Under the pieces are notes generated by a model that had not been told where the DNA came from, ran no database searches, and worked only from the letters and a program-made list of their open reading frames with translations. Positions 1-64,000 of a stretch of DNA of 64,000 nucleotides are shown here, piece after piece; position 1 is the stretch's first letter; every line of letters begins with the position of its first letter. The stretch spans positions 1,364,001 to 1,428,000 of the forward strand of contig CP087563.1 in assembly GCA_020974905.1 (NCBI GenBank), written 5' to 3'. This DNA comes from Planctomycetes bacterium syqfu (GTDB taxonomy: Bacteria > Planctomycetota > Phycisphaerae > Phycisphaerales > Phycisphaeraceae). A program made the position numbers and the translations under genes.

Positions 1-310
1 CCGTGCCGCCCGGCGAGTTGATGCGGAGAATCACAGCTTTGACCTTGGGATCGTGACGAGCTTCCTGGAGTTTTTCATACATCAGACTCACAGGGTTTTC
101 CCCCTCACGCAGCAAACCGGGCTTGGCATAGTTGGTGATCGTGCCGGAGATGTCGATGATGGCAACGCGACCTTGCGACCAACCCGCATCCTTCTGGACC
201 ACTTTGGTTTTAAGCCGTTGATCCGTGGCCGAACCCACCACAAACGTCATGGGGCCACAGGCTGTAAGTAGGCTGCTGACAATCAAAAGTATCAAGAGAC
301 GCAAGTGCAT
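1..310 (-). CDS. sppA: SppA-like signal peptide peptidase (S49 family), 5' part only
   Basis: Only the N-terminal 103 residues are in the window; the gene runs off its left edge. The protein starts with a lipoprotein signal peptide (hydrophobic stretch ending LLTAC, so Cys18 is the likely lipidated residue). After about 45 residues comes GRVAIIDISGTI and later the motif AVILRINSPGG, which in the SppA/S49 family forms part of the oxyanion site and crossover region. SppA enzymes degrade cleaved signal peptides in the membrane; some relatives have other substrates. A lipid anchor instead of the usual transmembrane helix is inferred from the lipobox. The catalytic Ser and Lys lie outside the window, so activity cannot be judged. 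Confidence 0.85.
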   Translation of the reverse strand, partial: MHLRLLILLIVSSLLTACGPMTFVVGSATDQRLKTKVVQKDAGWSQGRVAIIDISGTITNYAKPGLLREGENPVSLMYEKLQEARHDPKVKAVILRINSPGGT

Positions 311-333
311 ACGGAAGTTCTCCGGTTTTAAAG

Positions 334-451
334 ATGAATCCACGGATTAACACAGATATCAAAGCAAACACGCAACTGCAATACATTGGATAAATGAAGA
401 TTCATCTTGGTCTTTGCATCTGTGTTTATCTGTGTTCATCTGTGGTTAATT
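334..451. repeat. Inverted pair of a dispersed TCTGTGTTCATCTGTGG repeat
   Basis: The left arm (334-357, reading ATGAATCCACGGATTAACAC then AGAT) is roughly the reverse complement of the right arm (428-451, ATCTGTGTTCATCTGTGGTT then AATT). Related copies are at 15693-15732 and 24253-24312, and a more decayed one at about 10689-10735. The pair fills most of the gap between the sppA-like gene and the aminotransferase gene. No protein is evident. Confidence 0.6.
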
Positions 452-462
452 GACTTGAAACG

Positions 463-1596
463 TTACCCACACAGCTTACCAAGTTGCTCAAGCAGTCGAT
501 CGATCTGCTGGGGTTGATTGTAAAAATGCGGGCTCACGCGGATGCGGCCTTCGCGGACGACAGCAAAAATATTCTGCTTTGCCAACTCCGCGACCACGCG
601 TTTGGTGTTCACGTTCTCGTTGGTGGGGGCGAAGACCACACTGCCACTGGTCTGACCTTTGCCCCGTGGGCTGAGTACCTTGCAACCGACATGAGGTAAA
701 CCGTCACAGATTTGCTGCGTGAGTTTCTGCACGTTTTCCCAGACCTGCTCAATACCGACTTCAAGCAGCACGTCGATACTCGCGCCCATGGCAACAATGC
801 CGGGGATATTCTGCGTGCCCGGCTCAAAGCGTTTGGCATCATCGTGGAGCTGGAACTTGTAATTACCAAAGTCCATCGGATTCACCACGCTATGCCAACC
901 CAGCACCGGCGGATTAAGCAGGGGCGACAAATCTTCATGGACATAGAAAAACCCCATGCCCTCAGGACCGAGCAGCCACTTATGACCATCCGCTGAAAGA
1001 AAGTCGATCCCAAACTCCTGGACATCCATCGGGATCACCCCCACGGACTGAATGCCATCGACACACAGATACCCCCCTGCCTGGTGGACCATCTCAGAGA
1101 TGGGTTTGAGATCAATGCGGAACCCCGATGCATATTGGACGGAAGACAGCGAGACAACGCGGGTGCGATTGGTGATCGCTTCGCAGACATCTTCCACATC
1201 AATCGTGCCATCGGGAAGACTGTTGACTTCGATGAGTTCAACGCCATGACGCTTGAGGTTCTCCCACGGGTAACGATTCGCGGGGAACTCCATATCGGAG
1301 ATGATGACGTTGTCGCCTTCGTGCCAATCCAGCCCGTTTGCCACGAGACTCAGGCCGGTGGAGGTGTTGGGGACAAAGGCGATTTCGTGTTCCGAACGTG
1401 CGTTGATGAGCTTGGCAATCGCTTGTTTAACCTGGCTGATCCGTGGGTACCACTTGTCTTTGACGTAGGCAAAGGTGGACGCTTCAAGTGCATATTCCTG
1501 CAAAGCGACCGATGCGCGATGCGTGATGGGCGCGACGCCTGCGTGGTTAAAAAAATCCATCTGCATGAGAATGGGAAATTCACTGTTGATATCCAT
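463..1596 (-). CDS. Class V aminotransferase (cysteine desulfurase-like PLP enzyme)
   Basis: 377 residues, the usual length of the fold-type I class V family. The probable PLP lysine is Lys206 in SADGHKWLLGPEG, and Asp180 in GYLCVDGIQS is the expected partner of the pyridine nitrogen. NTSTGLSL (77-84) matches the phosphate-binding turn. Class V members include cysteine desulfurases, isopenicillin-N epimerases and kynureninases. The active-site Cys loop typical of SufS/IscS is not obvious near the C-terminus, so I do not name it a desulfurase. It is divergently transcribed from the TPR/peptidase gene at 1647, only 50 bases away. Substrate unknown; cytoplasmic. Confidence 0.85.
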   Translation of the reverse strand: MDINSEFPILMQMDFFNHAGVAPITHRASVALQEYALEASTFAYVKDKWYPRISQVKQAIAKLINARSEHEIAFVPNTSTGLSLVANGLDWHEGDNVIISDMEFPANRYPWENLKRHGVELIEVNSLPDGTIDVEDVCEAITNRTRVVSLSSVQYASGFRIDLKPISEMVHQAGGYLCVDGIQSVGVIPMDVQEFGIDFLSADGHKWLLGPEGMGFFYVHEDLSPLLNPPVLGWHSVVNPMDFGNYKFQLHDDAKRFEPGTQNIPGIVAMGASIDVLLEVGIEQVWENVQKLTQQICDGLPHVGCKVLSPRGKGQTSGSVVFAPTNENVNTKRVVAELAKQNIFAVVREGRIRVSPHFYNQPQQIDRLLEQLGKLCG

Positions 1597-1646
1597 CGTC
1601 AGATTCCTCTTGCCTTGAACTTGGGGCTGATCGTAGACTAACAGGC

Positions 1647-4280
1647 ATGATCAAGGACGCCAAACAAGTCTGCCTGCTTCTACTACTGCTACCGTCGATC
1701 CTGCTCGGTCAGTTGCAGGAGCCTGCTGCCAAGGATGATACACAGGTCCCCCTTTCGCCGGTGGTCACCCGCCTGCTTAATGATCCGATCAATACCGAGG
1801 ATCAGAAACTTGCGATGTACCTGTTTCACGGGCAATGGGAAGCAATCGATCCGACCAAACTCACCGTGGAGCAGCGTGCGGAATTCGCATTAGCCAGGTA
1901 TGAACTCAGCGCGGACGTACTCTCGGATGAGAAGACGCCTGCGGTGTATCGTGCTGAGGCTGCGAATTTGCGTGGTGAACCGCAACAAGCGGTCACATTA
2001 TTACCCCAGCCTCAAAGCCTGCGGGAAGTGTTAGCCAAGTCTGCAGCTTTGGAGACGCTGGGCAAGCTTGATGAGGCTGCGAAATTACTGACCCCCTGGC
2101 GAGAAAAATTACTTAAGGATTTGCCGGAAAATGCAGCGGACTTAACGCGGGCTGGATTGCTGCTTAGTGAGTTAGCTGTTCTGGAAGGTTTACCCGCCCG
2201 TGACTATCAGCAGGCGATGAACTGGTTTGCCATGGCAAGGGGACAGTTGGACCGTCTTTACTGGCCGGCCTATCTGGCTGAAGCGCAATTGCTCTGTGAA
2301 AAAGGCAGTCGCATGCAGGCCATCGGCGCGATCATGGAGACCTTGCCCTTAAACCCCAACGCTTCGCAAGCGTGGATGTTGCTGGGACAGATGTCCGTTG
2401 AGAGTTTCCAGTTTGATAAGGCTTCATCCTGCGTTGAAAAACTCCGTGAGATCAACCCGCAACATATCCTTGCTGACATCCTGGAGATTCGTTCGTACCT
2501 GGCGCAACGGGATATCTCGGCGGTTCCCGTGATTCTGGAAGCCGCGCAAAAACGCTACCCGACACATCGTGATCTGCTGGCATTGGAAGCGGCAATGCAT
2601 GCCATGCAGTTTGATCATGCGCAACTGGATAAGACGCTCGCCAAATTCGAAGCACTCTCACCGGGTAATCCACTGGCTTTGGCGACGGCGGGTGAGTTTC
2701 TCTCCTTTGCCCGTCAGTATGACTGGGGTGAACAGTTGCTGCGGAAGGCCATTGCGATGCAACCCAATTGGCCCAAGCCGCGCAGTGAGTTAGCGCTATT
2801 GTTGATGCAGGCCGGTCGTGACGAGCAGGCTTACGGTGAACTGGAAAAAGCTGCCAAACTCGACCCGTTCCACAAGCAGGTGCAAAACCAGTTGGAACTG
2901 GCCCAGGAGATGAAGGGTTTTCTGACTGCAAAGACGGATCACTTTTCGATCATCTTCCCGCCAGGTCCTGATGAAGCATTGGCATTGGACATGACGGTGA
3001 TGCTTGATGACATTTACAACACCGTTACCACCAGCTTCTCGCACCAACCCCGAAACATCACGCAGATTCAGATCATGCCCAACGAGCGTTGGTTTGGCGT
3101 GCGCATCACCGGCATTCCCGAGATCTGGACAATCGCAGCATGCACTGGTGATGTGATTGCGATGACACCCCCCAAGACCGGTGCGCGTCAACGTGGTGCC
3201 TATGACTGGGCGCGCGTGGTTCAACATGAGTTTACGCATACAGTCACGCTGGACCTGACGCATAACCGGTTGGCTCACTGGTTCACCGAAGCCTGCGCCG
3301 TGGCCATGGAACCAGGCGGTCGGGATTACAACACCTGTCAACTGCTTGCTGAGAACCTTGCCAACGAAACGCTCTTTGATTTAAAGTCGATTAACTGGGC
3401 CTTTGTGCGACCTGAAAAACCGACCGATCGCCCGCTTGCCTACGCCCAGGCCAATTGGATGTATGACTACATTCAGGAGACCTTCAGTCATGATGCGATC
3501 CTTTCGATTCTCACCAAGTTTGCGACGACCAATGACTCGGCCCAGGTGATCCAATCCGTCACCGGCCAGGATGAAGCGACCTTCATGAAAGGGTTTAAAG
3601 CGTGGGCCAAGGAGCAGGTTCAAAGCTGGGGCCTGGGGCCACAAGACGGTGACGAAGCGCTTAAGCCAATATTTAAAGCCTTTGCCCAGGGGATTGAGCC
3701 TCCTGCTGCGGTGTTGGATAAACTCATTGCCGATCACCCCAAACACCCGGATGTTTTGCGGCTGATTGCTCAGAAAGCGATGCAGGGAGAGGACCTGATT
3801 GCTGCCCGCAAAGCCGTGCAGGATTACGCGCGGGCAAGACCGGTCGACCCGTGGTCCAACAAGCAGTTGGTGATTCTATCGCAGCAACTGGGTGACAAGG
3901 ACATGCTCATCGGCGCGTTGACTGCGCTGGATGAAAACGAACAGTCCACCGGACGCTGGGCGTTTGAACTGGCTAAACGACACGCTGAGCAAAAGCGTTG
4001 GCCTGCAGCTCTCGCCGACGCCAAGCGTGCCATCCAGCGTGAACCCTACAACGCGGACTACCGTGAAAATGCAGCGACGATGGCCTTAATGGATAAAGAC
4101 ATGAATGCTGCCATGCATCAAATCCGTGCATTAACAATGCTCGAACCGAACCGCTCCATCCACTGGGCACGGCTAGCAGCGATATCCAATCGCATGGGAC
4201 AAAAGGATCAATCCATCTCTGCTGCGAAAAAAGCAATCGCGTTGGACCCCAACTCCCCTGCCAAAAAGTTATTGGATTAA
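1647..4280 (+). CDS. TPR protein with gluzincin (peptidase MA-like) domain
   Basis: 877 residues. An N-terminal signal peptide (Lys-rich start, then LLLLLPSILLG) indicates export. Residues of about 50-420 are TPR-like helical repeats (for example a NPLALATAGEFLSFARQY-type unit). A central zinc-peptidase region follows, with HEFTH at 527-531 and a downstream HWFTEACAV that could supply the third metal ligand and Glu. The C-terminal 250 residues return to TPR repeats. The layout matches the 'peptidase MA-like' domain proteins seen in planctomycetes. A role in periplasmic or outer-membrane protein turnover is inference; no substrate can be named. The neighbour on the right is convergent, and a short palindromic repeat lies between. 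Confidence 0.8.
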   Translation: MIKDAKQVCLLLLLLPSILLGQLQEPAAKDDTQVPLSPVVTRLLNDPINTEDQKLAMYLFHGQWEAIDPTKLTVEQRAEFALARYELSADVLSDEKTPAVYRAEAANLRGEPQQAVTLLPQPQSLREVLAKSAALETLGKLDEAAKLLTPWREKLLKDLPENAADLTRAGLLLSELAVLEGLPARDYQQAMNWFAMARGQLDRLYWPAYLAEAQLLCEKGSRMQAIGAIMETLPLNPNASQAWMLLGQMSVESFQFDKASSCVEKLREINPQHILADILEIRSYLAQRDISAVPVILEAAQKRYPTHRDLLALEAAMHAMQFDHAQLDKTLAKFEALSPGNPLALATAGEFLSFARQYDWGEQLLRKAIAMQPNWPKPRSELALLLMQAGRDEQAYGELEKAAKLDPFHKQVQNQLELAQEMKGFLTAKTDHFSIIFPPGPDEALALDMTVMLDDIYNTVTTSFSHQPRNITQIQIMPNERWFGVRITGIPEIWTIAACTGDVIAMTPPKTGARQRGAYDWARVVQHEFTHTVTLDLTHNRLAHWFTEACAVAMEPGGRDYNTCQLLAENLANETLFDLKSINWAFVRPEKPTDRPLAYAQANWMYDYIQETFSHDAILSILTKFATTNDSAQVIQSVTGQDEATFMKGFKAWAKEQVQSWGLGPQDGDEALKPIFKAFAQGIEPPAAVLDKLIADHPKHPDVLRLIAQKAMQGEDLIAARKAVQDYARARPVDPWSNKQLVILSQQLGDKDMLIGALTALDENEQSTGRWAFELAKRHAEQKRWPAALADAKRAIQREPYNADYRENAATMALMDKDMNAAMHQIRALTMLEPNRSIHWARLAAISNRMGQKDQSISAAKKAIALDPNSPAKKLLD

Positions 4281-4297
4281 TCGTCAGTCAAAGCAAG

Positions 4298-4328
4298 GCA
4301 TCAGCGACACGCAGTGTCGCAGCTATTT
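4298..4328 (-). repeat. Copy of dispersed CAGC-GACAC-GTGTC-GCAGCTATT palindrome
   Basis: The segment reads CATCAGCGACACGCAGTGTC followed by GCAGCTATT, an almost perfect hairpin. The same core recurs at 24020-24063, 24110-24153, 62745-62788 and 62816-62862. It sits between two convergent genes and could act as a hairpin at their mRNA ends, though there is no T-tract typical of an intrinsic terminator. Confidence 0.6.
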
Positions 4329-4346
4329 TCAATGTCGATGTATCAA

Positions 4347-6239
4347 TCACGTGAGCATTGACACCAGCCACAGCATCACCAGCATCGACGCGAAGAACGG
4401 CAGGAGATATGCGGACAAAAACAACACAAACGCTTCGATCACATCCAACTCGAAAAACTTCATCGCCAAACCGATGAACGAGATGAAGGTGAATGGGAAA
4501 CTCACGTACCACTCAAAGCCGAAAACCGAAATACCTTCAGTAAGTCGGAACATGATCGACTTGATGAAAAAGCCCAACACATGAGCAGTCATCGCAATGG
4601 CCAGGATTTTGGTCATCGCTGAAAACACGCCACCAAAACTCACGCCAAAGAGTCGGATCACCAGCATCATCCCCACAAACATGAATGGGATCTTGATGGC
4701 AATCTCCATAAGATTCGTGCCAAACAGATAAGCGATGCAAAACCATTTCTGTTGCATGGACAACGGCGGTGGCGGTGGCGGCTTGGGTGGGAGTAGCGGC
4801 CCGCCGAGAAATCCGCCGGTACTCGTGGGAGCGGGTGTGGTTGCGACGGCAGTCACCTTGCTGGGGATCACCGCTTCAACGAGATTCCGATCCACCATCT
4901 CATAAGGCGTGATCACCACGGTAAACACCAGGAAAACCAGCATCGCAAGCAGGACCACCGTGGGGATGTAGACATCCTGAATCAAGTGCTGCTGGTGATA
5001 GTATTCCTGATCGTCTTCATATTTTTGACTTTCGGAGACATAACGGGCCGAGCCGTCATAGTCATCCCCCATCGGATCGCCCTGCACGCCTTGAACATGG
5101 CGTTTAAGTTGTGTGTGATAGCCACATGCTGCACACACCACCGCATCGTGAGTCATCGGTGATTGACACTCAGGACAAATCTTACCCGCTGCAACTTCCG
5201 GCTCGACCGCCAACTCATACACACTGGACTGATCCGATGCCGCAGCCAACTCCGGCACGGGGACGCGATCCCACGAGCTGGCTTTGCCCACGTGTTCCTG
5301 GAGCATGTTCAACCCCACGACCGGCACCGATTCCTCGGGTTTGATCTCCGTATCAAACTCATCCTCATCCACCGCGTCCGTCACCACCAACCCGCGCGCG
5401 ATGTCCGAGATATCCGAGTCGTCATCGTCATCAACCTGCAACTGGACCACGTCTTCGGCAGCGGCCAAATCCAATTGGTCTTCCTCATCCTGCAAGCCGG
5501 CTAATGTGTCATCCATCGCCCTCGACGACCGGGACAAATCAACCGTCGGCGGATTCCTGCGCGGTGTGGCAACCACCGGTTCATCAAGCAACGGCAGGAC
5601 CATATCATCACCGCGTTTGTCGGACTTGTTCTCTTTAGGCTTGGTATCCGACTTGCTCTTGGTGTCCGGCTTTCTGGATGACGGTTTTAAGGTCGGTTCA
5701 CCCACATGCTTCAAACGCGAAGACACCTGAGTGGACTTGCCTGAGGGTGAACTGCCATGAGACTTTTCTTCCTCCGCTTTGACCATATCCAGATCAAGCA
5801 CCAGCAAATCGGCGGTGTCATCATCGTTTGGCTTGGTTGGTTTGTCGGACTTCTTCTGTGGCTGCTGATCCGGCTTGCCAGGTTTGGGAGACGGCACCGA
5901 ATCGGGCCTGGATGAATGATGCGACTTGGCATGATCCGACCGCGAAGTGGAATGCGATGAACTGGATTTTTTGTCAGTGTGATCTTTGCGTGCTTTTTTG
6001 CTCGGCGGTGATTCTTTGCCCTCAGGATCAATGGCAGGCGTGCCCATGACCGGATCATCACCCAACGAGAGGATGTACCCGCCGTCGGTCTGCTGCATGG
6101 CTTGTTGATGAGAAGCGGACTTTGAAGATTTTAAAGACTTGCCACAAAAGGGACAGTAAACAAGTTCACCTCCCCCGATGGCACTGGGTGGCAATGTCTG
6201 ATGACAATGTGCACACTTTCCCGGTTTGCTTTGCCCCAT
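4347..6239 (-). CDS. Zinc-ribbon membrane protein with long charged linker
   Basis: 630 residues from the chosen ATG at 6239; an in-frame start at 6545 was rejected because it would cover the divergent gene and encodes non-conserved-looking sequence. Near the N-terminus C9-x2-C12 and C29-x2-C32 form a zinc ribbon. About 250 residues of Lys/Ser/Asp-rich low-complexity sequence follow, then a second ribbon (CPEC...CAAC). The C-terminal 220 residues contain about five hydrophobic segments, including a Pro-rich stretch (PPKPPPPPP) between the first and second. The pattern, zinc ribbon plus membrane domain, resembles the paralogues at 56519, 57800 and 62966 in layout only. Function unknown; possibly a membrane-anchored scaffold. 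Confidence 0.75.
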   Translation of the reverse strand: MGQSKPGKCAHCHQTLPPSAIGGGELVYCPFCGKSLKSSKSASHQQAMQQTDGGYILSLGDDPVMGTPAIDPEGKESPPSKKARKDHTDKKSSSSHSTSRSDHAKSHHSSRPDSVPSPKPGKPDQQPQKKSDKPTKPNDDDTADLLVLDLDMVKAEEEKSHGSSPSGKSTQVSSRLKHVGEPTLKPSSRKPDTKSKSDTKPKENKSDKRGDDMVLPLLDEPVVATPRRNPPTVDLSRSSRAMDDTLAGLQDEEDQLDLAAAEDVVQLQVDDDDDSDISDIARGLVVTDAVDEDEFDTEIKPEESVPVVGLNMLQEHVGKASSWDRVPVPELAAASDQSSVYELAVEPEVAAGKICPECQSPMTHDAVVCAACGYHTQLKRHVQGVQGDPMGDDYDGSARYVSESQKYEDDQEYYHQQHLIQDVYIPTVVLLAMLVFLVFTVVITPYEMVDRNLVEAVIPSKVTAVATTPAPTSTGGFLGGPLLPPKPPPPPPLSMQQKWFCIAYLFGTNLMEIAIKIPFMFVGMMLVIRLFGVSFGGVFSAMTKILAIAMTAHVLGFFIKSIMFRLTEGISVFGFEWYVSFPFTFISFIGLAMKFFELDVIEAFVLFLSAYLLPFFASMLVMLWLVSMLT

Positions 6240-6386
6240 GACTGGACACCTTTGATCAACACCCCGAATGCGACTTGACAGCCTGTAGTGATTGTAGTTT
6301 ACCAAACATTGTTGTGCCGGGAATTGTGGATGTGTGCTTGAGCTTCTACAATGTGAAGCTTTGTACCCCTTTGTCTGGAAATACAC

Positions 6387-7496
6387 ATGAGCGTTCCCAT
6401 TCTCGATCTGACTGCGCTTCACGCCCCCCTGGCTGACCAGATGCGTGAGGTTTTCAATGATATTCTCAACACCAGCCAGTTCGTGCTGGGCAAACACGCT
6501 GCGGACTTTGAAGCGGCTTTGGCGGAAGCTTGCCAAACCAAACATGCCATCGGTGTTTCGTCCGGGACTGATGCGTTGATTGTCGCCCTGATGGCGTACG
6601 ACATCAAGGCCGGCGACGAAGTGATCACCAGTCCGTTCACGTTCTTTGCCACCGGCGGCTCAATCGCCCGCGTGGGTGCAACCCCGATTTTCGTGGACAT
6701 CGACCCGGTGACGATGAACCTGGACTCCGCCTTGATCGAAGAAGCGATTACGCCCAACACCAAGGCCATCATGCCGGTGCACATTTTCGGTCACCCGGCC
6801 AACATGGACAACATCAACGCCATCGCCAGGAAACACAACCTGGCGGTCATCGAAGACAACGCTCAATCCATCGGCGCCAAGATCGGCGATAAGCAGGTCG
6901 GCGGCCTGGGTGACATCGGTTGCTTGAGCTTCTACCCCACCAAGAATCTTTCGGGTTGTGGTGATGCCGGTGCAGTGCTCACGAACAGTGATGAGTTGGC
7001 GGAGAAGATGATCTCCCTGCGTCTGCATGGTCAGATCGGTCAGTATCAGCACAAGATCATCGGCGGAAACTTCCGCATCGACGCGCTGCATGCTGCGATT
7101 CTCAATATCAAGCTGCCCCACCTTCCCGAGTGGAACGAAGCGCGTCGTCGCAATGCTGAACTCTACAAGCAGAAGCTGGCCGACCTGCCGATCACGTTGC
7201 CCGTGGAGCTTGAGGGTTACACCCACGTTTACCATCAGTACACCATTCGCGTTGATCCGGCCAAGCGTGACGGTTTGACCGCTGCGTTCAAGGAAAACGG
7301 CATCGGCTTTGGTGTCTTTTACCCGACCCCGCTGCATCAGCAGGAATGCTTCAAGTATCTCAACCAGGACCAGGGACGCCTGCCACACAGCGAAGCAGCC
7401 TCCAAGGGCTGTGTCAGCTTGCCGGTGCACCCGCTACTGACCGAAGCACAGATTGACGAAGTCTGCGCGGTCATCAAGGGATATCTGCAATCTTGA
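6387..7496 (+). CDS. DegT/DnrJ/EryC1/StrS family sugar aminotransferase
   Basis: 369 residues, full length for the family. Lys186 in FYPTKNLSGCGDAGAV is the PLP-binding lysine and Asp157 in VIEDNAQSIGA its usual partner. These enzymes transfer an amino group to nucleotide-activated keto-sugars for surface polysaccharide or lipid A-type glycan synthesis; the nearest named relatives are WbpE/PglE-like enzymes. The stop overlaps the start of the MlaF-type ATPase gene by four bases (TTGA), so the two are translationally coupled. Coupling to a lipid transport locus suggests a role in envelope assembly, but no other sugar gene is nearby, so the pathway is unproven. Confidence 0.88.
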   Translation: MSVPILDLTALHAPLADQMREVFNDILNTSQFVLGKHAADFEAALAEACQTKHAIGVSSGTDALIVALMAYDIKAGDEVITSPFTFFATGGSIARVGATPIFVDIDPVTMNLDSALIEEAITPNTKAIMPVHIFGHPANMDNINAIARKHNLAVIEDNAQSIGAKIGDKQVGGLGDIGCLSFYPTKNLSGCGDAGAVLTNSDELAEKMISLRLHGQIGQYQHKIIGGNFRIDALHAAILNIKLPHLPEWNEARRRNAELYKQKLADLPITLPVELEGYTHVYHQYTIRVDPAKRDGLTAAFKENGIGFGVFYPTPLHQQECFKYLNQDQGRLPHSEAASKGCVSLPVHPLLTEAQIDEVCAVIKGYLQS

Positions 7497-8287
7497 CCGA
7501 CCCACCAACGACCACTGAGCCGATCATCCGACTCGTCGATGTCTGCAAAGCCTTCGGCAAGTTGACCGTGCTCAACAAGGTGTCGCTGGATATCGAACAC
7601 GGTAAGACCACCGTCATTCTCGGCCCAAGTGGTACAGGCAAAAGTGTCCTGCTCAAACACATCGTCGGACTGCTCAAGCCCGACAGTGGCGAAGTGTGGT
7701 TTGAACATCAACGCATTGATCAGATGAACGCGATGCAGTTGGTCAAGCCCCGCCAGCAGTTTGGTTTTCTGTTTCAGATGGGTGCTCTGTTCGACTCCAT
7801 GAACGTGCGCGACAACGTCTGCTTCCCACTGGTGGAACACACCAAGATGCCCAAGAGCGAGCAGCATGAACGCTGCAGCCAGGTCCTCAAAGCAGTCGGT
7901 CTTGAAGGTGTCGAAAACAAAATGCCCGTGGACCTGTCCGGCGGGCAGAAAAAGCGCGTTGCATTGGCGCGTGCAATTGTGCTCCGTCCCAAGGTCGTGC
8001 TCTATGACGAACCGACCACCGGGCTTGATCCCATCCGTTCGGATTTGATTAACGAACTGATCCTGAATTTGAGTCAACGCCTGGGAATCACAAGTATTGT
8101 CGTGACACATGACATGACCAGTGCCAAGAAAATTGCTGATCGGATGATCATGCTTTACGATGGACGCGTCGTTGCTGATGACGAACCAGAACATTTTCTC
8201 AACACCCCCGACAAGCTCGTCCAGCGATTTATCAACGGGCAGGCTGACGAGGAAGACCTGGAACTCATCCGCACTGGCATGGACTGA
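7493..8287 (+). CDS. mlaF: MlaF-type ABC transporter ATPase (MCE lipid transport), copy 1
   Basis: 264 residues. Walker A GPSGTGKS at 44-51, signature LSGGQKKR, and Walker B VVLYDEPTTGLD are all intact, so ATP hydrolysis is expected. The start is a TTG at 7493 inside the stop of the upstream gene (TTGA overlap). No better ATG fits, because the next one lies within the first beta strand of the ATPase fold. MlaF drives movement of phospholipids through the MlaE permease with help of an MCE-domain protein. The MCE protein follows 26 bases downstream; no mlaE is adjacent. A paralogue is at 21531. Confidence 0.88.
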   Translation: MTDPPTTTEPIIRLVDVCKAFGKLTVLNKVSLDIEHGKTTVILGPSGTGKSVLLKHIVGLLKPDSGEVWFEHQRIDQMNAMQLVKPRQQFGFLFQMGALFDSMNVRDNVCFPLVEHTKMPKSEQHERCSQVLKAVGLEGVENKMPVDLSGGQKKRVALARAIVLRPKVVLYDEPTTGLDPIRSDLINELILNLSQRLGITSIVVTHDMTSAKKIADRMIMLYDGRVVADDEPEHFLNTPDKLVQRFINGQADEEDLELIRTGMD

Positions 8288-8313
8288 ACCCAACGACGTA
8301 TCAAAGGTACCTC

Positions 8314-9336
8314 ATGCATCACCGCACACGTGACATCTTCGTCGGATTGACAGCCATCGCAGGCGTCATCTGTGTGGCAGGTTTGATGTTCCTCTTCGGC
8401 TACATCCCCAAGTTCCTCGAACCGGGCTACATCGTCCACGTCAACTTCCCGCAAGCTGGTGGACTCAACTCCTCCTCGCGTGTGATTCTCGATGGCGTGG
8501 ACATCGGCCGACTCATCGAGCTCGACCTGCAGACTCCGCCCAAGCGTGGCGTGGTCATGACCGCCCAAATCCGCAGCGATTACAACATCCCCGAGAATGT
8601 CCGCGTGACCGTGGCATCCAAACTGCTGGGTGGCAGTCCCGCTTTGGCGTTTTACACCGACCATTTGGCCGTCAGTGAACTTGATGACTTTCTGCCCAAG
8701 GACGGCAGTGCCGAACTCAACGGTGAAATTCAGGGCATGCTCGCCGAGGTGACCAAGAAGCTGCAAACCTACCTTGATCCGGCGATCAAAAATCTCAACC
8801 AGGTCGCAGACGATTTTTCCAAACTCTCAAAACAGTGGACAACCGTCGGCGACAACATTGCCAACATGACCGCACCGCGCACCTTGGCGGATGTCGACAG
8901 TGGCAAAGCCCAGGCCAACATCAACACCCTGCTCGCCCGTGCCGACCAACGCATGGCAGACCTCAAAATCACCATCGATCACATCAACAATCTTGTCGGT
9001 GATGAAAAACTCAAGGCTTCACTGACCAACATGATTGATCAAACCACAAAGACAGCCACCGCCTGGGAAGAGACCGCCAAGAGCACGCAGGTCACCGCTG
9101 ATTCACTGTCCAAAAAACTCTATGCCATGGCAGACGACATGAGCGCGACGATCCGCTCCACGCAACTGCTCATCGACAAAGCTGCCACGGGTAAGGGCAC
9201 CGTCGGTCAACTTCTCAACGATCCCAAACTCTACACCAATCTCAACGAAACCGTCGTCCGACTCAATGCCGCATTGGATGAGATCAAGCTATTGGTCGAA
9301 AAGATCAAGGCTGAAGGCGTGAATGTGAATCTGTGA
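8314..9336 (+). CDS. mlaD: MlaD family MCE-domain protein, copy 1
   Basis: 340 residues. One N-terminal transmembrane helix (about 8-30) is followed by an MCE domain (about 38-118, with FPQAGGLNSSSRVILDGVDI and the ALAFYTD end strand). The rest is mostly amphipathic helix with coiled-coil character. MCE proteins form hexameric rings or tubes in the periplasm that carry lipids between membranes. The helical tail of about 200 residues is longer than in E. coli MlaD (183 residues in total), more like the long-tailed tube-forming MCE proteins. Its mRNA is shared with the ATPase just upstream. A palindromic repeat element follows the gene. Confidence 0.85.
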   Translation: MHHRTRDIFVGLTAIAGVICVAGLMFLFGYIPKFLEPGYIVHVNFPQAGGLNSSSRVILDGVDIGRLIELDLQTPPKRGVVMTAQIRSDYNIPENVRVTVASKLLGGSPALAFYTDHLAVSELDDFLPKDGSAELNGEIQGMLAEVTKKLQTYLDPAIKNLNQVADDFSKLSKQWTTVGDNIANMTAPRTLADVDSGKAQANINTLLARADQRMADLKITIDHINNLVGDEKLKASLTNMIDQTTKTATAWEETAKSTQVTADSLSKKLYAMADDMSATIRSTQLLIDKAATGKGTVGQLLNDPKLYTNLNETVVRLNAALDEIKLLVEKIKAEGVNVNL

Positions 9337-9390
9337 TTGCGTCCTCAAGCAAATCAATCTAAATGAAAATATGCAAACGGCCTCTAATTT

Positions 9391-9474
9391 GTCATTCCCG
9401 CGCAGGCGGGAATCCAGTGGCATTCTGTGCGCACTTGCATACTCCACTGAACTCCCGCCTGCGCGGGAGTGACG
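9391..9474. repeat. Dispersed palindromic element F1 (GTCATTCCCGCGCAGGCGGG)
   Basis: Two arms, each itself a short hairpin (TCCCGC...GCGGGA), face each other: 9391-9420 reads GTCATTCCCGCGCAGGCGGG then AATCCAGTGG, and 9442-9474 reads the inverse ending GCGCGGGAGTGAC. The middle is about 25 bases. Other copies are at 24158, 31357, 41417, 47521 (half), 55108-55313 and 57736 (half). Confidence 0.8.
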
Positions 9475-9507
9475 GGACGTTTAGATCGACTGCTTCACCA
9501 CATTCCA

Positions 9508-9981
9508 TCACGCCGGTGCGACATGCCCCAGATGCAACTCGGCATGTCGCAGATGCAGTGCGTACCATTTCTCGTAGCTGAGTTTGCCGAACAATGGGCT
9601 GGCTTGGTTCATCGCACCGGGGACTTTAGCCAATTCGATTTCACTCCGGAGATTGGCAACGGCCTGCTCCATGGAGATGTCAGCAGGTGGGACGAATTGT
9701 GCTTCAAATGCTGGGGGAATTTTAAATCCACTGGGGATATCACGCTTGCCGATACCACCACGTAACAAGCGTCCGAGGATGCGTAACCACAGCGGTGCTT
9801 TGACGGTTGTCCCTTCACGCGACATCGTCATGAAGCGGCGAATGTGGTCGATGTTCTGCGCTGCAGTCCATTGGCCACCGAGTTTGATGTCGGATGCATC
9901 CTGCAAGGTTTGAACATCCGCAAGAATGTCATCAAACGTTTCAAAATGCAGTTGGCGGAGTTTATTGGCTTTGCTGGTCAT
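9508..9981 (-). CDS. DUF1569 family protein (DinB-like helical bundle)
   Basis: 157 residues from the ATG at 9981, preceded by GGA; a TTG four codons upstream is the only alternative. The sequence contains GGQWTAAQNIDHIRRF near residue 40 and a C-terminal YALHLRHAELHLGH, which match the spaced histidines of the DUF1569 family, related to DinB-type metal-binding four-helix bundles. Biochemical role unknown in the family. It lies tail to head with tag on the same strand, with 29 bases between, and may share a transcript with it. Confidence 0.7.
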   Translation of the reverse strand: MTSKANKLRQLHFETFDDILADVQTLQDASDIKLGGQWTAAQNIDHIRRFMTMSREGTTVKAPLWLRILGRLLRGGIGKRDIPSGFKIPPAFEAQFVPPADISMEQAVANLRSEIELAKVPGAMNQASPLFGKLSYEKWYALHLRHAELHLGHVAPA

Positions 9982-10010
9982 GAGGTGTTCCAAGCAGTAA
10001 AAGTAATCGG

Positions 10011-10583
10011 TCAGACGGAGACTTCAGCATGGCGGAAGCATGTAATGACGTGATCATTGACCATGCCCACACTTTGCATCAGGGCATACATCGTAGTCGG
10101 TCCGACAAAACGAAAGCCGCGTTTGAGCATGTCTTTACTCATGGCTTTTGAGATGGGCGATTGGGCGGGGATGTCTTTCATCGTCTTGTGATGATTGATG
10201 ATGGGCTTGCCTTCGACGAATTGCCACATGTAGGCATCGAGGCTGCCGAACTCTTTCTGGATGTTAAGGACGGCTTTGGCGTTGTTGATGGTGCTCTCGA
10301 TTTTAAGTCGGTTGCGAATGATGCTCGCGTCGCCCATGAGTCGCTCGACATCCTTGGCGGTGAATTTGGCAACCTTCCGGGGGTCGAACTGTTTGAAGAG
10401 CTTGCGATAGCCTTCACGCTTTTTGAGAATGGTCAGCCAACTCAAACCCGCTTGCGCACCTTCGAGTGTAATCTTCTCATAAAGCCGATTGTCATCATGC
10501 ACCGGCACGCCCCACTCGGTGTCGTGATACACGATCTCCAACGGATCCTTGGCCCAACCGCATCGGCAGACTTCTTTACTCAT
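10011..10583 (-). CDS. tag: DNA-3-methyladenine glycosylase I
   Basis: 190 residues from the ATG at 10583, which has AAGGAAA ten bases upstream; an in-frame start at 10625 would add a non-homologous leader. The N-terminus CRCGWAKDPLEIVYHDTEWG and the C-terminal NDHVITCFRH closely match E. coli Tag, where Cys4, His17 and a C-terminal His/Cys pair bind zinc. GAQAGLSWLTILKKRE is the conserved helix lining the base pocket. Tag removes 3-methyladenine and 3-methylguanine from alkylated DNA. Its upstream flank is a 21-bp terminal inverted repeat element, so its promoter probably lies within or just before that element. Confidence 0.93.
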   Translation of the reverse strand: MSKEVCRCGWAKDPLEIVYHDTEWGVPVHDDNRLYEKITLEGAQAGLSWLTILKKREGYRKLFKQFDPRKVAKFTAKDVERLMGDASIIRNRLKIESTINNAKAVLNIQKEFGSLDAYMWQFVEGKPIINHHKTMKDIPAQSPISKAMSKDMLKRGFRFVGPTTMYALMQSVGMVNDHVITCFRHAEVSV

Positions 10584-10613
10584 GAGGTGTTTCCTTTTGT
10601 ATTTTGAGGAACT

Positions 10614-10773
10614 TATTTTTAACACGAAGGTGCGAAGGACACAAAGATCACGAAGAAAAAAAACATATTAACAATCTCTCTTAACGCTGGGCTCTCTGTG
10701 GACTCTGTGGTAAATAATCTGCCTTGAAAAACTTCGCGTCCTACGCGACCTACGCACCTTCGTGTTAAAAATA
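10614..10773. repeat. 160-bp element with 21-bp perfect terminal inverted repeats
   Basis: Positions 10614-10634 (TATTTTTAACACGAAGGTGC then G) are the exact reverse complement of 10753-10773. Imperfect pairing continues inward (GCGAAGGACAC against GCGTAGGTCGC). The interior carries a decayed copy of the CTCTGTGG...GCCTTGA repeat seen elsewhere in the window. It separates the divergent tag and uronate isomerase-like genes. No target duplication is evident, and it encodes nothing convincing. Confidence 0.7.
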
Positions 10774-10852
10774 TTACCGCACTTTCCTCAAACCGTTCGT
10801 ACCGGTACAATACCGATTGATTTATCTGGAATCTTAAACACGGAGCGACTTC

Positions 10853-12127
10853 ATGAAACGCGCGGATCTCAAGAAAACCGTTCACAAAATCATCAATGAT
10901 CAACCGGTCACCGACCTGCATACCCACTGTTACACGCCGGCTTTCGGCGCCTGCCCGGAGCCCAATGGTTTGCTGCTTTGGGGCATTGACGAGTTGGTGA
11001 CATATCACTATCTCATCGCCGAAGTGTATCGCGTGGTACCTGCAACGGAACTGCCTTACGAAGACTTCTGGAAGATGACCAAACAGGAGCAGGCGGATCA
11101 CATCTGGAAGCACCTGTTCGTTGAGAACACCCCGATCAGTGAAGCCTGTCGCGGCGTGTTGACGACGTTGAGCAAGCTCGGTTTGGATCCGAACGAAAAG
11201 TCACTGGACAAGTACCGCAAGTATTTTGCCAAGTGGACGCCCAGCGATTACATCGACAAGGTGATGGAAGTTGCCAACGTCGATTCGATCACGATGACCA
11301 ATCCGGTGTTCGACGATGTGGAACGTGAGAAGTGGCTTGCTGATCCGACGATTGGTGATGACCCACGTTTTGAAGCGGTGCTGCGTATCGACCCCTTGTT
11401 GCGTGACTGGTCGGGTGCGGTGGCCAAGATGCGTGAATGGGGTTACGACGTCAACGAAGATTTCTCGGGTAACACCATCAACGAAACCCGTCGCTTCCTG
11501 GGCGAATGGATTCATCGTCAGAAGGCCATTTATGTTGCGATGAGTCTGCCCCCGGAATTCAAGTATCCGAATCCTGAAAATCCTGCTGCGGATAAATTCA
11601 TCCGCGACATTCTCATGCCGCTGTGTGAAGACCTTGGTTTGCCTTGGGCCATGATGATTGGCTCGCGTCTGCAGGTCAATCCGGCACTCAAGGATGCAGG
11701 CGACATGGTGGGCAAGTCCGACGTGCTCTCCGTGGTGCATCTGTGTCAGGAATTCCCGAACAATAAATTCATGGTGACGATGCTCAGCCGCGAGAATCAG
11801 CACGAGTTGTGCATTGCCGCCCGCAAGTTTGGCAACCTGTTCCTCTTCGGTTGCTGGTGGTTCCTGAATAACCCGAGCATCATTGAAGAGATGACCCGCG
11901 AACGCATTGAACTGCTGGGCACCACCATCGCCCCGCAGCACAGTGATGCTCGTATTCTGGATCAGTTGGTGTACAAATGGGACCACAGCCGCAAGATCAT
12001 CGCGGATGTGTTGGTCGACAAGTACTCGGATGTGATGGATGTCGGTTACAAGGTCACCAAGAAGATGATCAAGCGCGATGCCGCGTTGCTGCTGCGTGAT
12101 AACTTCCGCAACTTTGTGGCTCGCTGA
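10853..12127 (+). CDS. Uronate isomerase-like amidohydrolase (UxaC superfamily)
   Basis: 424 residues. Metal-binding HxH at His23/His25 in TDLHTHCYTPAFG; the later segments GNLFLFGCWWFLNN and APQHSDARILDQLVYKW parallel the conserved GGCWWF and TDSRS/R-H-x-YF regions of glucuronate/galacturonate isomerase UxaC. UxaC converts D-glucuronate to fructuronate and D-galacturonate to tagaturonate. E. coli UxaC is about 470 residues, so this is a shorter, divergent member and its exact substrate may differ. Placement before a GntR regulator and a pectate-lyase-superfamily gene supports a role in uronic acid metabolism. It has a GGAG ribosome site and a terminator 60 bases downstream. Confidence 0.75.
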   Translation: MKRADLKKTVHKIINDQPVTDLHTHCYTPAFGACPEPNGLLLWGIDELVTYHYLIAEVYRVVPATELPYEDFWKMTKQEQADHIWKHLFVENTPISEACRGVLTTLSKLGLDPNEKSLDKYRKYFAKWTPSDYIDKVMEVANVDSITMTNPVFDDVEREKWLADPTIGDDPRFEAVLRIDPLLRDWSGAVAKMREWGYDVNEDFSGNTINETRRFLGEWIHRQKAIYVAMSLPPEFKYPNPENPAADKFIRDILMPLCEDLGLPWAMMIGSRLQVNPALKDAGDMVGKSDVLSVVHLCQEFPNNKFMVTMLSRENQHELCIAARKFGNLFLFGCWWFLNNPSIIEEMTRERIELLGTTIAPQHSDARILDQLVYKWDHSRKIIADVLVDKYSDVMDVGYKVTKKMIKRDAALLLRDNFRNFVAR

Positions 12128-12183
12128 TGCCATGGTTCTAAAGCCTCTGGCTTTAGTTCTGATATGCAACTCAATGAACCCCA

Positions 12184-12217
12184 ATGGCCGTGGAATTGAT
12201 CCGCGGCCATTTTTATT
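12184..12217 (+). terminator. Intrinsic terminator after uronate isomerase-like gene
   Basis: ATGGCCGTGG (12184-12193) pairs with CCGCGGCCAT (12201-12210) with one G-U pair, followed by TTTTATTT. A small hairpin CTAAAGCC-TCT-GGCTTTAG lies just before it at about 12139-12157. Confidence 0.8.
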
Positions 12218-12240
12218 TGCAATTTTTCAGCGGCTGGTTA

Positions 12241-12286
12241 TTGACTTGCTTTAACGACTGAATAATATTATTGCAGTATTAATACT
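12241..12286 (+). promoter_or_regulatory. Promoter and candidate auto-operator of GntR gene
   Basis: TTGACT (12241-12246) and TAATAT (12263-12268) are separated by 16 bases. Two perfect palindromes overlap or follow the -10 box: AATAATATTATT (12261-12272) and AGTATTAATACT (12275-12286). The ATG is at 12303. Their position suggests binding by the regulator itself; that is inference. Confidence 0.5.
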
Positions 12287-12302
12287 TTAATGAGATTATT
12301 CA

Positions 12303-13487
12303 ATGATCGCTGAACTCTCCATCAATCAGACATGCAAACGCGTCCTGACATACATCCGTCATCATGGTTTTGGGGCCGGCGACCGCCTGCCGACACAAAG
12401 CCAGATGGTTGAGGAGTTGGGCATTGGCAGTAATGTTTTGCAGTCGGCGATGAAGCATTTGGAAACCAAGGGATTGATCCAGCGCAAGCCACGTATGGGG
12501 ACCATTTTCAACGCCAAGCCAATCAGCATCCCGATGGACTGGATGATCGGGATTATCATTCCGTCGTTACAGAATCAGCACACACCGTTTTATGCGGTGT
12601 TTCTTGAAATGGTTCTGACGCACCTTGCTGCCAAGGGATGTCACTATCGGATTTATAATTTTGATCAGTTCCCACACAAATCTTCAGATTTAAAAAAATA
12701 CAATCCCGGATTTGCCCAGGATGTTTCGGATGGTGTTCTTGATGCCCTGATCACATCTGCGATTTCCGATCATTGGTTTGTGAACTATTGCAGCAAGCAT
12801 AAACTGGAACTGGCAATCGCCAAAACCCCGGACAACTTTGAACCAGATATCAAACACTGTGTGCTTGGCGGGAAAATTAATGAGCCGACCATGATTGATA
12901 ATGCCGTCGCCCTACTGTCGGAGAAGGGTTGTCAACACGTTTGCCTGGTGAATGATGACGGTCCGGGTTTCTTGCCACAACCCATTCTTGATACATTCAT
13001 AACCACGACACAGCAACATGGTGTTCAAGCAAGCGAAATGCACTGCGGCCATGGTTTGATTCTTGCAGGTCGGAAAATCGGCCAAACGCTGTTGCAGTTG
13101 CCCGCAAAACAACGTCCAGACGGATTGATCATCATCAAAGACGATCACATTTGCCTGGGCTTAACTCAAGTCCTCAGCCAGCAATCGGAATATCGCCCGA
13201 TGATCTGTGTCCAAGGCTGTTACCAGGCCCCCTTGGCATTCGCTTTACCTGTGTTTCGGTATGAGTATGACTTGACCGAGTTGGTGAATAGTTCCGTGGA
13301 TCGTTTACTGTTGCGTTTGCTTGGTCATCCATCAGAGTGCAAGTCCCAATTATTTGAAGCCACGCGCAATCCTGCAGGCCCAACCGCTTTGCCACCCCAA
13401 TGGGATCAGTTGGTCCCGCGTTCACCCCAGCCGGGTGTCAAACAATTGGATACACCATCATTATTGCCACTGCCACCGCAATGCTGA
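12303..13487 (+). CDS. GntR-type regulator with LacI-like sensor domain
   Basis: 394 residues. A winged helix-turn-helix occupies about 8-70 (FGAGDRLPTQSQMVEELGIGSN, then GLIQRKPRMGTIF), typical of the GntR family. From about 75 the protein looks like a periplasmic-binding-protein/LacI fold (MIGIIIPSLQNQHTPFYAVF, ...RPDGLIIIKDDHICLGLTQVLSQ). This combination is known in AraR-like sugar-responsive repressors. It is expected to bind operator DNA and release it on binding a sugar. Its neighbours, a uronate isomerase-like gene and a pectate-lyase-superfamily gene, suggest a uronate or oligosaccharide ligand. Palindromes in its own promoter suggest autoregulation. Confidence 0.82.
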   Translation: MIAELSINQTCKRVLTYIRHHGFGAGDRLPTQSQMVEELGIGSNVLQSAMKHLETKGLIQRKPRMGTIFNAKPISIPMDWMIGIIIPSLQNQHTPFYAVFLEMVLTHLAAKGCHYRIYNFDQFPHKSSDLKKYNPGFAQDVSDGVLDALITSAISDHWFVNYCSKHKLELAIAKTPDNFEPDIKHCVLGGKINEPTMIDNAVALLSEKGCQHVCLVNDDGPGFLPQPILDTFITTTQQHGVQASEMHCGHGLILAGRKIGQTLLQLPAKQRPDGLIIIKDDHICLGLTQVLSQQSEYRPMICVQGCYQAPLAFALPVFRYEYDLTELVNSSVDRLLLRLLGHPSECKSQLFEATRNPAGPTALPPQWDQLVPRSPQPGVKQLDTPSLLPLPPQC

Positions 13488-13518
13488 AATGGCATTGTGA
13501 CTGTAATGGAGCTATCTC

Positions 13519-14289
13519 ATGACAAAATCTGTTCTGAGAATCAATGCGTTTACTTTGATTGAATTGCTGGTGGTCATCAGTATCGTATCGCTGCTGATTT
13601 CCATCCTCCTGCCGGCATTGGGTAAAGCACGCGAAGCGGCCCAGCGGGTCACGTGCATGACGAATCTTCACCAGACGGACCTGGCATTGAAGACCTACAT
13701 CACCGACAACGATGGCTACTTTTGTCCCAACATACCCTACGTAAACAATGTATCAAACATCATCTGGAACGGTAATGTCCCGATGCCGGTAGGGACCGGT
13801 GTGCTGGTTGCAGGTCAATACCTTCAATCCAGCAATGGGCTTTACTGTCCGAGTAATACTTATCTTGACGGTTACTGGGACCCGGGACCGGCCGGACCGA
13901 AGTATGGTGACACCAACAAGACGGTCTACTGTGATTATGCTTTGAACACCATGCTCATGATGCGGCCACGAGGCAGTACCTATTCATCATCAAACGTCTA
14001 TGCCGACTACCGGCTTGACGACAATAAATCAGATTTCCCCTTATTTGCAGACATTTTCATGACGCGTGACTTTTCACTGGGCGCCAAAGCAACCTACTAC
14101 CGGCCGCATCACACCCAGGGCTTGAGCATGGTTTTTCTGGATGGCAGCACCAATCACTTGAGTTTTGATGCCATTGGAACACCACCAACTGTCAGCTTCG
14201 ATCACACCTATGGAACAGCACTTGCCTTGACCTCTACTTTTGACAGCTATGCATGGTGGATCCAGTTGCAAGAATGTTATGGGCGATAA
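13519..14289 (+). CDS. Prepilin-like protein with H-X9-DG motif
   Basis: 256 residues. The N-terminus [18 protein letters not shown] is a type IV pilin/pseudopilin processing and methylation signal (cleavage expected before Phe, Glu at +5), followed by a hydrophobic helix. Near the C-terminus His198-X9-Asp208-Gly209 matches the 'H-X9-DG' signature that is abundant in planctomycetes and Lentisphaerae. These pseudopilins are thought to be handled by a type II secretion-like apparatus; individual functions are largely unknown. It lies 31 bases after the GntR gene and 69 bases before the polysaccharide-lyase-like gene, consistent with one operon for polymer capture or degradation. Confidence 0.88.
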
Positions 14290-14358
14290 ACAAAACCTGA
14301 CACAACCTTCCCAGCCAATTCCCTCAAACTATTTTTTACTTGTATAGGAGTCTCATTG

Positions 14359-15606
14359 ATGCGACGCAAAATGATCTGCGCAATCACTTATTGTCTGCTT
14401 GCTTTTACAACGCTTTGGCAACCAACGTTTTCGTTTGCTGACCAACCATCAAATCATCTGATCAACATCAAAGATTTGGGTGCTGTAGGTGATGGCCAAG
14501 CCGATGACACCGCGGCCTTTCAAAAAGCTTTTGACACAACCTCCGCAGATATCAGTGAAATTCTGATCCCGGCAGGTCGCTATCGCATCACTCAGACACT
14601 GACTTTCAAACAACATGCTGCCAAAGGCATGATCATCCGCGGGCAAGGTGGTGTCGGATGGAAACATTGGCCCAAGGCAAGTACGCTCGTTTGGGATGGA
14701 CCAGAAGGTGGCACACTGCTTCAAACCGTCGGCATGGGTGGATGCAGCTTCAGTGACATAAACTTTGATGGCAGTCAAAAAGCAGGGGTCCTCTTTCTAG
14801 CCAATACGGTCAAGGGTTGGGGAAACATGATCAACAGCATGAACAATGTCAGTTTCTATCGTGCGAATATCGGGATTCAGATGGGCAGCGTCGCTGGGGA
14901 ACACAATAACTCTGACTACATTTTTCAGAACATCCTGTTCGGATCTCTCAAAAATGGCTTTCTGGTAAAAAATGACCAGGGCGTGGACTTCCTGTTTAAC
15001 TTTATCTTCGCCCTGCGCTGTGACACGATTCTCAACTTTGAACGTGGGGGCAACCTGCAGGTCAACAATGCACAGATGACCAACTGCAAACTCTTTTTGG
15101 ATGTGGGTGGCGGTGGTCGCAACGCTGGGACTTTTCTGTGTAATAACATCCGCATCGAATCAAGCGATGGTGGTGCCAACAGTCGGTACCAACTTGTCAA
15201 GAGTTATCCCAAGTGGCAACAAGCCATCATCAAGTTCATTAACTATGACGACGTTCAACATGCCTGGATACGCAACCCAACGCCCGATCGCATCATCCCC
15301 CTCTGTGACATCGGCCCGGGAAGTATGGTGATCATTGAGAGCTCCATTTTCAACAGTCCATTGGCCAATCTCAACGGTACGGCTGAGGCACCGGCCAATC
15401 TCATCACACGCGATTGCTCGTTTAGCTTTGTTCAACCACAGGACACGATCAATGCCAATGAATACGGTTATTTCAAACTGCTTGGCAATATGACCAGCAA
15501 GATGAGTCACTTACAGGACATCATCAAATGGCCTGTCAACGAACCGATCACACACAGTGTGGATCAAATTATCAAAGGACAATCCATGCAGCCTGCTGAG
15601 CAATGA
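14359..15606 (+). CDS. Secreted pectate-lyase-superfamily beta-helix protein
   Basis: 415 residues from ATG 14359, eight bases after AGGAG; a TTG immediately before it is less likely. A signal peptide (ICAITYCLLAFTTLWQP...FA) predicts export. INIKDLGAVGDGQADDTAAF is the hallmark start of the pectate lyase superfamily/GH28-related right-handed beta-helix (PF12708-type), followed by repeated short strands rich in Asn and Gly. Such proteins include polygalacturonases, lyases and phage tailspikes; catalytic residues cannot be assigned from one sequence. With the uronate isomerase-like gene and the GntR regulator nearby, degradation of a uronate-containing polysaccharide is the best guess. Confidence 0.78.
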   Translation: MRRKMICAITYCLLAFTTLWQPTFSFADQPSNHLINIKDLGAVGDGQADDTAAFQKAFDTTSADISEILIPAGRYRITQTLTFKQHAAKGMIIRGQGGVGWKHWPKASTLVWDGPEGGTLLQTVGMGGCSFSDINFDGSQKAGVLFLANTVKGWGNMINSMNNVSFYRANIGIQMGSVAGEHNNSDYIFQNILFGSLKNGFLVKNDQGVDFLFNFIFALRCDTILNFERGGNLQVNNAQMTNCKLFLDVGGGGRNAGTFLCNNIRIESSDGGANSRYQLVKSYPKWQQAIIKFINYDDVQHAWIRNPTPDRIIPLCDIGPGSMVIIESSIFNSPLANLNGTAEAPANLITRDCSFSFVQPQDTINANEYGYFKLLGNMTSKMSHLQDIIKWPVNEPITHSVDQIIKGQSMQPAEQ

Positions 15607-15644
15607 ATTGACAACGAGCAAGTGACATCCATCATCCCTCTGAA

Positions 15645-15688
15645 TAAAAAAAGAGCACTGGTTTGAAAGCCAGTGCTCTATTTTTATT
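15645..15688. terminator. Bidirectional intrinsic terminator
   Basis: AGAGCACTGG (15652-15661) and CCAGTGCTCT (15670-15679) form a perfect 10-bp stem, with an A-run before and ATTTTTATTT after. It serves the beta-helix gene on the plus strand and the DUF481 gene on the minus strand. Confidence 0.9.
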
Positions 15689-15692
15689 TGTC

Positions 15693-15732
15693 TTATCTGT
15701 GTTCATCTGTGGCTAAAAATGCCTTGAACACG
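15693..15732 (+). repeat. Copy of TATCTGTGTTCATCTGTGG repeat
   Basis: The segment reads TTATCTGTGTTCATCTGTGG, then CTAAAAATGCCTTGAACACG. The second half recurs at 24291-24312, and the first half at 334-451. Confidence 0.6.
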
Positions 15733-15757
15733 GTAGCTCACGACTTACAGCCAAGCT

Positions 15758-16723
15758 TTAGAACTTGAACACCAAAGCGCTGTAGAGACGGAAGTCGTTA
15801 TGCTTGACGCCGTCGTCGACCTGGGATTGGTACTCGTTTTCGACGCCGACTTTGAGGCTGACTTTGTCGACGGTGTTCAGGTCGATGACCCATGATGCAT
15901 CGGAGACGATGCGGTATTCACCGATATCAGAGAGATCAGGATAAATCGTCGAGCCAGCGGTGAACTTCTGGTTCTTGGAGATGTTCCAAGCCAGCTCGAA
16001 CCCAGCAAGCAACTCAGGGGTGACGTCTTCGTCGGTTGAACCATACTCCTTGGTTGCACCTGCACCAAGCTTGAACTTGACGGTCAAATCTTCCTTGTCG
16101 ATCCACAAATAACCGGCACCGGCAGCAGCGCTGACACGCTTGTCCCAGGACTGAAATTCGTCATAGTCAAAGCGACCCTGCGCGAAAATCGACCACGGGG
16201 AATCCACGAACAGCCATTCGTGCTTGAGGCCTGCGGTGAACTTGTTGGTGCTCACATCGCCATCGGTTTGATCACGATAGTAAGAGGTATCAAAGTCCCA
16301 CTGGCGCTTTTCGTTTTTCGTGGTGGTGTTAAAGCGGAGATAGATGTTGGCCTTTTCCGTGTTACCGGTTGCGACCATGGCGCCAGCTTCGAAGGTCGAA
16401 TCCCAATCGGCCAGGAAAGTCAAAAACGGGCCGTCCTTGCGTTCGGGCAGCGGCTCGATTTCCTTCTTGGGTTCGGGCTTGGCTTCCACCACTGCTTCGG
16501 GAACGGGCTTGACCTGTTCCTTGAACACCGCCTGAACCTTGGCACGGGGCAGCGTCAGACGACCGAGCACGGAGTGTTGAAGCACAACCTGCTTGTCATT
16601 TTCTTCAAGGACCACGCCCTGAAGTCGGTCGGAGTTTAAGAGCACGACTTCATCTGCACGCAGCCCGGAAGTCACACACATCACCAAGGCTAATGTTGTT
16701 GCACACAACCATGTTTTGAACAT
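15758..16723 (-). CDS. DUF481 outer-membrane beta-barrel protein
   Basis: 321 residues with a clear signal peptide (MFKTWLCATTLALVMCVTSG then LRADE). Residues 23-75 (EVVLLNSDRLQGVVLEEND...GRLTLPRAKVQAV) form a small beta-rich domain common in planctomycete secreted proteins. A Pro/Glu/Lys-rich linker follows. From about 105 alternating hydrophobic beta strands (RWDFDTSYYRDQTDGD-like segments, ending in SALVFKF with the C-terminal Phe typical of outer-membrane proteins) match the DUF481 family, as in E. coli YdiY. Location in the outer membrane is inferred from the pattern. Function is unknown in the family. It ends at the bidirectional terminator. Confidence 0.85.
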   Translation of the reverse strand: MFKTWLCATTLALVMCVTSGLRADEVVLLNSDRLQGVVLEENDKQVVLQHSVLGRLTLPRAKVQAVFKEQVKPVPEAVVEAKPEPKKEIEPLPERKDGPFLTFLADWDSTFEAGAMVATGNTEKANIYLRFNTTTKNEKRQWDFDTSYYRDQTDGDVSTNKFTAGLKHEWLFVDSPWSIFAQGRFDYDEFQSWDKRVSAAAGAGYLWIDKEDLTVKFKLGAGATKEYGSTDEDVTPELLAGFELAWNISKNQKFTAGSTIYPDLSDIGEYRIVSDASWVIDLNTVDKVSLKVGVENEYQSQVDDGVKHNDFRLYSALVFKF

Positions 16724-16775
16724 TTCTTTTCCTCTACGAACAATACGAATCGTTAAATGTGTTTTGTTGGATCAA

Positions 16776-18614
16776 TCAAGCTTCAACCGGCGTCGTGGGC
16801 AAGGTCGGGGGAAGCCAACGGCTGGTGATCTCGGCTGGATCAACCTGCGGATTGGCGTGCTGAATGGCAGCCGCAACCAGGCCCATGAACATCGGCTGAG
16901 GCTCAAGCGGGCGGCTGGTCAATTCGGGATGGAACTGGGCACCAATGAAATAGGGATGCATCTTCGTCGGCAGTTCGAGCATCTGCATAATCGGCTGCTG
17001 CGGGTGACGACCCGAGAAAATCATGCCATGTTCTTCGAGTTTGTCGATGTACTTGGGGTCCACTTCAAAACGGTGACGGAAGCGGGCGCGGATCATGTTC
17101 TGCTCATCAAACAGGAACGAAGCAAGCGTGTCGGCTTTGACCTGCACGTCTTTACCGCCCAATCGCATGTTGCCCCCAAGGCCTTCGATTTTCTTCTGTT
17201 CAGGCAGAATGTCGATGACGGGATGCGGGCTCTTGGGATCAAACTCCGTGGATCCTGCGTCGGTCAACCCGCAGACATGACGGGCAAATTCGACGACCGC
17301 CATTTGGAAACCAAGACAGATCCCCAGGTACGGCAGTGCGTTTTCACGACAGTATTTGATGCAGGCGATTTTGCCTTCGGTCCCACGCTTGCCAAAGCCG
17401 CCGGGGACAATAATGCCGTCCAGTTGTTCGAGTTCGCGGGTGACGTCGGTTTCGTCCATCTCGGTGGTGTCGAGCCAGCGGACATCCAGATCAACACTCA
17501 AGTGAGCGCCGCAGTGTTCGAGTGCTTTGTCAATGGAGGCATAGGCATCACGAATCTTGGCATACTTGCCGGTGATCCCGATTTTAGCCTGGAATTTACG
17601 GGGTGAAGTCAACTTGCTGACGAACACGCGCCAGTCTTCGCGGGCCTTGTCTTCGTGGCGTTGATTCACGCGGTCATGCAGACCAAGACGGGTGAGCACT
17701 TCGCGATCGAGCCCTGCTTCACGCATGGATTCGGGGATGGTGTAGATGGACTTGCGATCATGCATGGAGAAGCAGCGGCGCTTGGGCACGTTGGAGAACA
17801 TGGCGATTTTTTCCAGCGCCGTTTCTTCAATTTCGTTGTGTCCGCGACAGGCAACCAGGTGCGGCTGAATGCCGGCTTCCATGAGTTTTTTCAAACCCAA
17901 CTGAGCAGCCTTGGACTTCTGTTCGCCAAGGGCCTGGGGTTCGATGACATAGGTCAACGCGACGAAGCAGACGCCCTCTTCACCTTCTTCAAAGGCCAGT
18001 TCGCGGAGTGCTTCGATGTAGAAACCGTTTTCAAAGTCCCCCACCGTGCCACCGACTTCGATGAAGACGACGTCAGCATCTTTGTCCATGGCCAGTTTTC
18101 GCAGGTTGTATTTCACTTCTCCGGTGACATGGGGAATCATCTGCACGTCTCGGCCGAGGTATCCGCCGTGACGTTCCTTGTCGAGCACGCGACGGTAGAT
18201 CTGACCGGAGGTGGTGAAGTTGGCACCGCCGAGGTTCTGATCGAGGATGCGTTCGTAGGTGCCCAGGTCCATGTCGGTTTCCATGCCGTCATCAAGGACG
18301 AACACTTCACCGTGGCGATAGGGATTGAGCGTGCCCGAGTCGATGTTGAGGTAACCCTCCATCTTGATGGGCTCGACTTTTAATCCTTTGTCTTTGAGCA
18401 GCTTGGCCAGCGAACTGGAGAAAATGCCTTTACCCAGACCACTCATAACGGTGCCTAAAACGGCGACGTATTTATGGCGTCCAGGGATGTAACCCTTGGG
18501 AATCGGACTGAAAAATTCAGATTCGTGGGAAGATTGACCGGCCTCCGCCAGAAGATTGGATACTTCTGAATCACCGGCAGACGCGTTTTGGGATGTGTTA
18601 TTTTTTTGGGGCAT
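16776..18614 (-). CDS. pyrG: CTP synthase with N-terminal extension
   Basis: 612 residues against about 545 in E. coli. It converts UTP to CTP with ATP and glutamine. The first 46 residues are a Ser/Glu-rich extension. The synthetase P-loop region is GTVMSGLGKG (54-63) rather than the usual GGVVSSLGKG, and KLDPYINVDPGTM becomes KMEGYLNIDSGTL. The Mg ligands equivalent to Asp72 and Glu140 are kept (Asp116, Glu186). The C-terminal glutaminase domain has its nucleophile Cys433 in LGICLGFQM and the His/Glu pair in QFHPELTS. All catalytic parts appear intact. Upstream on the same strand is a small unknown gene; downstream is the DUF481 gene, 52 bases away. Confidence 0.95.
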   Translation of the reverse strand: MPQKNNTSQNASAGDSEVSNLLAEAGQSSHESEFFSPIPKGYIPGRHKYVAVLGTVMSGLGKGIFSSSLAKLLKDKGLKVEPIKMEGYLNIDSGTLNPYRHGEVFVLDDGMETDMDLGTYERILDQNLGGANFTTSGQIYRRVLDKERHGGYLGRDVQMIPHVTGEVKYNLRKLAMDKDADVVFIEVGGTVGDFENGFYIEALRELAFEEGEEGVCFVALTYVIEPQALGEQKSKAAQLGLKKLMEAGIQPHLVACRGHNEIEETALEKIAMFSNVPKRRCFSMHDRKSIYTIPESMREAGLDREVLTRLGLHDRVNQRHEDKAREDWRVFVSKLTSPRKFQAKIGITGKYAKIRDAYASIDKALEHCGAHLSVDLDVRWLDTTEMDETDVTRELEQLDGIIVPGGFGKRGTEGKIACIKYCRENALPYLGICLGFQMAVVEFARHVCGLTDAGSTEFDPKSPHPVIDILPEQKKIEGLGGNMRLGGKDVQVKADTLASFLFDEQNMIRARFRHRFEVDPKYIDKLEEHGMIFSGRHPQQPIMQMLELPTKMHPYFIGAQFHPELTSRPLEPQPMFMGLVAAAIQHANPQVDPAEITSRWLPPTLPTTPVEA

Positions 18615-18644
18615 GTCCCAATTTATCCTGAAACCACACGAAGT

Positions 18645-19076
18645 TCAACTTGGGTCATTTGAATCCTGTGAATCGTGTGAATTTTCCGGATTTTTCCCCA
18701 ATTTCGATGCTGATTCAGCATGGTTTTCTGACTTTTGTTGATGCATTTTTTGAGCATCCAAAATCAATTCCTCGATCCGCTGTGGCAGAGGGTCCGGCGC
18801 CCAGCGGGATCGCAGAACACCCGCATGCTGATCAATGAGAACACCTGCCCGATCCAGGCCCAACGCCTGTTGCTCGGCAGAGAGTTCATCCATGTGCTGC
18901 AAGGCAAACCACACGGCCTGGAGCATGATCAGATCGGGGACGGACTGGCGAAGTTTGTTGCCCTGCTCATCGTCAGGTAATCCCACCGCGCTGCGGGCGA
19001 ACTCCACCCATTTGCCCAGTAGGACGGCCCATGTGAGTTTGTGGGCATCGAGATGTTGGAGATGGTCGTCGGACAT
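18645..19076 (-). CDS. Uncharacterised helical protein, 143 residues
   Basis: I do not recognise this protein. Residues 10-60 and 65-110 look alpha-helical (LTWAVLLGKWVEFARSA; PDLIMLQAVWFALQHM), and the last 35 residues are polar and Ser/Asn/Lys-rich, probably disordered. No signal peptide, membrane segment or metal motif is visible. It ends 30 bases before pyrG on the same strand, so co-transcription with CTP synthase is likely. Codon use resembles its neighbours. A hairpin CCCCGGG...CCCCGGGG upstream (about 19106-19128) lies between it and the oxidoreductase gene. Confidence 0.6.
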   Translation of the reverse strand: MSDDHLQHLDAHKLTWAVLLGKWVEFARSAVGLPDDEQGNKLRQSVPDLIMLQAVWFALQHMDELSAEQQALGLDRAGVLIDQHAGVLRSRWAPDPLPQRIEELILDAQKMHQQKSENHAESASKLGKNPENSHDSQDSNDPS

Positions 19077-19177
19077 GGTTTGGAGAATGCGGTGACAGAA
19101 GGTCCCCGGGATTAAAACCCCGGGGCTTTAGTTCCAGTTAGTTGATCTGTGGCAAGATCTGTGACAAGCAATAAATT

Positions 19178-20233
19178 TTACAACGTCACCATATTGATCG
19201 AGCGTCCCAAACGCGCGGACTCGTGGACGGCGTGGACCTTGACCATATATTGATGCCCTTCTGAAAAGTCCGGACTCACGCACCACTGTTTGCCTTGGCG
19301 GGCGAGCTTCACCGCTTCGATGAAGTCCTTTTCGACTTGCCAATCGGCGGTGAGTTCCGCGGGGACGTCGACCTTCTCCAGCGGCTTGCCTTTGGCCCCA
19401 TAGTAAATCTCACCGGAGAGGAAGGCGTGACGAATCGTGCCTTCGGTGCCAAAGAGTGTGATCTCGTTGACGGGAGTTGTGGTGTCTGCTGCAACGCCCA
19501 TGTGATGTTCATGACAGATCGCGCCATTGAGCAGTTGACCACTGATACTCAGAACCTGCGGGATTTTCACTTCGACTTCTTCGCCATTGATCATCTTGGT
19601 GGCAATCGGTGTGCTGAGATTGGCAGCCAGCGTTTCATACGGGCCGACCCACGCGTTGAGTGTTTCAGCATAGATCCCCATCGCCAATGCCTGCAGGCCG
19701 GAGTACTCGACGTCTTCACGCCAGGTCATCTTGTTGGGATCGAGATTGGCGGACGTGGTTGAACGCATCTCCACGAAGGTCAACTCACCAATGCCACCAT
19801 CACTTAATGTTTTTTTGATCCAGGGTTCAAACGGCATGCGATGTGGTGGCGGGCAGATCATGTTCACCAGATTCGGTGTCGCCTGAGCAGCCTGCAACAT
19901 TTGCCTTGCTTCATTCAGATCACAACACATGCGTGCCTGACAGAAGCAGTGCTTGCCTGCATGCAAGGTTGCCAAAGCCATTTCCTTGTGCATATACGGC
20001 CAGGTCCCGATGAAGATCGCATCCAGGTCGTCACGTTCCACGAGTTTCAGCCAATCCGTTTCAATCTCAGGAATGTTAAACTCGGCAGCGACCTTCTCAG
20101 CGCTTTGCTGACTACGGTTACAAACCGCAACAACCTCTGCTTCTTCACACTTGGCAAGACCGGGTAAGTGTCGTGATTTACAGATACCGCCAGCGCCAAT
20201 GAATCCAATTCTGATTTTTTCTGATGTTTCCAC
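19178..20233 (-). CDS. Gfo/Idh/MocA family oxidoreductase with altered EKP motif
   Basis: 351 residues from a GTG at 20233, nine bases after AGGGGA; an ATG 17 codons upstream (20284) lacks a ribosome site and adds an unlikely leader. GFIGAGGICKSRHLPGLA (10-27) is the Rossmann dinucleotide-binding turn. Family members oxidise or reduce sugars, inositols and similar alcohols with NAD(P). The conserved EKP motif, whose Lys takes part in catalysis or cofactor binding, reads QAR here (99-101, GKHCFCQARMCC). The substrate-binding C-domain (from about 125) is intact in length. A change in chemistry or a non-enzymatic sugar-binding role is possible. Confidence 0.85.
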   Translation of the reverse strand: METSEKIRIGFIGAGGICKSRHLPGLAKCEEAEVVAVCNRSQQSAEKVAAEFNIPEIETDWLKLVERDDLDAIFIGTWPYMHKEMALATLHAGKHCFCQARMCCDLNEARQMLQAAQATPNLVNMICPPPHRMPFEPWIKKTLSDGGIGELTFVEMRSTTSANLDPNKMTWREDVEYSGLQALAMGIYAETLNAWVGPYETLAANLSTPIATKMINGEEVEVKIPQVLSISGQLLNGAICHEHHMGVAADTTTPVNEITLFGTEGTIRHAFLSGEIYYGAKGKPLEKVDVPAELTADWQVEKDFIEAVKLARQGKQWCVSPDFSEGHQYMVKVHAVHESARLGRSINMVTL

Positions 20234-20453
20234 AGGTATTTTTCCCCTAAAGTTGTACAGCTTAAAAGATACCCCGCGACACATCTTACCAAACTGTCAG
20301 AACAAACAAGTCAATGATAAACCCTGAATGGTGCGATCCTAACAATTGTTTGCAAAAAAAATGATCCGTTATGACCAAATCGCAAACAGGCTATGTTGTC
20401 CATTTCCCGTGATTTTCAGGCATTTCGGACGGTTGACTGGACAAACCCACTGC

Positions 20454-20481
20454 TTGCATCGAAAAACTTGTAAGCTATAAT
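20454..20481 (+). promoter_or_regulatory. Sigma-70-like promoter of a candidate small RNA
   Basis: TTGCAT (20454-20459) and TATAAT (20476-20481) are 16 bases apart. The expected start is near 20488, about 60 bases before a strong terminator. Confidence 0.5.
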
Positions 20482-20487
20482 TCATGC

Positions 20488-20588
20488 AGTTGAGCAACGC
20501 AGCAAATAAGCACGCGACACTCAGCCCAATCAATTTTGCCCCCGGAAGGGCTCGGCTGGACTTCGGTCTTGCCGGGCCTTATTTTTTT
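20488..20588 (+). ncRNA. Candidate ~100-nt RNA or transcription attenuator
   Basis: The gap from 20285 to 20664 holds no convincing gene. A good promoter is followed by a strong intrinsic terminator at 20549-20588: GGCTCGGC pairs with GCCGGGCC, then GGAC-TTCG-GTCT caps it with a UUCG tetraloop, then TTATTTTTTT. Just upstream, GCCC (20538-20541) can pair with GGGC (20548-20551), which would break the terminator stem. That mutually exclusive pairing is what attenuators and riboswitches use. The element may be a stand-alone small RNA or the leader of the YdjY gene that starts 76 bases later. It does not match SRP, 6S or tmRNA signatures that I know. Confidence 0.4.
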
Positions 20589-20664
20589 CCAAATATGGAA
20601 GTTGCAGACTGATTAAACGGCAACTTGTGTACAAAATAACAGAACACAAGAGTATGATATTAAT

Positions 20665-21393
20665 ATGAACACCAATAACCAGATTAAAAAGTCTTTATAT
20701 ATTTTAATTTGTCTAAGTATTTATATTTTGACACCCGCTCTTGCTGAAGACCGCGTGACGAAATTACCTGGTGTGATGGTCAATCATGATCAGCAATATG
20801 TGGATGTCTCCGCCAAGGTGGTGTTGCGCGATGGGGATTGGTTGGAGTTGCTGCTGTGCACGCCGGGGACGCGCGAGCATGAGTCGATTCTGACAACCAC
20901 CGCCAAGCCCAGTCATATTCATTTGGCAATGGTCATGCTCGGACTTGAACCGGGCCATCCCATGACCGGCAAGAAAGTCGGTGACACGTTGGAGGTCACC
21001 CCTGCCAGCGGTCCATTGGTGGCAGTGAGTCTGCATTACACACTCGAAGACAAAGCCATCACGATCCCTGCCAACCTGTGGGTGTATGACAAGAACACCA
21101 AACAGGACTTGCCCGACAATCACTGGCTCTTTGCAGGTTCGAGTTTCATCAAGACCAACGATCAAACCATCTATCGCGCGGACACCAACGGCAGTGTCAT
21201 CACGCTTGTGCATTTTGGTGATGACCTGCTGGCAAGAAAGACAAAACTCACATCGCACAACGACAACGCACGCTGGCAGGCGCGAACCGAAAAAATCCCC
21301 CCTGTCGGTACGCCCGTCACCCTTCGCCTCAAACCCGTCATTTTGCCCCCATCTCCAGATCAAAAGACGGATAAACCTCATCATAAACAGTGA
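20665..21393 (+). CDS. Secreted YdjY-domain protein
   Basis: 242 residues. The signal peptide runs MNTNNQIKKSLYILICLSIY to ILTPALA. The body (from about 32) has the features of the YdjY domain: an early GVMVNHDQQYVDVSAKVVLRDG, then LLLCTPGTREHESILTTTAKPSHIHLAMVMLG, and a late strand with FAGSSFIKTNDQTIYRAD. In E. coli YdjY is a ferredoxin-operon periplasmic protein of unknown role. The C-terminal 20 residues are Pro/Lys-rich. It lies 137 bases upstream of the second MlaF gene on the same strand and may be co-transcribed with it. Confidence 0.78.
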   Translation: MNTNNQIKKSLYILICLSIYILTPALAEDRVTKLPGVMVNHDQQYVDVSAKVVLRDGDWLELLLCTPGTREHESILTTTAKPSHIHLAMVMLGLEPGHPMTGKKVGDTLEVTPASGPLVAVSLHYTLEDKAITIPANLWVYDKNTKQDLPDNHWLFAGSSFIKTNDQTIYRADTNGSVITLVHFGDDLLARKTKLTSHNDNARWQARTEKIPPVGTPVTLRLKPVILPPSPDQKTDKPHHKQ

Positions 21394-21530
21394 CTATCAT
21401 TTACATTCAGTAAAGACAGACACGTGATGTTCGGTTATGATATGCGTGTCCAAGAAAATGCAATCGCACGGTTTACGCAAACGGCCTTGGGTATGGGGCT
21501 GGCAAACGGTTCTTCGGATCAGCATGGGTC

Positions 21531-22490
21531 ATGGGGTTGAATATCCAGACTGACAATGTCAATCAAACGGACACCAATGAGACGACTGCATCCACCGAGC
21601 AGCAGTCCGAGAGGCCGTGCGCCATTCGTGTACGTGATCTGGTTCAGACATTTGGTGGCCCCCGCGCGATTCTCGATGGCATTAACCTCGACATCTACCG
21701 CGGCGAGACCATCGTCGTCATGGGCGGTTCGGGGTGTGGCAAGAGTACCTTCCTCCGACACATGATCGGTTCCCTGCAACCCGATTCAGGCAGCATTGAA
21801 CTGCTCGGCCAATCCATCATTGGTATCAAGGAAGACGAACTCAACGAAATCCGCAAACGCTTTGGCATCCTCTTTCAGTCCGGCGCGCTGTTTAACTCCA
21901 TGAATCTCCGCGACAACGTGGCCATGATTCTCATGGAACATACGGACCTGCCGGAAGAGACCATCGACATCATGGTCAAAATCAAGCTGGAAATGGTGGG
22001 CCTGCGTGAACACTGGAACAAACTCCCCTCAGAAATCTCCGGCGGGATGAAAAAGCGCGCAGGCCTCGCCCGCGCGTTGGCATTGGACCCGCAAATTCTG
22101 TTTTACGATGAACCCTCGGCTGGTCTTGACCCGGTCACCAGCGCGGAAATCGATCAATTGATGATCAGCCTCTCGCGACAGTTGGGTGTGACCAGTGTCG
22201 TGGTGACCCATGAAATGGACTCGGCGTTTACGATTGCTGATCGCATGGTGATGCTCGATAAAGGTCGGGTGCTGAAAATCGGTTCACGCAAGGAATTCGA
22301 GCAAATCCGCGACAGCAAGGAAGACTTACCCACCGATGAAGCACTGATCCGGCAGTTTCTCAACGGCAGTTTTGAAGGTCCATTGACCGAACGCAAACAG
22401 ACATCCAACTACGCAGAAGACCTGCTGGGGCTCGTGGCTCCGCAGATTGCCTCACGCCCCGCCGTCACGCCCACGCGGGCCAAGGTCTGA
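21531..22490 (+). CDS. mlaF: MlaF-type ABC transporter ATPase (MCE lipid transport), copy 2
   Basis: 319 residues. Walker A GGSGCGKS, signature ISGGMKKRAG and Walker B ILFYDEPSAGLDP are intact. The N-terminal 35 residues are polar and not part of the ATPase fold; the C-terminal 60 residues beyond the fold are also longer than in copy 1. The start codon lacks a strong ribosome site, and a 37-codon open frame (21427-21540) ends ten bases inside it, which could couple translation. It is paralogous to the gene at 7493. The MCE partner begins 48 bases downstream; again no permease gene is present. Confidence 0.85.
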   Translation: MGLNIQTDNVNQTDTNETTASTEQQSERPCAIRVRDLVQTFGGPRAILDGINLDIYRGETIVVMGGSGCGKSTFLRHMIGSLQPDSGSIELLGQSIIGIKEDELNEIRKRFGILFQSGALFNSMNLRDNVAMILMEHTDLPEETIDIMVKIKLEMVGLREHWNKLPSEISGGMKKRAGLARALALDPQILFYDEPSAGLDPVTSAEIDQLMISLSRQLGVTSVVVTHEMDSAFTIADRMVMLDKGRVLKIGSRKEFEQIRDSKEDLPTDEALIRQFLNGSFEGPLTERKQTSNYAEDLLGLVAPQIASRPAVTPTRAKV

Positions 22491-22503
22491 TGGCTCACCC
22501 CTG

Positions 22504-22534
22504 GTCCCTAGTCCCTAGTCGCTAGTCCCTGACT
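22504..22534 (+). repeat. Tandem CCCTAGT-like 7-8 bp units
   Basis: The 48-base space between the ATPase and MCE genes contains GTCCCTAGTCCCTAGTCGCT followed by AGTCCCTGACTC: four copies of a 7-8 base unit ending five bases before the ATG at 22539. A similar array (TAATCCCTATTCCCTAATCA then CTAATCCCTT) is at 41525-41554. Confidence 0.65.
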
Positions 22535-22538
22535 CAAC

Positions 22539-23972
22539 ATGAAACAACAAGACAACGTCAAAGCCGGCCTGTTTGTCCTCCTGGGAATCATCCTTGCCCT
22601 GGTGGTCATTTTTACTCTCGCTGACATCGAGCGTTTCACGCAGACCACCAAACCGGTCAGTGTGTTCTACCAATTGGCTGACGGCGTTCAGGGCCTTAAA
22701 CCCGGCGCTTCGGTCACGCTTGGTGATCAACCTGTGGGGACCGTCGAAAGCATCACGCCGTTTTTCAAAGGTGATGATGATGATGAAAGACAGCAGATTG
22801 TCGGCCTGCTGGTTGTCATGCAGATTCCCGAAAACATCTCCATTTTCTGGGACGCCCAAATCGAACTGGTGGTCCCCCCACTGGGTTCGGGCACGCGTCT
22901 GAATATCGCCTCGGTCGGTGGCAGTGTCGGGATTACATCCGAAGCCCAACGTGATGCCATGGAGTACCGCCCGGAGAATCCCATGCCTTCGGTGGTGGTC
23001 CCCGATTGGTCCCTGGCATTGGATCAGAAACGTTCGGAATTAACGCCCGAAGAACTGCTCGATCTTTACCCCGGACCAAGAGATGCCATTCCCGGCTCGA
23101 TTGCGGGCAGCCCGCTCATCCGTGACATGACGGTGAACATGGGGATCGAAGCCAAACAGCGTCAGGAAATTCAGGTCATCATCGAAAACGTCGCTGCCAT
23201 CACCACGGGACTGCGTGGCGATTTACCGCAGGTCACCAGCAAAGCCCAAAAAGCCATCGACAGCACGCAGGTTCTGCTCGAACGTGCCAAGGGTTCGTTG
23301 GATACGGTGGACGTTTCGCTGGAAAACATCAAGCAGATCACCACCGACCTCAACACCAACGCCAAGGTTTGGCAGGACAAGATCACCACGGTCCTCAACA
23401 AGGCCGATCACGCGGTTGCGACACTGGACGATCTGGTGACCGAAGAAAAACAGACGGTCAAGGATTCGCTGGCTAACATCAAAGTGGCCACCACCGACGC
23501 CAAGGACATATTGGGTAAACTCAAGACCGACACGCTTGATCAGCTCAACACGGCGATGAGCCAGGTCAAGCAAACGGCCGAGAATCTCAAATCGACTTCC
23601 ACCAAAATCCGCGACTTCGTAGCTGGCGCCAAGCCCGTGTTAGAAAACACCATGGCCCGTGCCCAGATCAGTGCAGAGCAGTTGAGTTTGGCAACGATCG
23701 AAATCCGCCGAAGCCCATGGCGTCTACTGCACACGCCCAGCGAAGATGAGTTGGAAACGGACAATCTCTACGATGCTGCCCGGTCATTTGCCTTGGCAGC
23801 AGGTGCATTGCAGGCTGCCTCCGCATCACTGGATTCAGTCACCTCACAGCAACAGGTCGATCCCAAGCAGGTTCAGGAAATGGTCGAGCATCTGAGTTCA
23901 CTCTTTGAGAAATTCAAGTCAACCGAAAAGATTTTCTGGGACACACTCAACAAGTACGGTCAGAAGAATTAA
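22539..23972 (+). CDS. mlaD: MlaD family MCE-domain protein, copy 2
   Basis: 477 residues. The N-terminal helix (about 8-28, AGLFVLLGIILALVVIFTLA) anchors it. The MCE domain covers about 37-130 and has an acidic insertion (GDDDDERQ near 78-85). The remaining 340 residues are long amphipathic helices with repeated TTDLNTNAKVWQDKI-like and heptad segments, consistent with a needle or tube that could span the periplasm. Compared with copy 1 it is 137 residues longer, so the two systems probably serve different transport routes. It ends directly in a hairpin and T-run. Confidence 0.85.
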   Translation: MKQQDNVKAGLFVLLGIILALVVIFTLADIERFTQTTKPVSVFYQLADGVQGLKPGASVTLGDQPVGTVESITPFFKGDDDDERQQIVGLLVVMQIPENISIFWDAQIELVVPPLGSGTRLNIASVGGSVGITSEAQRDAMEYRPENPMPSVVVPDWSLALDQKRSELTPEELLDLYPGPRDAIPGSIAGSPLIRDMTVNMGIEAKQRQEIQVIIENVAAITTGLRGDLPQVTSKAQKAIDSTQVLLERAKGSLDTVDVSLENIKQITTDLNTNAKVWQDKITTVLNKADHAVATLDDLVTEEKQTVKDSLANIKVATTDAKDILGKLKTDTLDQLNTAMSQVKQTAENLKSTSTKIRDFVAGAKPVLENTMARAQISAEQLSLATIEIRRSPWRLLHTPSEDELETDNLYDAARSFALAAGALQAASASLDSVTSQQQVDPKQVQEMVEHLSSLFEKFKSTEKIFWDTLNKYGQKN

Positions 23973-23996
23973 AGCAATTCAAACTGCTTTTTTTAC
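23971..23996 (+). terminator. Short intrinsic terminator after MCE gene
   Basis: AAAGCA and TGCTTT form a 6-bp stem around an 8-base loop, followed by a run of T ending at 23994. It starts at the stop codon. Confidence 0.55.
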
Positions 23997-24019
23997 GCGA
24001 CATTGACATATCACATATC

Positions 24020-24153
24020 AATAGCTGCAACACCACGTGTTGCTGAAACTGCAAAGCAGTTTATGTCTGCTTGTTGTGTCATGAATGTTCTTGATAACAG
24101 ATCGACTTGAAAAACGCTTCGCGTTTTCAGCAACACGTTGTGTTGCAGCTATT
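24020..24153. repeat. Inverted pair of the double-hairpin repeat F2
   Basis: 24020-24063 reads ATAGCTGCAACACCACGTGT then TGCTGAAACTGCAAAGCAGT, and 24110-24153 carries the same unit in the other direction (AAAACGCTTCGCGTTTTCAG then CAACACGTTGTGTTGCAGCT). Each unit consists of two adjacent hairpins, one of variable sequence (CTGC-AAAG-CAG or ACGC-TTC-GCGT) and one conserved (CAGCAACAC-GTGTTGCAG). Confidence 0.7.
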
Positions 24154-24157
24154 TTTT

Positions 24158-24243
24158 CGTCACTCCCGCGCAGGCGGGAGTCCAGTGGAACTTGCAAGCG
24201 TCTACAGAATGCCACTGGATTCCCGCCTGCGCGGGAATGACGA
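24158..24243. repeat. Dispersed palindromic element F1
   Basis: A complete copy: CGTCACTCCCGCGCAGGCGG at the left, CCACTGGATTCCCGCCTGCG then CGGGAATGACG at the right. It abuts the F2 pair at 24153, and the TCTGTGTTCATC repeat follows, so three families are stacked in this 370-base gap. No gene is visible in the gap. Confidence 0.8.
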
Positions 24244-24252
24244 ACGGACTTT

Positions 24253-24312
24253 TTATCTGTGTTCATTTCCGGGGGGGGGTGTGTATCTGTGGTAAAAAAT
24301 GCTTTGAACACG
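24253..24312 (+). repeat. TATCTGTGTTCAT repeat split by a G9 tract
   Basis: The segment begins TTATCTGTGTTCAT, continues with TCCGGGGGGGGGTGTG and resumes as TATCTGTGGTAAAAAATGCT then TTGAACACG. Compared with 15693-15732 it has an internal insertion containing nine consecutive G. Confidence 0.55.
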
Positions 24313-24342
24313 TTGATCAACGACAAGTCATTCAATCTCGCA

Positions 24343-25833
24343 TCAATCCGCCATCACACAACGTGATTGCGCCCAATGGCGCAGTGCATCCAAACGATCG
24401 CCCATGATCACCGACAAAGGTGATGTCTGATTCAATGCTGAGATAACATCGTCGGTGTTTAACGAGCGACTTTGCGCATAGGCTTCATGCAATGCGCTGA
24501 TGATGGCTTGTTCGATTTCCGAACCGGTGAAGCCCTTGGCGTTCTCTGCCAACTGATCCAGATCGAATTGCTTGGGATCACAGTTGCGTTTGGCCAGATG
24601 GATTTTGAAAATCGCTTTACGCACTGCAGCACTGGGTAAGTCCACGAAAAAGATTTCGTCAAACCGCCCCTTGCGCAATAACTCCGGCGGGAGGGCTTCG
24701 ATGTTGTTGGCTGTCGCGATCAGGAAGACGGGTTCTGTGTGTTCCTGCATCCAGGTGAGTAACGTGCCGAACATGCGTTGGGAGAGTCCGCCGTCATTGC
24801 TTTGCGTACCCGCTGAGGCAAAGCCTTTTTCGATCTCATCAATCCAGAGAATAATCGGACTCATCGCTTCAGCCTGCTTCAGTGCCTGACGCAGACGCCG
24901 TTCGGACTCACCGATGTATCGGTCATACAATGCAGACGGATCAAGGCGTAACAATGGGAACTGTGATGCGGTGGCAACGGCTTTGGCGCACAGACTCTTG
25001 CCCGCGCCGGGAACACCAAGCATGAGCACACCGCGTGGCGGATCAATGCCAAATTTGCGTGCGTCTTCGTTGAAGGCTTTTTGTCGCATCGCAAGCCAGC
25101 GTTTGAGTGTTTTGACACCTGCAATGCTATCCAGCGAGACAGGCGATTCGATGTACTCCAGCAGCGAATCCTGATGAAGCATCCGACGTTTGCTGGCGAT
25201 GATGGTGTTCACATCGTGGTCTGCAAAATCATTGTCATCAGCAATGGCTTCCATGATCACGCGCTCGGCTTGACTTCGCGTCAGTCCGCGTAAATTTCGG
25301 ATGATCAAATCAAACGCCCCACGTGTGACCTTGGCTTTGACGCCACGTTCACGATGCTCGCGGGTGACCCATGACCGGACGAGTTGTCCCAACTCCTCTT
25401 CGGTGGGCAGTGTCAGTTCAAAACGCGTTGCAACGTTGGCCAGGGTTTCGGGAACGTCTTCGTTGTGATCAATAAAAACCATCGTGCCATGTGACTGACT
25501 GAATGCTGCATAGAGATCACGAATCAGTCGATGCAATTTCGGGTCCGGCAGGTAATCCAGAATGTCATGCAAGACCACCATCTGCGGCGGGTCGGGCATG
25601 TTCAACAGATAAAACAAACCTGCTGCCGGATGTTCGGTGTCGGCGACAGGTTTGGTATCGGGATTAAACGGATGATAAACCCCGCGGCTGGCCGACCATG
25701 CCAACGTCGGGATCATTTTTTCATGAGCCACGTTCAAAACGATTTGGCTGGCATACAATTCCTCGAAGGTCTGAATCAGAATACAGGCCTGTCGTGCATT
25801 GAGATAAGAGGCAAAACGCTCAGAGTCATTCAT
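24343..25833 (-). CDS. Ycf46-like AAA+ ATPase
   Basis: 496 residues from ATG 25833; a start 40 codons further up adds a Trp/Cys-rich leader unlike the family. The first 220 residues match the N-terminal half of Ycf46-type proteins ([34 protein letters not shown]). The AAA module has Walker A GVPGAGKS, Walker [13 protein letters not shown], sensor-1 IATANN and a possible arginine finger in [16 protein letters not shown]. Ycf46 is known from plastids and cyanobacteria, where it is linked to CO2 utilisation; in other bacteria its role is unclear. ATP-driven remodelling of a protein complex in the cytoplasm is the general expectation. Confidence 0.85.
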
Positions 25834-26126
25834 GTGATTTATCCCGGATACCGGTGTCCCATTGCAACCTGAAAGGTTATCAAGTGTTATGCAGAATAAA
25901 GCAAGGCATGGATTTGTAAACCAATTCCAACGATTAAAGTTCAAAAAGTTCACACAAAATTGGAATCGTTTGGCTGCCTAACTGGTTTATATGTCAAAAG
26001 ATCGTAGAATTGAACACATGCTTGTTGCCTTTAAACCCGCTAATCTCCCAACCAAACCTAACCGTCACGTTCGGAACACTAGCGGCAAGAAGACCGGATA
26101 ACCGATAGTATTGAAGTGATGTTCAA

Positions 26127-26156
26127 TTGGCTATCGAACACCAAAAGTCGTAAAAT
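26127..26156 (+). promoter_or_regulatory. Candidate promoter of clpC
   Basis: TTGGCT (26127-26132) and TAAAAT (26151-26156) are 18 bases apart, 46 bases before the ATG. An inverted repeat CGATAG...CTATCG (26103-26108 / 26131-26136) overlaps the -35 box and could be an operator. The rest of the 25834-26202 gap shows nothing else. Confidence 0.4.
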
Positions 26157-26202
26157 CGACTTAGGCACGTGAAACGAAAACGACCCCGCTAAGAGAGTTA
26201 CC

Positions 26203-28743
26203 ATGTTTGAAAGATTCACGGATCGCGCAAGAAAAGTCATGGCACTGGCCAACCAGGAGGCCCAACGCTTTAACCACGAATACATCGGGACCGAGCACAT
26301 TCTGCTGGGTCTGGTTAAAGAAGGCTCTGGCGTCGGCGCCAACGTTCTGAAAAATCTCGATGTCGACCTTCGCAAGGTTCGCCTGGAAGTCGAAAAGCTC
26401 GTCAAGAGTGGCCCGGATATGGTCACCATGGGCAAGCTTCCCCAGACGCCCCGCGCCAAGAAAGTCATCGAGTATGCCATCGAAGAAGCACGCAATCTCA
26501 ACCACAACTATGTGGGGACCGAGCATCTGCTTCTGGGCTTGCTTCGCGAACACGAAGGTGTGGCTGCACAGGTTCTGATGAACCTCGGCCTCAAACTCGA
26601 AGAAGTCCGCGAGGAAGTGCTCAACCTGCTGGGTGCAGGCGTGGACACCGAAGACGCTGGCAAAGACACCGACGATTCACCGTCGGGTTCGGGCAGTTCA
26701 GCCAAGAGTGCCAAGAACTCCAAGACCCCTGCGTTGGACAGCTTTGGTCGCGACCTGACCGAGCTTGCCAAGGAAGGTTCACTGGACCCGGTGATCGGCC
26801 GCGCCAACGAAATTGAACGTCTGATTCAGATCCTCTGTCGCCGCACCAAGAACAACCCGGTTCTGCTGGGTGAAGCGGGTGTTGGTAAAACTGCCATCGT
26901 TGAAGGTCTGGCTCAGAAGATCATTGCCAACGAAGTACCTGAGATTCTCTGCGAACGCCGCATCGTCGTACTCGACCTTGCGATGATGGTTGCGGGTACC
27001 AAGTACCGCGGTCAGTTCGAAGAACGCATCAAGGCGGTGATGAACGAAGTGCGTCGTGCCAAGAATGTGCTGCTGTTCATCGACGAACTGCACACGCTGG
27101 TTGGCGCCGGTGGTGCCGAAGGCGCGATTGATGCAGCCAACGTTCTCAAGCCCGCCCTTTCGCGTGGCGAGATTCAATGCGTGGGTGCCACCACGTTGGA
27201 CGAATACCGCAAGTACATCGAAAAAGACGGTGCCTTGGAACGCCGCTTCCAGACCATTCTCGTTGAGCCGCCAAACAAGGCTGAGACCTTTGAAATTCTC
27301 AAGGGCCTGCGTGATCGTTACGAAGCACATCACCGCGTTCGCATCACCGATGAAGCGCTGCTTGACGCGGTGGAATTTTCCACGCGTTACATCACCGGTC
27401 GCGTGCAGCCTGACAAGTCGATCGACGTGATTGACGAAGCGGGCGCCCGTATCCGTCTTAAGAGCATGAGCAAGCCACCAAACCTTGCCGAGATCGAAGA
27501 GCAGATCGAGCACCTGAGCATTGAGAAGGACGAAGCCGTCAAGGCAGCGGACTACGAACGTGCTGCGGAGTTGCGCGATCAGGCTGAGAATCTCCGTCGC
27601 AAGAAGGAAGAGATCCTCAAGGAATGGCGTGCCAAGAGCCAGGAAATCGACGGTGTTGTGGATCAGGAAACCGTTGCTGAAGTCGTCTCCAAGATGACCG
27701 GCATCCCGCTGACCCGCATGGACACCGCCGAGTCCGAACGTCTGCTGCGTATCGAAGAAGAGTTGCACAAGCGCGTGGTCAGCCAGGAAGAAGGCATCAA
27801 GATCATTGCCAAGGCACTGCGTCGTGCACGCTCGGGTCTGAAAGACCCGCGTCGCCCGATGGGTAGCTTCATCTTCGTCGGTCCGTCGGGTGTCGGTAAA
27901 ACGCTGCTCTCCAAGGCGCTGGCAGACTTCATGTTCGGTGATGAAGAATCACTGATCCGCATCGACATGTCCGAGTATATGGAGAAGCACAACGTTAGTC
28001 GTCTGATCGGTGCGCCTCCCGGCTATGTCGGTTACGAAGAAGGTGGCCAACTCACCGAGCAGATTCGTCGTCGGCCCTACTCCGTGGTGCTGCTTGACGA
28101 AATCGAAAAGGCTCACCCTGACGTATTCAACATGTTGCTTCAGATCATGGAAGAAGGCCAGCTCACCGACAGCTTCGGTCGCCACGTCGACTTCCGTAAC
28201 ACCGTCCTGATCATGACGTCCAACATTGGTGCGGACCTGATCAAGACCGGCGGCGGATTCGGTTTTGCCAAGCCTAACGAGGAAACCGACTACGCGAAGA
28301 TGAAGCAGACGTTGATCAATGAAATCGAACGGTACTTCCGTCCTGAATTCATCAACCGTCTGGATGACATCATCGTCTTCCGCGCCTTGAACCGTGCCAA
28401 CCTTGAACAGATCGTCGACTACGAACTGCGTAAGGTTTACCAGCGTCTGAGCATCAAGGAACTCAAACTTGAGATCGACGACCAGGCACGCGATTATCTG
28501 ATCGAAAAGGGTTACAACCCCGACTACGGTGCACGTCCATTACGTCGTGCGATTGAACAGTATGTCGAAGACGCTTTGTCCGAGTCGATCCTGCGTGGCA
28601 AGTTCAAGGCCGGCCAACTCATCAAGGCAACCCATGTTGCTGGCGAAGAAGGTCTGAAATTTGAAGGTGTCGACGCCAAATCCGACGACAAGCCGGATGA
28701 TGAGTCCGAGAACCTTGCCCAGGCCGGTGCCGAGACGAACTGA
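26203..28743 (+). CDS. clpC: ATP-dependent Clp protease ATP-binding subunit ClpC
   Basis: 846 residues. [20 protein letters not shown] is the typical ClpC start, with the double ClpN repeat (1-150). A Ser-rich linker precedes the first AAA module (Walker A GEAGVGKT, Walker [15 protein letters not shown]). The middle domain contains a UVR motif ([20 protein letters not shown]). The second AAA module has GPSGVGKT and [15 protein letters not shown], and the C-terminal D2-small domain follows. ClpC unfolds substrates for ClpP. Length is near that of firmicute ClpC (810) with a longer acidic tail. The gene is alone, with its own promoter region and a strong terminator. No ctsR or mcsB lies nearby. 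Confidence 0.96.
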
Positions 28744-28775
28744 TCACCGGATCGATTAAACTTGAATCTATTGAC

Positions 28776-28812
28776 CAGGCCGTTGTGTATGGCGCACAAC
28801 GGCCTGTTTTAT
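28776..28812 (+). terminator. Intrinsic terminator of clpC
   Basis: CAGGCCGTTGTG (28776-28787) pairs with CACAACGGCCTG (28795-28806), followed by TTTTATT. Confidence 0.92.
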
Positions 28813-29024
28813 TGGACGTGGCATCCCCCTGCTTTTGGGCACCGGAATGACGTGTAACGGTAATCGTCATATTCGGACCAGAGCGCGCGAGTTGAAGAAT
28901 TTAGGGGATGAATCAAGTACCCCATATCAAGTACACCTCTGACTCGGTCGATGATAGTTTTACCTAGTTTTATGACTGTCTATGCTCAAAAAGCACAGAC
29001 ACGAGCTTGGGGTGTCCAAACGTT

Positions 29025-30539
29025 ATGAATCAAAAGTTGCTTGATAAAATTCTGAACTCACCGAGACTGCCCAGTCTGCCATCGATTGCGATCGAGGTCA
29101 TCGAACTGGTGCAGCAACGTGATGTCAACATCAAGCAGATTGCCCATACGATCCAGCATGATCCTGCCCTGTCGAGCAAGATTCTCAAAACTGTCAACTC
29201 CAGTTTCTATGGCCAGGCTCACTCTGTCGGAACCATCAGCCATGCGTTGGTGGTGCTGGGTTTAAACAGTGTCAAAACATTGGCATTGGGTTTTTCGTTG
29301 GTGGGCAATCTCGCGCAGCCGTCCGATGACGGGTTTGATCATTTCCATTTCTGGAAGCGCAGTCTTTACGGTGCCGTCGCTGCACGCTCTTTGGCCAAAC
29401 AGGTCGGACTCGTTCAGCAGGAGGAATCTTTCCTCGGCGGACTGCTTCAGGATATGGGTTTACTGGCCATGCTCGAAACCGTTGGCGATGAATACCAGTT
29501 CATTCTCAATGACGTGGGTGCCGACCATGCCATGCTCAAGCAGCGTGAACAACTGGCCTTTGATCTGGACCATGCTGAACTTGGTGGCATTCTTGCTGAC
29601 AAGTGGAAGCTGCCCCCGATCCTTGCCAACTCCATCCGATATCACGATGATCCGGACTCGGCTCCCGAAGATGTGCTCCCCGCGGTTCGTTGTGTGGCAT
29701 TGGGTTCCATCGCTGCGGATATCTTCGTGAACCCGGACATGGCAGGTGAAGCACTCGAACGCTATTACCATCTGGCCAACGACTGGTTTGCCATGAACCA
29801 GGAACAGGCAGAACCCCTGCTCAATGCGATTCACACCGGCACGATTGAAATGAAGCGTCTCTTCGACCTGCCCACCGGCGAGTTCGAAAGCTCGGACATT
29901 ATTCTCTCGCGTGCCAACGAAGCACTACTGAATCTGAGTATGCTCCAGCAGCAGCAGACTGCACAGCTCGAAGCCAAGAACAAGGAACTCGTCGCCCAGG
30001 CAGAAATCGATCCATTGACCGGTGTTGCCAACCGTCGCAAATTCAACGAGTACATCAGCCAGCAATTCTCAGGCACACAGCAGAGTGGTGAACCCGTGTC
30101 CATCCTCTTCATGGACGTCGATCACTTTAAGAAGTTCAACGACACCTACGGCCATCAAACCGGTGACCAGGTACTCAGTGAAGTTGCCAGCCTGCTTGAA
30201 GAACACACCGAAGCGCCGGGCCTGGTCTGTCGTTATGGTGGTGAAGAATTTGCGATCATCCTGCCGGACACCGACCGGTACACCGCTGCCAAGAAGGCCG
30301 AGGAAGTCCGCCTTGCGATCAGTGAAAAGACGATCATCTCCGAGGAAGGCCAGCAACTGCACGTCACCGCCAGCATTGGTGTGGCTGCTTATGACGGGAC
30401 TTTCTTCACCAAAGCCGATCAGTTGATCAAGGCTGCCGACCAAGGTGTCTATGCCGCCAAGAACGCCGGCCGAAACGCAGTCCGCGTCTTCGCTCCCCGC
30501 GTCAAGAAACCGGCTGCCAATCCTTCACAGGTGGCGTGA
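29025..30539 (+). CDS. HDOD-GGDEF signalling protein
   Basis: 504 residues from ATG 29025 (a TTG six codons upstream is unlikely). Residues 12-215 form an HDOD domain (LPSLPSIAIEVIELVQQRDV, DPALSSKILKTVNSSFYG), a non-catalytic HD-related output/sensor domain. A short coiled coil (about 300-330, LQQQQTAQLEAKNKELVAQA) leads into a GGDEF domain: DPLTGVANRRKF and RYGGEEF at about 403-409. GGEEF is an active variant, so it should make cyclic di-GMP from two GTP. The RxxD inhibitory site five residues before GGEEF is absent (EAPG region). There is no membrane segment, so it is cytoplasmic. Its signal input is unknown. Confidence 0.9.
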   Translation: MNQKLLDKILNSPRLPSLPSIAIEVIELVQQRDVNIKQIAHTIQHDPALSSKILKTVNSSFYGQAHSVGTISHALVVLGLNSVKTLALGFSLVGNLAQPSDDGFDHFHFWKRSLYGAVAARSLAKQVGLVQQEESFLGGLLQDMGLLAMLETVGDEYQFILNDVGADHAMLKQREQLAFDLDHAELGGILADKWKLPPILANSIRYHDDPDSAPEDVLPAVRCVALGSIAADIFVNPDMAGEALERYYHLANDWFAMNQEQAEPLLNAIHTGTIEMKRLFDLPTGEFESSDIILSRANEALLNLSMLQQQQTAQLEAKNKELVAQAEIDPLTGVANRRKFNEYISQQFSGTQQSGEPVSILFMDVDHFKKFNDTYGHQTGDQVLSEVASLLEEHTEAPGLVCRYGGEEFAIILPDTDRYTAAKKAEEVRLAISEKTIISEEGQQLHVTASIGVAAYDGTFFTKADQLIKAADQGVYAAKNAGRNAVRVFAPRVKKPAANPSQVA

Positions 30540-30540
30540 T

Positions 30541-30603
30541 CGGATTTCGAATTTACAATTTCGAATTTCAAATTGTGTAAAAAAACGCTTGCGGTTTAGC
30601 GCG
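30541..30603 (+). repeat. Composite repeat F3 (GATTTCGAATTTC array plus CGCTTGCGGTTTAGCGCG)
   Basis: A short degenerate array of GATTTC/GAATTTC units is followed by CGCTTGCGGTTTAGCGCG (30586-30603). The same order occurs at 46558-46680 and 54357-54411. The last part overlaps the 3' end of the PIN-domain gene and contains its stop codon on the minus strand. Confidence 0.65.
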
Positions 30604-31021
30604 ACCCATCCAGGGTTGCCAGATAGACATTGGGCGCCAAGACCGGCACATCCGATTTCTTAAAATCCGACAGGTTCCGTGTGATAATCGCTTGGGCGCC
30701 AGCGCGAACCGCACAGGCATGCTGGATACCATCCTCAAAATCCTTGAACCCCGAATCGATCGACTGATTGATGATCTGGGCATCAACTTCAACAATCTCA
30801 AAAATATCACGCAGACTCTTGACCGCGCGCTTTGCAATCCTTTCGTTGGATGCATGACGAACGATGCAATAGACAAAATTAAAACTGATCGCTGAGACAC
30901 ATCCAACCATCTGCCCACGCTCAGACATCGACCATAACGCCGTTGCATCATCTGCAAACGGCTGGCGATCCAGCAAATGATCCAGCAAAACATTGGTGTC
31001 GATGAACAGCCGATTACTCAT
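30596..31021 (-). CDS. PIN-domain ribonuclease toxin (VapC-like)
   Basis: 141 residues. LFIDTNVLLDHLLDR places Asp8 as the first acidic ligand; the acidic pair near 92-98 (FKDFEDGIQ) and Asp in ITRNLSDFKK supply the others, as in PIN nucleases of the COG5573 type. PIN toxins cut tRNA or mRNA when released from their antitoxin. The ATG overlaps the stop of the antitoxin gene by four bases (ATGA). The stop codon TAA lies inside a dispersed repeat (30586-30603), which suggests that repeat insertion fixed or changed the C-terminus. It ends ...YLATLDGSR, close to the usual PIN end. Confidence 0.85.
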   Translation of the reverse strand: MSNRLFIDTNVLLDHLLDRQPFADDATALWSMSERGQMVGCVSAISFNFVYCIVRHASNERIAKRAVKSLRDIFEIVEVDAQIINQSIDSGFKDFEDGIQHACAVRAGAQAIITRNLSDFKKSDVPVLAPNVYLATLDGSR

Positions 31022-31260
31022 GCTTTATCCCGCTCAGCGATGGCCTGCTCAAATAGCTGGCGGTCAGTCAATTGAGGATCAACCTGAGCGATGCCACGCG
31101 ACCGGCGGGTAATCGGCGCGGCTGCCTGACGGCTTCGCGATATTTCATGCGACATGACAAACTGGCTGAACATTGCAGAGACACTGGTCCCCTGCTCATC
31201 AGCAAGCTGCTTGGCTTTAGCAATCACATTGGCATCGGCACTGAGTGTCAATTTAGGCAT
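31018..31260 (-). CDS. Antitoxin of PIN-type module (DUF6364-like)
   Basis: 80 residues. MPKLTLSADANVIAKAKQLA then DEQGTSVSAMFSQF is a ribbon-helix-helix-like N-terminus (one beta strand plus two helices) found in DUF6364 antitoxins; the C-terminal half is polar and likely wraps the toxin. GGAGG lies five bases before the ATG. The small antitoxin precedes its toxin with ATGA overlap, the standard type II toxin-antitoxin order. A promoter with two ATACGTAT palindromes sits directly upstream and is the likely autoregulatory operator. Confidence 0.82.
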   Translation of the reverse strand: MPKLTLSADANVIAKAKQLADEQGTSVSAMFSQFVMSHEISRSRQAAAPITRRSRGIAQVDPQLTDRQLFEQAIAERDKA

Positions 31261-31272
31261 GGCAGGCCTCCA

Positions 31273-31320
31273 ATACGTATTGATCTAAATCAATTATACG
31301 TATTAACATTATCAAGACAA
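31273..31320 (-). promoter_or_regulatory. Promoter and operator of toxin-antitoxin operon
   Basis: On the minus strand TTGTCT (31320-31315) and TATAAT (31298-31293) are 16 bases apart. Two copies of the palindrome ATACGTAT (31273-31280 and 31296-31303, centres 23 bases apart) flank and overlap the -10 box, as expected for a repressor that binds cooperatively. Confidence 0.65.
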
Positions 31321-31356
31321 GATTATAGCAGTTCAAATCATTAATCTCCGCTTTCC

Positions 31357-31454
31357 GTCACTCCCGCGCCCCCGGAAGGCGGGAGTCCAGTGAGAACTGC
31401 AAGCGTCAACAGAATGCCACTGGATTCCCGCCTTCCGGGGGCGCGGAAATGACG
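31357..31454. repeat. Dispersed palindromic element F1, CCCCCGGAAG variant
   Basis: Like the other copies but with the inner hairpin GCGCCCCCGGAAGGCGGGAG instead of GCGCAGGCGGGAG in both arms, showing that the two arms changed together (compensated). Confidence 0.75.
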
Positions 31455-31493
31455 AAATGAGAGATGGTATGGAGATTAATGATTCGAAGTGTT

Positions 31494-31781
31494 CTAGTTT
31501 CGTACGATTTCCCAAATCAAAAGCAAGACGCCTACCAGCAACAAGGCAATCATCAGGCCAGACATCACCATCCCCGGCCATGAGCGGATATATTCTGATC
31601 CTCGCGTGAAATCAAAGAACCAGTTGGACCAACGCTGGGCTTGATCTTGATTGGATGCGGTGAATCCGAAGACGTAATAAAGTCTCGATACGGTTCCCAG
31701 AATCACAACCCCCAGTAAACAAAAAACACCTGCCAGGAATCGGACAGGTGTTCTTGATTTGTTATTCGATTGGGTTTGCAC
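31494..31781 (-). CDS. Small membrane protein, two helices
   Basis: 95 residues from a GTG with GGAG nine bases upstream. Hydrophobic segments at about 14-33 (FLAGVFCLLGVVILGTVSRL) and 70-91 (MVMSGLMIALLLVGVLLLIW) predict two transmembrane helices with a polar loop between. No known motif. It lies 27 bases downstream of another small membrane protein on the same strand, so the two may act together. Confidence 0.55.
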   Translation of the reverse strand: MQTQSNNKSRTPVRFLAGVFCLLGVVILGTVSRLYYVFGFTASNQDQAQRWSNWFFDFTRGSEYIRSWPGMVMSGLMIALLLVGVLLLIWEIVRN

Positions 31782-31808
31782 AGATTACTCTCCGGCAATA
31801 TCCATCGT

Positions 31809-32090
31809 TTACTGTGGTGCCGGCAAGCTGGGCAGGATCAATAAAAATCCGCCGACACTCACCAACACGCCGACCAGTTGCAATCCAAATGGCTTCCAGG
31901 ATTTGTTCCAATACATGATCACGAAGATCAGTGAAACAAAGGGGACAAGCAAGCTGCCAAGTCCCCAGAGAATGTGTTCCTGAAAAGCGACGACCAGAAG
32001 CCAGATTCCCCCTACCAACGAAACGAGTCCGCCAATCGCAAAGAGAACCATTGCACCAATCATCATTGCGTTCATACCGTCTGCAGCCAT
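31809..32090 (-). CDS. Small membrane protein, three to four helices
   Basis: 93 residues from ATG 32090 with a perfect GGAGG seven bases upstream; longer upstream frames run into gyrB and are rejected. Hydrophobic segments cover about 9-36, 40-60 and 68-88 (MMIGAMVLFAIGGLVSLVGG; GLGSLLVPFVSLIFVIM; LQLVGVLVSVGGFLLIL). The protein is not recognised. It follows gyrB with 80 bases between and precedes the two-helix protein. Confidence 0.6.
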   Translation of the reverse strand: MAADGMNAMMIGAMVLFAIGGLVSLVGGIWLLVVAFQEHILWGLGSLLVPFVSLIFVIMYWNKSWKPFGLQLVGVLVSVGGFLLILPSLPAPQ

Positions 32091-32170
32091 GTCAACCTCC
32101 GAAAAATGTGCTATACCACCTTGGGTATCAGAACCTTTCAGACCCCCCGGGTGGTTGTTTGTTGTGCGCT

Positions 32171-34765
<2,595 letters not shown>

Positions 34766-34945
34766 TCAGGTGGTTTATTTATCAATCCAAAGGCGCAGCG
34801 GATGCACGGCGATCCGTCGCTTGGCAAGAGAGAATTTTACCATGAATCAACGACTTTAGCCAATTGATATGGACATCGGCAACAGGGCAAAACCAACTGA
34901 AAAATCACGGTTAAACCCGGGCAGAATTAACGTTGTCAGCCAACG

Positions 34946-37894
34946 TTATTCCGGGATATTCACGTCCGCCAAAGGGGGTTCCTTTTTGTTGGATGACGCG
35001 GTGATTTTGGCTTTGAGTTTTTCGGACAGCCCCTTGAGTTCAGGGTCTTCTGCAGCATTGACATCCGGCTGAGACATCTGGTGCTGAGCGCGTTGCCAGG
35101 AGCGGATCGCTTCAGCCACATCACCGTTGCGATACTGGGCGTCTCCCAGGTGATCGAGGATGACGGGATAGTCCCCGCCGGGCGCGTTTTTGGCTTCCTT
35201 GAGTTTGGTTACCGCATCGTCAAACCGGCCAAGCTTGTAGAACACCCAACCCAGCGAATCGAGATAAGCTGCATTGCCCGGGTCCGACGCGACGGCTTTC
35301 TGGATCATGGTCAAAGCGCGATCCAGATTCTTGCCCTGATTGGCCCATGTGTAGCCAAGACCGTTGTTGGCAGGTCCGTGATCGGGATGACGCTTAAGCA
35401 GCTTCTCCATGATCTGTTCACTGCGATCATGTCGGCTGATCCGATCCAGCGTTTGCGCCCATGTGTAAAGCAGGTCCGCATCGTGATCGGGATAGCGCTT
35501 CGCCGCCTTGTCAAAGAGTTTGTCGATGTTGCCAGCCAACTTGTCACGGGCATAGCCACGCGAAAGCAATGTCACCAGCATCAACCCGGTCTCGGCCTTG
35601 AGATCGGGTTTTTGCCAAAGCTCTTCGAGCATTTTGATGCCCTGCTTCTGGCGATCATACTCCAGATACAGACTGCCAAGTCGCAGCGTGCGCATGGGTT
35701 CTTCGTCGAACTGTCGAATGATCTGTTCGGTGAGTTCAAACCACTTGTCCTTCTGACGTGTCTCCTGGTAATGCGTCTGGGCAACGAGCATCAGCAGGCG
35801 GTCATCCGGTGCGTTTTGCATCTGTTCCAACAGCAGTGCATCGGCTTTGTCGAGTTTCTGAGATTGGCGATACAGATCAAGCAGTTCGTTTAATGCACGG
35901 TAATCCTTGGCGTTTTCCTTGAGTAACTCCAGGAAGATATTCTCAGCACGCGTACTCTCGCCACTGGCTGAAAGGTGATCAGCAAAGTGAAGTCGTGCGA
36001 CGCGACTCTGCGGGATGGTCTTGAGCACACGCATCATCAGACGCTTGTACTGTTCCATGGCATCGGGGACCACGCCCTGCTCATACATCTCAAAAAGGGC
36101 TTCGTACAAGGATTCTGCGAGCGGGTTCATGTTTAACCCATCAAGCAAGGTCCGTTCTGCAAGGTCCGCCTTGTTCATGCGAACCTGAACCTGTGCTTTT
36201 TGCAACAGAAGCTCCACTTCGCCCGGCCGCTTCTCCAAGGCTTTATCAATCACCAGCAGAACTTCATCCAACCGGTCAGCTTGCGTGAGTAATTTCACAC
36301 GGATGCTAACGACGCGTGGGTCGGTTTGATCCTTGATGGGTTTGAGAACTTCGTCAGCTTTGTCCAATTCCTTTTGAGACATGTGCAGTACAGACAAACG
36401 CAGCCGTGCGACGAGTAACTGGTCATCGACTGCGATGGCATCTTCAAGTAGTTTGCGTGTCTTGTCGATATCCCCCTGCCGTGACCATGCCTGGGCTAGC
36501 AGGTACAAACGCAGTGCCTTGGAATCCGCATCGTCGGGCAGGTTCTGAATCTGCTCGATGAGTTGTTTGGCATCTTTGACCTTGGCAACGAGCAACACGG
36601 AGAACACATCCGCCTGCTGCGGCTTGGTGATCATGGCGGTGAGAATCAAGTCCACAGCCTGCTTGAGATTTTCAGCAGACGCATTGGGATCAAGATGCTC
36701 AAGCACCCATGTCAATGCCTGTAAATCAGCGGGGTCTTGTTTGAGTTGCTGCTTGACCATCTGCTGAGCGGCCTTGGGATCAAAGAGGTCCGCCAACTTC
36801 ATGATGGTCTGCGGGTCGACTTTGTTTTGCTTGAGTTGCTGCTGCACCTGGGCGATCCACTGAGCGCGATCGGGGATGTGCTTGACCATGAAGTGGACCA
36901 GTTCGACGACGGTCTGATCGATCTGTCCGTCAGCGAGCATTTCCAGAACGGATTGGGCGGCCATCTGCGGCTTATCCAGTTTCAGACAGACATAGACCAG
37001 GCGACGCATGATGTCGATCTTGCTGTTACCGCCGACGAGAACCGCAGTGCGATAGGCTTCAAGCGCATCGTTGTAGCGTTCCAGTTGGCAGTACGCATCA
37101 CCGACCTGGCGCCAGAGTGCGCCTTTTTGCTGGAGCAGCAGTTCCATGCGTCTTGCCTGGCGTTGATCACGCGGGAAGGTCTGGATGTCAGCTGAGATGA
37201 ATCGCTTGTTGGACTCGATGGATGCCAGCGCATAGCCTGCACGTTCCAATGCGACAGCAATGTAGTAATCGACCAATGGCAATAACGCAGCATCCGCATC
37301 CGGCGCGTCTGCTGCGTACTTCTGGACATAGTGGAAGGTGCTTGCTGCTTCCTCGTAGCGATCCAACTCAAGCGAGAACGCACCAAGCTGGATGACAAGG
37401 TCCATGTTCAGCGGGTCAACCTTGAGAACTTTCTGGAGATAAGACGTACTGCGCGAAAGATTGCGGGATGACGCCCAGAGTTGCGCGAGCATCTGCATCA
37501 GGTGCTTGTTATCCGGTGCCAACCGTAGAGCACGTTCCAGATGCTGCCGGGCTTCGAACATGCGATTTTCATCCCAAGCTTCGCGAGCCTGAACGTAATA
37601 GAGCATGGCCACGATCGGGGGTTCGACCTGTTCTTTTTCGTCGAGTTCCTTCTGTAACGCAATCGGATCATCAGGCAGGAAATCAGGTCGCTGAAGCTGC
37701 TTTAAGACTTCGTTGAGGGGCTTAAGCGCCTTGTCGCGTTTGTTCTGTGCAATCGGCTGAACTTCACGACGCTCAAGTCCCGGTGGGAGGGTCGGATCAA
37801 TTTCCTGTGCACGGACCGGGAAGGCCTGACAGCCTGCAAAGAGCATGAAACAGACCATGATCCAATTCAAATCGCAATGGCGGTAAATGTTCAA
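34946..37894 (-). CDS. Giant TPR lipoprotein
   Basis: 982 residues from a TTG at 37894, preceded by GGGGGGAG; an ATG 16 codons upstream is possible. The N-terminus ends in MLFAGC, a lipoprotein-type signal, followed by a Pro-rich stretch. The rest is about 20 TPR-like repeats, for example AREAWDENRMFEARQHLERA and the C-terminal NNGLGYTWANQGKNLDRAL and LDSLGWVFYKLGRFDDAVTK. The last repeats resemble those of outer-membrane TPR proteins involved in exopolysaccharide or pilus assembly. A scaffold role at the outer membrane is inference. It lies downstream of a large intergenic palindrome and ends 192 bases before the gyrB start. Confidence 0.78.
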   Translation of the reverse strand: MNIYRHCDLNWIMVCFMLFAGCQAFPVRAQEIDPTLPPGLERREVQPIAQNKRDKALKPLNEVLKQLQRPDFLPDDPIALQKELDEKEQVEPPIVAMLYYVQAREAWDENRMFEARQHLERALRLAPDNKHLMQMLAQLWASSRNLSRSTSYLQKVLKVDPLNMDLVIQLGAFSLELDRYEEAASTFHYVQKYAADAPDADAALLPLVDYYIAVALERAGYALASIESNKRFISADIQTFPRDQRQARRMELLLQQKGALWRQVGDAYCQLERYNDALEAYRTAVLVGGNSKIDIMRRLVYVCLKLDKPQMAAQSVLEMLADGQIDQTVVELVHFMVKHIPDRAQWIAQVQQQLKQNKVDPQTIMKLADLFDPKAAQQMVKQQLKQDPADLQALTWVLEHLDPNASAENLKQAVDLILTAMITKPQQADVFSVLLVAKVKDAKQLIEQIQNLPDDADSKALRLYLLAQAWSRQGDIDKTRKLLEDAIAVDDQLLVARLRLSVLHMSQKELDKADEVLKPIKDQTDPRVVSIRVKLLTQADRLDEVLLVIDKALEKRPGEVELLLQKAQVQVRMNKADLAERTLLDGLNMNPLAESLYEALFEMYEQGVVPDAMEQYKRLMMRVLKTIPQSRVARLHFADHLSASGESTRAENIFLELLKENAKDYRALNELLDLYRQSQKLDKADALLLEQMQNAPDDRLLMLVAQTHYQETRQKDKWFELTEQIIRQFDEEPMRTLRLGSLYLEYDRQKQGIKMLEELWQKPDLKAETGLMLVTLLSRGYARDKLAGNIDKLFDKAAKRYPDHDADLLYTWAQTLDRISRHDRSEQIMEKLLKRHPDHGPANNGLGYTWANQGKNLDRALTMIQKAVASDPGNAAYLDSLGWVFYKLGRFDDAVTKLKEAKNAPGGDYPVILDHLGDAQYRNGDVAEAIRSWQRAQHQMSQPDVNAAEDPELKGLSEKLKAKITASSNKKEPPLADVNIPE

Positions 37895-38260
37895 TGTCGT
37901 CTCCCCCCTGCGTCCATTGTGTTGCGTCAAGGCTGATAGCATCAGTTGTTGGACGTCCGATGGATCATGCAGGGTTGATGATGTTCAAGGCTTAAGGTCC
38001 CCGGCACACCTGATGCCGGTGTTTACTTTCTTTATGATGACAACAAACGTTCTCTCCTGCCAGTCGAAATTACAATCACCAACGGAGTTTCGTTGCAAAG
38101 TGGGATGAATGTTGTGTTTATTGGTGGTTTATGAATGTGAAAAAGGTTGCGTAAGACGCTGTTTGGACAGGTATGGTTGTGTATCGCCGTTCATGTGGTG
38201 GCGTCAATGGCAGGACACTTTGGGGTTGATGTCGGGTTATTATGTTTGAACGCGTTTTTG

Positions 38261-38722
38261 TTTCATGCCAGGGAGCTTCGCCCCCCGGCCCCCCTGTCGA
38301 GATCGGACAATCATGGCAAGATTCGATCGCGTGTTGCATTCAGATGAATTGAGGACAGAGAATAGATGGGGCTCTGCCCCAAACCCCGCCAGCGTTCCGC
38401 CGCTGGATCACGTCCCCCTGGAAGGGCAGGCCTTTGCTGTCTGGTGTTCGTGAATTGAACTGGTTAATCGGATATCTGTCTGATTGCCAACACGCTTGGT
38501 ATGTTCATCGTCCGATTAACGTGTTGTCAACACACCTTCTGAATCACTTGATTAACCCCACTTCCGGGGGCAGCGATCCAACGGCTGCCCGTTGGCGGGG
38601 CTTGGGGTGGAACCCCAATGCAACACAGTCTTCAATCATTTAGATGCAAGACGGATTTTAATCTTGCCATTGTGTTACAAACTCGAAAGGGGGTCCGGGG
38701 GGCGAAGCTCCCTGGCATGAAA
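38261..38722. repeat. 462-bp imperfect palindrome
   Basis: The 968-base gap from 37895 to 38862 holds no gene but a large inverted structure. The outer arms TTTCATGCCAGGGAGCTTCG then CCCCCCGG (38261-38288) and CCGGGGGGCGAAGC...GGCATGAAA (38695-38722) are exact complements. Matching continues inward over about 170 bases per arm with mismatches (GATGGGGCTCTGCCCCAAAC against the GGGCTTGGGGTGGAACCCCA side; CTGGATCACGTCCCC against GGGGGCAGCGATCCA). Near the centre GTTAATCGGA (38463-38472) pairs with TCCGATTAAC (38511-38520). No transposase frame is inside. Confidence 0.8.
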
Positions 38723-38862
38723 TATCAGAACCAATGCTATACCAGACACGCTGGACATCCACAAAACACAACGACCTCTCACCGAGATGAAAGGTCGTTG
38801 CTGTTTATGCTGCGTTGTGATTGCTGGTCAATGTTCAGGACATCGTCCCAGCGAATCTGGGG

Positions 38863-39747
38863 TCAATGAATGACCTTGTTGAGTTGATAGCTGAAGATGC
38901 CAGTCGCACCGGCACGCACCAACTGCGGGACCAGATCGCGTTCGACTTTTTCTTCCACGATGACTTCCAAGGCAACCCAATCCTGATCGGCCAACTGATT
39001 GACGGTCGGTGATTTTTCTGCGGGTAACAGCTTGAGGATTTCGTCAAGCTTGCTCTTGGGAGCGTTCATCTTCAGGCCAACCTGGTTGCGGGCTTCGATG
39101 GCACCCTTGAGAAGCAACGCAAGGTCTTCGATCTTCTGACGCTTGGCATCGTCCTTCCAGGCTTCGTGATTGGCAATCAGACGCGTGGTCGATGTCAGAA
39201 TCGTGTCGATGATGCGAAGCTTGTTGGCCTTGATCGAGGAACCGGTTTCGGTGATGTCAACAATGGCGCTGACAAGACGGGCTTTGACTTCGGTGGCACC
39301 CCAGGAAAACTCAACTTTCTTGATGGCAATGTTACGATCTTCGAAGTACTTCTTGGTGGTCTTCTTGAGTTCGGTTGCAATGATGCCACCGGCAAGGTCT
39401 TCGGGCTTGTGAATGTCGGACTCTTCGGGCACGCAGAGCACCCAGCGAGCCGGGTTGGACGTCGCACGGCTGTAGGCCAGTTCGCAGACTTCGTGCACAT
39501 CGGACTGATTTTCGATCACCCAGTCATGGCCGGTGATACCCATATCGACAACGCCGTCTTCCACGTAGCGGCTCATTTCCTGAGCACGGAACATGACCAT
39601 CTCGATCTGCGGATCATCAATGGTTGGGAAGTAGGATCGGCTGGGGATGGAAATCTTGTAGCCGGCGCGGGCAAAGAGGTCCACGGTGGAATCCTGCAAT
39701 GAACCCTTGGGCAGACCGATGCGAAGAATGGACTTTGAATCACTCAT
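38863..39747 (-). CDS. hisG: ATP phosphoribosyltransferase, long form
   Basis: 294 residues from ATG 39747; an upstream start adds ten atypical residues. It catalyses the first step of histidine synthesis (ATP + PRPP). LRIGLPKGSLQDSTVDLFARAG is the typical opening; VDMGITGHDWVIEN and the PRPP-binding segment VDITETGSSIKANKLR are present. The C-terminal 80 residues (NQVGLKMNAPKSKLDEILKL onward) form the ACT-like regulatory domain, so this is the histidine-inhibited HisG_L form that does not need HisZ. No other his gene is adjacent. It begins 52 bases downstream of the HhH glycosylase gene and may be the last gene of that operon. Confidence 0.93.
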   Translation of the reverse strand: MSDSKSILRIGLPKGSLQDSTVDLFARAGYKISIPSRSYFPTIDDPQIEMVMFRAQEMSRYVEDGVVDMGITGHDWVIENQSDVHEVCELAYSRATSNPARWVLCVPEESDIHKPEDLAGGIIATELKKTTKKYFEDRNIAIKKVEFSWGATEVKARLVSAIVDITETGSSIKANKLRIIDTILTSTTRLIANHEAWKDDAKRQKIEDLALLLKGAIEARNQVGLKMNAPKSKLDEILKLLPAEKSPTVNQLADQDWVALEVIVEEKVERDLVPQLVRAGATGIFSYQLNKVIH

Positions 39748-39799
39748 TTTTATGGTTATCCGAACCAGCAGGTGCAAGCTGATTCGCCTTTCTTAATCT

Positions 39800-40603
39800 T
39801 TATTTGGAGGCTTTCTTGCGAGACGTCGTTTTCTTGGTTTTAGATGTACTCGCTTTTGAGGTCGTTGTGGTTTTACTTGTGCTAGATTTTGATTTGGTCT
39901 TGGTTGTCTTCTTGCCTTTTGGTTCGGCAGCAGAGTCTGAATCTGAAAGCTTGATATCCGGGGCAGGAGCGGACACAGGGGTCATCTCCGGGATCATCAG
40001 TTCGTACTCATCGGCCCATGCACGCATGGCCAGGTGAGATTCAAGGGCATCCGCTGCCTTGATATGTCGCTCGCAGAAAGACTCGGCTTCGGCAAGGGTG
40101 CAATCCTGGTCAACCACCTGTTCATCTTTGAGTAATGCCAGCGTATGCTCATCGACCGGGACGGCATGTCCGCCGTAGGATAGAAGCAGCATCTGGGCAA
40201 TGATGTACGGGGTGATACCGGGCAGCGTTTCAAGGTAGGTCTTGACCTGCTTCTTGTTCTTGCCCTTGAGTGAGGTGATGACAATGTCATGCTCACGATT
40301 GAACACTTCATTGAGTGCTTCATGCATGCGACAGGCACGTTCCTGAGCCAACGGATAATTCTCACCAATAATGGCGACGATTTCCTGGGGCAGTGACACG
40401 CGGATGTCGTTGTTGTCCACCATCGCCTGCATCAACTTGTCGTGGGCTTCCAATGCCATCGCGTTGGTGGCATTCCATTCCAGAAAACTGATGATCAATT
40501 GCGTGGTCGGCTCGAGTTGCACGACATCTTCGGCCTTGTAGGACTTGCAGAGCTTCTTGACCAAAGCGGTGAACTTCTTGGCGTAGGTACTGTCGTCTTT
40601 CAC
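39800..40603 (-). CDS. Endonuclease III-like HhH-GPD protein with histone-like tail
   Basis: 267 residues from a GTG that overlaps the rbfA stop by four bases (GTGA). Residues 25-200 resemble the endonuclease III fold: the hairpin LPGITPYIIAQ (127-137) and the downstream VPVDEHT with the catalytic-type Asp151. The lyase lysine of Nth (LPGVGRKTA) is replaced by Tyr133, and the Cys4 iron-sulfur cluster is absent (only Cys168 and Cys177 follow). The last 40 residues are almost only Lys, Thr and Ser, like histone H1 tails, and should bind nucleic acid nonspecifically. A monofunctional glycosylase or a structural DNA/RNA-binding protein is possible. Confidence 0.7.
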   Translation of the reverse strand: MKDDSTYAKKFTALVKKLCKSYKAEDVVQLEPTTQLIISFLEWNATNAMALEAHDKLMQAMVDNNDIRVSLPQEIVAIIGENYPLAQERACRMHEALNEVFNREHDIVITSLKGKNKKQVKTYLETLPGITPYIIAQMLLLSYGGHAVPVDEHTLALLKDEQVVDQDCTLAEAESFCERHIKAADALESHLAMRAWADEYELMIPEMTPVSAPAPDIKLSDSDSAAEPKGKKTTKTKSKSSTSKTTTTSKASTSKTKKTTSRKKASK

Positions 40604-41076
40604 GAAGTGGGCTCCTGGGTATCTTCCTCAGAATTGGCCTTATCCACATCGTCATTGGATGTGTTCTCCTTGGCCAATCCCTCCTGGATGGCGGCAAAAA
40701 CTTCCGCCTGTTTTTTAAGGGTTGGATCAATTTCAAAACGCAAAAACGGCAACCGGCGAACATGCATCCGCTTAAAGAGCTTGCCATGGATATGCTTGGC
40801 TGCAGCGTTCAAACCGTGCAGCGTCAGTTTCTCATACTCAGCGGGAATCACCGAGACCTTGATCGTCGCGTTACGCATGTCCGGCGAAACGTTGACCTCG
40901 GTCACACTGATCATCCCACGGATACGCGGGTCGGACAGGTCACGTTGAAGGACCTGGCTGATGGACCGCTTGAGGGTGGATTCAAATTGTTCGATGCGAT
41001 GCGTCATATTGTTTTTCGTCACGTTCACCATGCCACTGGCTAAAGCGGTGAGCCGCGTGATTTTTTCTTCTTTCAA
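40600..41076 (-). CDS. rbfA: Ribosome-binding factor A
   Basis: 158 residues if read from the TTG at 41076, whose codon overlaps the ylxP stop (TTGA). The conserved part starts at THRIEQFESTLKRSISQVLQ, so ATG 41007 (135 residues) is an alternative start. DLSDPRIRGMISVTEVNVSP and the following KH-like strand/helix pattern are diagnostic. RbfA binds the 30S subunit and aids 16S rRNA 5' end maturation. The acidic tail after residue 130 is longer than usual. The gene sits in the classic nusA-infB-ylxP-rbfA order. Confidence 0.92.
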   Translation of the reverse strand: MKEEKITRLTALASGMVNVTKNNMTHRIEQFESTLKRSISQVLQRDLSDPRIRGMISVTEVNVSPDMRNATIKVSVIPAEYEKLTLHGLNAAAKHIHGKLFKRMHVRRLPFLRFEIDPTLKKQAEVFAAIQEGLAKENTSNDDVDKANSEEDTQEPTS

Positions 41077-41363
41077 TGTCCGGTGAGTATCTGCTTGTTG
41101 TGATCACTTAAATAGCAGTCACGTTCACCCTTGAGTTTCTCAAGTATGCGATCAAGCACACTCTGCGTGTAGGCCACGTCGTTGGAAGCCATCGTGATCC
41201 CGAGGATGGCGATGGCCCGGTTATCCAACTGGTCGACTTCGGCCACGGAGACCTGGTGCTCGCGGTGCAGTCGATCCTTGAGTCGACGCACCACGCGGCG
41301 TTTGTCCTTGAGTGACTCTGAACCATCAATGGTCAGTTCAACCTGGAGAATGCCGATCACCAT
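41073..41363 (-). CDS. ylxP: YlxP/DUF503 family protein
   Basis: 96 residues from ATG 41363; a TTG 14 codons upstream lies in a Pro/Asn repeat-like leader. MVIGILQVELTIDGSESLKD then KRRVVRRLKDRL is the DUF503 signature, and VAEVDQLDNRAIAILGITMA is the matching strand. In firmicutes this small protein lies between infB and rbfA as here. Its biochemical role is unknown; the location links it to ribosome maturation. Confidence 0.88.
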   Translation of the reverse strand: MVIGILQVELTIDGSESLKDKRRVVRRLKDRLHREHQVSVAEVDQLDNRAIAILGITMASNDVAYTQSVLDRILEKLKGERDCYLSDHNKQILTGH

Positions 41364-41416
41364 TTCTTTCAGGGATTCGTGATTGGGGGTTTGGGGTTTG
41401 GGCAAGACATTTTTTT

Positions 41417-41499
41417 GTCACTCATGCGTAGGCGAGAGTCCAGTGGCATTCTGTACCCGCTTGCACGTTTCACTGGATTCCCGCCTTCGCGGGAATGCC
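41417..41499. repeat. Dispersed palindromic element F1, decayed left arm
   Basis: The left arm reads GTCACTCATGCGTAGGCGAG and the right arm CACTGGATTCCCGCCTTCGC then GGGAATGCC. It lies in the infB-ylxP intergenic space, so it would be in the operon mRNA. Confidence 0.7.
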
Positions 41500-41524
41500 A
41501 AATGAATGCTTGCATGCCTTAAGC

Positions 41525-41554
41525 TAATCCCTATTCCCTAATCACTAATCCCTT
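41525..41554 (+). repeat. Tandem TAATCCCTA-like units after infB
   Basis: Four degenerate units (TAATCCCTATTCCCTAATCA then CTAATCCCTT), seven bases past the infB stop. Similar to the array at 22504-22534. Confidence 0.55.
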
Positions 41555-41561
41555 CTTCTCC

Positions 41562-44504
41562 TTAGCCCTCCAACTTCCGGGCGATTTCCACGCTCTTGAA
41601 GCAGACAATCTGGTCGCCGGGTTTGAGGTCATCAAAGCCCTTGATGCGAATACCGCATTCGGTACCCACACGCACTTCCTTGGCCTCGTCCTTGAGACGA
41701 CGCAGCGCCTCGATGTCACGGTTATCCGTCACGATGATGTCATCACGAATCACGCGGACCTTGGACTTGGACTGAATGACGCCGGAGTTCACCAGACAGC
41801 CGGCAATGTTGCCGACCTTGCTGATCTTGAAGACCTGTTTGACTTCGGCAACGCCAAGTTCTTCTTCCTTGACTTCCGGAGCCAACATGCCTTCCAGTGC
41901 AGCCTTGATGTCGTCGACCAGATCATAAATGACGCGGTACTGACGAATTTCAACCTTGCGCTGTTCAGCAATGTCACGCACGACGGGGTTGGCCACCACA
42001 TGGAAGGCCACCACGATCGCGTCCGATGCATCCGCAAGCAGCACGTCCGACTCGGTCACGCCACCCACTGCTGAGTGAATAACCTTGACCGCCACTTCGT
42101 CGTTGCCGACTTCGGAGAGGGTCTTGTTGAGCACGTCGATACTGCCTTGCACGTCGGCCTTGAGGACCACGCGAAGGAAGTTGGTTTCGCCGGCCTTGAT
42201 GGTTTCAGCAAAGTTGTCCAAGGTGACCTTGGTCTGCGAAGCCAACTGGTTCTGACGTTCCTTGTCACGGTACTGCTTGGCCACGTTTTCAGCACGCTGA
42301 AGCGTCTTGGTCGTGTAGAAGTGTTCACCGGCGTCGGGCACAAGGTCAATACCGGAGAGTTCCAACGGTGTGGAGGGACCGGCTTCCTTGATCGCACGAC
42401 CGCGTTCGTCGGTCATGTCACGGACGCGACCAAAGGCACGACCGATGACGATGAAGTCACCGACTTGCATGGTGCCCTGCTGGACGAGAACGCGAGCAAC
42501 CGGACCACGGCCTTCCTGCATCTCGGTTTCGATGACCATCCCGCGAGCCAGTCCGCCGTAGTCGGCCTGGAGTTCGCGCAGTTCGGCCTGGTAGTCGAGG
42601 ACTTCAAGCAGATCGGTCACACCTTCGCCGGTTTGTGCTGACGTCTTGATGATTTCCGTTTCGCCGCCCCAGTCAGCTGGATTGAGGCCATGCTCAGCGA
42701 GCTGACCGTAAATCTTCTGAATGTTGGCGTCGGTTGCAGACGGCACGTCGATCTTGTTCAACGCCACCACCACCGGGACACCGGCAGCCTTGGCGTGGTT
42801 GATCGACTCGATCGTCTGAGGCATCACACCGTCGTCAGCAGCGACAACAAGCACGACAATGTCTGTGATGTTGGCGCCACGGGCACGCATGGTGGTGAAG
42901 GCTTCGTGACCGGGGGTATCCAGGAACACAACCGTCTTCTGATCGCCATCGCTGCCATCAATCGTGACACGGTAGGAACCGACATGCTGGGTGATACCGC
43001 CGTCTTCGTGGGCTGCCACGTCGGCTTTGCGGATCTTGTCCAGCAGCGAGGTCTTACCATGGTCAACGTGACCGAGCACAGCCACCACCGGCGGACGCTT
43101 GCGGACGTCCACGGGGTCCTGCGTTTCAAACTCTTCGATCACGGACTGTTCAGCAGACTGCTGTTCCTTGACGTCAAGTTCGATGTCGTATTCCAGCGCC
43201 ACTTCCATGGCGGCTTCGGAGTCAATGGCCGAGTTGATCGTGGCCATCACGCCCTTGGCAAAGAGATACTTGATGATGTCAGCGGACTTGATACCGGTGA
43301 CAGCCGAGAGACTCTTGATGGTGATGGGTTCGGCGATTTCAACCTTGCCCCCCACATCCACGGGCATCTGGGCCTGTGTGGAGGAGGACTTGGACTTCAA
43401 GCTGCGACGGCGTTGCTTGAGATAGCCGGGCGCGCCCTTGAGACGTGCATCCAGTTCGATGAGGTCCTGTTCGGAAATCTTGCCGGGGCCCAGGGGCATG
43501 GAGTCCCCGCTGCGACCACGACGCGAGTTCTGGCCACCGCGACGCTTGCCGCCACGACCACGTTCCGGACCATCACCGCCCATGCCACCGCCACCTGCAC
43601 CGCGACCACGTTCCGGGCCACGGGCACGCGAGATGCCTGGGACATTGGGTTCAACCGAAGGTGCGTAACCGGGTCCACCCCCGTCACGGCCACCGCCACC
43701 ACCACCACCGCCGCCTTGTTGACGACGCGGACGCGGTGCCTGGAGTTGTTCGGGCTGTTCGATACGAACGACCTTGGGTCCCCTGAGGACTGCACCCTTG
43801 GGTTTTTGCAGTTGTTCACCAGCAGGCTTGACGATGTCCGGACGACGCGGGACATTCATCTGCGGTCCGTTTTCATCACCTGAAGCAGCAACACCAGGCA
43901 CTTCGGACTCTGCCGGAGCCTGGGAGGAATCCTGGGCTACCGGTTCATCGGCCATGGCTGCAGGTTCGCTTGGGGGCGTTGGCTGCGGTTGGACTTCTTC
44001 AGCAGCCGGTGCCTGGGGCGCTTCCTGCTGCTGAGTCGGAACCTGATCGACAGCAGGCGTCTGGGCAACAGGCTCAGCCGGTTGCTCCTGCGAGGTTTCC
44101 TGTGTGAATTCCCGGGGTGTTTCGATGGGCTTGGCCTTGGCCTTGCCATCATCCTCAGGTGTCGAGGCAGCTGACTCTTCCTGTTCGGCGGTTGCCGTCG
44201 TGGAAGCTTGAGACGAACTGCTATCCGTTGTGTCGCTCTTGGAGGAAGCCTTGGAAGTGGCTTTGCGACGGCGTGCCTTTTTCAGATCGACCTTTTCGGC
44301 GGTCTCAACTGCAGTGTGCGCACCATCGACTTCGCTGTCACCAGCGCTGAACCATTCCTGGATGGTCATCACCAAACCGATCTTGACCACGGACATGTGA
44401 TTGGTAATGTCCGGGACACCTTCGGCTTTACACTTGGCGACAATCGCCTTGCTGGTGACGCCCAATTCCTTGGCAACTTCAAATACTCTCTTGGCCTTGG
44501 CCAA
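41562..44504 (-). CDS. infB: Translation initiation factor IF-2
   Basis: 980 residues from a TTG with AAAGGAG six bases upstream; MAKAKRVFEVAKELGVTSKA is the usual IF2N start. A long Pro/Gln/Glu and Gly/Arg-rich linker (about 80-350, including a run of Gly) follows, then a second IF2N domain (about 385-440). The GTPase has GHVDHGKTS at 478, DTPGHEAF and NKID; the C-terminal domains II-IV follow (VLKADVQGSIDVLNKTLSEV). It delivers initiator tRNA to the ribosome. It lies about 100 bases downstream of nusA on the same strand and has its own ribosome site. Confidence 0.97.
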   Translation of the reverse strand: MAKAKRVFEVAKELGVTSKAIVAKCKAEGVPDITNHMSVVKIGLVMTIQEWFSAGDSEVDGAHTAVETAEKVDLKKARRRKATSKASSKSDTTDSSSSQASTTATAEQEESAASTPEDDGKAKAKPIETPREFTQETSQEQPAEPVAQTPAVDQVPTQQQEAPQAPAAEEVQPQPTPPSEPAAMADEPVAQDSSQAPAESEVPGVAASGDENGPQMNVPRRPDIVKPAGEQLQKPKGAVLRGPKVVRIEQPEQLQAPRPRRQQGGGGGGGGGRDGGGPGYAPSVEPNVPGISRARGPERGRGAGGGGMGGDGPERGRGGKRRGGQNSRRGRSGDSMPLGPGKISEQDLIELDARLKGAPGYLKQRRRSLKSKSSSTQAQMPVDVGGKVEIAEPITIKSLSAVTGIKSADIIKYLFAKGVMATINSAIDSEAAMEVALEYDIELDVKEQQSAEQSVIEEFETQDPVDVRKRPPVVAVLGHVDHGKTSLLDKIRKADVAAHEDGGITQHVGSYRVTIDGSDGDQKTVVFLDTPGHEAFTTMRARGANITDIVVLVVAADDGVMPQTIESINHAKAAGVPVVVALNKIDVPSATDANIQKIYGQLAEHGLNPADWGGETEIIKTSAQTGEGVTDLLEVLDYQAELRELQADYGGLARGMVIETEMQEGRGPVARVLVQQGTMQVGDFIVIGRAFGRVRDMTDERGRAIKEAGPSTPLELSGIDLVPDAGEHFYTTKTLQRAENVAKQYRDKERQNQLASQTKVTLDNFAETIKAGETNFLRVVLKADVQGSIDVLNKTLSEVGNDEVAVKVIHSAVGGVTESDVLLADASDAIVVAFHVVANPVVRDIAEQRKVEIRQYRVIYDLVDDIKAALEGMLAPEVKEEELGVAEVKQVFKISKVGNIAGCLVNSGVIQSKSKVRVIRDDIIVTDNRDIEALRRLKDEAKEVRVGTECGIRIKGFDDLKPGDQIVCFKSVEIARKLEG

Positions 44505-44606
44505 ATCCGTCTCCTTTAGCTATCCGGAGCCTGTTAGTTCGCAGGCATTGATCCTGACTGTTGCAGATGTGCCCGTCACGTCAACGGGCAATCATCGACC
44601 TCATGA

Positions 44607-46103
44607 TCAGGAAGGTTGCTGCGATTCACTGTCCTCTTCCTGTGGCTGATCGGCTGATGCTTCAGCCTGCTCAGGTTCCACAGCCGGTTCGGTTCCCTCA
44701 GCTTCGGGAGCCGGTGCCGGTGTACTGGTACGATTGGTGAGCATGTCCAGGATGTCGCCGGTTTCTTCACCGGTCGATCCCGCATCGTCGGACTCCACGG
44801 CATTTTCGCCGGAAGCGGCATTGCCACCGATGAGTCCGAGCACGGCGGCAGCCTGCTGCTCACCGGGGTCAGACATGTCCACGTCTTTATCTTCGGTTTC
44901 ACCAGAAGCCTTCTTGCGGGCGGCTTCTTCCTTCTCAGCAGCCTGCTGCTCGGCAACGAGCTTGGCCTTGACCGAGGCGGTTTCAACCATCTCGGTCGCC
45001 AACTCAGGTGCGATGCCCAACTGCGTCTGCAGGTAATCCGTGCCGACTTCCTCAACGTCAAAGACACTGATGATGCCCAACGCGGCAAGGCGGTCAACCT
45101 GCTCGTCGTCGAGACCTTCCAAGGCGGTGAGGGTCGTTGCCATGGTGTCCAGGCCCTTGGTGAACTCAGGCGGCGTGAGGATGTCAATATCCCAACCCGT
45201 CAGACGAGCAGCCAGGCGGACGTTCTGCCCACGCTTGCCGATCGCCAGAGACAGTTGATCGTCATTGACGACGACGGTCGCGCGCCCCAGTTCGAAGCAG
45301 AGGCTGATTTCCACGACTTCGGCAGGTTTGAGTGCGTTCTGGATGAGAATCTGTGACGACTCGTTCCAACGCACGATGTCAATCTTTTCACCGCCAAGTT
45401 CATCGACGATGTTCTTGATACGACTGCCACGCACACCAACACAGGCGCCCACGGCATCGACCTTCGAGTCGATGGAGCTCACGGCGATCTTGGTGCGGTG
45501 ACCGGGTTCGCGGCTCATGGCTTTGATTTCGATGATACGCTCGGAAACTTCCGGCACTTCGACTTCAAAGAGGCGGCGAATGAATTCAGGATTGCCACGC
45601 GAGAGAACAATCTTGACCTGGTTACCTGCTTCGCGGACATCCAGAATCAAGCAACGGACACGTTCGCCAGCCTGATGTTGTTCACCGGGGATTTGTTCGC
45701 TGCGAGGCATGAAGCCTTCAGCACGTCCCAGGGAGATGACCAGTGAGCCACCTTCGTAACGCTGGGCGGTGCCGGTGACCAGTTCGCCGACGCGGTCGAT
45801 ATATTCGTTGTAAATGCTGTTGCGTTCACCTTCACGGAAACGCTGGATCATGACTTGTTTTGCGGTCTGCGCAGGAATGCGGCCGAGTTCTTCGATGGGA
45901 ATTTCGTCTTCGCCACGCCACAGACGAATCTTGCCGGTGATGCGATCGAGTTGGCATCGGAATTCTTCGGTATCGATGGCATTGAAGTGTTTGCGTGCAG
46001 CGGACACCATCGCCTGTTCAAGGTCAGCCAGCAGTGCGTCTTTGTCGACGTTGCGGTCACGGGCGATTGAATCGATGAGCCGAAGCATTTCCTGCGTGTT
46101 CAT
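44607..46103 (-). CDS. nusA: Transcription termination/antitermination factor NusA
   Basis: 498 residues. The N-terminal domain (MNTQEMLRLIDSIARDRNVD onward) binds RNA polymerase; the S1 domain covers about 130-200, and two KH domains follow (GACVGVRGSRIKNIVDEL; VVNDDQLSLAIGKRGQNVRL). A C-terminal helix-hairpin-helix repeat (LEGLDDEQVDRLAALGIISV) and a long acidic tail (Glu/Ala/Pro-rich, about 130 residues) follow. NusA modulates pausing and termination. No rimP (ylxS) gene precedes it, unlike many bacteria. Its leader contains an intrinsic terminator about 95 bases upstream of the ATG (46200-46236), which suggests feedback control. Confidence 0.96.
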   Translation of the reverse strand: MNTQEMLRLIDSIARDRNVDKDALLADLEQAMVSAARKHFNAIDTEEFRCQLDRITGKIRLWRGEDEIPIEELGRIPAQTAKQVMIQRFREGERNSIYNEYIDRVGELVTGTAQRYEGGSLVISLGRAEGFMPRSEQIPGEQHQAGERVRCLILDVREAGNQVKIVLSRGNPEFIRRLFEVEVPEVSERIIEIKAMSREPGHRTKIAVSSIDSKVDAVGACVGVRGSRIKNIVDELGGEKIDIVRWNESSQILIQNALKPAEVVEISLCFELGRATVVVNDDQLSLAIGKRGQNVRLAARLTGWDIDILTPPEFTKGLDTMATTLTALEGLDDEQVDRLAALGIISVFDVEEVGTDYLQTQLGIAPELATEMVETASVKAKLVAEQQAAEKEEAARKKASGETEDKDVDMSDPGEQQAAAVLGLIGGNAASGENAVESDDAGSTGEETGDILDMLTNRTSTPAPAPEAEGTEPAVEPEQAEASADQPQEEDSESQQPS

Positions 46104-46199
46104 GTTGTCTTCCTGTAATCAGTATTAAGTTGTCGAACTCGTCTTCGAGTTCCCAAATTGTTTTTGTCCCAAAGGTCACGTGCCCGTTGGGGTTGAATG

Positions 46200-46236
46200 A
46201 AAAAAGCCATGTTTCGCACAATGCGATCCATGGCTT
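46200..46236 (-). terminator. Terminator hairpin in the nusA 5' leader
   Basis: Reading the minus strand, AAGCCATG (46236-46229) pairs with CATGGCTT (46211-46204), with an inner stem TCGCA/TGCGA, followed by TTTTTT. No gene lies upstream on this strand within 600 bases, so it ends either a leader transcript of nusA or a small RNA. Upstream, GCTTCAT segments recur three times (about 46240, 46280, 46333-46350) and can pair in alternative ways. Confidence 0.7.
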
Positions 46237-46557
46237 GAGGCTTCATCAGTGAAACAAGCTCACTGAAAAAAGATGATGTGAAGCAACCTTATACGGCAAT
46301 CCTCCATTTGAGAGTGATTGCTCGGCCAGGCTGCTTCATTCCCATGAAGCGACAAGTCATGGCGACCTGGTGAAGATGGTGCGGATGACGCGCCATCAAA
46401 GTTCCAGAGCCCCAATTACAGCTTGTATGTCGTTCATTGGCATCATACGTTTGCCTCAAGTCACTGCCCGAGCCCTATTGCCCGAACATAAAACAAGACT
46501 TATCAGTTTAACTGGTCACCGTTGGGTGTCAAGAAAGGATTGCCCAGAAGCCAAGTT

Positions 46558-46745
46558 GATTTGGGATTTGGGATTTGGGATTTGGGATTTGGGATTTGGG
46601 ATTTGGGATTTGGGATTTGGGATTTGGGATTTGGGATTTGGGATTTCAATCGGATTGTAAACCGCTTGCGGTTTAGCGCGTCAAGCGGGAGATGATGATT
46701 CAATGGCGTTCGATCAATTCATGGAGCGCCAAACCCTAAAGCCGT
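46558..46745 (+). repeat. Composite repeat F3: twelve GGGATTT units plus hairpin element
   Basis: Twelve exact copies of GGGATTT occupy 46563-46646 (84 bases), preceded by a partial unit. After a short joint, CCGCTTGCGGTTTAGCGCG lies at 46662-46680, and a degenerate inverse (GCGCCAAACCCTAAAGCCGT) follows at about 46728-46747. The whole is homologous in order to 54357-54476. The surrounding gap 46104-46888 otherwise holds the nusA leader and the rpsT promoter. Confidence 0.85.
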
Positions 46746-46780
46746 TTTCAAGTCGGTGAGATTTTTTTCACGTTTGCGAC

Positions 46781-46809
46781 TTGCAATTCATTGGGATTTT
46801 GTTCATAAT
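46781..46809 (+). promoter_or_regulatory. Promoter of rpsT
   Basis: TTGCAA (46781-46786) and CATAAT (46804-46809) are 17 bases apart, giving a leader of about 73 bases. S20 represses its own translation in E. coli; whether this leader does so is unknown. Confidence 0.55.
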
Positions 46810-46888
46810 GCGTTGCTCCATATCGCATCAAGGCGATGTGGGACTGTTATTGGGTAATCAATTTGCTGAGATTAGGGAAGCAACTGCC

Positions 46889-47164
46889 ATGGCGCATTCG
46901 CTTAGTGCTAAAAAACGTATCCGTCAGAACGAAAAACGCAACCACCTTAACCGTTGGCGCAAGCGTACTTACCGCGAAGCCCTGAAGGTCTACGAAGAAA
47001 CCATTCTTCACGGTAGCCTTGAACAGGCTCAGAAGGAACTTTCAGAACTCTTCAAGATTCTGGATCGCTCCGCTGCCAAGGGTGCGATGCACAAGAACAC
47101 GGCTTCGCGTACCAAGGCTCGTCTGACGGCCAAGTACAACCACAAGGTCGCTGCCGCAGCCTGA
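46889..47164 (+). CDS. rpsT: 30S ribosomal protein S20
   Basis: 91 residues from ATG 46889 with AGGGA about 11 bases upstream; an upstream in-frame start is unlike the family. MAHSLSAKKRIRQNEKRNHL and the following Arg/Lys-rich three-helix pattern, with DRSAAKGAMHKNTASRTKAR near the end, are diagnostic. S20 is a primary 16S rRNA-binding protein. The gene is monocistronic with its own promoter and terminator. Confidence 0.96.
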   Translation: MAHSLSAKKRIRQNEKRNHLNRWRKRTYREALKVYEETILHGSLEQAQKELSELFKILDRSAAKGAMHKNTASRTKARLTAKYNHKVAAAA

Positions 47165-47245
47165 TCGGGATGTTGCGTTGATGCTGCCAGGTCTTGATGA
47201 CCAGTGAATGCGTCCGCCCTTCCTTTGGGTTGGCAATCGAAATCA

Positions 47246-47283
47246 ACACGCCTGATGCCCCATCGCTTCAGGCGTGTTTTTTA
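47246..47283 (+). terminator. Intrinsic terminator of rpsT
   Basis: ACACGCCTGA (47246-47255) pairs with TCAGGCGTGT (47268-47277), followed by TTTTTT. Confidence 0.92.
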
Positions 47284-47402
47284 TGCGCTTAGGGAATTCG
47301 GTTCAATCATGACACATGAATTGTGTTCCAATCACGCACGAGCATTTGAGCATTAGATGTCAATATGGTGGTTCGTTGCAGTTGATTGGTTGCGTTTGAG
47401 AC

Positions 47403-47583
47403 CCGGCCAAGATGGCCGGACTATGTGAATATAGCCAAGCCATCTTGGCTCGGTTACCTTGGCGCGATCCCCTCCAGACAAGCTGCAATGAAACACTCGT
47501 GCAAGTCACGAGACTCAACGCAACTTGCATGTGTCAACAGAACGCCGCTGGATTCCTGACTTCCGGGGGCGCAGGAATGACGG
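47403..47583. repeat. Two adjacent hairpins and a half copy of element F1
   Basis: CCGGCCA-AGA-TGGCCGG (47403-47419) and AGCCAAG-CCAT-CTTGGCT (47433-47450) are perfect hairpins that could also pair with each other. Positions 47521-47583 hold the right half of F1 (GCTGGATTCCTGACTTCCGG then GGGCGCAGGAATGACGG) after a decayed left half. Nothing else is seen between 47284 and 47715. Confidence 0.6.
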
Positions 47584-47715
47584 AATGATCGAAATACATT
47601 CTCCTTTACCGCAGTTGTATCAAAGTGATGTTCCATCAATGTGCGCTGCGCCTGCGTAGTCATGCTATGATGTTCGGATACCATCGCCTTGATTTGAGTA
47701 AAAGGGATCAAACCA

Positions 47716-48792
47716 ATGACACGTCGCCTTAGCCTGTTTGCCTGCATCGCACTTGGACTCTTTGCCGTCGGCTGCCAATCGCAAAACAAACCTGCGCCCA
47801 AGTCCGATCCGGCATATGAACTCCAACAGTCGCAGGCTTACCCGGTCCCCACGCCGATCCCTTCGTCTGCCTCCGATGAGCCGATTGTCATCACCGAACT
47901 GCCCCCCAACGAAGCAGCCAGTCTCTCGGATGGCATGATCAATGACACCCCTGCACAACCTGTCACGCCGCCCACGCCCAAGCCGCAGATCGTTGTCGAA
48001 GAACCCGATGCATCCAACACCACGCCGATGATGCAACCGGTCCAACCACAGACAACAGCAACGGTCACCGTCAACAAAGGCCCAAGCTACACTGCCCTGG
48101 CAAGAGCGGTGTACACCGCGCATGGCGGTTGGCGTTGGGGACGCAATCACTGCATTCAAGCGGATATCCAACTGAACTTCGGTGGCCAAGTCCGACTCGT
48201 TGCCAAGCTGCTCACCGACAAGGACGCAGGCAAAGTTCGACTGACGCTCAACGATGGCACGATCCTGGTCTACGACGGGACCAACGTCTGGATGTCCCCT
48301 GCCAACGCACCGGTGGACCGCCCGCGTTTTGATGCACTGACCTGGTCCTACTTCCTGGCTGCCCCGTTTAAACTCGGTGACAAAGGCACGCATCTGAAAA
48401 ATCTCGGTGCCCAACCTTTCATCGCTGGGCAAAGTCTGCCTGCTGCCAAACTCACGTTTAACCCCGGTGTCGGCGACAGTCCTGATGACTGGTATATCAT
48501 CTATGTCGATCCGAATAGTCGCTGGCTGCGCGGGATGGCCTACATTGTCACCTATGGCAAATCACTGGAAAAAGCCGAAGAAAATCCGCATGCCATCACC
48601 TATGACAACTACGTGAGTGTCAATGGTGTGTACCTGCCACGAACCTGGAATTTCTGGAACTGGTCACAGGAACAAGGCATCACCGGCAACCCCATCGGCA
48701 GTGCCCTGCTGAGCAACATCCAAATGGTCCAACCCGCCGCCAACAGCTTCACCCAACCCGAAGGCGGCGTGCTGTGCACCATGCCTCAGTGA
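47716..48792 (+). CDS. Lipoprotein with LolA/DUF6503-like domain
   Basis: 358 residues. The N-terminus LFACIALGLFAVGC is a clear lipoprotein signal (Cys20). A Pro/Thr-rich linker of about 100 residues follows, then a beta-rich domain from about 125 (YTALARAVYTAHGGWRWGRN, then alternating strands such as QVRLVAKLLTDKDAGKVRLT and DGTNVWMSPANAP). The AHGG...W opening and half-barrel pattern recall DUF6503 and LolA/LolB-like lipoprotein carriers, but this is a tentative fold-level call. It is likely anchored in a membrane and facing the periplasm. AAAGGGA precedes the start. The gene stands alone. Confidence 0.6.
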   Translation: MTRRLSLFACIALGLFAVGCQSQNKPAPKSDPAYELQQSQAYPVPTPIPSSASDEPIVITELPPNEAASLSDGMINDTPAQPVTPPTPKPQIVVEEPDASNTTPMMQPVQPQTTATVTVNKGPSYTALARAVYTAHGGWRWGRNHCIQADIQLNFGGQVRLVAKLLTDKDAGKVRLTLNDGTILVYDGTNVWMSPANAPVDRPRFDALTWSYFLAAPFKLGDKGTHLKNLGAQPFIAGQSLPAAKLTFNPGVGDSPDDWYIIYVDPNSRWLRGMAYIVTYGKSLEKAEENPHAITYDNYVSVNGVYLPRTWNFWNWSQEQGITGNPIGSALLSNIQMVQPAANSFTQPEGGVLCTMPQ

Positions 48793-48876
48793 TGGTTTGA
48801 TCCGGTTTGATAATGTATTGCCTTTGCGAGCCGGCTCGTGTCGAGCCGATCTGACGGATACCCAACTGCAACAATT

Positions 48877-49010
48877 GAGCCGCGCACGAAGCAAACGGTT
48901 GCCTCACTCCCATCCCGCTTACTTCGTGCGCGGCTCTTGGTTTGATTATCTGCGTGCGTGTGAACGAATTCGTCAAGGCAACCCGTGCCCCGGGAGGGAC
49001 ACGGCTTTTT
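48877..49010. repeat. 15-bp hairpin and one copy of repeat F4
   Basis: GAGCCGCGCACGAAG (48877-48891) and CTTCGTGCGCGGCTC (48922-48936) are exact complements around a 30-base loop. Positions 48974-49010 read CAAGGCAACCCGTGCCCCGG then GAGGGACACGGCTTTTT, the F4 unit seen twice more at 49998-50123. These plus the terminator at 49066 fill the gap 48793-49140. Confidence 0.65.
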
Positions 49011-49065
49011 GAGTTCGAATATTAATCTACAATTCGTATGACGATTTGAAACGTCATCAACCCCC

Positions 49066-49113
49066 AAACAAAAACACCGCCACGGTTGCTCGTGACGGTG
49101 TTTGTTTTTTTTT
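49066..49113. terminator. Bidirectional terminator
   Basis: AAACACCGCCACG and CGTGACGGTGTTT form a long stem (49072-49103) with A-rich sequence before and GTTTTTTTTTG after. It serves the minus-strand gene at 49141 and any plus-strand readthrough. Confidence 0.85.
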
Positions 49114-49140
49114 GTAATGTTGGATCAATCAATCATCGAC

Positions 49141-49794
49141 TTACTGCTGTTGTTGTTGCTTGGCTGCGTTGATCTGTTTGCGGACTTGATTAATATTCAA
49201 CTCCAACGGTTGTCCCTTGTGATCAAGACTGCGAGGGAATTGCTCAAGAATCTCCGTCAGCAACTTCTCGGCTTTGTCATATTCTTTGTCATTGGCATAA
49301 CGGACTGCCAAAATTAAACGGGCATAGGCACCGACCTGAACACCGTTGCCATAGAAACAGTCGCCGTGACTTTCGATGGCTTGTTGCAGGTATTGGACCT
49401 GTTCGTCACCGGTGGTGATCTGACCAAGATAGACCAGGGCGCAACCTGCAAGGTTTGACTTGCCGTAGTCCTGCACGACCTGAATGAGTTTGGCTTTGCT
49501 GCCTTCGTCACTGAGATTCTTGGTTGCTTCCTGAAACAACGTCTCCATGGCTTTGCGTTGTTCCTGGGTGTAGGTTTCAATATCTTTGCGCATACGCTCT
49601 TTGGCGAGATTGCGTTTGGTGACCGTGCGGAGTCTGATTTCATGTTCAATAAGCAGCGGCTGGATGCGTTTTTCCAGGCTAGCAATCCGTGCTTCAAGTT
49701 GAGCAATCCGCTGTTCGGGGGTTTGGGTCTCCTGCTGCGCCTGCAGTGTGCCACTGAGAGTTAAACATAAAACCATTGCGATCAAGTAACGCAT
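49141..49794 (-). CDS. Exported coiled-coil/TPR-like protein
   Basis: 217 residues. A signal peptide (MRYLIAMVLCLTLSGTLQAQ) is followed by a coiled coil (RIAQLEARIASLEKRIQPLL), like the oligomerisation helix of CpoB/YbgF. Residues 105-215 contain TPR-like helices (CALVYLGQITTGDEQVQYLQ; NDKEYDKAEKLLTEILEQFP) and a Gln-rich end. CpoB coordinates Tol-Pal and cell-wall synthesis, but similarity here is at the level of architecture only and no tol or pal gene is near. Location in the periplasm is inferred. Confidence 0.6.
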   Translation of the reverse strand: MRYLIAMVLCLTLSGTLQAQQETQTPEQRIAQLEARIASLEKRIQPLLIEHEIRLRTVTKRNLAKERMRKDIETYTQEQRKAMETLFQEATKNLSDEGSKAKLIQVVQDYGKSNLAGCALVYLGQITTGDEQVQYLQQAIESHGDCFYGNGVQVGAYARLILAVRYANDKEYDKAEKLLTEILEQFPRSLDHKGQPLELNINQVRKQINAAKQQQQQ

Positions 49795-49997
49795 ACATGT
49801 CTCCTTTAAACGATTCTCTTGGAAAAAGTCCCGGACAAACCACTCACCTTAACGCAAGCCTGCGGGAACGTACAATCGACTTGCATCCAATCCGTGTGGT
49901 GCGTGTTACAGCGTCCTACGCATCAGATGGGTTGAAGTTGCTAAAAAAGTCGGGCCTGTGACATTTTGCCGGTGTCACCCCGATTGATTCACTTCGC

Positions 49998-50123
49998 CAA
50001 GGCAACCCGTGACTCGGGAGAGTCATGGCTTTTGATGGGTGTGATGTATCACGCGCGGTTGATATGTCAGCATCAATCAAACAACACAAAAGCCGTGTCG
50101 CTCCTGTGGCACGGGTTGCCTTG
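49998..50123. repeat. Inverted pair of repeat F4
   Basis: 49998-50033 reads CAAGGCAACCCGTGACTCGG then GAGAGTCATGGCTTTT and 50087-50123 is the inverse (AAAAGCCGTGTCGCTCCTGT then GGCACGGGTTGCCTTG). Each unit can fold as CCGTG...CACGG. The pair forms a 126-base palindrome in the 387-base gap between the coiled-coil gene and pyrC. Confidence 0.7.
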
Positions 50124-50181
50124 ATGGGTCAACAACATAACACGCGCGACATAGGAAAGTCACGGCATATGTGATCGTGTC

Positions 50182-51492
50182 TTATGCCGTAACGCGTTCT
50201 TCAGCGAGATTGAATTTGATATCACCGCCGACGATGGTGGTGATGGCACGGCCCGTCACATCCCAGCCGTGGAACGGGCAGTTGCGGGACTTGCTGGCAA
50301 ACTGATCCTTATCGATCGTCCAATCCATGTTCGGATCGATAATCGTCACATCGGCATCGGCTCCGACGGAGAGATGGCCCTTGCTATGCAGATCACAAAG
50401 CTGAGCGCCATTGCAGGTCATCATGGCAATCATCTGCGGCCAATCGATGACGTTGTCGGTGATCAAAGCTTTGATGTAGAGGGCCAACGCACAGTCCAGA
50501 CCGATGATGCCGAAGGGCGCGATCGGAAACTCAAGGGATTTTTCCTCGGTGGTGTGCGGTGCGTGGTCGGTTGCCAACACGGTGATCACGCCGTCCTTGA
50601 TGCCCTGCTTGATGGCATCAACGTCGGCCTGCTGACGCAGTGGCGGGTTCATCTTGAAATTGGTGTCATAGGTCGCACAACCTTCGTCCGTCAGTAGCAG
50701 GTGGTGCGGGGAAGCTTCGGCGGTGATGAACTGTTTGCCCCACTCGGTTTCGCGGGCGCGACGGATCATTTCGACACTGCCTGCTGAGGACAGATGCTGC
50801 ACGTGGTATCGGGCAGAGGTATCGCGGTTAAGCAGGATGTCACGTTGAATGATCAACTCTTCAGCGACACGCGGCCAACCTTTGAGACCCAGCTTGGTTG
50901 CCAAAGGTCCGGCATTCATGACACCGCCACCGAGTTCAGGATCTTCGCAATGCTGCATGACAACCTTGCCGGTCATCTGGATGTACTTCAGTGCCTTGGC
51001 CATGACGCCTGCGGAGGCAACTGCACAACCATCGTCGGAGAAGCCCACTGCACCGGCTTCTGCCATCAACGCGATCTCAGCGAGTTCCTTGCCTTCACGG
51101 CCCTTGGTGATGGCACCGATGGGAAATACATTACAGAGATTGGCCTTGGAAGCCTGGTTGTAGACGAAGTCGATACGCCCTGCATCATCGAGTGCGGGAA
51201 CGGTGTTGGGCATCACGCAGACACTGGTGAAACCGCCTGCTACAGCAGACGCGGCACCGGTGGCAATGGTTTCCTTGTCTTCCTGTCCCGGTTCGCGGAA
51301 ATGCACGTGAATATCAATCAGACCTGGGGTGACCAGACAACCTTGAGCGTCGATGACGGTGGCATTGGCAGTGTCGTCAACGTTACCGATGGATGCGACC
51401 TTGCCGTCAACGAGGACGAGATCGGTGACCTGATCGAAGTTGTTTTGCGGATCGATGACCCGCCCGTTTTTGATGATGGTTTTGCTGGGCAT
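50182..51492 (-). CDS. pyrC: Dihydroorotase
   Basis: 436 residues from ATG 51492; an upstream GTG/ATG region adds 16 atypical residues. DIHVHFREPG carries the first metal histidines (His62 and His64), CVMPNT the loop typical of class I enzymes, and VLATDHAPHTTEEK the catalytic Asp and last ligand. Class I dihydroorotases of this length cyclise carbamoyl-aspartate in pyrimidine synthesis, often bound to aspartate transcarbamoylase. No pyrB is adjacent. Together with pyrG at 16776 it represents pyrimidine metabolism in the window. Confidence 0.95.
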   Translation of the reverse strand: MPSKTIIKNGRVIDPQNNFDQVTDLVLVDGKVASIGNVDDTANATVIDAQGCLVTPGLIDIHVHFREPGQEDKETIATGAASAVAGGFTSVCVMPNTVPALDDAGRIDFVYNQASKANLCNVFPIGAITKGREGKELAEIALMAEAGAVGFSDDGCAVASAGVMAKALKYIQMTGKVVMQHCEDPELGGGVMNAGPLATKLGLKGWPRVAEELIIQRDILLNRDTSARYHVQHLSSAGSVEMIRRARETEWGKQFITAEASPHHLLLTDEGCATYDTNFKMNPPLRQQADVDAIKQGIKDGVITVLATDHAPHTTEEKSLEFPIAPFGIIGLDCALALYIKALITDNVIDWPQMIAMMTCNGAQLCDLHSKGHLSVGADADVTIIDPNMDWTIDKDQFASKSRNCPFHGWDVTGRAITTIVGGDIKFNLAEERVTA

Positions 51493-51559
51493 GGGGCATA
51501 GGATAGCAGATTTTACAAGGGATATTTTATTCACTGTCAAGGCTCGGAGTAATGATCAC

Positions 51560-51680
51560 TCAGGCGAGCTGCGTCGTGTCGACGCGGGATTGAGCGAAGC
51601 TCAAATTCGTTTGATGATGAATTAGCGGATTGATGTTCGACTTCGTCGAATCCCGCGGTGACACACCGCAGCTCGCCTGA
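51560..51680. repeat. Inverted pair of repeat F5 (CAGGCGAGCTGCG)
   Basis: TCAGGCGAGCTGCGTCGTGT then CGACGCGGGATT (51560-51591) faces AATCCCGCGGTGACACACCG then CAGCTCGCCTGA (51649-51680), with four mismatches over 32 bases. A single further arm is at 54481-54512. The pair occupies the space between pyrC and the rplL terminator. Confidence 0.75.
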
Positions 51681-51730
51681 AATGGGATCGAATAACATCC
51701 TGTTCTCGATTTTGAAAAGAGTGCGCATTA

Positions 51731-51764
51731 AAAAAACCGCCTGCGGGATGCAGACGGTCTTTTT
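51731..51764. terminator. Terminator of the L11-L12 ribosomal operon
   Basis: ACCGCCTGC and GCAGACGGT pair around GGGAT, with seven A before (T-run on the minus strand) and TCTTTTT after, so it works in both directions. It lies 40 bases past the rplL stop and shows that rpoB does not follow. Confidence 0.85.
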
Positions 51765-51804
51765 GTTTTTCGCTTGTGCGAAGGTCGTTTCAGGTAAGGA
51801 GATC

Positions 51805-52215
51805 TTACTTGATTTCGACTTCGGCACCGGCTTCTTTGAGCTGCTCGGCAAGCTTGTCGGCTTCGTCCTTGGAGACACCTTCCTTGAGGGGCTTGGGTGC
51901 GCCATCGACGAGTTCCTTGGCTTCCTTGAGACCCAGGCCGGTTGCTTCGCGGACAACCTTGATGACCTTGATCTTCTGGCTGCCGGCACCGGCGAGGATG
52001 ACGTCGAAGCTGGTCTTTTCTTCAGCTGCTTCGCCTTCGCCACCTGCTGCAGGACCTGCCATCATAACGGCGCCACCTGCTGCCGGTTCAAGACCGTAAG
52101 CTTCCTTGAGGTAGTTCTTCAGGTCGACGGCTTCCTTGAGGGAAAGACCGGCAATCTTGTCACCGATTTCTTTGATTTCTGCAGCGAACTCTGTTGCTGT
52201 TGCTTCTTCGGACAT
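51805..52215 (-). CDS. rplL: 50S ribosomal protein L7/L12
   Basis: 136 residues from ATG 52215 with AGGAAA nine bases upstream; an upstream start adds seven Lys/Arg residues. It shows the N-terminal dimerisation helices ([20 protein letters not shown]), an Ala/Gly hinge ([20 protein letters not shown]), and the C-terminal factor-binding domain ([40 protein letters not shown]). It is slightly longer than E. coli L7/L12 (121). It forms the ribosomal stalk with L10 and recruits GTPase factors. Confidence 0.97.
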
Positions 52216-52337
52216 GTTACGTTTCCTATCTTTCAATCGCGATTGGTAGGTGACTGACCGTCAGTCTATTTAACCCGGAACACCGGGCCTAGCCTCCTGC
52301 AGGTTGTAAAGCAAATTTAAAAAATACCTGAATCAGA

Positions 52338-52880
52338 TCAGGCGATCTTGCTGATTTCTTCGCCCTTTTCGAGCTTTTCTTCCATGGCTGACAGGATGCC
52401 GGCGATTTCGTTGCCAACACCGACCAGAGCACCGGCGATTTGTGAACCGGGGCCGAGGATGACCTGGATGACCTGGGCCTGAGCTTCGTCCCGGGTGGGA
52501 TACTTGCTCAGTTCCTTGACCTGGTCGGCACCGAAAACGACGCCTTCCATGATGGCACCCTTGAATTCAAGCCCCCCCAGGGCCTTGGCTTCGTCAATCA
52601 GGGCGCGGGCGACTTCGACGACGCTTTCAGCGCCGTAGCACATGGCGGTGGGACCGTCGAGAATCTCGCCGATCTTGTCCATGGCGGTGCCTTCCATGGC
52701 GTTAACCATGAGGCTGTTACGGACAACGCTCACACGGATGCCTTTGGCGGCAAGCTTGTTACGCAGTTCGTTATTCTTGTTGGACTCCACGCCACGAATA
52801 TCGATCGTGACGGCGCCATCCAGATCTGCAAATGCATCCCGGTAGGCTTTGATCATCAGACTTTTGATGGGCTTGCTCAT
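52338..52880 (-). CDS. rplJ: 50S ribosomal protein L10
   Basis: 180 residues, normal length. SKPIKSLMIKAYRDAFADLD, the central RNA-binding part (NNELRNKLAAKGIRVSVVRN) and the C-terminal helix (GILSAMEEKLEKGEE), which carries L7/L12 dimers, are recognisable. AGAGAGGTAAC precedes the ATG. Only 34 bases separate it from rplA, so the long regulatory leader found before rplJ in E. coli is not present; control may lie before rplK. Confidence 0.95.
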   Translation of the reverse strand: MSKPIKSLMIKAYRDAFADLDGAVTIDIRGVESNKNNELRNKLAAKGIRVSVVRNSLMVNAMEGTAMDKIGEILDGPTAMCYGAESVVEVARALIDEAKALGGLEFKGAIMEGVVFGADQVKELSKYPTRDEAQAQVIQVILGPGSQIAGALVGVGNEIAGILSAMEEKLEKGEEISKIA

Positions 52881-52914
52881 AGCAGTTACCTCTCTTGCTT
52901 TCTACCGGTAAGGG

Positions 52915-53598
52915 TTACAGTTCCACCTGGACACCGGGGGTCATGGTGCCGGAAACTGTGATACTGTGAATGTAATGACCTTTGGTGGTCGAAGGCTTCA
53001 TCTTGGTGATTTGGTTGATGAAGGTTTCAGCGTTTTCGACGAGCTTCTGAGCGTCAAAGCTCTGCTTGCCGATGATGGCATGAACGTTGCCACCGTCGTC
53101 ATTACGGAATTCGACCTTACCGGCTGCATATTCCTTGACGGCGTCGGCGACCTTGGGGGTCACGGTGCCACTCTTGGGAGACGGCATCAGACCACGGGGA
53201 CCGAGCACGCGACCCAGACGGCTGACGACACGCATCATGTCCGGGCTTGCGATGGCGACGTCAAAGTCCATCCAACCATCTTCGATTTTCTTGACCAGTT
53301 CGTCTGCACCGGCTTCCAAAGCACCAGCGGCCTTGGCGGCTTCGACGTTTTCAGGACCGCAGAACGCAATGACGCGTTTGGTCTTGCCGATACCGTGGGG
53401 CAGGGACAGTGAACCGCGGATCATCTGGTCAGCCTGCTTGGGATCGATGCCCAGGTGCATACAGATGTCAACGGACTGATCGAACTTGGTTTTCTTAAAG
53501 TTCAGAACGGTGTTGATGGCTTCGGGCAGCGGCAGCGCAACGGCTTGCTTGACTGCTTCGAAGTCGGCACGATAGCGTTTGCCGAGTTTCTTAGCCAT
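52915..53598 (-). CDS. rplA: 50S ribosomal protein L1
   Basis: 227 residues. It has the standard opening (KKLGKRYRADFEAVKQAVAL), GRVLGPRGLMPSPKSGTVTP in the middle and KVEFRNDDGGNVHAIIGKQS near the end. L1 binds 23S rRNA at the E-site stalk and represses its own mRNA in many bacteria. AAAGGA precedes the ATG. It is the second gene of the operon rplK-rplA-rplJ-rplL. Confidence 0.97.
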   Translation of the reverse strand: MAKKLGKRYRADFEAVKQAVALPLPEAINTVLNFKKTKFDQSVDICMHLGIDPKQADQMIRGSLSLPHGIGKTKRVIAFCGPENVEAAKAAGALEAGADELVKKIEDGWMDFDVAIASPDMMRVVSRLGRVLGPRGLMPSPKSGTVTPKVADAVKEYAAGKVEFRNDDGGNVHAIIGKQSFDAQKLVENAETFINQITKMKPSTTKGHYIHSITVSGTMTPGVQVEL

Positions 53599-53690
53599 AG
53601 GTTTTCCTTTCGATGTTGCGTGACCAGATTGTCACACATGGTCATCTCCCACGATTATGGCTCGTGGTTGGCCGTTTACATTCAGATCAA

Positions 53691-54137
53691 TTACATGCCG
53701 ACTTCTTCGAGACCTTCGACGACGATGCCCATGGAACGGGCGGTGCCTGCGAGGGTACGAACCATGGCATCTTCAGAAAGACCGGTCAGTTCCTTGCCCT
53801 TTTCTTCGACGATCTTGCGGAGATCTTCGACTTTGAGGGTGCCGACCTTGTCCTTGTTGGGAACGCCTGAGCCCTTTTCGACACCAGCAGCATCTTTGAG
53901 AAGCACGGCGGCCGGCGGGGCTTTGATTTCAAATTCAAAGCTGCGGTCTTTGAAGACGGTGATCACACAGCCAACGACTTTACCGTTGAGTTCACGGGTC
54001 CGTTCGTTGAACTGGGTGACGAACTGGCCGGGGTTGACGCCGTGGGCACCGAGAGCCGGACCAATTGGCGGGGCCGGGGTTGCCTGGCCACCTTTTGCCT
54101 GGATTTTGAACTGTGAGCTGATTTCTTTCTTGGCCAT
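53691..54137 (-). CDS. rplK: 50S ribosomal protein L11
   Basis: 148 residues. FKIQAKGGQATPAPPIGPAL then GAHGVNPGQFVTQFN is diagnostic, with the C-terminal rRNA-binding domain to SMGIVVEGLEEVGM. AAGGAG lies seven bases before the ATG. L11 binds the GTPase centre of 23S rRNA. In most bacteria nusG precedes it; here upstream is a 1.6-kb region without protein genes. Confidence 0.97.
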   Translation of the reverse strand: MAKKEISSQFKIQAKGGQATPAPPIGPALGAHGVNPGQFVTQFNERTRELNGKVVGCVITVFKDRSFEFEIKAPPAAVLLKDAAGVEKGSGVPNKDKVGTLKVEDLRKIVEEKGKELTGLSEDAMVRTLAGTARSMGIVVEGLEEVGM

Positions 54138-54356
54138 TTCTGGTCTCCTTCGGCGTTAGCAGGTTCGTCCCTGATGCCGTCTTTCGCAAACGCAAAATAC
54201 AACCTCACCCACCGGATGAGACCGGTAGCGGGCAGCGAGCCGAGCAGTATAACAAGGTTGGATCGGTTTGCCAAGGGGGGATTTGATGAATCTGTCAAAT
54301 CTTGTCCGAGCCATCGATTGTGGGATAGAGGATACCCGATTGTGCAGCAGTACCTT

Positions 54357-54476
54357 CGGATTTCGGATTTCGGATTTCGTTCGAATGGTAGACCGCTTGC
54401 GGTTTAGCGCGTTCTGCGAGATTCAAAAAATGTTGACGTTCATTTGATTCATGCAGCACTAAACCGCAAGCGGTTG
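54357..54476 (+). repeat. Composite repeat F3 copy: CGGATTT units plus inverted CCGCTTGCGG arms
   Basis: Three CGGATTT units are followed by CCGCTTGCGGTTTAGCGCG (54393-54411) and, after about 47 bases, by the inverse arm CTAAACCGCAAGCGGT (54459-54474). The arms are perfect complements over 16 bases. The joint and the sequence between the arms resemble those at 46647-46745. Confidence 0.75.
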
Positions 54477-54480
54477 GCTC

Positions 54481-54512
54481 AATCCCGCGTTGACACAACG
54501 CGACTCGCCTGA
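54481..54512 (-). repeat. Single arm of repeat F5
   Basis: AATCCCGCGTTGACACAACG then CGACTCGCCTGA matches 51649-51680 with a few changes, some of them compensated inside its own hairpin (CGCGTTG...CAACGCG). Confidence 0.65.
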
Positions 54513-54609
54513 TCGCCCCCCTTCGCGTGTTGCCATCAAGCAACATCCGACACAACCCACATGACCCACACGGTTGGTTACCGGTCGGTGACGGCAAAGA
54601 TTTTTTGCT

Positions 54610-55019
54610 CACTTTGTTTGCATCCGGCTAAGACGGGGGTACATCTAACGTGTTGCCGAAAGGTAACGCAACCAGAGACTGACAGGGAACTTGAGACACT
54701 CCCTGGCAAGACATGGAACGTCGCCCGGGCCTACGTGTATAGGGAAAAGAGACCTTAGCGACCAAGAGGAAAAGAGTCACTGACAACCCAGGCTCAAATA
54801 CGCAATGAGCCAACAGACAAGTAAAGGAAACCGGTCAATAACGGCTCGGCATGATCAAAAAACAGGAAAGTGAGACGTCCTGATCACCCGAGCCCCAACA
54901 AGCTCCCAAACAGAGATGACGCTAAATCGAGAAACATGTGGTCTACCATCGCAAGCAGTCCGTTTCTCAAAAATTCTCCCAAACAGCCCGACTTCGCAGG
55001 TCGGGCTGTTTTTTGTTTT
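54610..55019 (+). ncRNA. Candidate large structured RNA with intrinsic terminator
   Basis: No open frame covers this stretch, yet it is rich in nested hairpins: GTTGCC-GAAA-GGTAAC (54653-54666, GNRA loop), CAGGGA/TCCCTG (about 54684/54700), GGCTCA/TGAGCC (54791/54805), and a long stem GGCTCGG...CCGAGCC with inner TGATC...GATCA and CAGGA...TCCTG (54843-54894). GAGAAAC/GTTTCTC (54929-54968) follows. The stretch ends at 54983-55019 in a perfect 9-bp hairpin (ACAGCCCGA/TCGGGCTGT) and TTTTTTGTTTT. The start is uncertain. I checked for the conserved motifs of RNase P, tmRNA, SRP, 6S and common riboswitches and saw none. It is divergent from rplK. Confidence 0.5.
54983..55019 (+). terminator. Strong intrinsic terminator
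   Basis: ACAGCCCGA (54983-54991) pairs exactly with TCGGGCTGT (55001-55009) around CTTCGCAGG, followed by TTTTTTGTTTT. No protein gene lies upstream on this strand for several kilobases, which supports an RNA gene. Confidence 0.9.
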
Positions 55020-55107
55020 ACATCTCCAAATAAAAAACACTACGACACGGTCTGATATGTCACAGTGTTTGATGTGTTATGAATTTCACTGAGTAAGTCC
55101 GACGGCT

Positions 55108-55313
55108 CTCGTCACTCCCGCGCAGGCGGGAGTCCAGTGAAAATTGGTTATTTACTGCCTGTCCGAATCTTGCTCGTCACTCCCGCGCAGGCGGGAGTCC
55201 AGTGGCTGATGGATGGCAGTCTGCTGATCGTGTCAAACTCGTCACTCCCGCGCAGGCGGGAGTCCAGTGGGGTGTGCAAGCGTCTACAGAATGCAACTGG
55301 ATTCCCGCCTGCG
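55108..55313 (+). repeat. Three direct F1 arms at exact 65-base spacing
   Basis: The 32-base unit CTCGTCACTCCCGCGCAGGC then GGGAGTCCAGTG occurs at 55108-55139, 55173-55204 and 55238-55269, separated by two unrelated 33-base spacers. The third unit continues into a full F1 element that is cut at 55313 by the inserted element next to it. The geometry mimics a short CRISPR array, but the unit is the genome's dispersed F1 arm and no cas gene is present. Confidence 0.85.
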
Positions 55314-55509
55314 GACATTATGCACGTGGCCTTCTGACGTAGGGTGGGTAGAGCGTAGCGAAACCCACCATCGGTGCTTGCAATGGCGTTGAATTGGTGG
55401 GTTTCGCTTTGCTCTACCCACCCTACGAATCATGTCGAGTAAGTCCGACCCCTAAAACATCACTAATCACAGTTCATATAAACACTTGTGAAATGAAGTG
55501 CATAATGTC
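55314..55509. mobile_element. MITE-like 196-bp insertion inside element F1
   Basis: GACATTATGCAC (55314-55325) and GTGCATAATGTC (55498-55509) are exact terminal inverted repeats. CCTGCG occurs on both sides (55308-55313, 55510-55515), and joining the flanks restores the expected F1 sequence (CCCGCCTGCG|CGGGAATGACGG), so CCTGCG is the target duplication. Inside lies a second palindrome, CGTAGGGTGGGTAGAGCG...CACCCTACG (55338-55370 / 55395-55427). No transposase is encoded. The rest of the gap to 55743 shows nothing else. Confidence 0.75.
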
Positions 55510-55743
55510 CCTGCGCGGGAATGACGGATATTGGAAATTTCCTTTTTGAACCACTCGAAAAAACCGGTCCACAGAGAGACTGCAGGAATAGATTCTGAAG
55601 GGTCACGGAGCGTGCTATCACCTATTACGTTATTTACCGCCCCAGATTAATCCATCCAAAGCAACCGCGTCTATTCAAAGCCGCTGGAAGCCGTAGGATT
55701 CCTGCGGGCGGCTTGGGTTTTGAAAAGATTGCTGATGCAGCGA

Positions 55744-56409
55744 TCAAACCATCCCGCCAGCCGGCTCTTCCCATGACTGCACTTCGTTTTTGACCTTCTC
55801 ACGCGAGAACCAGATCAGGATGAACACGGGATACGCACAGGCAAAGGCAATGCCCATGATAATCCCCACCACCATGGCAACCATCATGGCGGTCTCGACG
55901 AATTGAGCACCGCCCCCGCCCATCGACTGACTCTGCTGTTCCATCGCCACTTTCATCTGAGCCATCTGTGCCAACGTGTTGATCGTCACGGCAACCAGTG
56001 AGAAAAGAATTTTGCTGATCGCCCATTTTTTATGAAGTCCACTGGCCGATTCCTTTCGCCCCACCAATTGGGCGCCGCAGACAATGAGCATCACCGAGAG
56101 AATCAAACTCCCAATGCCAACCACCATCAACGGAAAACGCCAGGCGGCCATGCTCTCGAAAACGACCTTGGCCTGATCATCACTCTCGGGTACAAATCCG
56201 CCGATCATACCCATCAAAAACGGGGCGACCGCCTGGTAAGCGCCGCCCAACGCGCCCAGCGATCCAAAGATAATGCTGATGATCCCAATGACCGTCGGCC
56301 AACTGCTCTGAGCGTCAGGCTGCGGGACGAACTCCTGATGGTAGGACGGTGGCACTTGTGCATTGGCAGGTGCTGGCTGATCACCGAGTGGTGGGACATT
56401 GTTTTCCAT
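55744..56409 (-). CDS. Membrane protein, about four helices, unknown
   Basis: 221 residues. A Pro/Gln-rich N-terminus (about 1-35) precedes hydrophobic segments near 38-60 (TVIGIISIIFGSLGALGGAY), 92-115 (FPLMVVGIGSLILSVMLIVC), 130-150 and 172-200 (TAMMVAMVVGIIMGIAFACA). No enzyme motif is visible. A Gly/Gln/Met loop precedes the last helix. It lies 109 bases downstream of the zinc-ribbon membrane gene at 56519 on the same strand; both, with the gene at 57800, look like one cluster of membrane proteins. Confidence 0.6.
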   Translation of the reverse strand: MENNVPPLGDQPAPANAQVPPSYHQEFVPQPDAQSSWPTVIGIISIIFGSLGALGGAYQAVAPFLMGMIGGFVPESDDQAKVVFESMAAWRFPLMVVGIGSLILSVMLIVCGAQLVGRKESASGLHKKWAISKILFSLVAVTINTLAQMAQMKVAMEQQSQSMGGGGAQFVETAMMVAMVVGIIMGIAFACAYPVFILIWFSREKVKNEVQSWEEPAGGMV

Positions 56410-56518
56410 GAATGGACTCCCTGAGTGGATTAATTTGTGATTTTAAAATCCGGAAAAATTTGCATGTGATGCAGGTAGGTAAGGCGTCACAGTCAAACGC
56501 TGTGTTGATTTGTCATGA

Positions 56519-57448
56519 CTACCAATTGGACGTATCCATTGTCATCATAACCCCAGCCATAATGCTGCCGACGAACAACGTCATCATGACAAACGGCAGA
56601 ATAAATGCAGCCATCGTCGCCTGAAAGCCGGAGACCTTCTGCGCTTTGCAGAGCATCAGAATAAAACTCACCAACGCCCATATGCCGGTGACATAGCCAA
56701 GGACCATCCCGCAGACAGGAATCGCAGTCAATGCGTTGACGCCTTGGCTGTAACACATGCACCGATAGGTGTCCGTCAAAGTGCCTTCGGGTTTGGCAAC
56801 GAGTCTTAAAAACAAATGCACAATTGCACCGTAGATCAACATGCCAAAAAGCATCGCAAGCACCATCATGGCCCCTTGGGCCACAAAGATACCGGCCATA
56901 AAACCAACCCCAGTTGCAGCATTACCCGCTCCTGCTCCGCCAGCACTCCCGACCATCGCCATGATTAAAAACAGGCCAATCGTAATACCGTAACTCACAA
57001 ACAGGATCATCATCAGGTTAAACGCCAGGAACGACCAATGTCCTGAGACACGATCCTGTGACGGCGGGAATTGCACCAACTCCGATGGCGTGACCATCGC
57101 AGCCTTGGCCGTGAGCACCCATGCCCGCAGCGTGCCTTTGTTTTCGCCGCGTCGTTCCCATGGGTGTTCCGTGGTTGCTGAAGCCGAGTCTTCGTAGCCT
57201 GCCAGGGGTCGGACGACCATCTGATCCATCTCAATGGGTTGCTGACATTTGACGCAGTTAAACGCGCGGGGTTGGAGCAGGCCGTGCTCATCTGTGCCGT
57301 AGTAATCCTGATCACAATGCGGGCAACAGAATGCCACGGCGTTGGGTTTAAAGTCGTAATCAGAGACTTTGAAAGGATTGCCACACTCCGGGCAATTGTG
57401 ATGCCCCTGAATGTTCCAGAGATGGTAGCCACAGATTTTACACTTCAT
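56519..57448 (-). CDS. Zinc-ribbon and Yip1-like membrane protein
   Basis: 309 residues. Cys3-x2-Cys6, Cys19-x2-Cys22, Cys41/42-x2/3-Cys45 and Cys65-x2-Cys68 form two zinc ribbons. The first 85 residues match the paralogue at 57800 nearly residue by residue (CGYHLWNIQ, AFCCPHCDQDYYGTDE, RAFNCVKCQQPIEMDQMVVR). A cytoplasmic linker with a conserved Trp (NPW or HPWERR) follows, then about five membrane segments with a Yip1-like core (LRLVAKPEGTLTDTYRCMCYSQGVNALTAIPVCG). In this protein the C-terminal repeated domain of its larger paralogues is missing. Function unknown; a membrane scaffold is conceivable. Confidence 0.7.
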   Translation of the reverse strand: MKCKICGYHLWNIQGHHNCPECGNPFKVSDYDFKPNAVAFCCPHCDQDYYGTDEHGLLQPRAFNCVKCQQPIEMDQMVVRPLAGYEDSASATTEHPWERRGENKGTLRAWVLTAKAAMVTPSELVQFPPSQDRVSGHWSFLAFNLMMILFVSYGITIGLFLIMAMVGSAGGAGAGNAATGVGFMAGIFVAQGAMMVLAMLFGMLIYGAIVHLFLRLVAKPEGTLTDTYRCMCYSQGVNALTAIPVCGMVLGYVTGIWALVSFILMLCKAQKVSGFQATMAAFILPFVMMTLFVGSIMAGVMMTMDTSNW

Positions 57449-57571
57449 GCAGGTTTGCTTTCAGATGTATTGATTGATTGCCCAAGGGATTTTCCTGTTC
57501 ACAGTATGCCAAAATCACCGGCAGTCACAAGCAGTATTTTCGGGAAAATTCAGATTCCTTTGGCAAGAACG

Positions 57572-57752
57572 GGAATTTGAGATTGTTGATGTTTTAAGGG
57601 TCGAACTTACGCGACACAGATCATCAGAAATTGAGCACCGAGTATAAAGCCGGTGCCCCTTGGTTTAACGTATGCACAACGGACACGGGATTGATATCCG
57701 GTGTTCAACCTTGAAGAACTCATGCATCATGTCCCTGCGCGGGAGTGACGGA
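57572..57752. repeat. Pieces of the MITE and of element F1
   Basis: On the minus strand 57612-57572 reads GTGTCGCGTAAGTTCGACCC then TTAAAACATCA, close to 55432-55462 inside the MITE (GTCGAGTAAGTCCGACCCCT). At 57725-57752 GCATCATGTCCCTGCGCGGG then AGTGACGG repeats the MITE right end joined to F1. This suggests that an older, rearranged copy lies in the gap 57449-57799. Nothing else is seen there. Confidence 0.55.
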
Positions 57753-57799
57753 AGGTGGAGATGGATGTTAAAAAAAAACGCAAGCAGGTTTCTGCCCCA

Positions 57800-59962
57800 T
57801 CACTCGTCCGGATTCGACGATGCATCATCATGCGCATTGGAACTGTCATCCGCTTCGTCATGACTGCCAACTGGCACCGGCATGACAAACCCGCTTTGCA
57901 CATTGGCCGTACCACCGCCGACCTGGGGGATGCTCACCATCACTTCCGGGATGCGACTTAAATCTTCAATCCGTGGCAAACCCAACTCACTTCGCAGTTG
58001 ATCCTGCTCAACCAATAATCGTGGCATGTCCTTGGCAAGGACGTGGATCATCCGACCATCTGCCATGAAAATGCGTGTCTGTTCCGGTGAGTAATTCCGT
58101 GGCCAACGCACAGCTAACCACAGACGATCATCGAGCTTGTCTTTGGCAATCCCGTCATACACCATCACCATCTGCCCAAAGCGATAGCCCGGACCTTGGC
58201 GCGGGGGCAAAGACGCGAGGGTTTGTTTGAGTGCCTGCTTCTGCTGTTTCTTGGCCTGATAGATCCATTGGTCATGCCAATTGCCCATGCCCTTGTTATT
58301 GTTGTTGTAGCCGCCCCAATCATCCATGTCCGCATCATCAAACAACGGCGTTGCCAACTTGCGGGCCAGCAGCAATTGGAGCACATGACGTGGGCCGATG
58401 TTGCCATCCTCCTGTGTGACAGACAGAATTTTTTTCGACAGATCGTACTGCTCAAAATCCGAAATCATGTTGGCCTGCGTCGGCAGCAACGGGATCGGGC
58501 GAATGTTGATCGCATCAAGCGATTGAATCTCGGGCAATTCCAATTTGCGGCGTAACGCATCCTGTTCATCCACCGCGTCAATGAGCTTGGTCACATCAAA
58601 CTGGCGTGTCCTGCCATCGGCAAAAAACACCTGCACAGTCTGAGGCTGAGAAGCGCGGGGCCAAACCACCATCAACCACAACTGCGGGTCGAGTTTGTCC
58701 GTCGTGACCTTGTTGTAAAGAAACAGCACACTACCAAACCGATAACCCGCACCTTCCAATGGCGGCATTTTTTCCAATGCATCCGTCATGTGCTTTTTGT
58801 ACACCGCGACCGATTCATCGGCCCCCTGTACGTCGAACAAGCGCGAGACATTGTTACAACCTTCCTGAAAGCCATTGCCCCAGTTTGTGGGCGAGTTGTC
58901 CGCCAATTGCCATTCCCATGTCCCGTTCAGTTCATTGCTGAGTATAAACCGCAGCACGTGGTCCGGGCCGATGGTGTTATCGTCATTGACCTGCTGGAGA
59001 ATCGCCTGCCCGACATCCTTCGTGGAGACCATGTCCGTTGCCATGTTCGATATTTGCTGCTGGACGGTATGTACCGCATAGCCAACCGCACACCCCATGC
59101 CGATGACTGCGATGATCGGGAAAACCCATGCTGCGATCATCGCGCGTCCTACGGAAACTTTGTGACGTTTGGCAAGCATGAAGCCTGCACTGATCGGCCA
59201 CCATATCCCGACAATCCACGACAAACCATAAAGTCCGCAGATAGGGATCGCCGTGATAAATGTCACGCCATTGGAAAAGCAAAGACAGTCAAACGTCTCT
59301 CGGAAATTACCTTCAGGCTTGGCAAGAACCCGCAGCGTCCCATGCGTCAGCATCGCCCAGATGGAGACGATGATAAACGCAGCAAACGCGCTACCCAACG
59401 CACATAGTCCCAGCAAGGCAACCAAACCTGCTGCCGTTTCCAGATGACCACCCCTGTATGAGTCGGTCAGTGTCTCCATGCCAATCGCGACAATGATCAC
59501 GCCAAGCCCCAGGAGCATGATCAACGCATTGTTGAAAAACAGAAATGAAATTGAAGCAGGGAAACAATCATTGCGATCACCAAACGTCTTGGCCAGATCG
59601 TTGGGTCGCATCATCGCCCGCCAACTGGTTTTGATCCATGCCAAAAAGGAACTCTGCGACTTCTTGCGTTCGACCCATGGGTTCTCACTCTGATGCGCCT
59701 GACGTTCCTCATAGCCCGGCCCCGGTCGCAGCACCATCTCATCCATATCAATGTGTTTTTTACAACCAACACATTCAAATGCACGTGGCGTCAAATGCCC
59801 CCGCTCATCGGTGCCGAAATAACTCTGATCACAATGCGGGCAGCAAAACGCCACACTGCTGGGGACATAATCAAACTCCGACGGCTTAAAGTCCTTGCCA
59901 CACTCCGGGCAAGTACGCGATTGGATATTCCAAAGCCGGTAACCACATTCTTTACATTGCAT
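57800..59962 (-). CDS. Zinc-ribbon/Yip1-like membrane protein with duplicated C-terminal domain
   Basis: 720 residues from ATG 59962 with GAGGT upstream. The N-terminal double zinc ribbon (Cys3/6/18/21, 40/41/44, 64/67) is followed by about five membrane helices (110-320) with the motif LAKPEGNFRETFDCLCFSNG. The last 400 residues hold two copies of a domain of about 150 residues: GPDHVLRFIL...GAGYRFGSVLFLYNKVTTDK then LDPQLWLMVVWPRAS...FADGRTRQFDV, and GPRHVLQLLL...GPGYRFGQMVMVYDGI then LDDRLWLAVRWPRNY...FMADGRMIHVL. I do not recognise this domain. It should lie outside the last membrane helix; which side is unclear. The third paralogue is at 62966. Confidence 0.7.
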   Translation of the reverse strand: MQCKECGYRLWNIQSRTCPECGKDFKPSEFDYVPSSVAFCCPHCDQSYFGTDERGHLTPRAFECVGCKKHIDMDEMVLRPGPGYEERQAHQSENPWVERKKSQSSFLAWIKTSWRAMMRPNDLAKTFGDRNDCFPASISFLFFNNALIMLLGLGVIIVAIGMETLTDSYRGGHLETAAGLVALLGLCALGSAFAAFIIVSIWAMLTHGTLRVLAKPEGNFRETFDCLCFSNGVTFITAIPICGLYGLSWIVGIWWPISAGFMLAKRHKVSVGRAMIAAWVFPIIAVIGMGCAVGYAVHTVQQQISNMATDMVSTKDVGQAILQQVNDDNTIGPDHVLRFILSNELNGTWEWQLADNSPTNWGNGFQEGCNNVSRLFDVQGADESVAVYKKHMTDALEKMPPLEGAGYRFGSVLFLYNKVTTDKLDPQLWLMVVWPRASQPQTVQVFFADGRTRQFDVTKLIDAVDEQDALRRKLELPEIQSLDAINIRPIPLLPTQANMISDFEQYDLSKKILSVTQEDGNIGPRHVLQLLLARKLATPLFDDADMDDWGGYNNNNKGMGNWHDQWIYQAKKQQKQALKQTLASLPPRQGPGYRFGQMVMVYDGIAKDKLDDRLWLAVRWPRNYSPEQTRIFMADGRMIHVLAKDMPRLLVEQDQLRSELGLPRIEDLSRIPEVMVSIPQVGGGTANVQSGFVMPVPVGSHDEADDSSNAHDDASSNPDE

Positions 59963-60172
59963 CAATCAATACCTCGGAAGAAATGACGGGTATTAAAATG
60001 ATAGCGGATTTAATGGTGTGATGACATTGGGTTTTGAGATTATTCAGCGACTTGCCATCGTTCATTTGAGCCATTACTCACGCCCGCTTCGCTCAAGACG
60101 CAAAGACGCCAAGTGATGACATCAGACTTTCTTTGCGCCTTGTAAGTTGTTTTTCCAGCGATTGGTTGTTGA

Positions 60173-61297
<1,125 letters not shown>

Positions 61298-61393
61298 GGC
61301 AATAGCCTTGACAAACAACACAGCCGCTTTGCGGGCTTTGCGTGAGATTCTGCCTTGTCTGTCTTTGAGAAAAAATCAGTATTTTGAACGCAA

Positions 61394-62686
61394 TCAGATC
61401 ATCCGTTGACGCACGCGATGCCAGAGCAGTCCGGCAATGATGAGTCCCAAACCGGTGCACCAGATTTGCCAATCGACCCAGTAGGCTAAAAACAGACACG
61501 AACCCAGGCCACAGATCGGGAAGAACCTGGGGTAAAGCTGCTGGTCTTTGTTGAGTCGCAGTGCTGCAAGATTGTTGATTGCGTAATAGGTCAAGACGGT
61601 GAAAGCACTGAAGGACCACGTGGTTTTGACATCCCCCAGAAACACCAGCCCTGTCATGAAGAGTCCGACCGCAATCACTGCGACGGTTGGGGTGGTCCCT
61701 GCTGCATTGAGTTTGGCGGTTGCCTTGGGCATGTCACCCCGTCGCCCCATTGCAAGCAGCACGCGTGATAAACCCAACACCAAGTTCAAGAGCACGCCCA
61801 ACATGGCAGTCATCGCTCCCGCCCAGATCAACCACTTGATCGCGGGCATGCCGAGCATGCTTGCGACCACTTCCAACGGTGCTGCCTTTGCGCGTGTCGC
61901 TTCTTCCAATGCAGCCGTTCCCACGGTCCCCACGCTGGCAATCCCCACCAGCAAATACAAACTCGCTGAGACGATGAGCGTGACCACAATCGCACGCGGG
62001 ATGGTCTTGCGCGGTTCGTGGACTTCTTCACCAAGTGTGGCAATGCGCCCATAGCCGGTGTAGGCAACGAACATCAACGCGGTCGCCTGGAGTAATGCCT
62101 GCGTCTTGCCCCACGGTGTTTGATCATCCGATGCAAAGAACGGCTCAAAGTTCGCGGTTTCCCCGCTACCGATCTTGGGTAAACACATTGCCACCAACAC
62201 CAGCAAACTCAGCAGCGTGAAACTCACGATCACCGTGTTGGCGACATTGCTCCGCCTGATCCCGCCAAGCACAATGCCCGTCATCACCAGGCAGGTCACC
62301 GCTGCGAGAAGCGTTCGCGTGAGGGTTTGATCGTGATCGAAGGGTTGGAGCAAGTAACCTGCAAAGCCCAATGCTGCTGTCGCTGCTGAGGCACTCTTGG
62401 CACAGAGAAACATCCAACCTGCTGTAAAGCCCAAAGTCGGGTGCAGGTATTTGTAGCCATACTCATACGCCCCGCCGCTGACTGCGTGAGACGCTGCCAA
62501 CTGTGCACTACAGAGCGCATTGCACGTTGCCACAAACGCAGCAAGCACAATCGCAATGATGACCGATGGCCCGGTGATGCCCGCTGCAATGCCGATACTG
62601 ACAAATACACCCGTGCCGAGAATGGAACCCAACCCCAGCATCACCGCCCCAAAAAGTCCGACTTCACGTTTGAGTGTTTGGTTCAT
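61394..62686 (-). CDS. APC-family amino acid permease
   Basis: 430 residues with about 12 membrane helices. GLFGAVMLGLGSILGTGVFV contains the GxG(I/V)F-like substrate-binding turn of APC helix 1, and VSGGAYEYGYKYLHPTLGFT then AGWMFLC matches helix 3. ALMFVAYTGYGRIATLGEEV then HEPRKTIPRAI is the family signature of helix 6-7. Transport of an amino acid or related cation with protons is expected; specificity cannot be told. It is convergent with the IS110 transposase and is preceded by a palindromic repeat pair that fills its upstream gap. Confidence 0.9.
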   Translation of the reverse strand: MNQTLKREVGLFGAVMLGLGSILGTGVFVSIGIAAGITGPSVIIAIVLAAFVATCNALCSAQLAASHAVSGGAYEYGYKYLHPTLGFTAGWMFLCAKSASAATAALGFAGYLLQPFDHDQTLTRTLLAAVTCLVMTGIVLGGIRRSNVANTVIVSFTLLSLLVLVAMCLPKIGSGETANFEPFFASDDQTPWGKTQALLQATALMFVAYTGYGRIATLGEEVHEPRKTIPRAIVVTLIVSASLYLLVGIASVGTVGTAALEEATRAKAAPLEVVASMLGMPAIKWLIWAGAMTAMLGVLLNLVLGLSRVLLAMGRRGDMPKATAKLNAAGTTPTVAVIAVGLFMTGLVFLGDVKTTWSFSAFTVLTYYAINNLAALRLNKDQQLYPRFFPICGLGSCLFLAYWVDWQIWCTGLGLIIAGLLWHRVRQRMI

Positions 62687-62744
62687 GAGGTAACTGACAC
62701 ACCTGACTGATCAAGATTGATGTCGAATTGTCTGTAACACAAAA

Positions 62745-62862
62745 AAACTGCTTTGCAGTTTCAGCATTGTGTCACAATGCAGCTAATCAATCACACGCAT
62801 GATGTGAATAAGAACAATAGCTGCGTTGCGATGCAACGCTGTAAGCGCGAAGCGATTGCTTG
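62745..62862. repeat. Inverted pair of double-hairpin repeat F2
   Basis: AAACTGCTTTGCAGTTTCAG then CATTGTGTCACAATGCAGCT (62745-62788) and the inverse unit ATAGCTGCGTTGCGATGCAA then CGCTGTAAGCGCGAAGCGAT (62816-62862). The hairpin stems differ in sequence but stay paired, as in the pair at 24020-24153. They occupy the 279-base gap upstream of the permease gene. Confidence 0.7.
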
Positions 62863-62965
62863 GATTTTATCAAGCAAGTGTGACCAATGAGTGGAGTCGG
62901 TTGTCTGTTAACGTGGACTTCACATTTGCTTAACATCGCGCTGGCAAGAAATGTTGGACATGAGT

Positions 62966-64000
62966 TTACTCATCTGTCTTCGTAGGATGGCCTGGTACTT
63001 CGGCCGACTCTTTATCTTTGTTCTTGTCATTCTCGCAGGCACATTCGTCGACCTTGGGGATGTCAAAGCTGATCTGCTGAATGTCATTTAGCGAACCCAA
63101 TGCAGGGAGTCCCAATTGTTTTCGGAGTTGTTCCTGCTTTTGCAGATGGGTTTGAAATTCATCGGTCAGGACGTGCATGATGTGACCATCGGCTTTGTAG
63201 ATACGGGTTTGTTCAGGGTTGTAATTTTTCGGCCAACGGATTGCAAGCCACAACTCGGGGTTGAGATCCTTTTCGGCAATGCCATCATAGACCAGTAACA
63301 CCTGCCCAAAACGGTAGCCCGGCCCGGATCGTTTGGGTAAGTTGTCAAGCTGCTTGATCAGGTAAGCCTTCTTATGATCCGCGGCATTCTCCGGCCAGTT
63401 ACCGTGCCAATTCTCCGGCAAAGAGCGAGTCACTGAACTATTCAGATTCCAATCCATATCCTCAAAGGGTGAAGTACTGAGTTTGCCATTGAGTAGCAGA
63501 CGCAAAATATGGTCCGGGCCGACTTGCCCATCGGGTTGGCGGACTTTGAGAATTTCGCTGCCTACCTTGAGTGTCTGTGGTTGCTCCAGGTCGTAGGTCA
63601 AGTCGCTTATGATCGGCAACGGGACAATGCGGATTTGGTCCAGTGCGCCAATCTCAGGCAAGTTGAGTTTACGACGCAAAGCGTTCTGCTCATCCAAGCC
63701 ATCCATCAATTCGTTGTAAGCGAGTCTGAGTTCCGTGCCATCGGCCTTGAAAACCAGGTACTCTTTGACCTTGGCAACACGCGGCCACTGCACAATCAAC
63801 CAGAGATCAGGATCGAAATTATCATTCGTGATTTTGTTGTAGACAAAGAGCATCCCGCCAAAGCGATACCCGGGGCCTTCAATCGGTGGCATGGCATCCA
63901 AGGCATCAATGACATTTGCATACCATTCGTTTATAAGCGGTTTCCAATTATGATCGCCGTTGTAAAACGCCAATGTTCCCAGTCTATTGCAGCCTTCCTG
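62966..64000 (-). CDS. Paralogue of the 57800 gene, C-terminal part only
   Basis: The reading frame stays open to the right edge of the window (codons QEGCN and RLGTLAFYN continue upstream of the apparent start at 63973), so the gene is truncated by the window, not broken. The visible 344 residues contain one partial and one complete copy of the unrecognised domain: GPGYRFGGMLFVYNKITNDN then FDPDLWLIVQWPRVA, and GPDHILRLLL...GPGYRFGQVLLVYDGIAEKD then LNPELWLAIRWPKNY. The QEGCN segment also aligns with the 57800 protein. The C-terminus is Lys/Glu/Asp-rich with a CAC pair. The N-terminal zinc ribbon, if present, lies beyond the window. Confidence 0.7.
   Translation of the reverse strand, partial: QEGCNRLGTLAFYNGDHNWKPLINEWYANVIDALDAMPPIEGPGYRFGGMLFVYNKITNDNFDPDLWLIVQWPRVAKVKEYLVFKADGTELRLAYNELMDGLDEQNALRRKLNLPEIGALDQIRIVPLPIISDLTYDLEQPQTLKVGSEILKVRQPDGQVGPDHILRLLLNGKLSTSPFEDMDWNLNSSVTRSLPENWHGNWPENAADHKKAYLIKQLDNLPKRSGPGYRFGQVLLVYDGIAEKDLNPELWLAIRWPKNYNPEQTRIYKADGHIMHVLTDEFQTHLQKQEQLRKQLGLPALGSLNDIQQISFDIPKVDECACENDKNKDKESAEVPGHPTKTDE

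Follow-up and report, generated by a model that had tools for sequence, protein, structure and literature searches.

In the Firmicutes, RoxS, a small RNA of the RsaE/RoxS type, acts via repeated C-rich regions that pair with G-rich sites in mRNAs, and Hfq is for the most part dispensable in B. subtilis (PMC5419742). Other points of reference are the CsrB/RsmZ-type RNAs, which are sponges for CsrA, and 6S RNA, tmRNA and RNase P RNA, which are stand-alone structured RNAs. Comparative genomics has in addition yielded candidate structured RNAs, orphans defined by their conservation (PMC2864571). Knowledge of small RNAs is thin outside the well-studied phyla: in a survey of 2022 the PVC group as a whole has 8 distinct sRNA families, as against 345 in Proteobacteria (PMC9029176). 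An orphan, conserved, terminator-bounded RNA with defined candidate seeds would offer a concrete test of base-pairing regulation in a lineage with no detected Hfq; should nothing beyond the RNA gene prove real, the gain for annotation is a modest one.

Such an element lies in the window, the whole 64,000-nucleotide stretch that was analysed (G000:C1:1364001-1428000), which comes from a genome of 7.38 Mb in a single contig (G000). It is intergenic, occupies approximately 54637-55014 on the plus strand (about 370 nt, with the 5' end in the range 54637-54650 and the 3' end at 55014) and contains no gene. We compared it across a genus set of four genomes, G000 itself and three others (G001, G002 and G003). 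We regard it as very probably an independently transcribed RNA gene, transcription being deduced from the sequence, and as an orphan of no known family, restricted to one genus, that is probably a regulator of genes. Like the RsaE/RoxS-type RNAs, it is intergenic, ends in an intrinsic terminator and carries repeated C-rich motifs; it differs from them in belonging to another phylum, in showing no sequence or Rfam relationship, and in that its pairing is predicted from complementarity. It is also, presumably, much longer than RoxS. The features of the locus are as follows.

53691-54137, minus strand: rplK (L11), divergent neighbour in all four genus genomes
54541-54566, plus strand: conserved upstream element CAACATCCGACACAACCCACATGACC, a candidate activator site, which aligns in all four genomes
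54600-54649, plus strand: conserved promoter or 5' end region, with TTGCATC and ACG..GGTA..TCTA invariant
54650-54669, plus strand: hairpin 1 with a GNRA tetraloop, GUGUUGCC-GAAA-GGUAACGC (sequence and folding)
54683-54705, plus strand: hairpin 2, CAGGGA..UCCCUG, loop AACUUGAGACA (sequence, folding and alignment)
54720-54762, plus strand: GUCGC..GCGAC element; GTCGCCCGG, which is invariant, lies at the 5' side and GGAAAAGA within the element (alignment)
54768-54775, plus strand: second copy of GGAAAAGA (repeat count against shuffles)
54791-54811, plus strand: GGCUC..GAGCC hairpin, absent from G002 (sequence and folding)
54843-54894, plus strand: two-part stem of 7+6 bp, in the window and G001 only (sequence and folding)
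54903-54913, plus strand: first copy of the C-rich motif, CUCCCAAACAG (repeat search)
54929-54968, plus strand: hairpin 4, GAGAAAC..GUUUCUC, conserved throughout the genus set
54969-54986, plus strand: linker AAAAUUCUCCCAAACAG with the second copy of the C-rich motif, nearly invariant in the genus alignment
54981-55014, plus strand: intrinsic terminator, 14-bp stem and T tract (terminator scan and genus alignment)
55035-55070, minus strand: separate terminator-like site of the convergent membrane-protein gene (sequence scan)
55744-56409, minus strand: gene for a conserved membrane protein, the convergent neighbour throughout the genus set

An earlier note on this DNA had described a candidate large structured RNA of no recognisable family, in a stretch without genes, ending in a strong terminator and divergent from the L11 operon. 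The arrangement is confirmed: rplK reads leftwards and the RNA lies on the plus strand, there is no credible gene within the stretch, and the terminator has a 14-bp stem followed by a T tract (its stem includes the last six bases of the linker at 54969-54986). The L11 operon, which includes rplK, runs leftwards from a conserved promoter, TTGGCA-17-TATACT, a motif also present in G003 and G002. As the convergent membrane-protein gene has a terminator of its own at 55070-55035, the plus-strand terminator does not belong to that gene. In the promoter region at 54600-54649 we looked for a good sigma-70 match and found none. The string at 54541-54566 is kept in all four genomes while the adjoining intergenic DNA is unalignable, and it is possibly an activator site of the RNA gene.

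The flanks of the element contain several repeats. Between rplK and the RNA gene, 54391-54475 holds an inverted repeat, GACCGCTTGCGGTTTAG ... CTAAACCGCAAGCGGTT, which is probably a repeat element. Past the RNA terminator and before the convergent gene, GTCACTCCCGCGCAGGCGGGAGTCCAGTG forms a dispersed palindromic repeat at 55112-55330, with three direct copies and a partial one in inverted orientation, G001 having fewer copies; at 55339-55427 there is a long imperfect inverted repeat, GTAGGGTGGGTAGAGCGTAGCGAAACCCACC ... GGTGGGTTTCGCTTTGCTCTACCCACCCTACG, which is MITE-like.

A DNA search of 61 genomes recovered the element convincingly in all four genus genomes and in no other, with E-values of 1e-198, 4e-24 and 5e-13 in the three genomes other than the source. 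Identity to the window is 94% in G001 over nearly the whole length, 77% in G003 and 73% in G002; the last two figures refer to the 5' domain, and the 3' part is matched in addition, that of the G002 homologue being missed by global alignment and recovered by local alignment. The homologues are syntenic throughout, lying between the divergent rplK and the convergent membrane-protein gene in each genome. In G003 the DNA from the rplK leader to the element and the DNA past the terminator are largely unalignable, and the element itself is kept. Strings kept across the genus are TTGCATC, ACG..GGTA..TCTA, the GNRA loop of hairpin 1, the loop of hairpin 2, and GTCGCCCGG with GGAAAAGA after it; also kept are the terminator, hairpin 4 and the linker, which reads UCUCCCAAACAG (UCACCCAAACAG in G003). 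The hairpin 2 loop AACUUGAGACA is invariant save for a C to U change in G001, the hairpin 1 loop reads GAAA in the window and G001 and GCAA in G003 and G002, so that its second base varies, and the GUCGC..GCGAC element pairs fully in three of the four genomes. Because homologues exist and the hairpins, terminator and unpaired strings are conserved in the genus, the element is more than a chance assembly.

How much of the RNA is structured is a separate matter. The hairpins that had been pointed out, including the GNRA loop and the stem of about 13 paired bases with an inner stem (7+6 bp, 54843-54894), are present, and the minimum-energy fold of the whole RNA omits some of those listed above. 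The window RNA folds at -120.8 kcal/mol compared with -108.3 +/- 6.1 kcal/mol for shuffled sequences (z = -2.04), and 1 of 100 shuffles does as well; z is -0.77 in G003, -1.85 in G002, and -1.70 for the opposite strand of the window element. Fold energy by itself is weak evidence and does not establish a structured RNA. The middle part, about 150 nt, is variable and is missing from G002, whose predicted RNA is some 225 nt long, so the RNA is neither ornate nor constrained along its whole length: the RNA unit proposed in the earlier note is supported, and the word 'large' overstated it.

The extent of structure was overstated as well. Compensatory changes were sought in four sequences, two of which are 94% alike. 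One two-sided compensatory pair is found in hairpin 2 (G-C to A-U in G002) and one in the terminator stem (C-G to U-A across the genus), and two further pairs appear at the terminator loop when structure is predicted freely, giving two to four in total. With fixed structures, paired cells make up 93% and 100%, a share that falls to 30-53% when the strands are slid, but shuffle tests of both structure alignments do not separate the covariation signal from chance. The details of the fold are therefore only modestly supported by the sequences, and it is on synteny, sequence conservation and the terminator that the probable RNA gene rests.

The Rfam check proposed for the element supports its lack of a known family. 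At the gathering threshold, Rfam 15 gives no match in the window, and at a permissive threshold the best reaches 23.9 bits against a family threshold of 55, these being chance matches, mostly to the terminator. Together with conservation in the genus, this supports a non-coding transcript unit without a confident match to a known family. The alternative that it is a very divergent form of a known RNA is not supported: 6S RNA, tmRNA and RNase P RNA are, like the window RNA, stand-alone and structured, and are similar to it in size or smaller, but none matches here, and each is located elsewhere in the genome (at 0.71 Mb, 5.16 Mb and 6.95 Mb, respectively). A second, short tmRNA match above threshold (L037, G000:C1:239520-239604; 59.9 bits, 85 bases) accompanies the full tmRNA (L036) in this genome and is probably a tRNA. 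A cis-acting leader or riboswitch was also rejected, since the downstream gene is convergent and none is co-directional in any of the four genomes. The candidates from comparative genomics (PMC2864571) are like the window RNA in being orphan structured RNAs defined by conservation; the window RNA matches none of the Rfam families derived there and differs in being restricted to a single genus, with few compensatory changes.

We examined this restriction with sequence patterns and a covariance model. The pattern AACTTGAGACA..GTCGCCCGG matched genus members, and the matches include the public Phycisphaerales/Phycisphaeraceae MAGs UBA7800 and NORP295; further matches in Epibacterium and in two viral contigs were rejected as chance. 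A looser pattern applied to 51 family genomes matched genus members only, and upstream of rplK no trace of the element was seen in the 26 family loci inspected outside the genus. The covariance model of the 5' domain (R1) was run on 400 genomes of the order and 397 of the class, in overlapping samples, under stricter filters and with scoring limited to 8 candidates in each genome, settings under which weak matches may escape. It found genus members at 1e-37 or better, other matches being chance-level or unrelated; those at class level (E about 0.02 over 397 genomes) are A-rich and at chance level, and neither the order-wide nor the class-wide sample gave a convincing homologue outside the genus. 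As far as could be searched, the RNA family appears confined to one genus.

The sole covariance match of note outside the genus, in a genome of the same order (G052; 31.9 bits, 6.6e-6), falls in an element of about 390 bp with terminal inverted repeats of about 31 bp and many full or partial copies. We rejected it as a distant homologue: the common string is 17 nt only and is treated as chance, and a DNA search of the genus gave no match to the G052 element. A mobile-element reading of the RNA itself was likewise set aside, with one match per genus genome versus the many copies of the G052 repeat. The G052 element (L069:1250-1660, minus strand; L059, minus strand) has a strong hairpin and no Rfam match, and looks like a non-autonomous mobile element.

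What, then, might a conserved transcript at this position do? It could be a small mRNA for a short peptide, given that each of the four genomes has a frame, of 65-104 codons, that overlaps the 5' domain, and that RELET (REFET in G001) is read in one frame in each. The homologues are, however, separated by single-base and other frame-breaking indels, the encoded proteins are otherwise unalike, and GTCGCCCGG, the best conserved string, falls in different frames in the window, G003 and G002, so we take the element to be non-coding and a peptide-coding role to be very improbable. A CsrB/RsmZ-type sponge for CsrA would fit an intergenic RNA of CsrB-like length and anatomy, with a terminator and some GGA near hairpins, in a genome with three CsrA homologues. 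Nevertheless, unlike CsrB, CsrC and RsmZ, the window RNA has no Rfam match and is not enriched in GGA (6 observed versus 7.7 +/- 1.8 in shuffles; A(N)GGA 7 versus 5.3), and the G002 homologue has two GGA only, both within GGAAAAGA; a sponge of this type is therefore highly unlikely. The CsrA loci (L052, L053 and L054) thus number three in one planctomycete genome, one of them inside a 213-codon open frame.

Binding of some other protein is harder to dismiss. A stand-alone RNA serving as scaffold or decoy, without base-pairing, would use the repeated GGAAAAGA and the GNRA hairpin for protein or tertiary contacts: every homologue has GGAAAAGA, and three (window, G001 and G002) have it in two copies, GGAAAAG occurs twice in the window RNA, a count that a fraction of 0.001 of shuffles reach, and the GNRA loop is kept despite its varying second base. 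CsrA, the one partner tested by GGA count, nonetheless fails, and we consider such a role possible but on balance doubtful. It could also be argued that the RNA is a remnant of some lost gene, the leader that such a gene once had, or a read-through product with no function of its own, which would account for a terminator without a gene, a narrow distribution and a rapidly diverging middle part. Against this, a co-directional gene is absent from all four genomes, and the 5' domain, linker and terminator are kept while the flanks diverge; we judge this explanation unlikely.

The explanation we favour, at about even chances, is a trans-acting, base-pairing regulatory RNA. The invariant strings sit in loops or linkers, which suggests intermolecular contacts. 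The plus strand would be transcribed from the conserved, non-sigma-70-like promoter region near 54600-54649, and the transcript would end at the intrinsic terminator at 54981-55014. Its AACUUGAGACA loop, its C-rich UUCUCCCAAAC linker or both could then pair in trans with G-rich 5' regions of mRNAs. Base-pairing would proceed without Hfq, for which (PF17209) no match was obtained in the 95.8% complete, single-contig genome. The C-rich motif CUCCCAAAC is present twice in the window RNA, as is CUCCCAAACAG, an 11-nt repeat of a length reached by 14 of 500 shuffles. CUCCCAA occurs twice in the window and G001 and once in G003 and G002, with mean unpaired probabilities of 0.36-0.94. In G003 the linker is changed to UUCACCCAAAC (UUCACCC), and UUCUCCCAA is found in the terminator loop instead. 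Visual inspection suggests that the AACUUGAGACA loop could instead pair internally with UUUCUCAA, which lies in the 3' part of the RNA; this pairing shows no two-sided changes and was not retained.

To look for targets, we scanned the four genus genomes for TGTCTCAAGTT, the complement of the hairpin 2 loop. In the source genome it has two sites, one in the RNA gene itself and one upstream of a PEP-CTERM-like gene next to coaD, whose 5' region lies at about genome position 1,006,880 and which codes for an exported protein (the PEP-CTERM match is weak, E 0.042, below cut-off). The same 5' region carries GTTTGGGAGAA, an 11-nt complement of the linker, and within the 864 kb of the genome that were scanned TTTGGGAGAA is confined to this region and to the complement of the RNA gene itself, about 1.6 occurrences being expected from length alone. 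By linker complementarity the gene ranks second among 702 gene starts sampled, a modest result for a match that was noticed post hoc, in a search with four seeds. The loop 2 complement seems to lie upstream of the probable transcription start of the candidate target and may therefore be due to chance. A G003 orthologue was not found in the 1.36 Mb of that genome searched. G000 and G001, two genomes distinct at species level, share the 5' UTR of the gene at 100% identity for about 105 nt, with less conserved surroundings, and the gene may be a target of the RNA, which we regard as a lead, not proof.

Extending base-pairing regulation further, one could propose a multi-seed RNA that, without detectable Hfq, controls mRNAs showing GUUUGGGAGAA in a 5'-UTR hairpin, that of the PEP-CTERM-type exported protein included, and whose duplicated C-rich motif shifts place (linker, middle or terminator loop) between homologues. 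We offer this as a speculative and rather unlikely extension. The 5' UTR of the candidate target (L119:1555-1660) itself contains a hairpin showing GUUUGGGAGAA and is possibly a regulatory leader in its own right.
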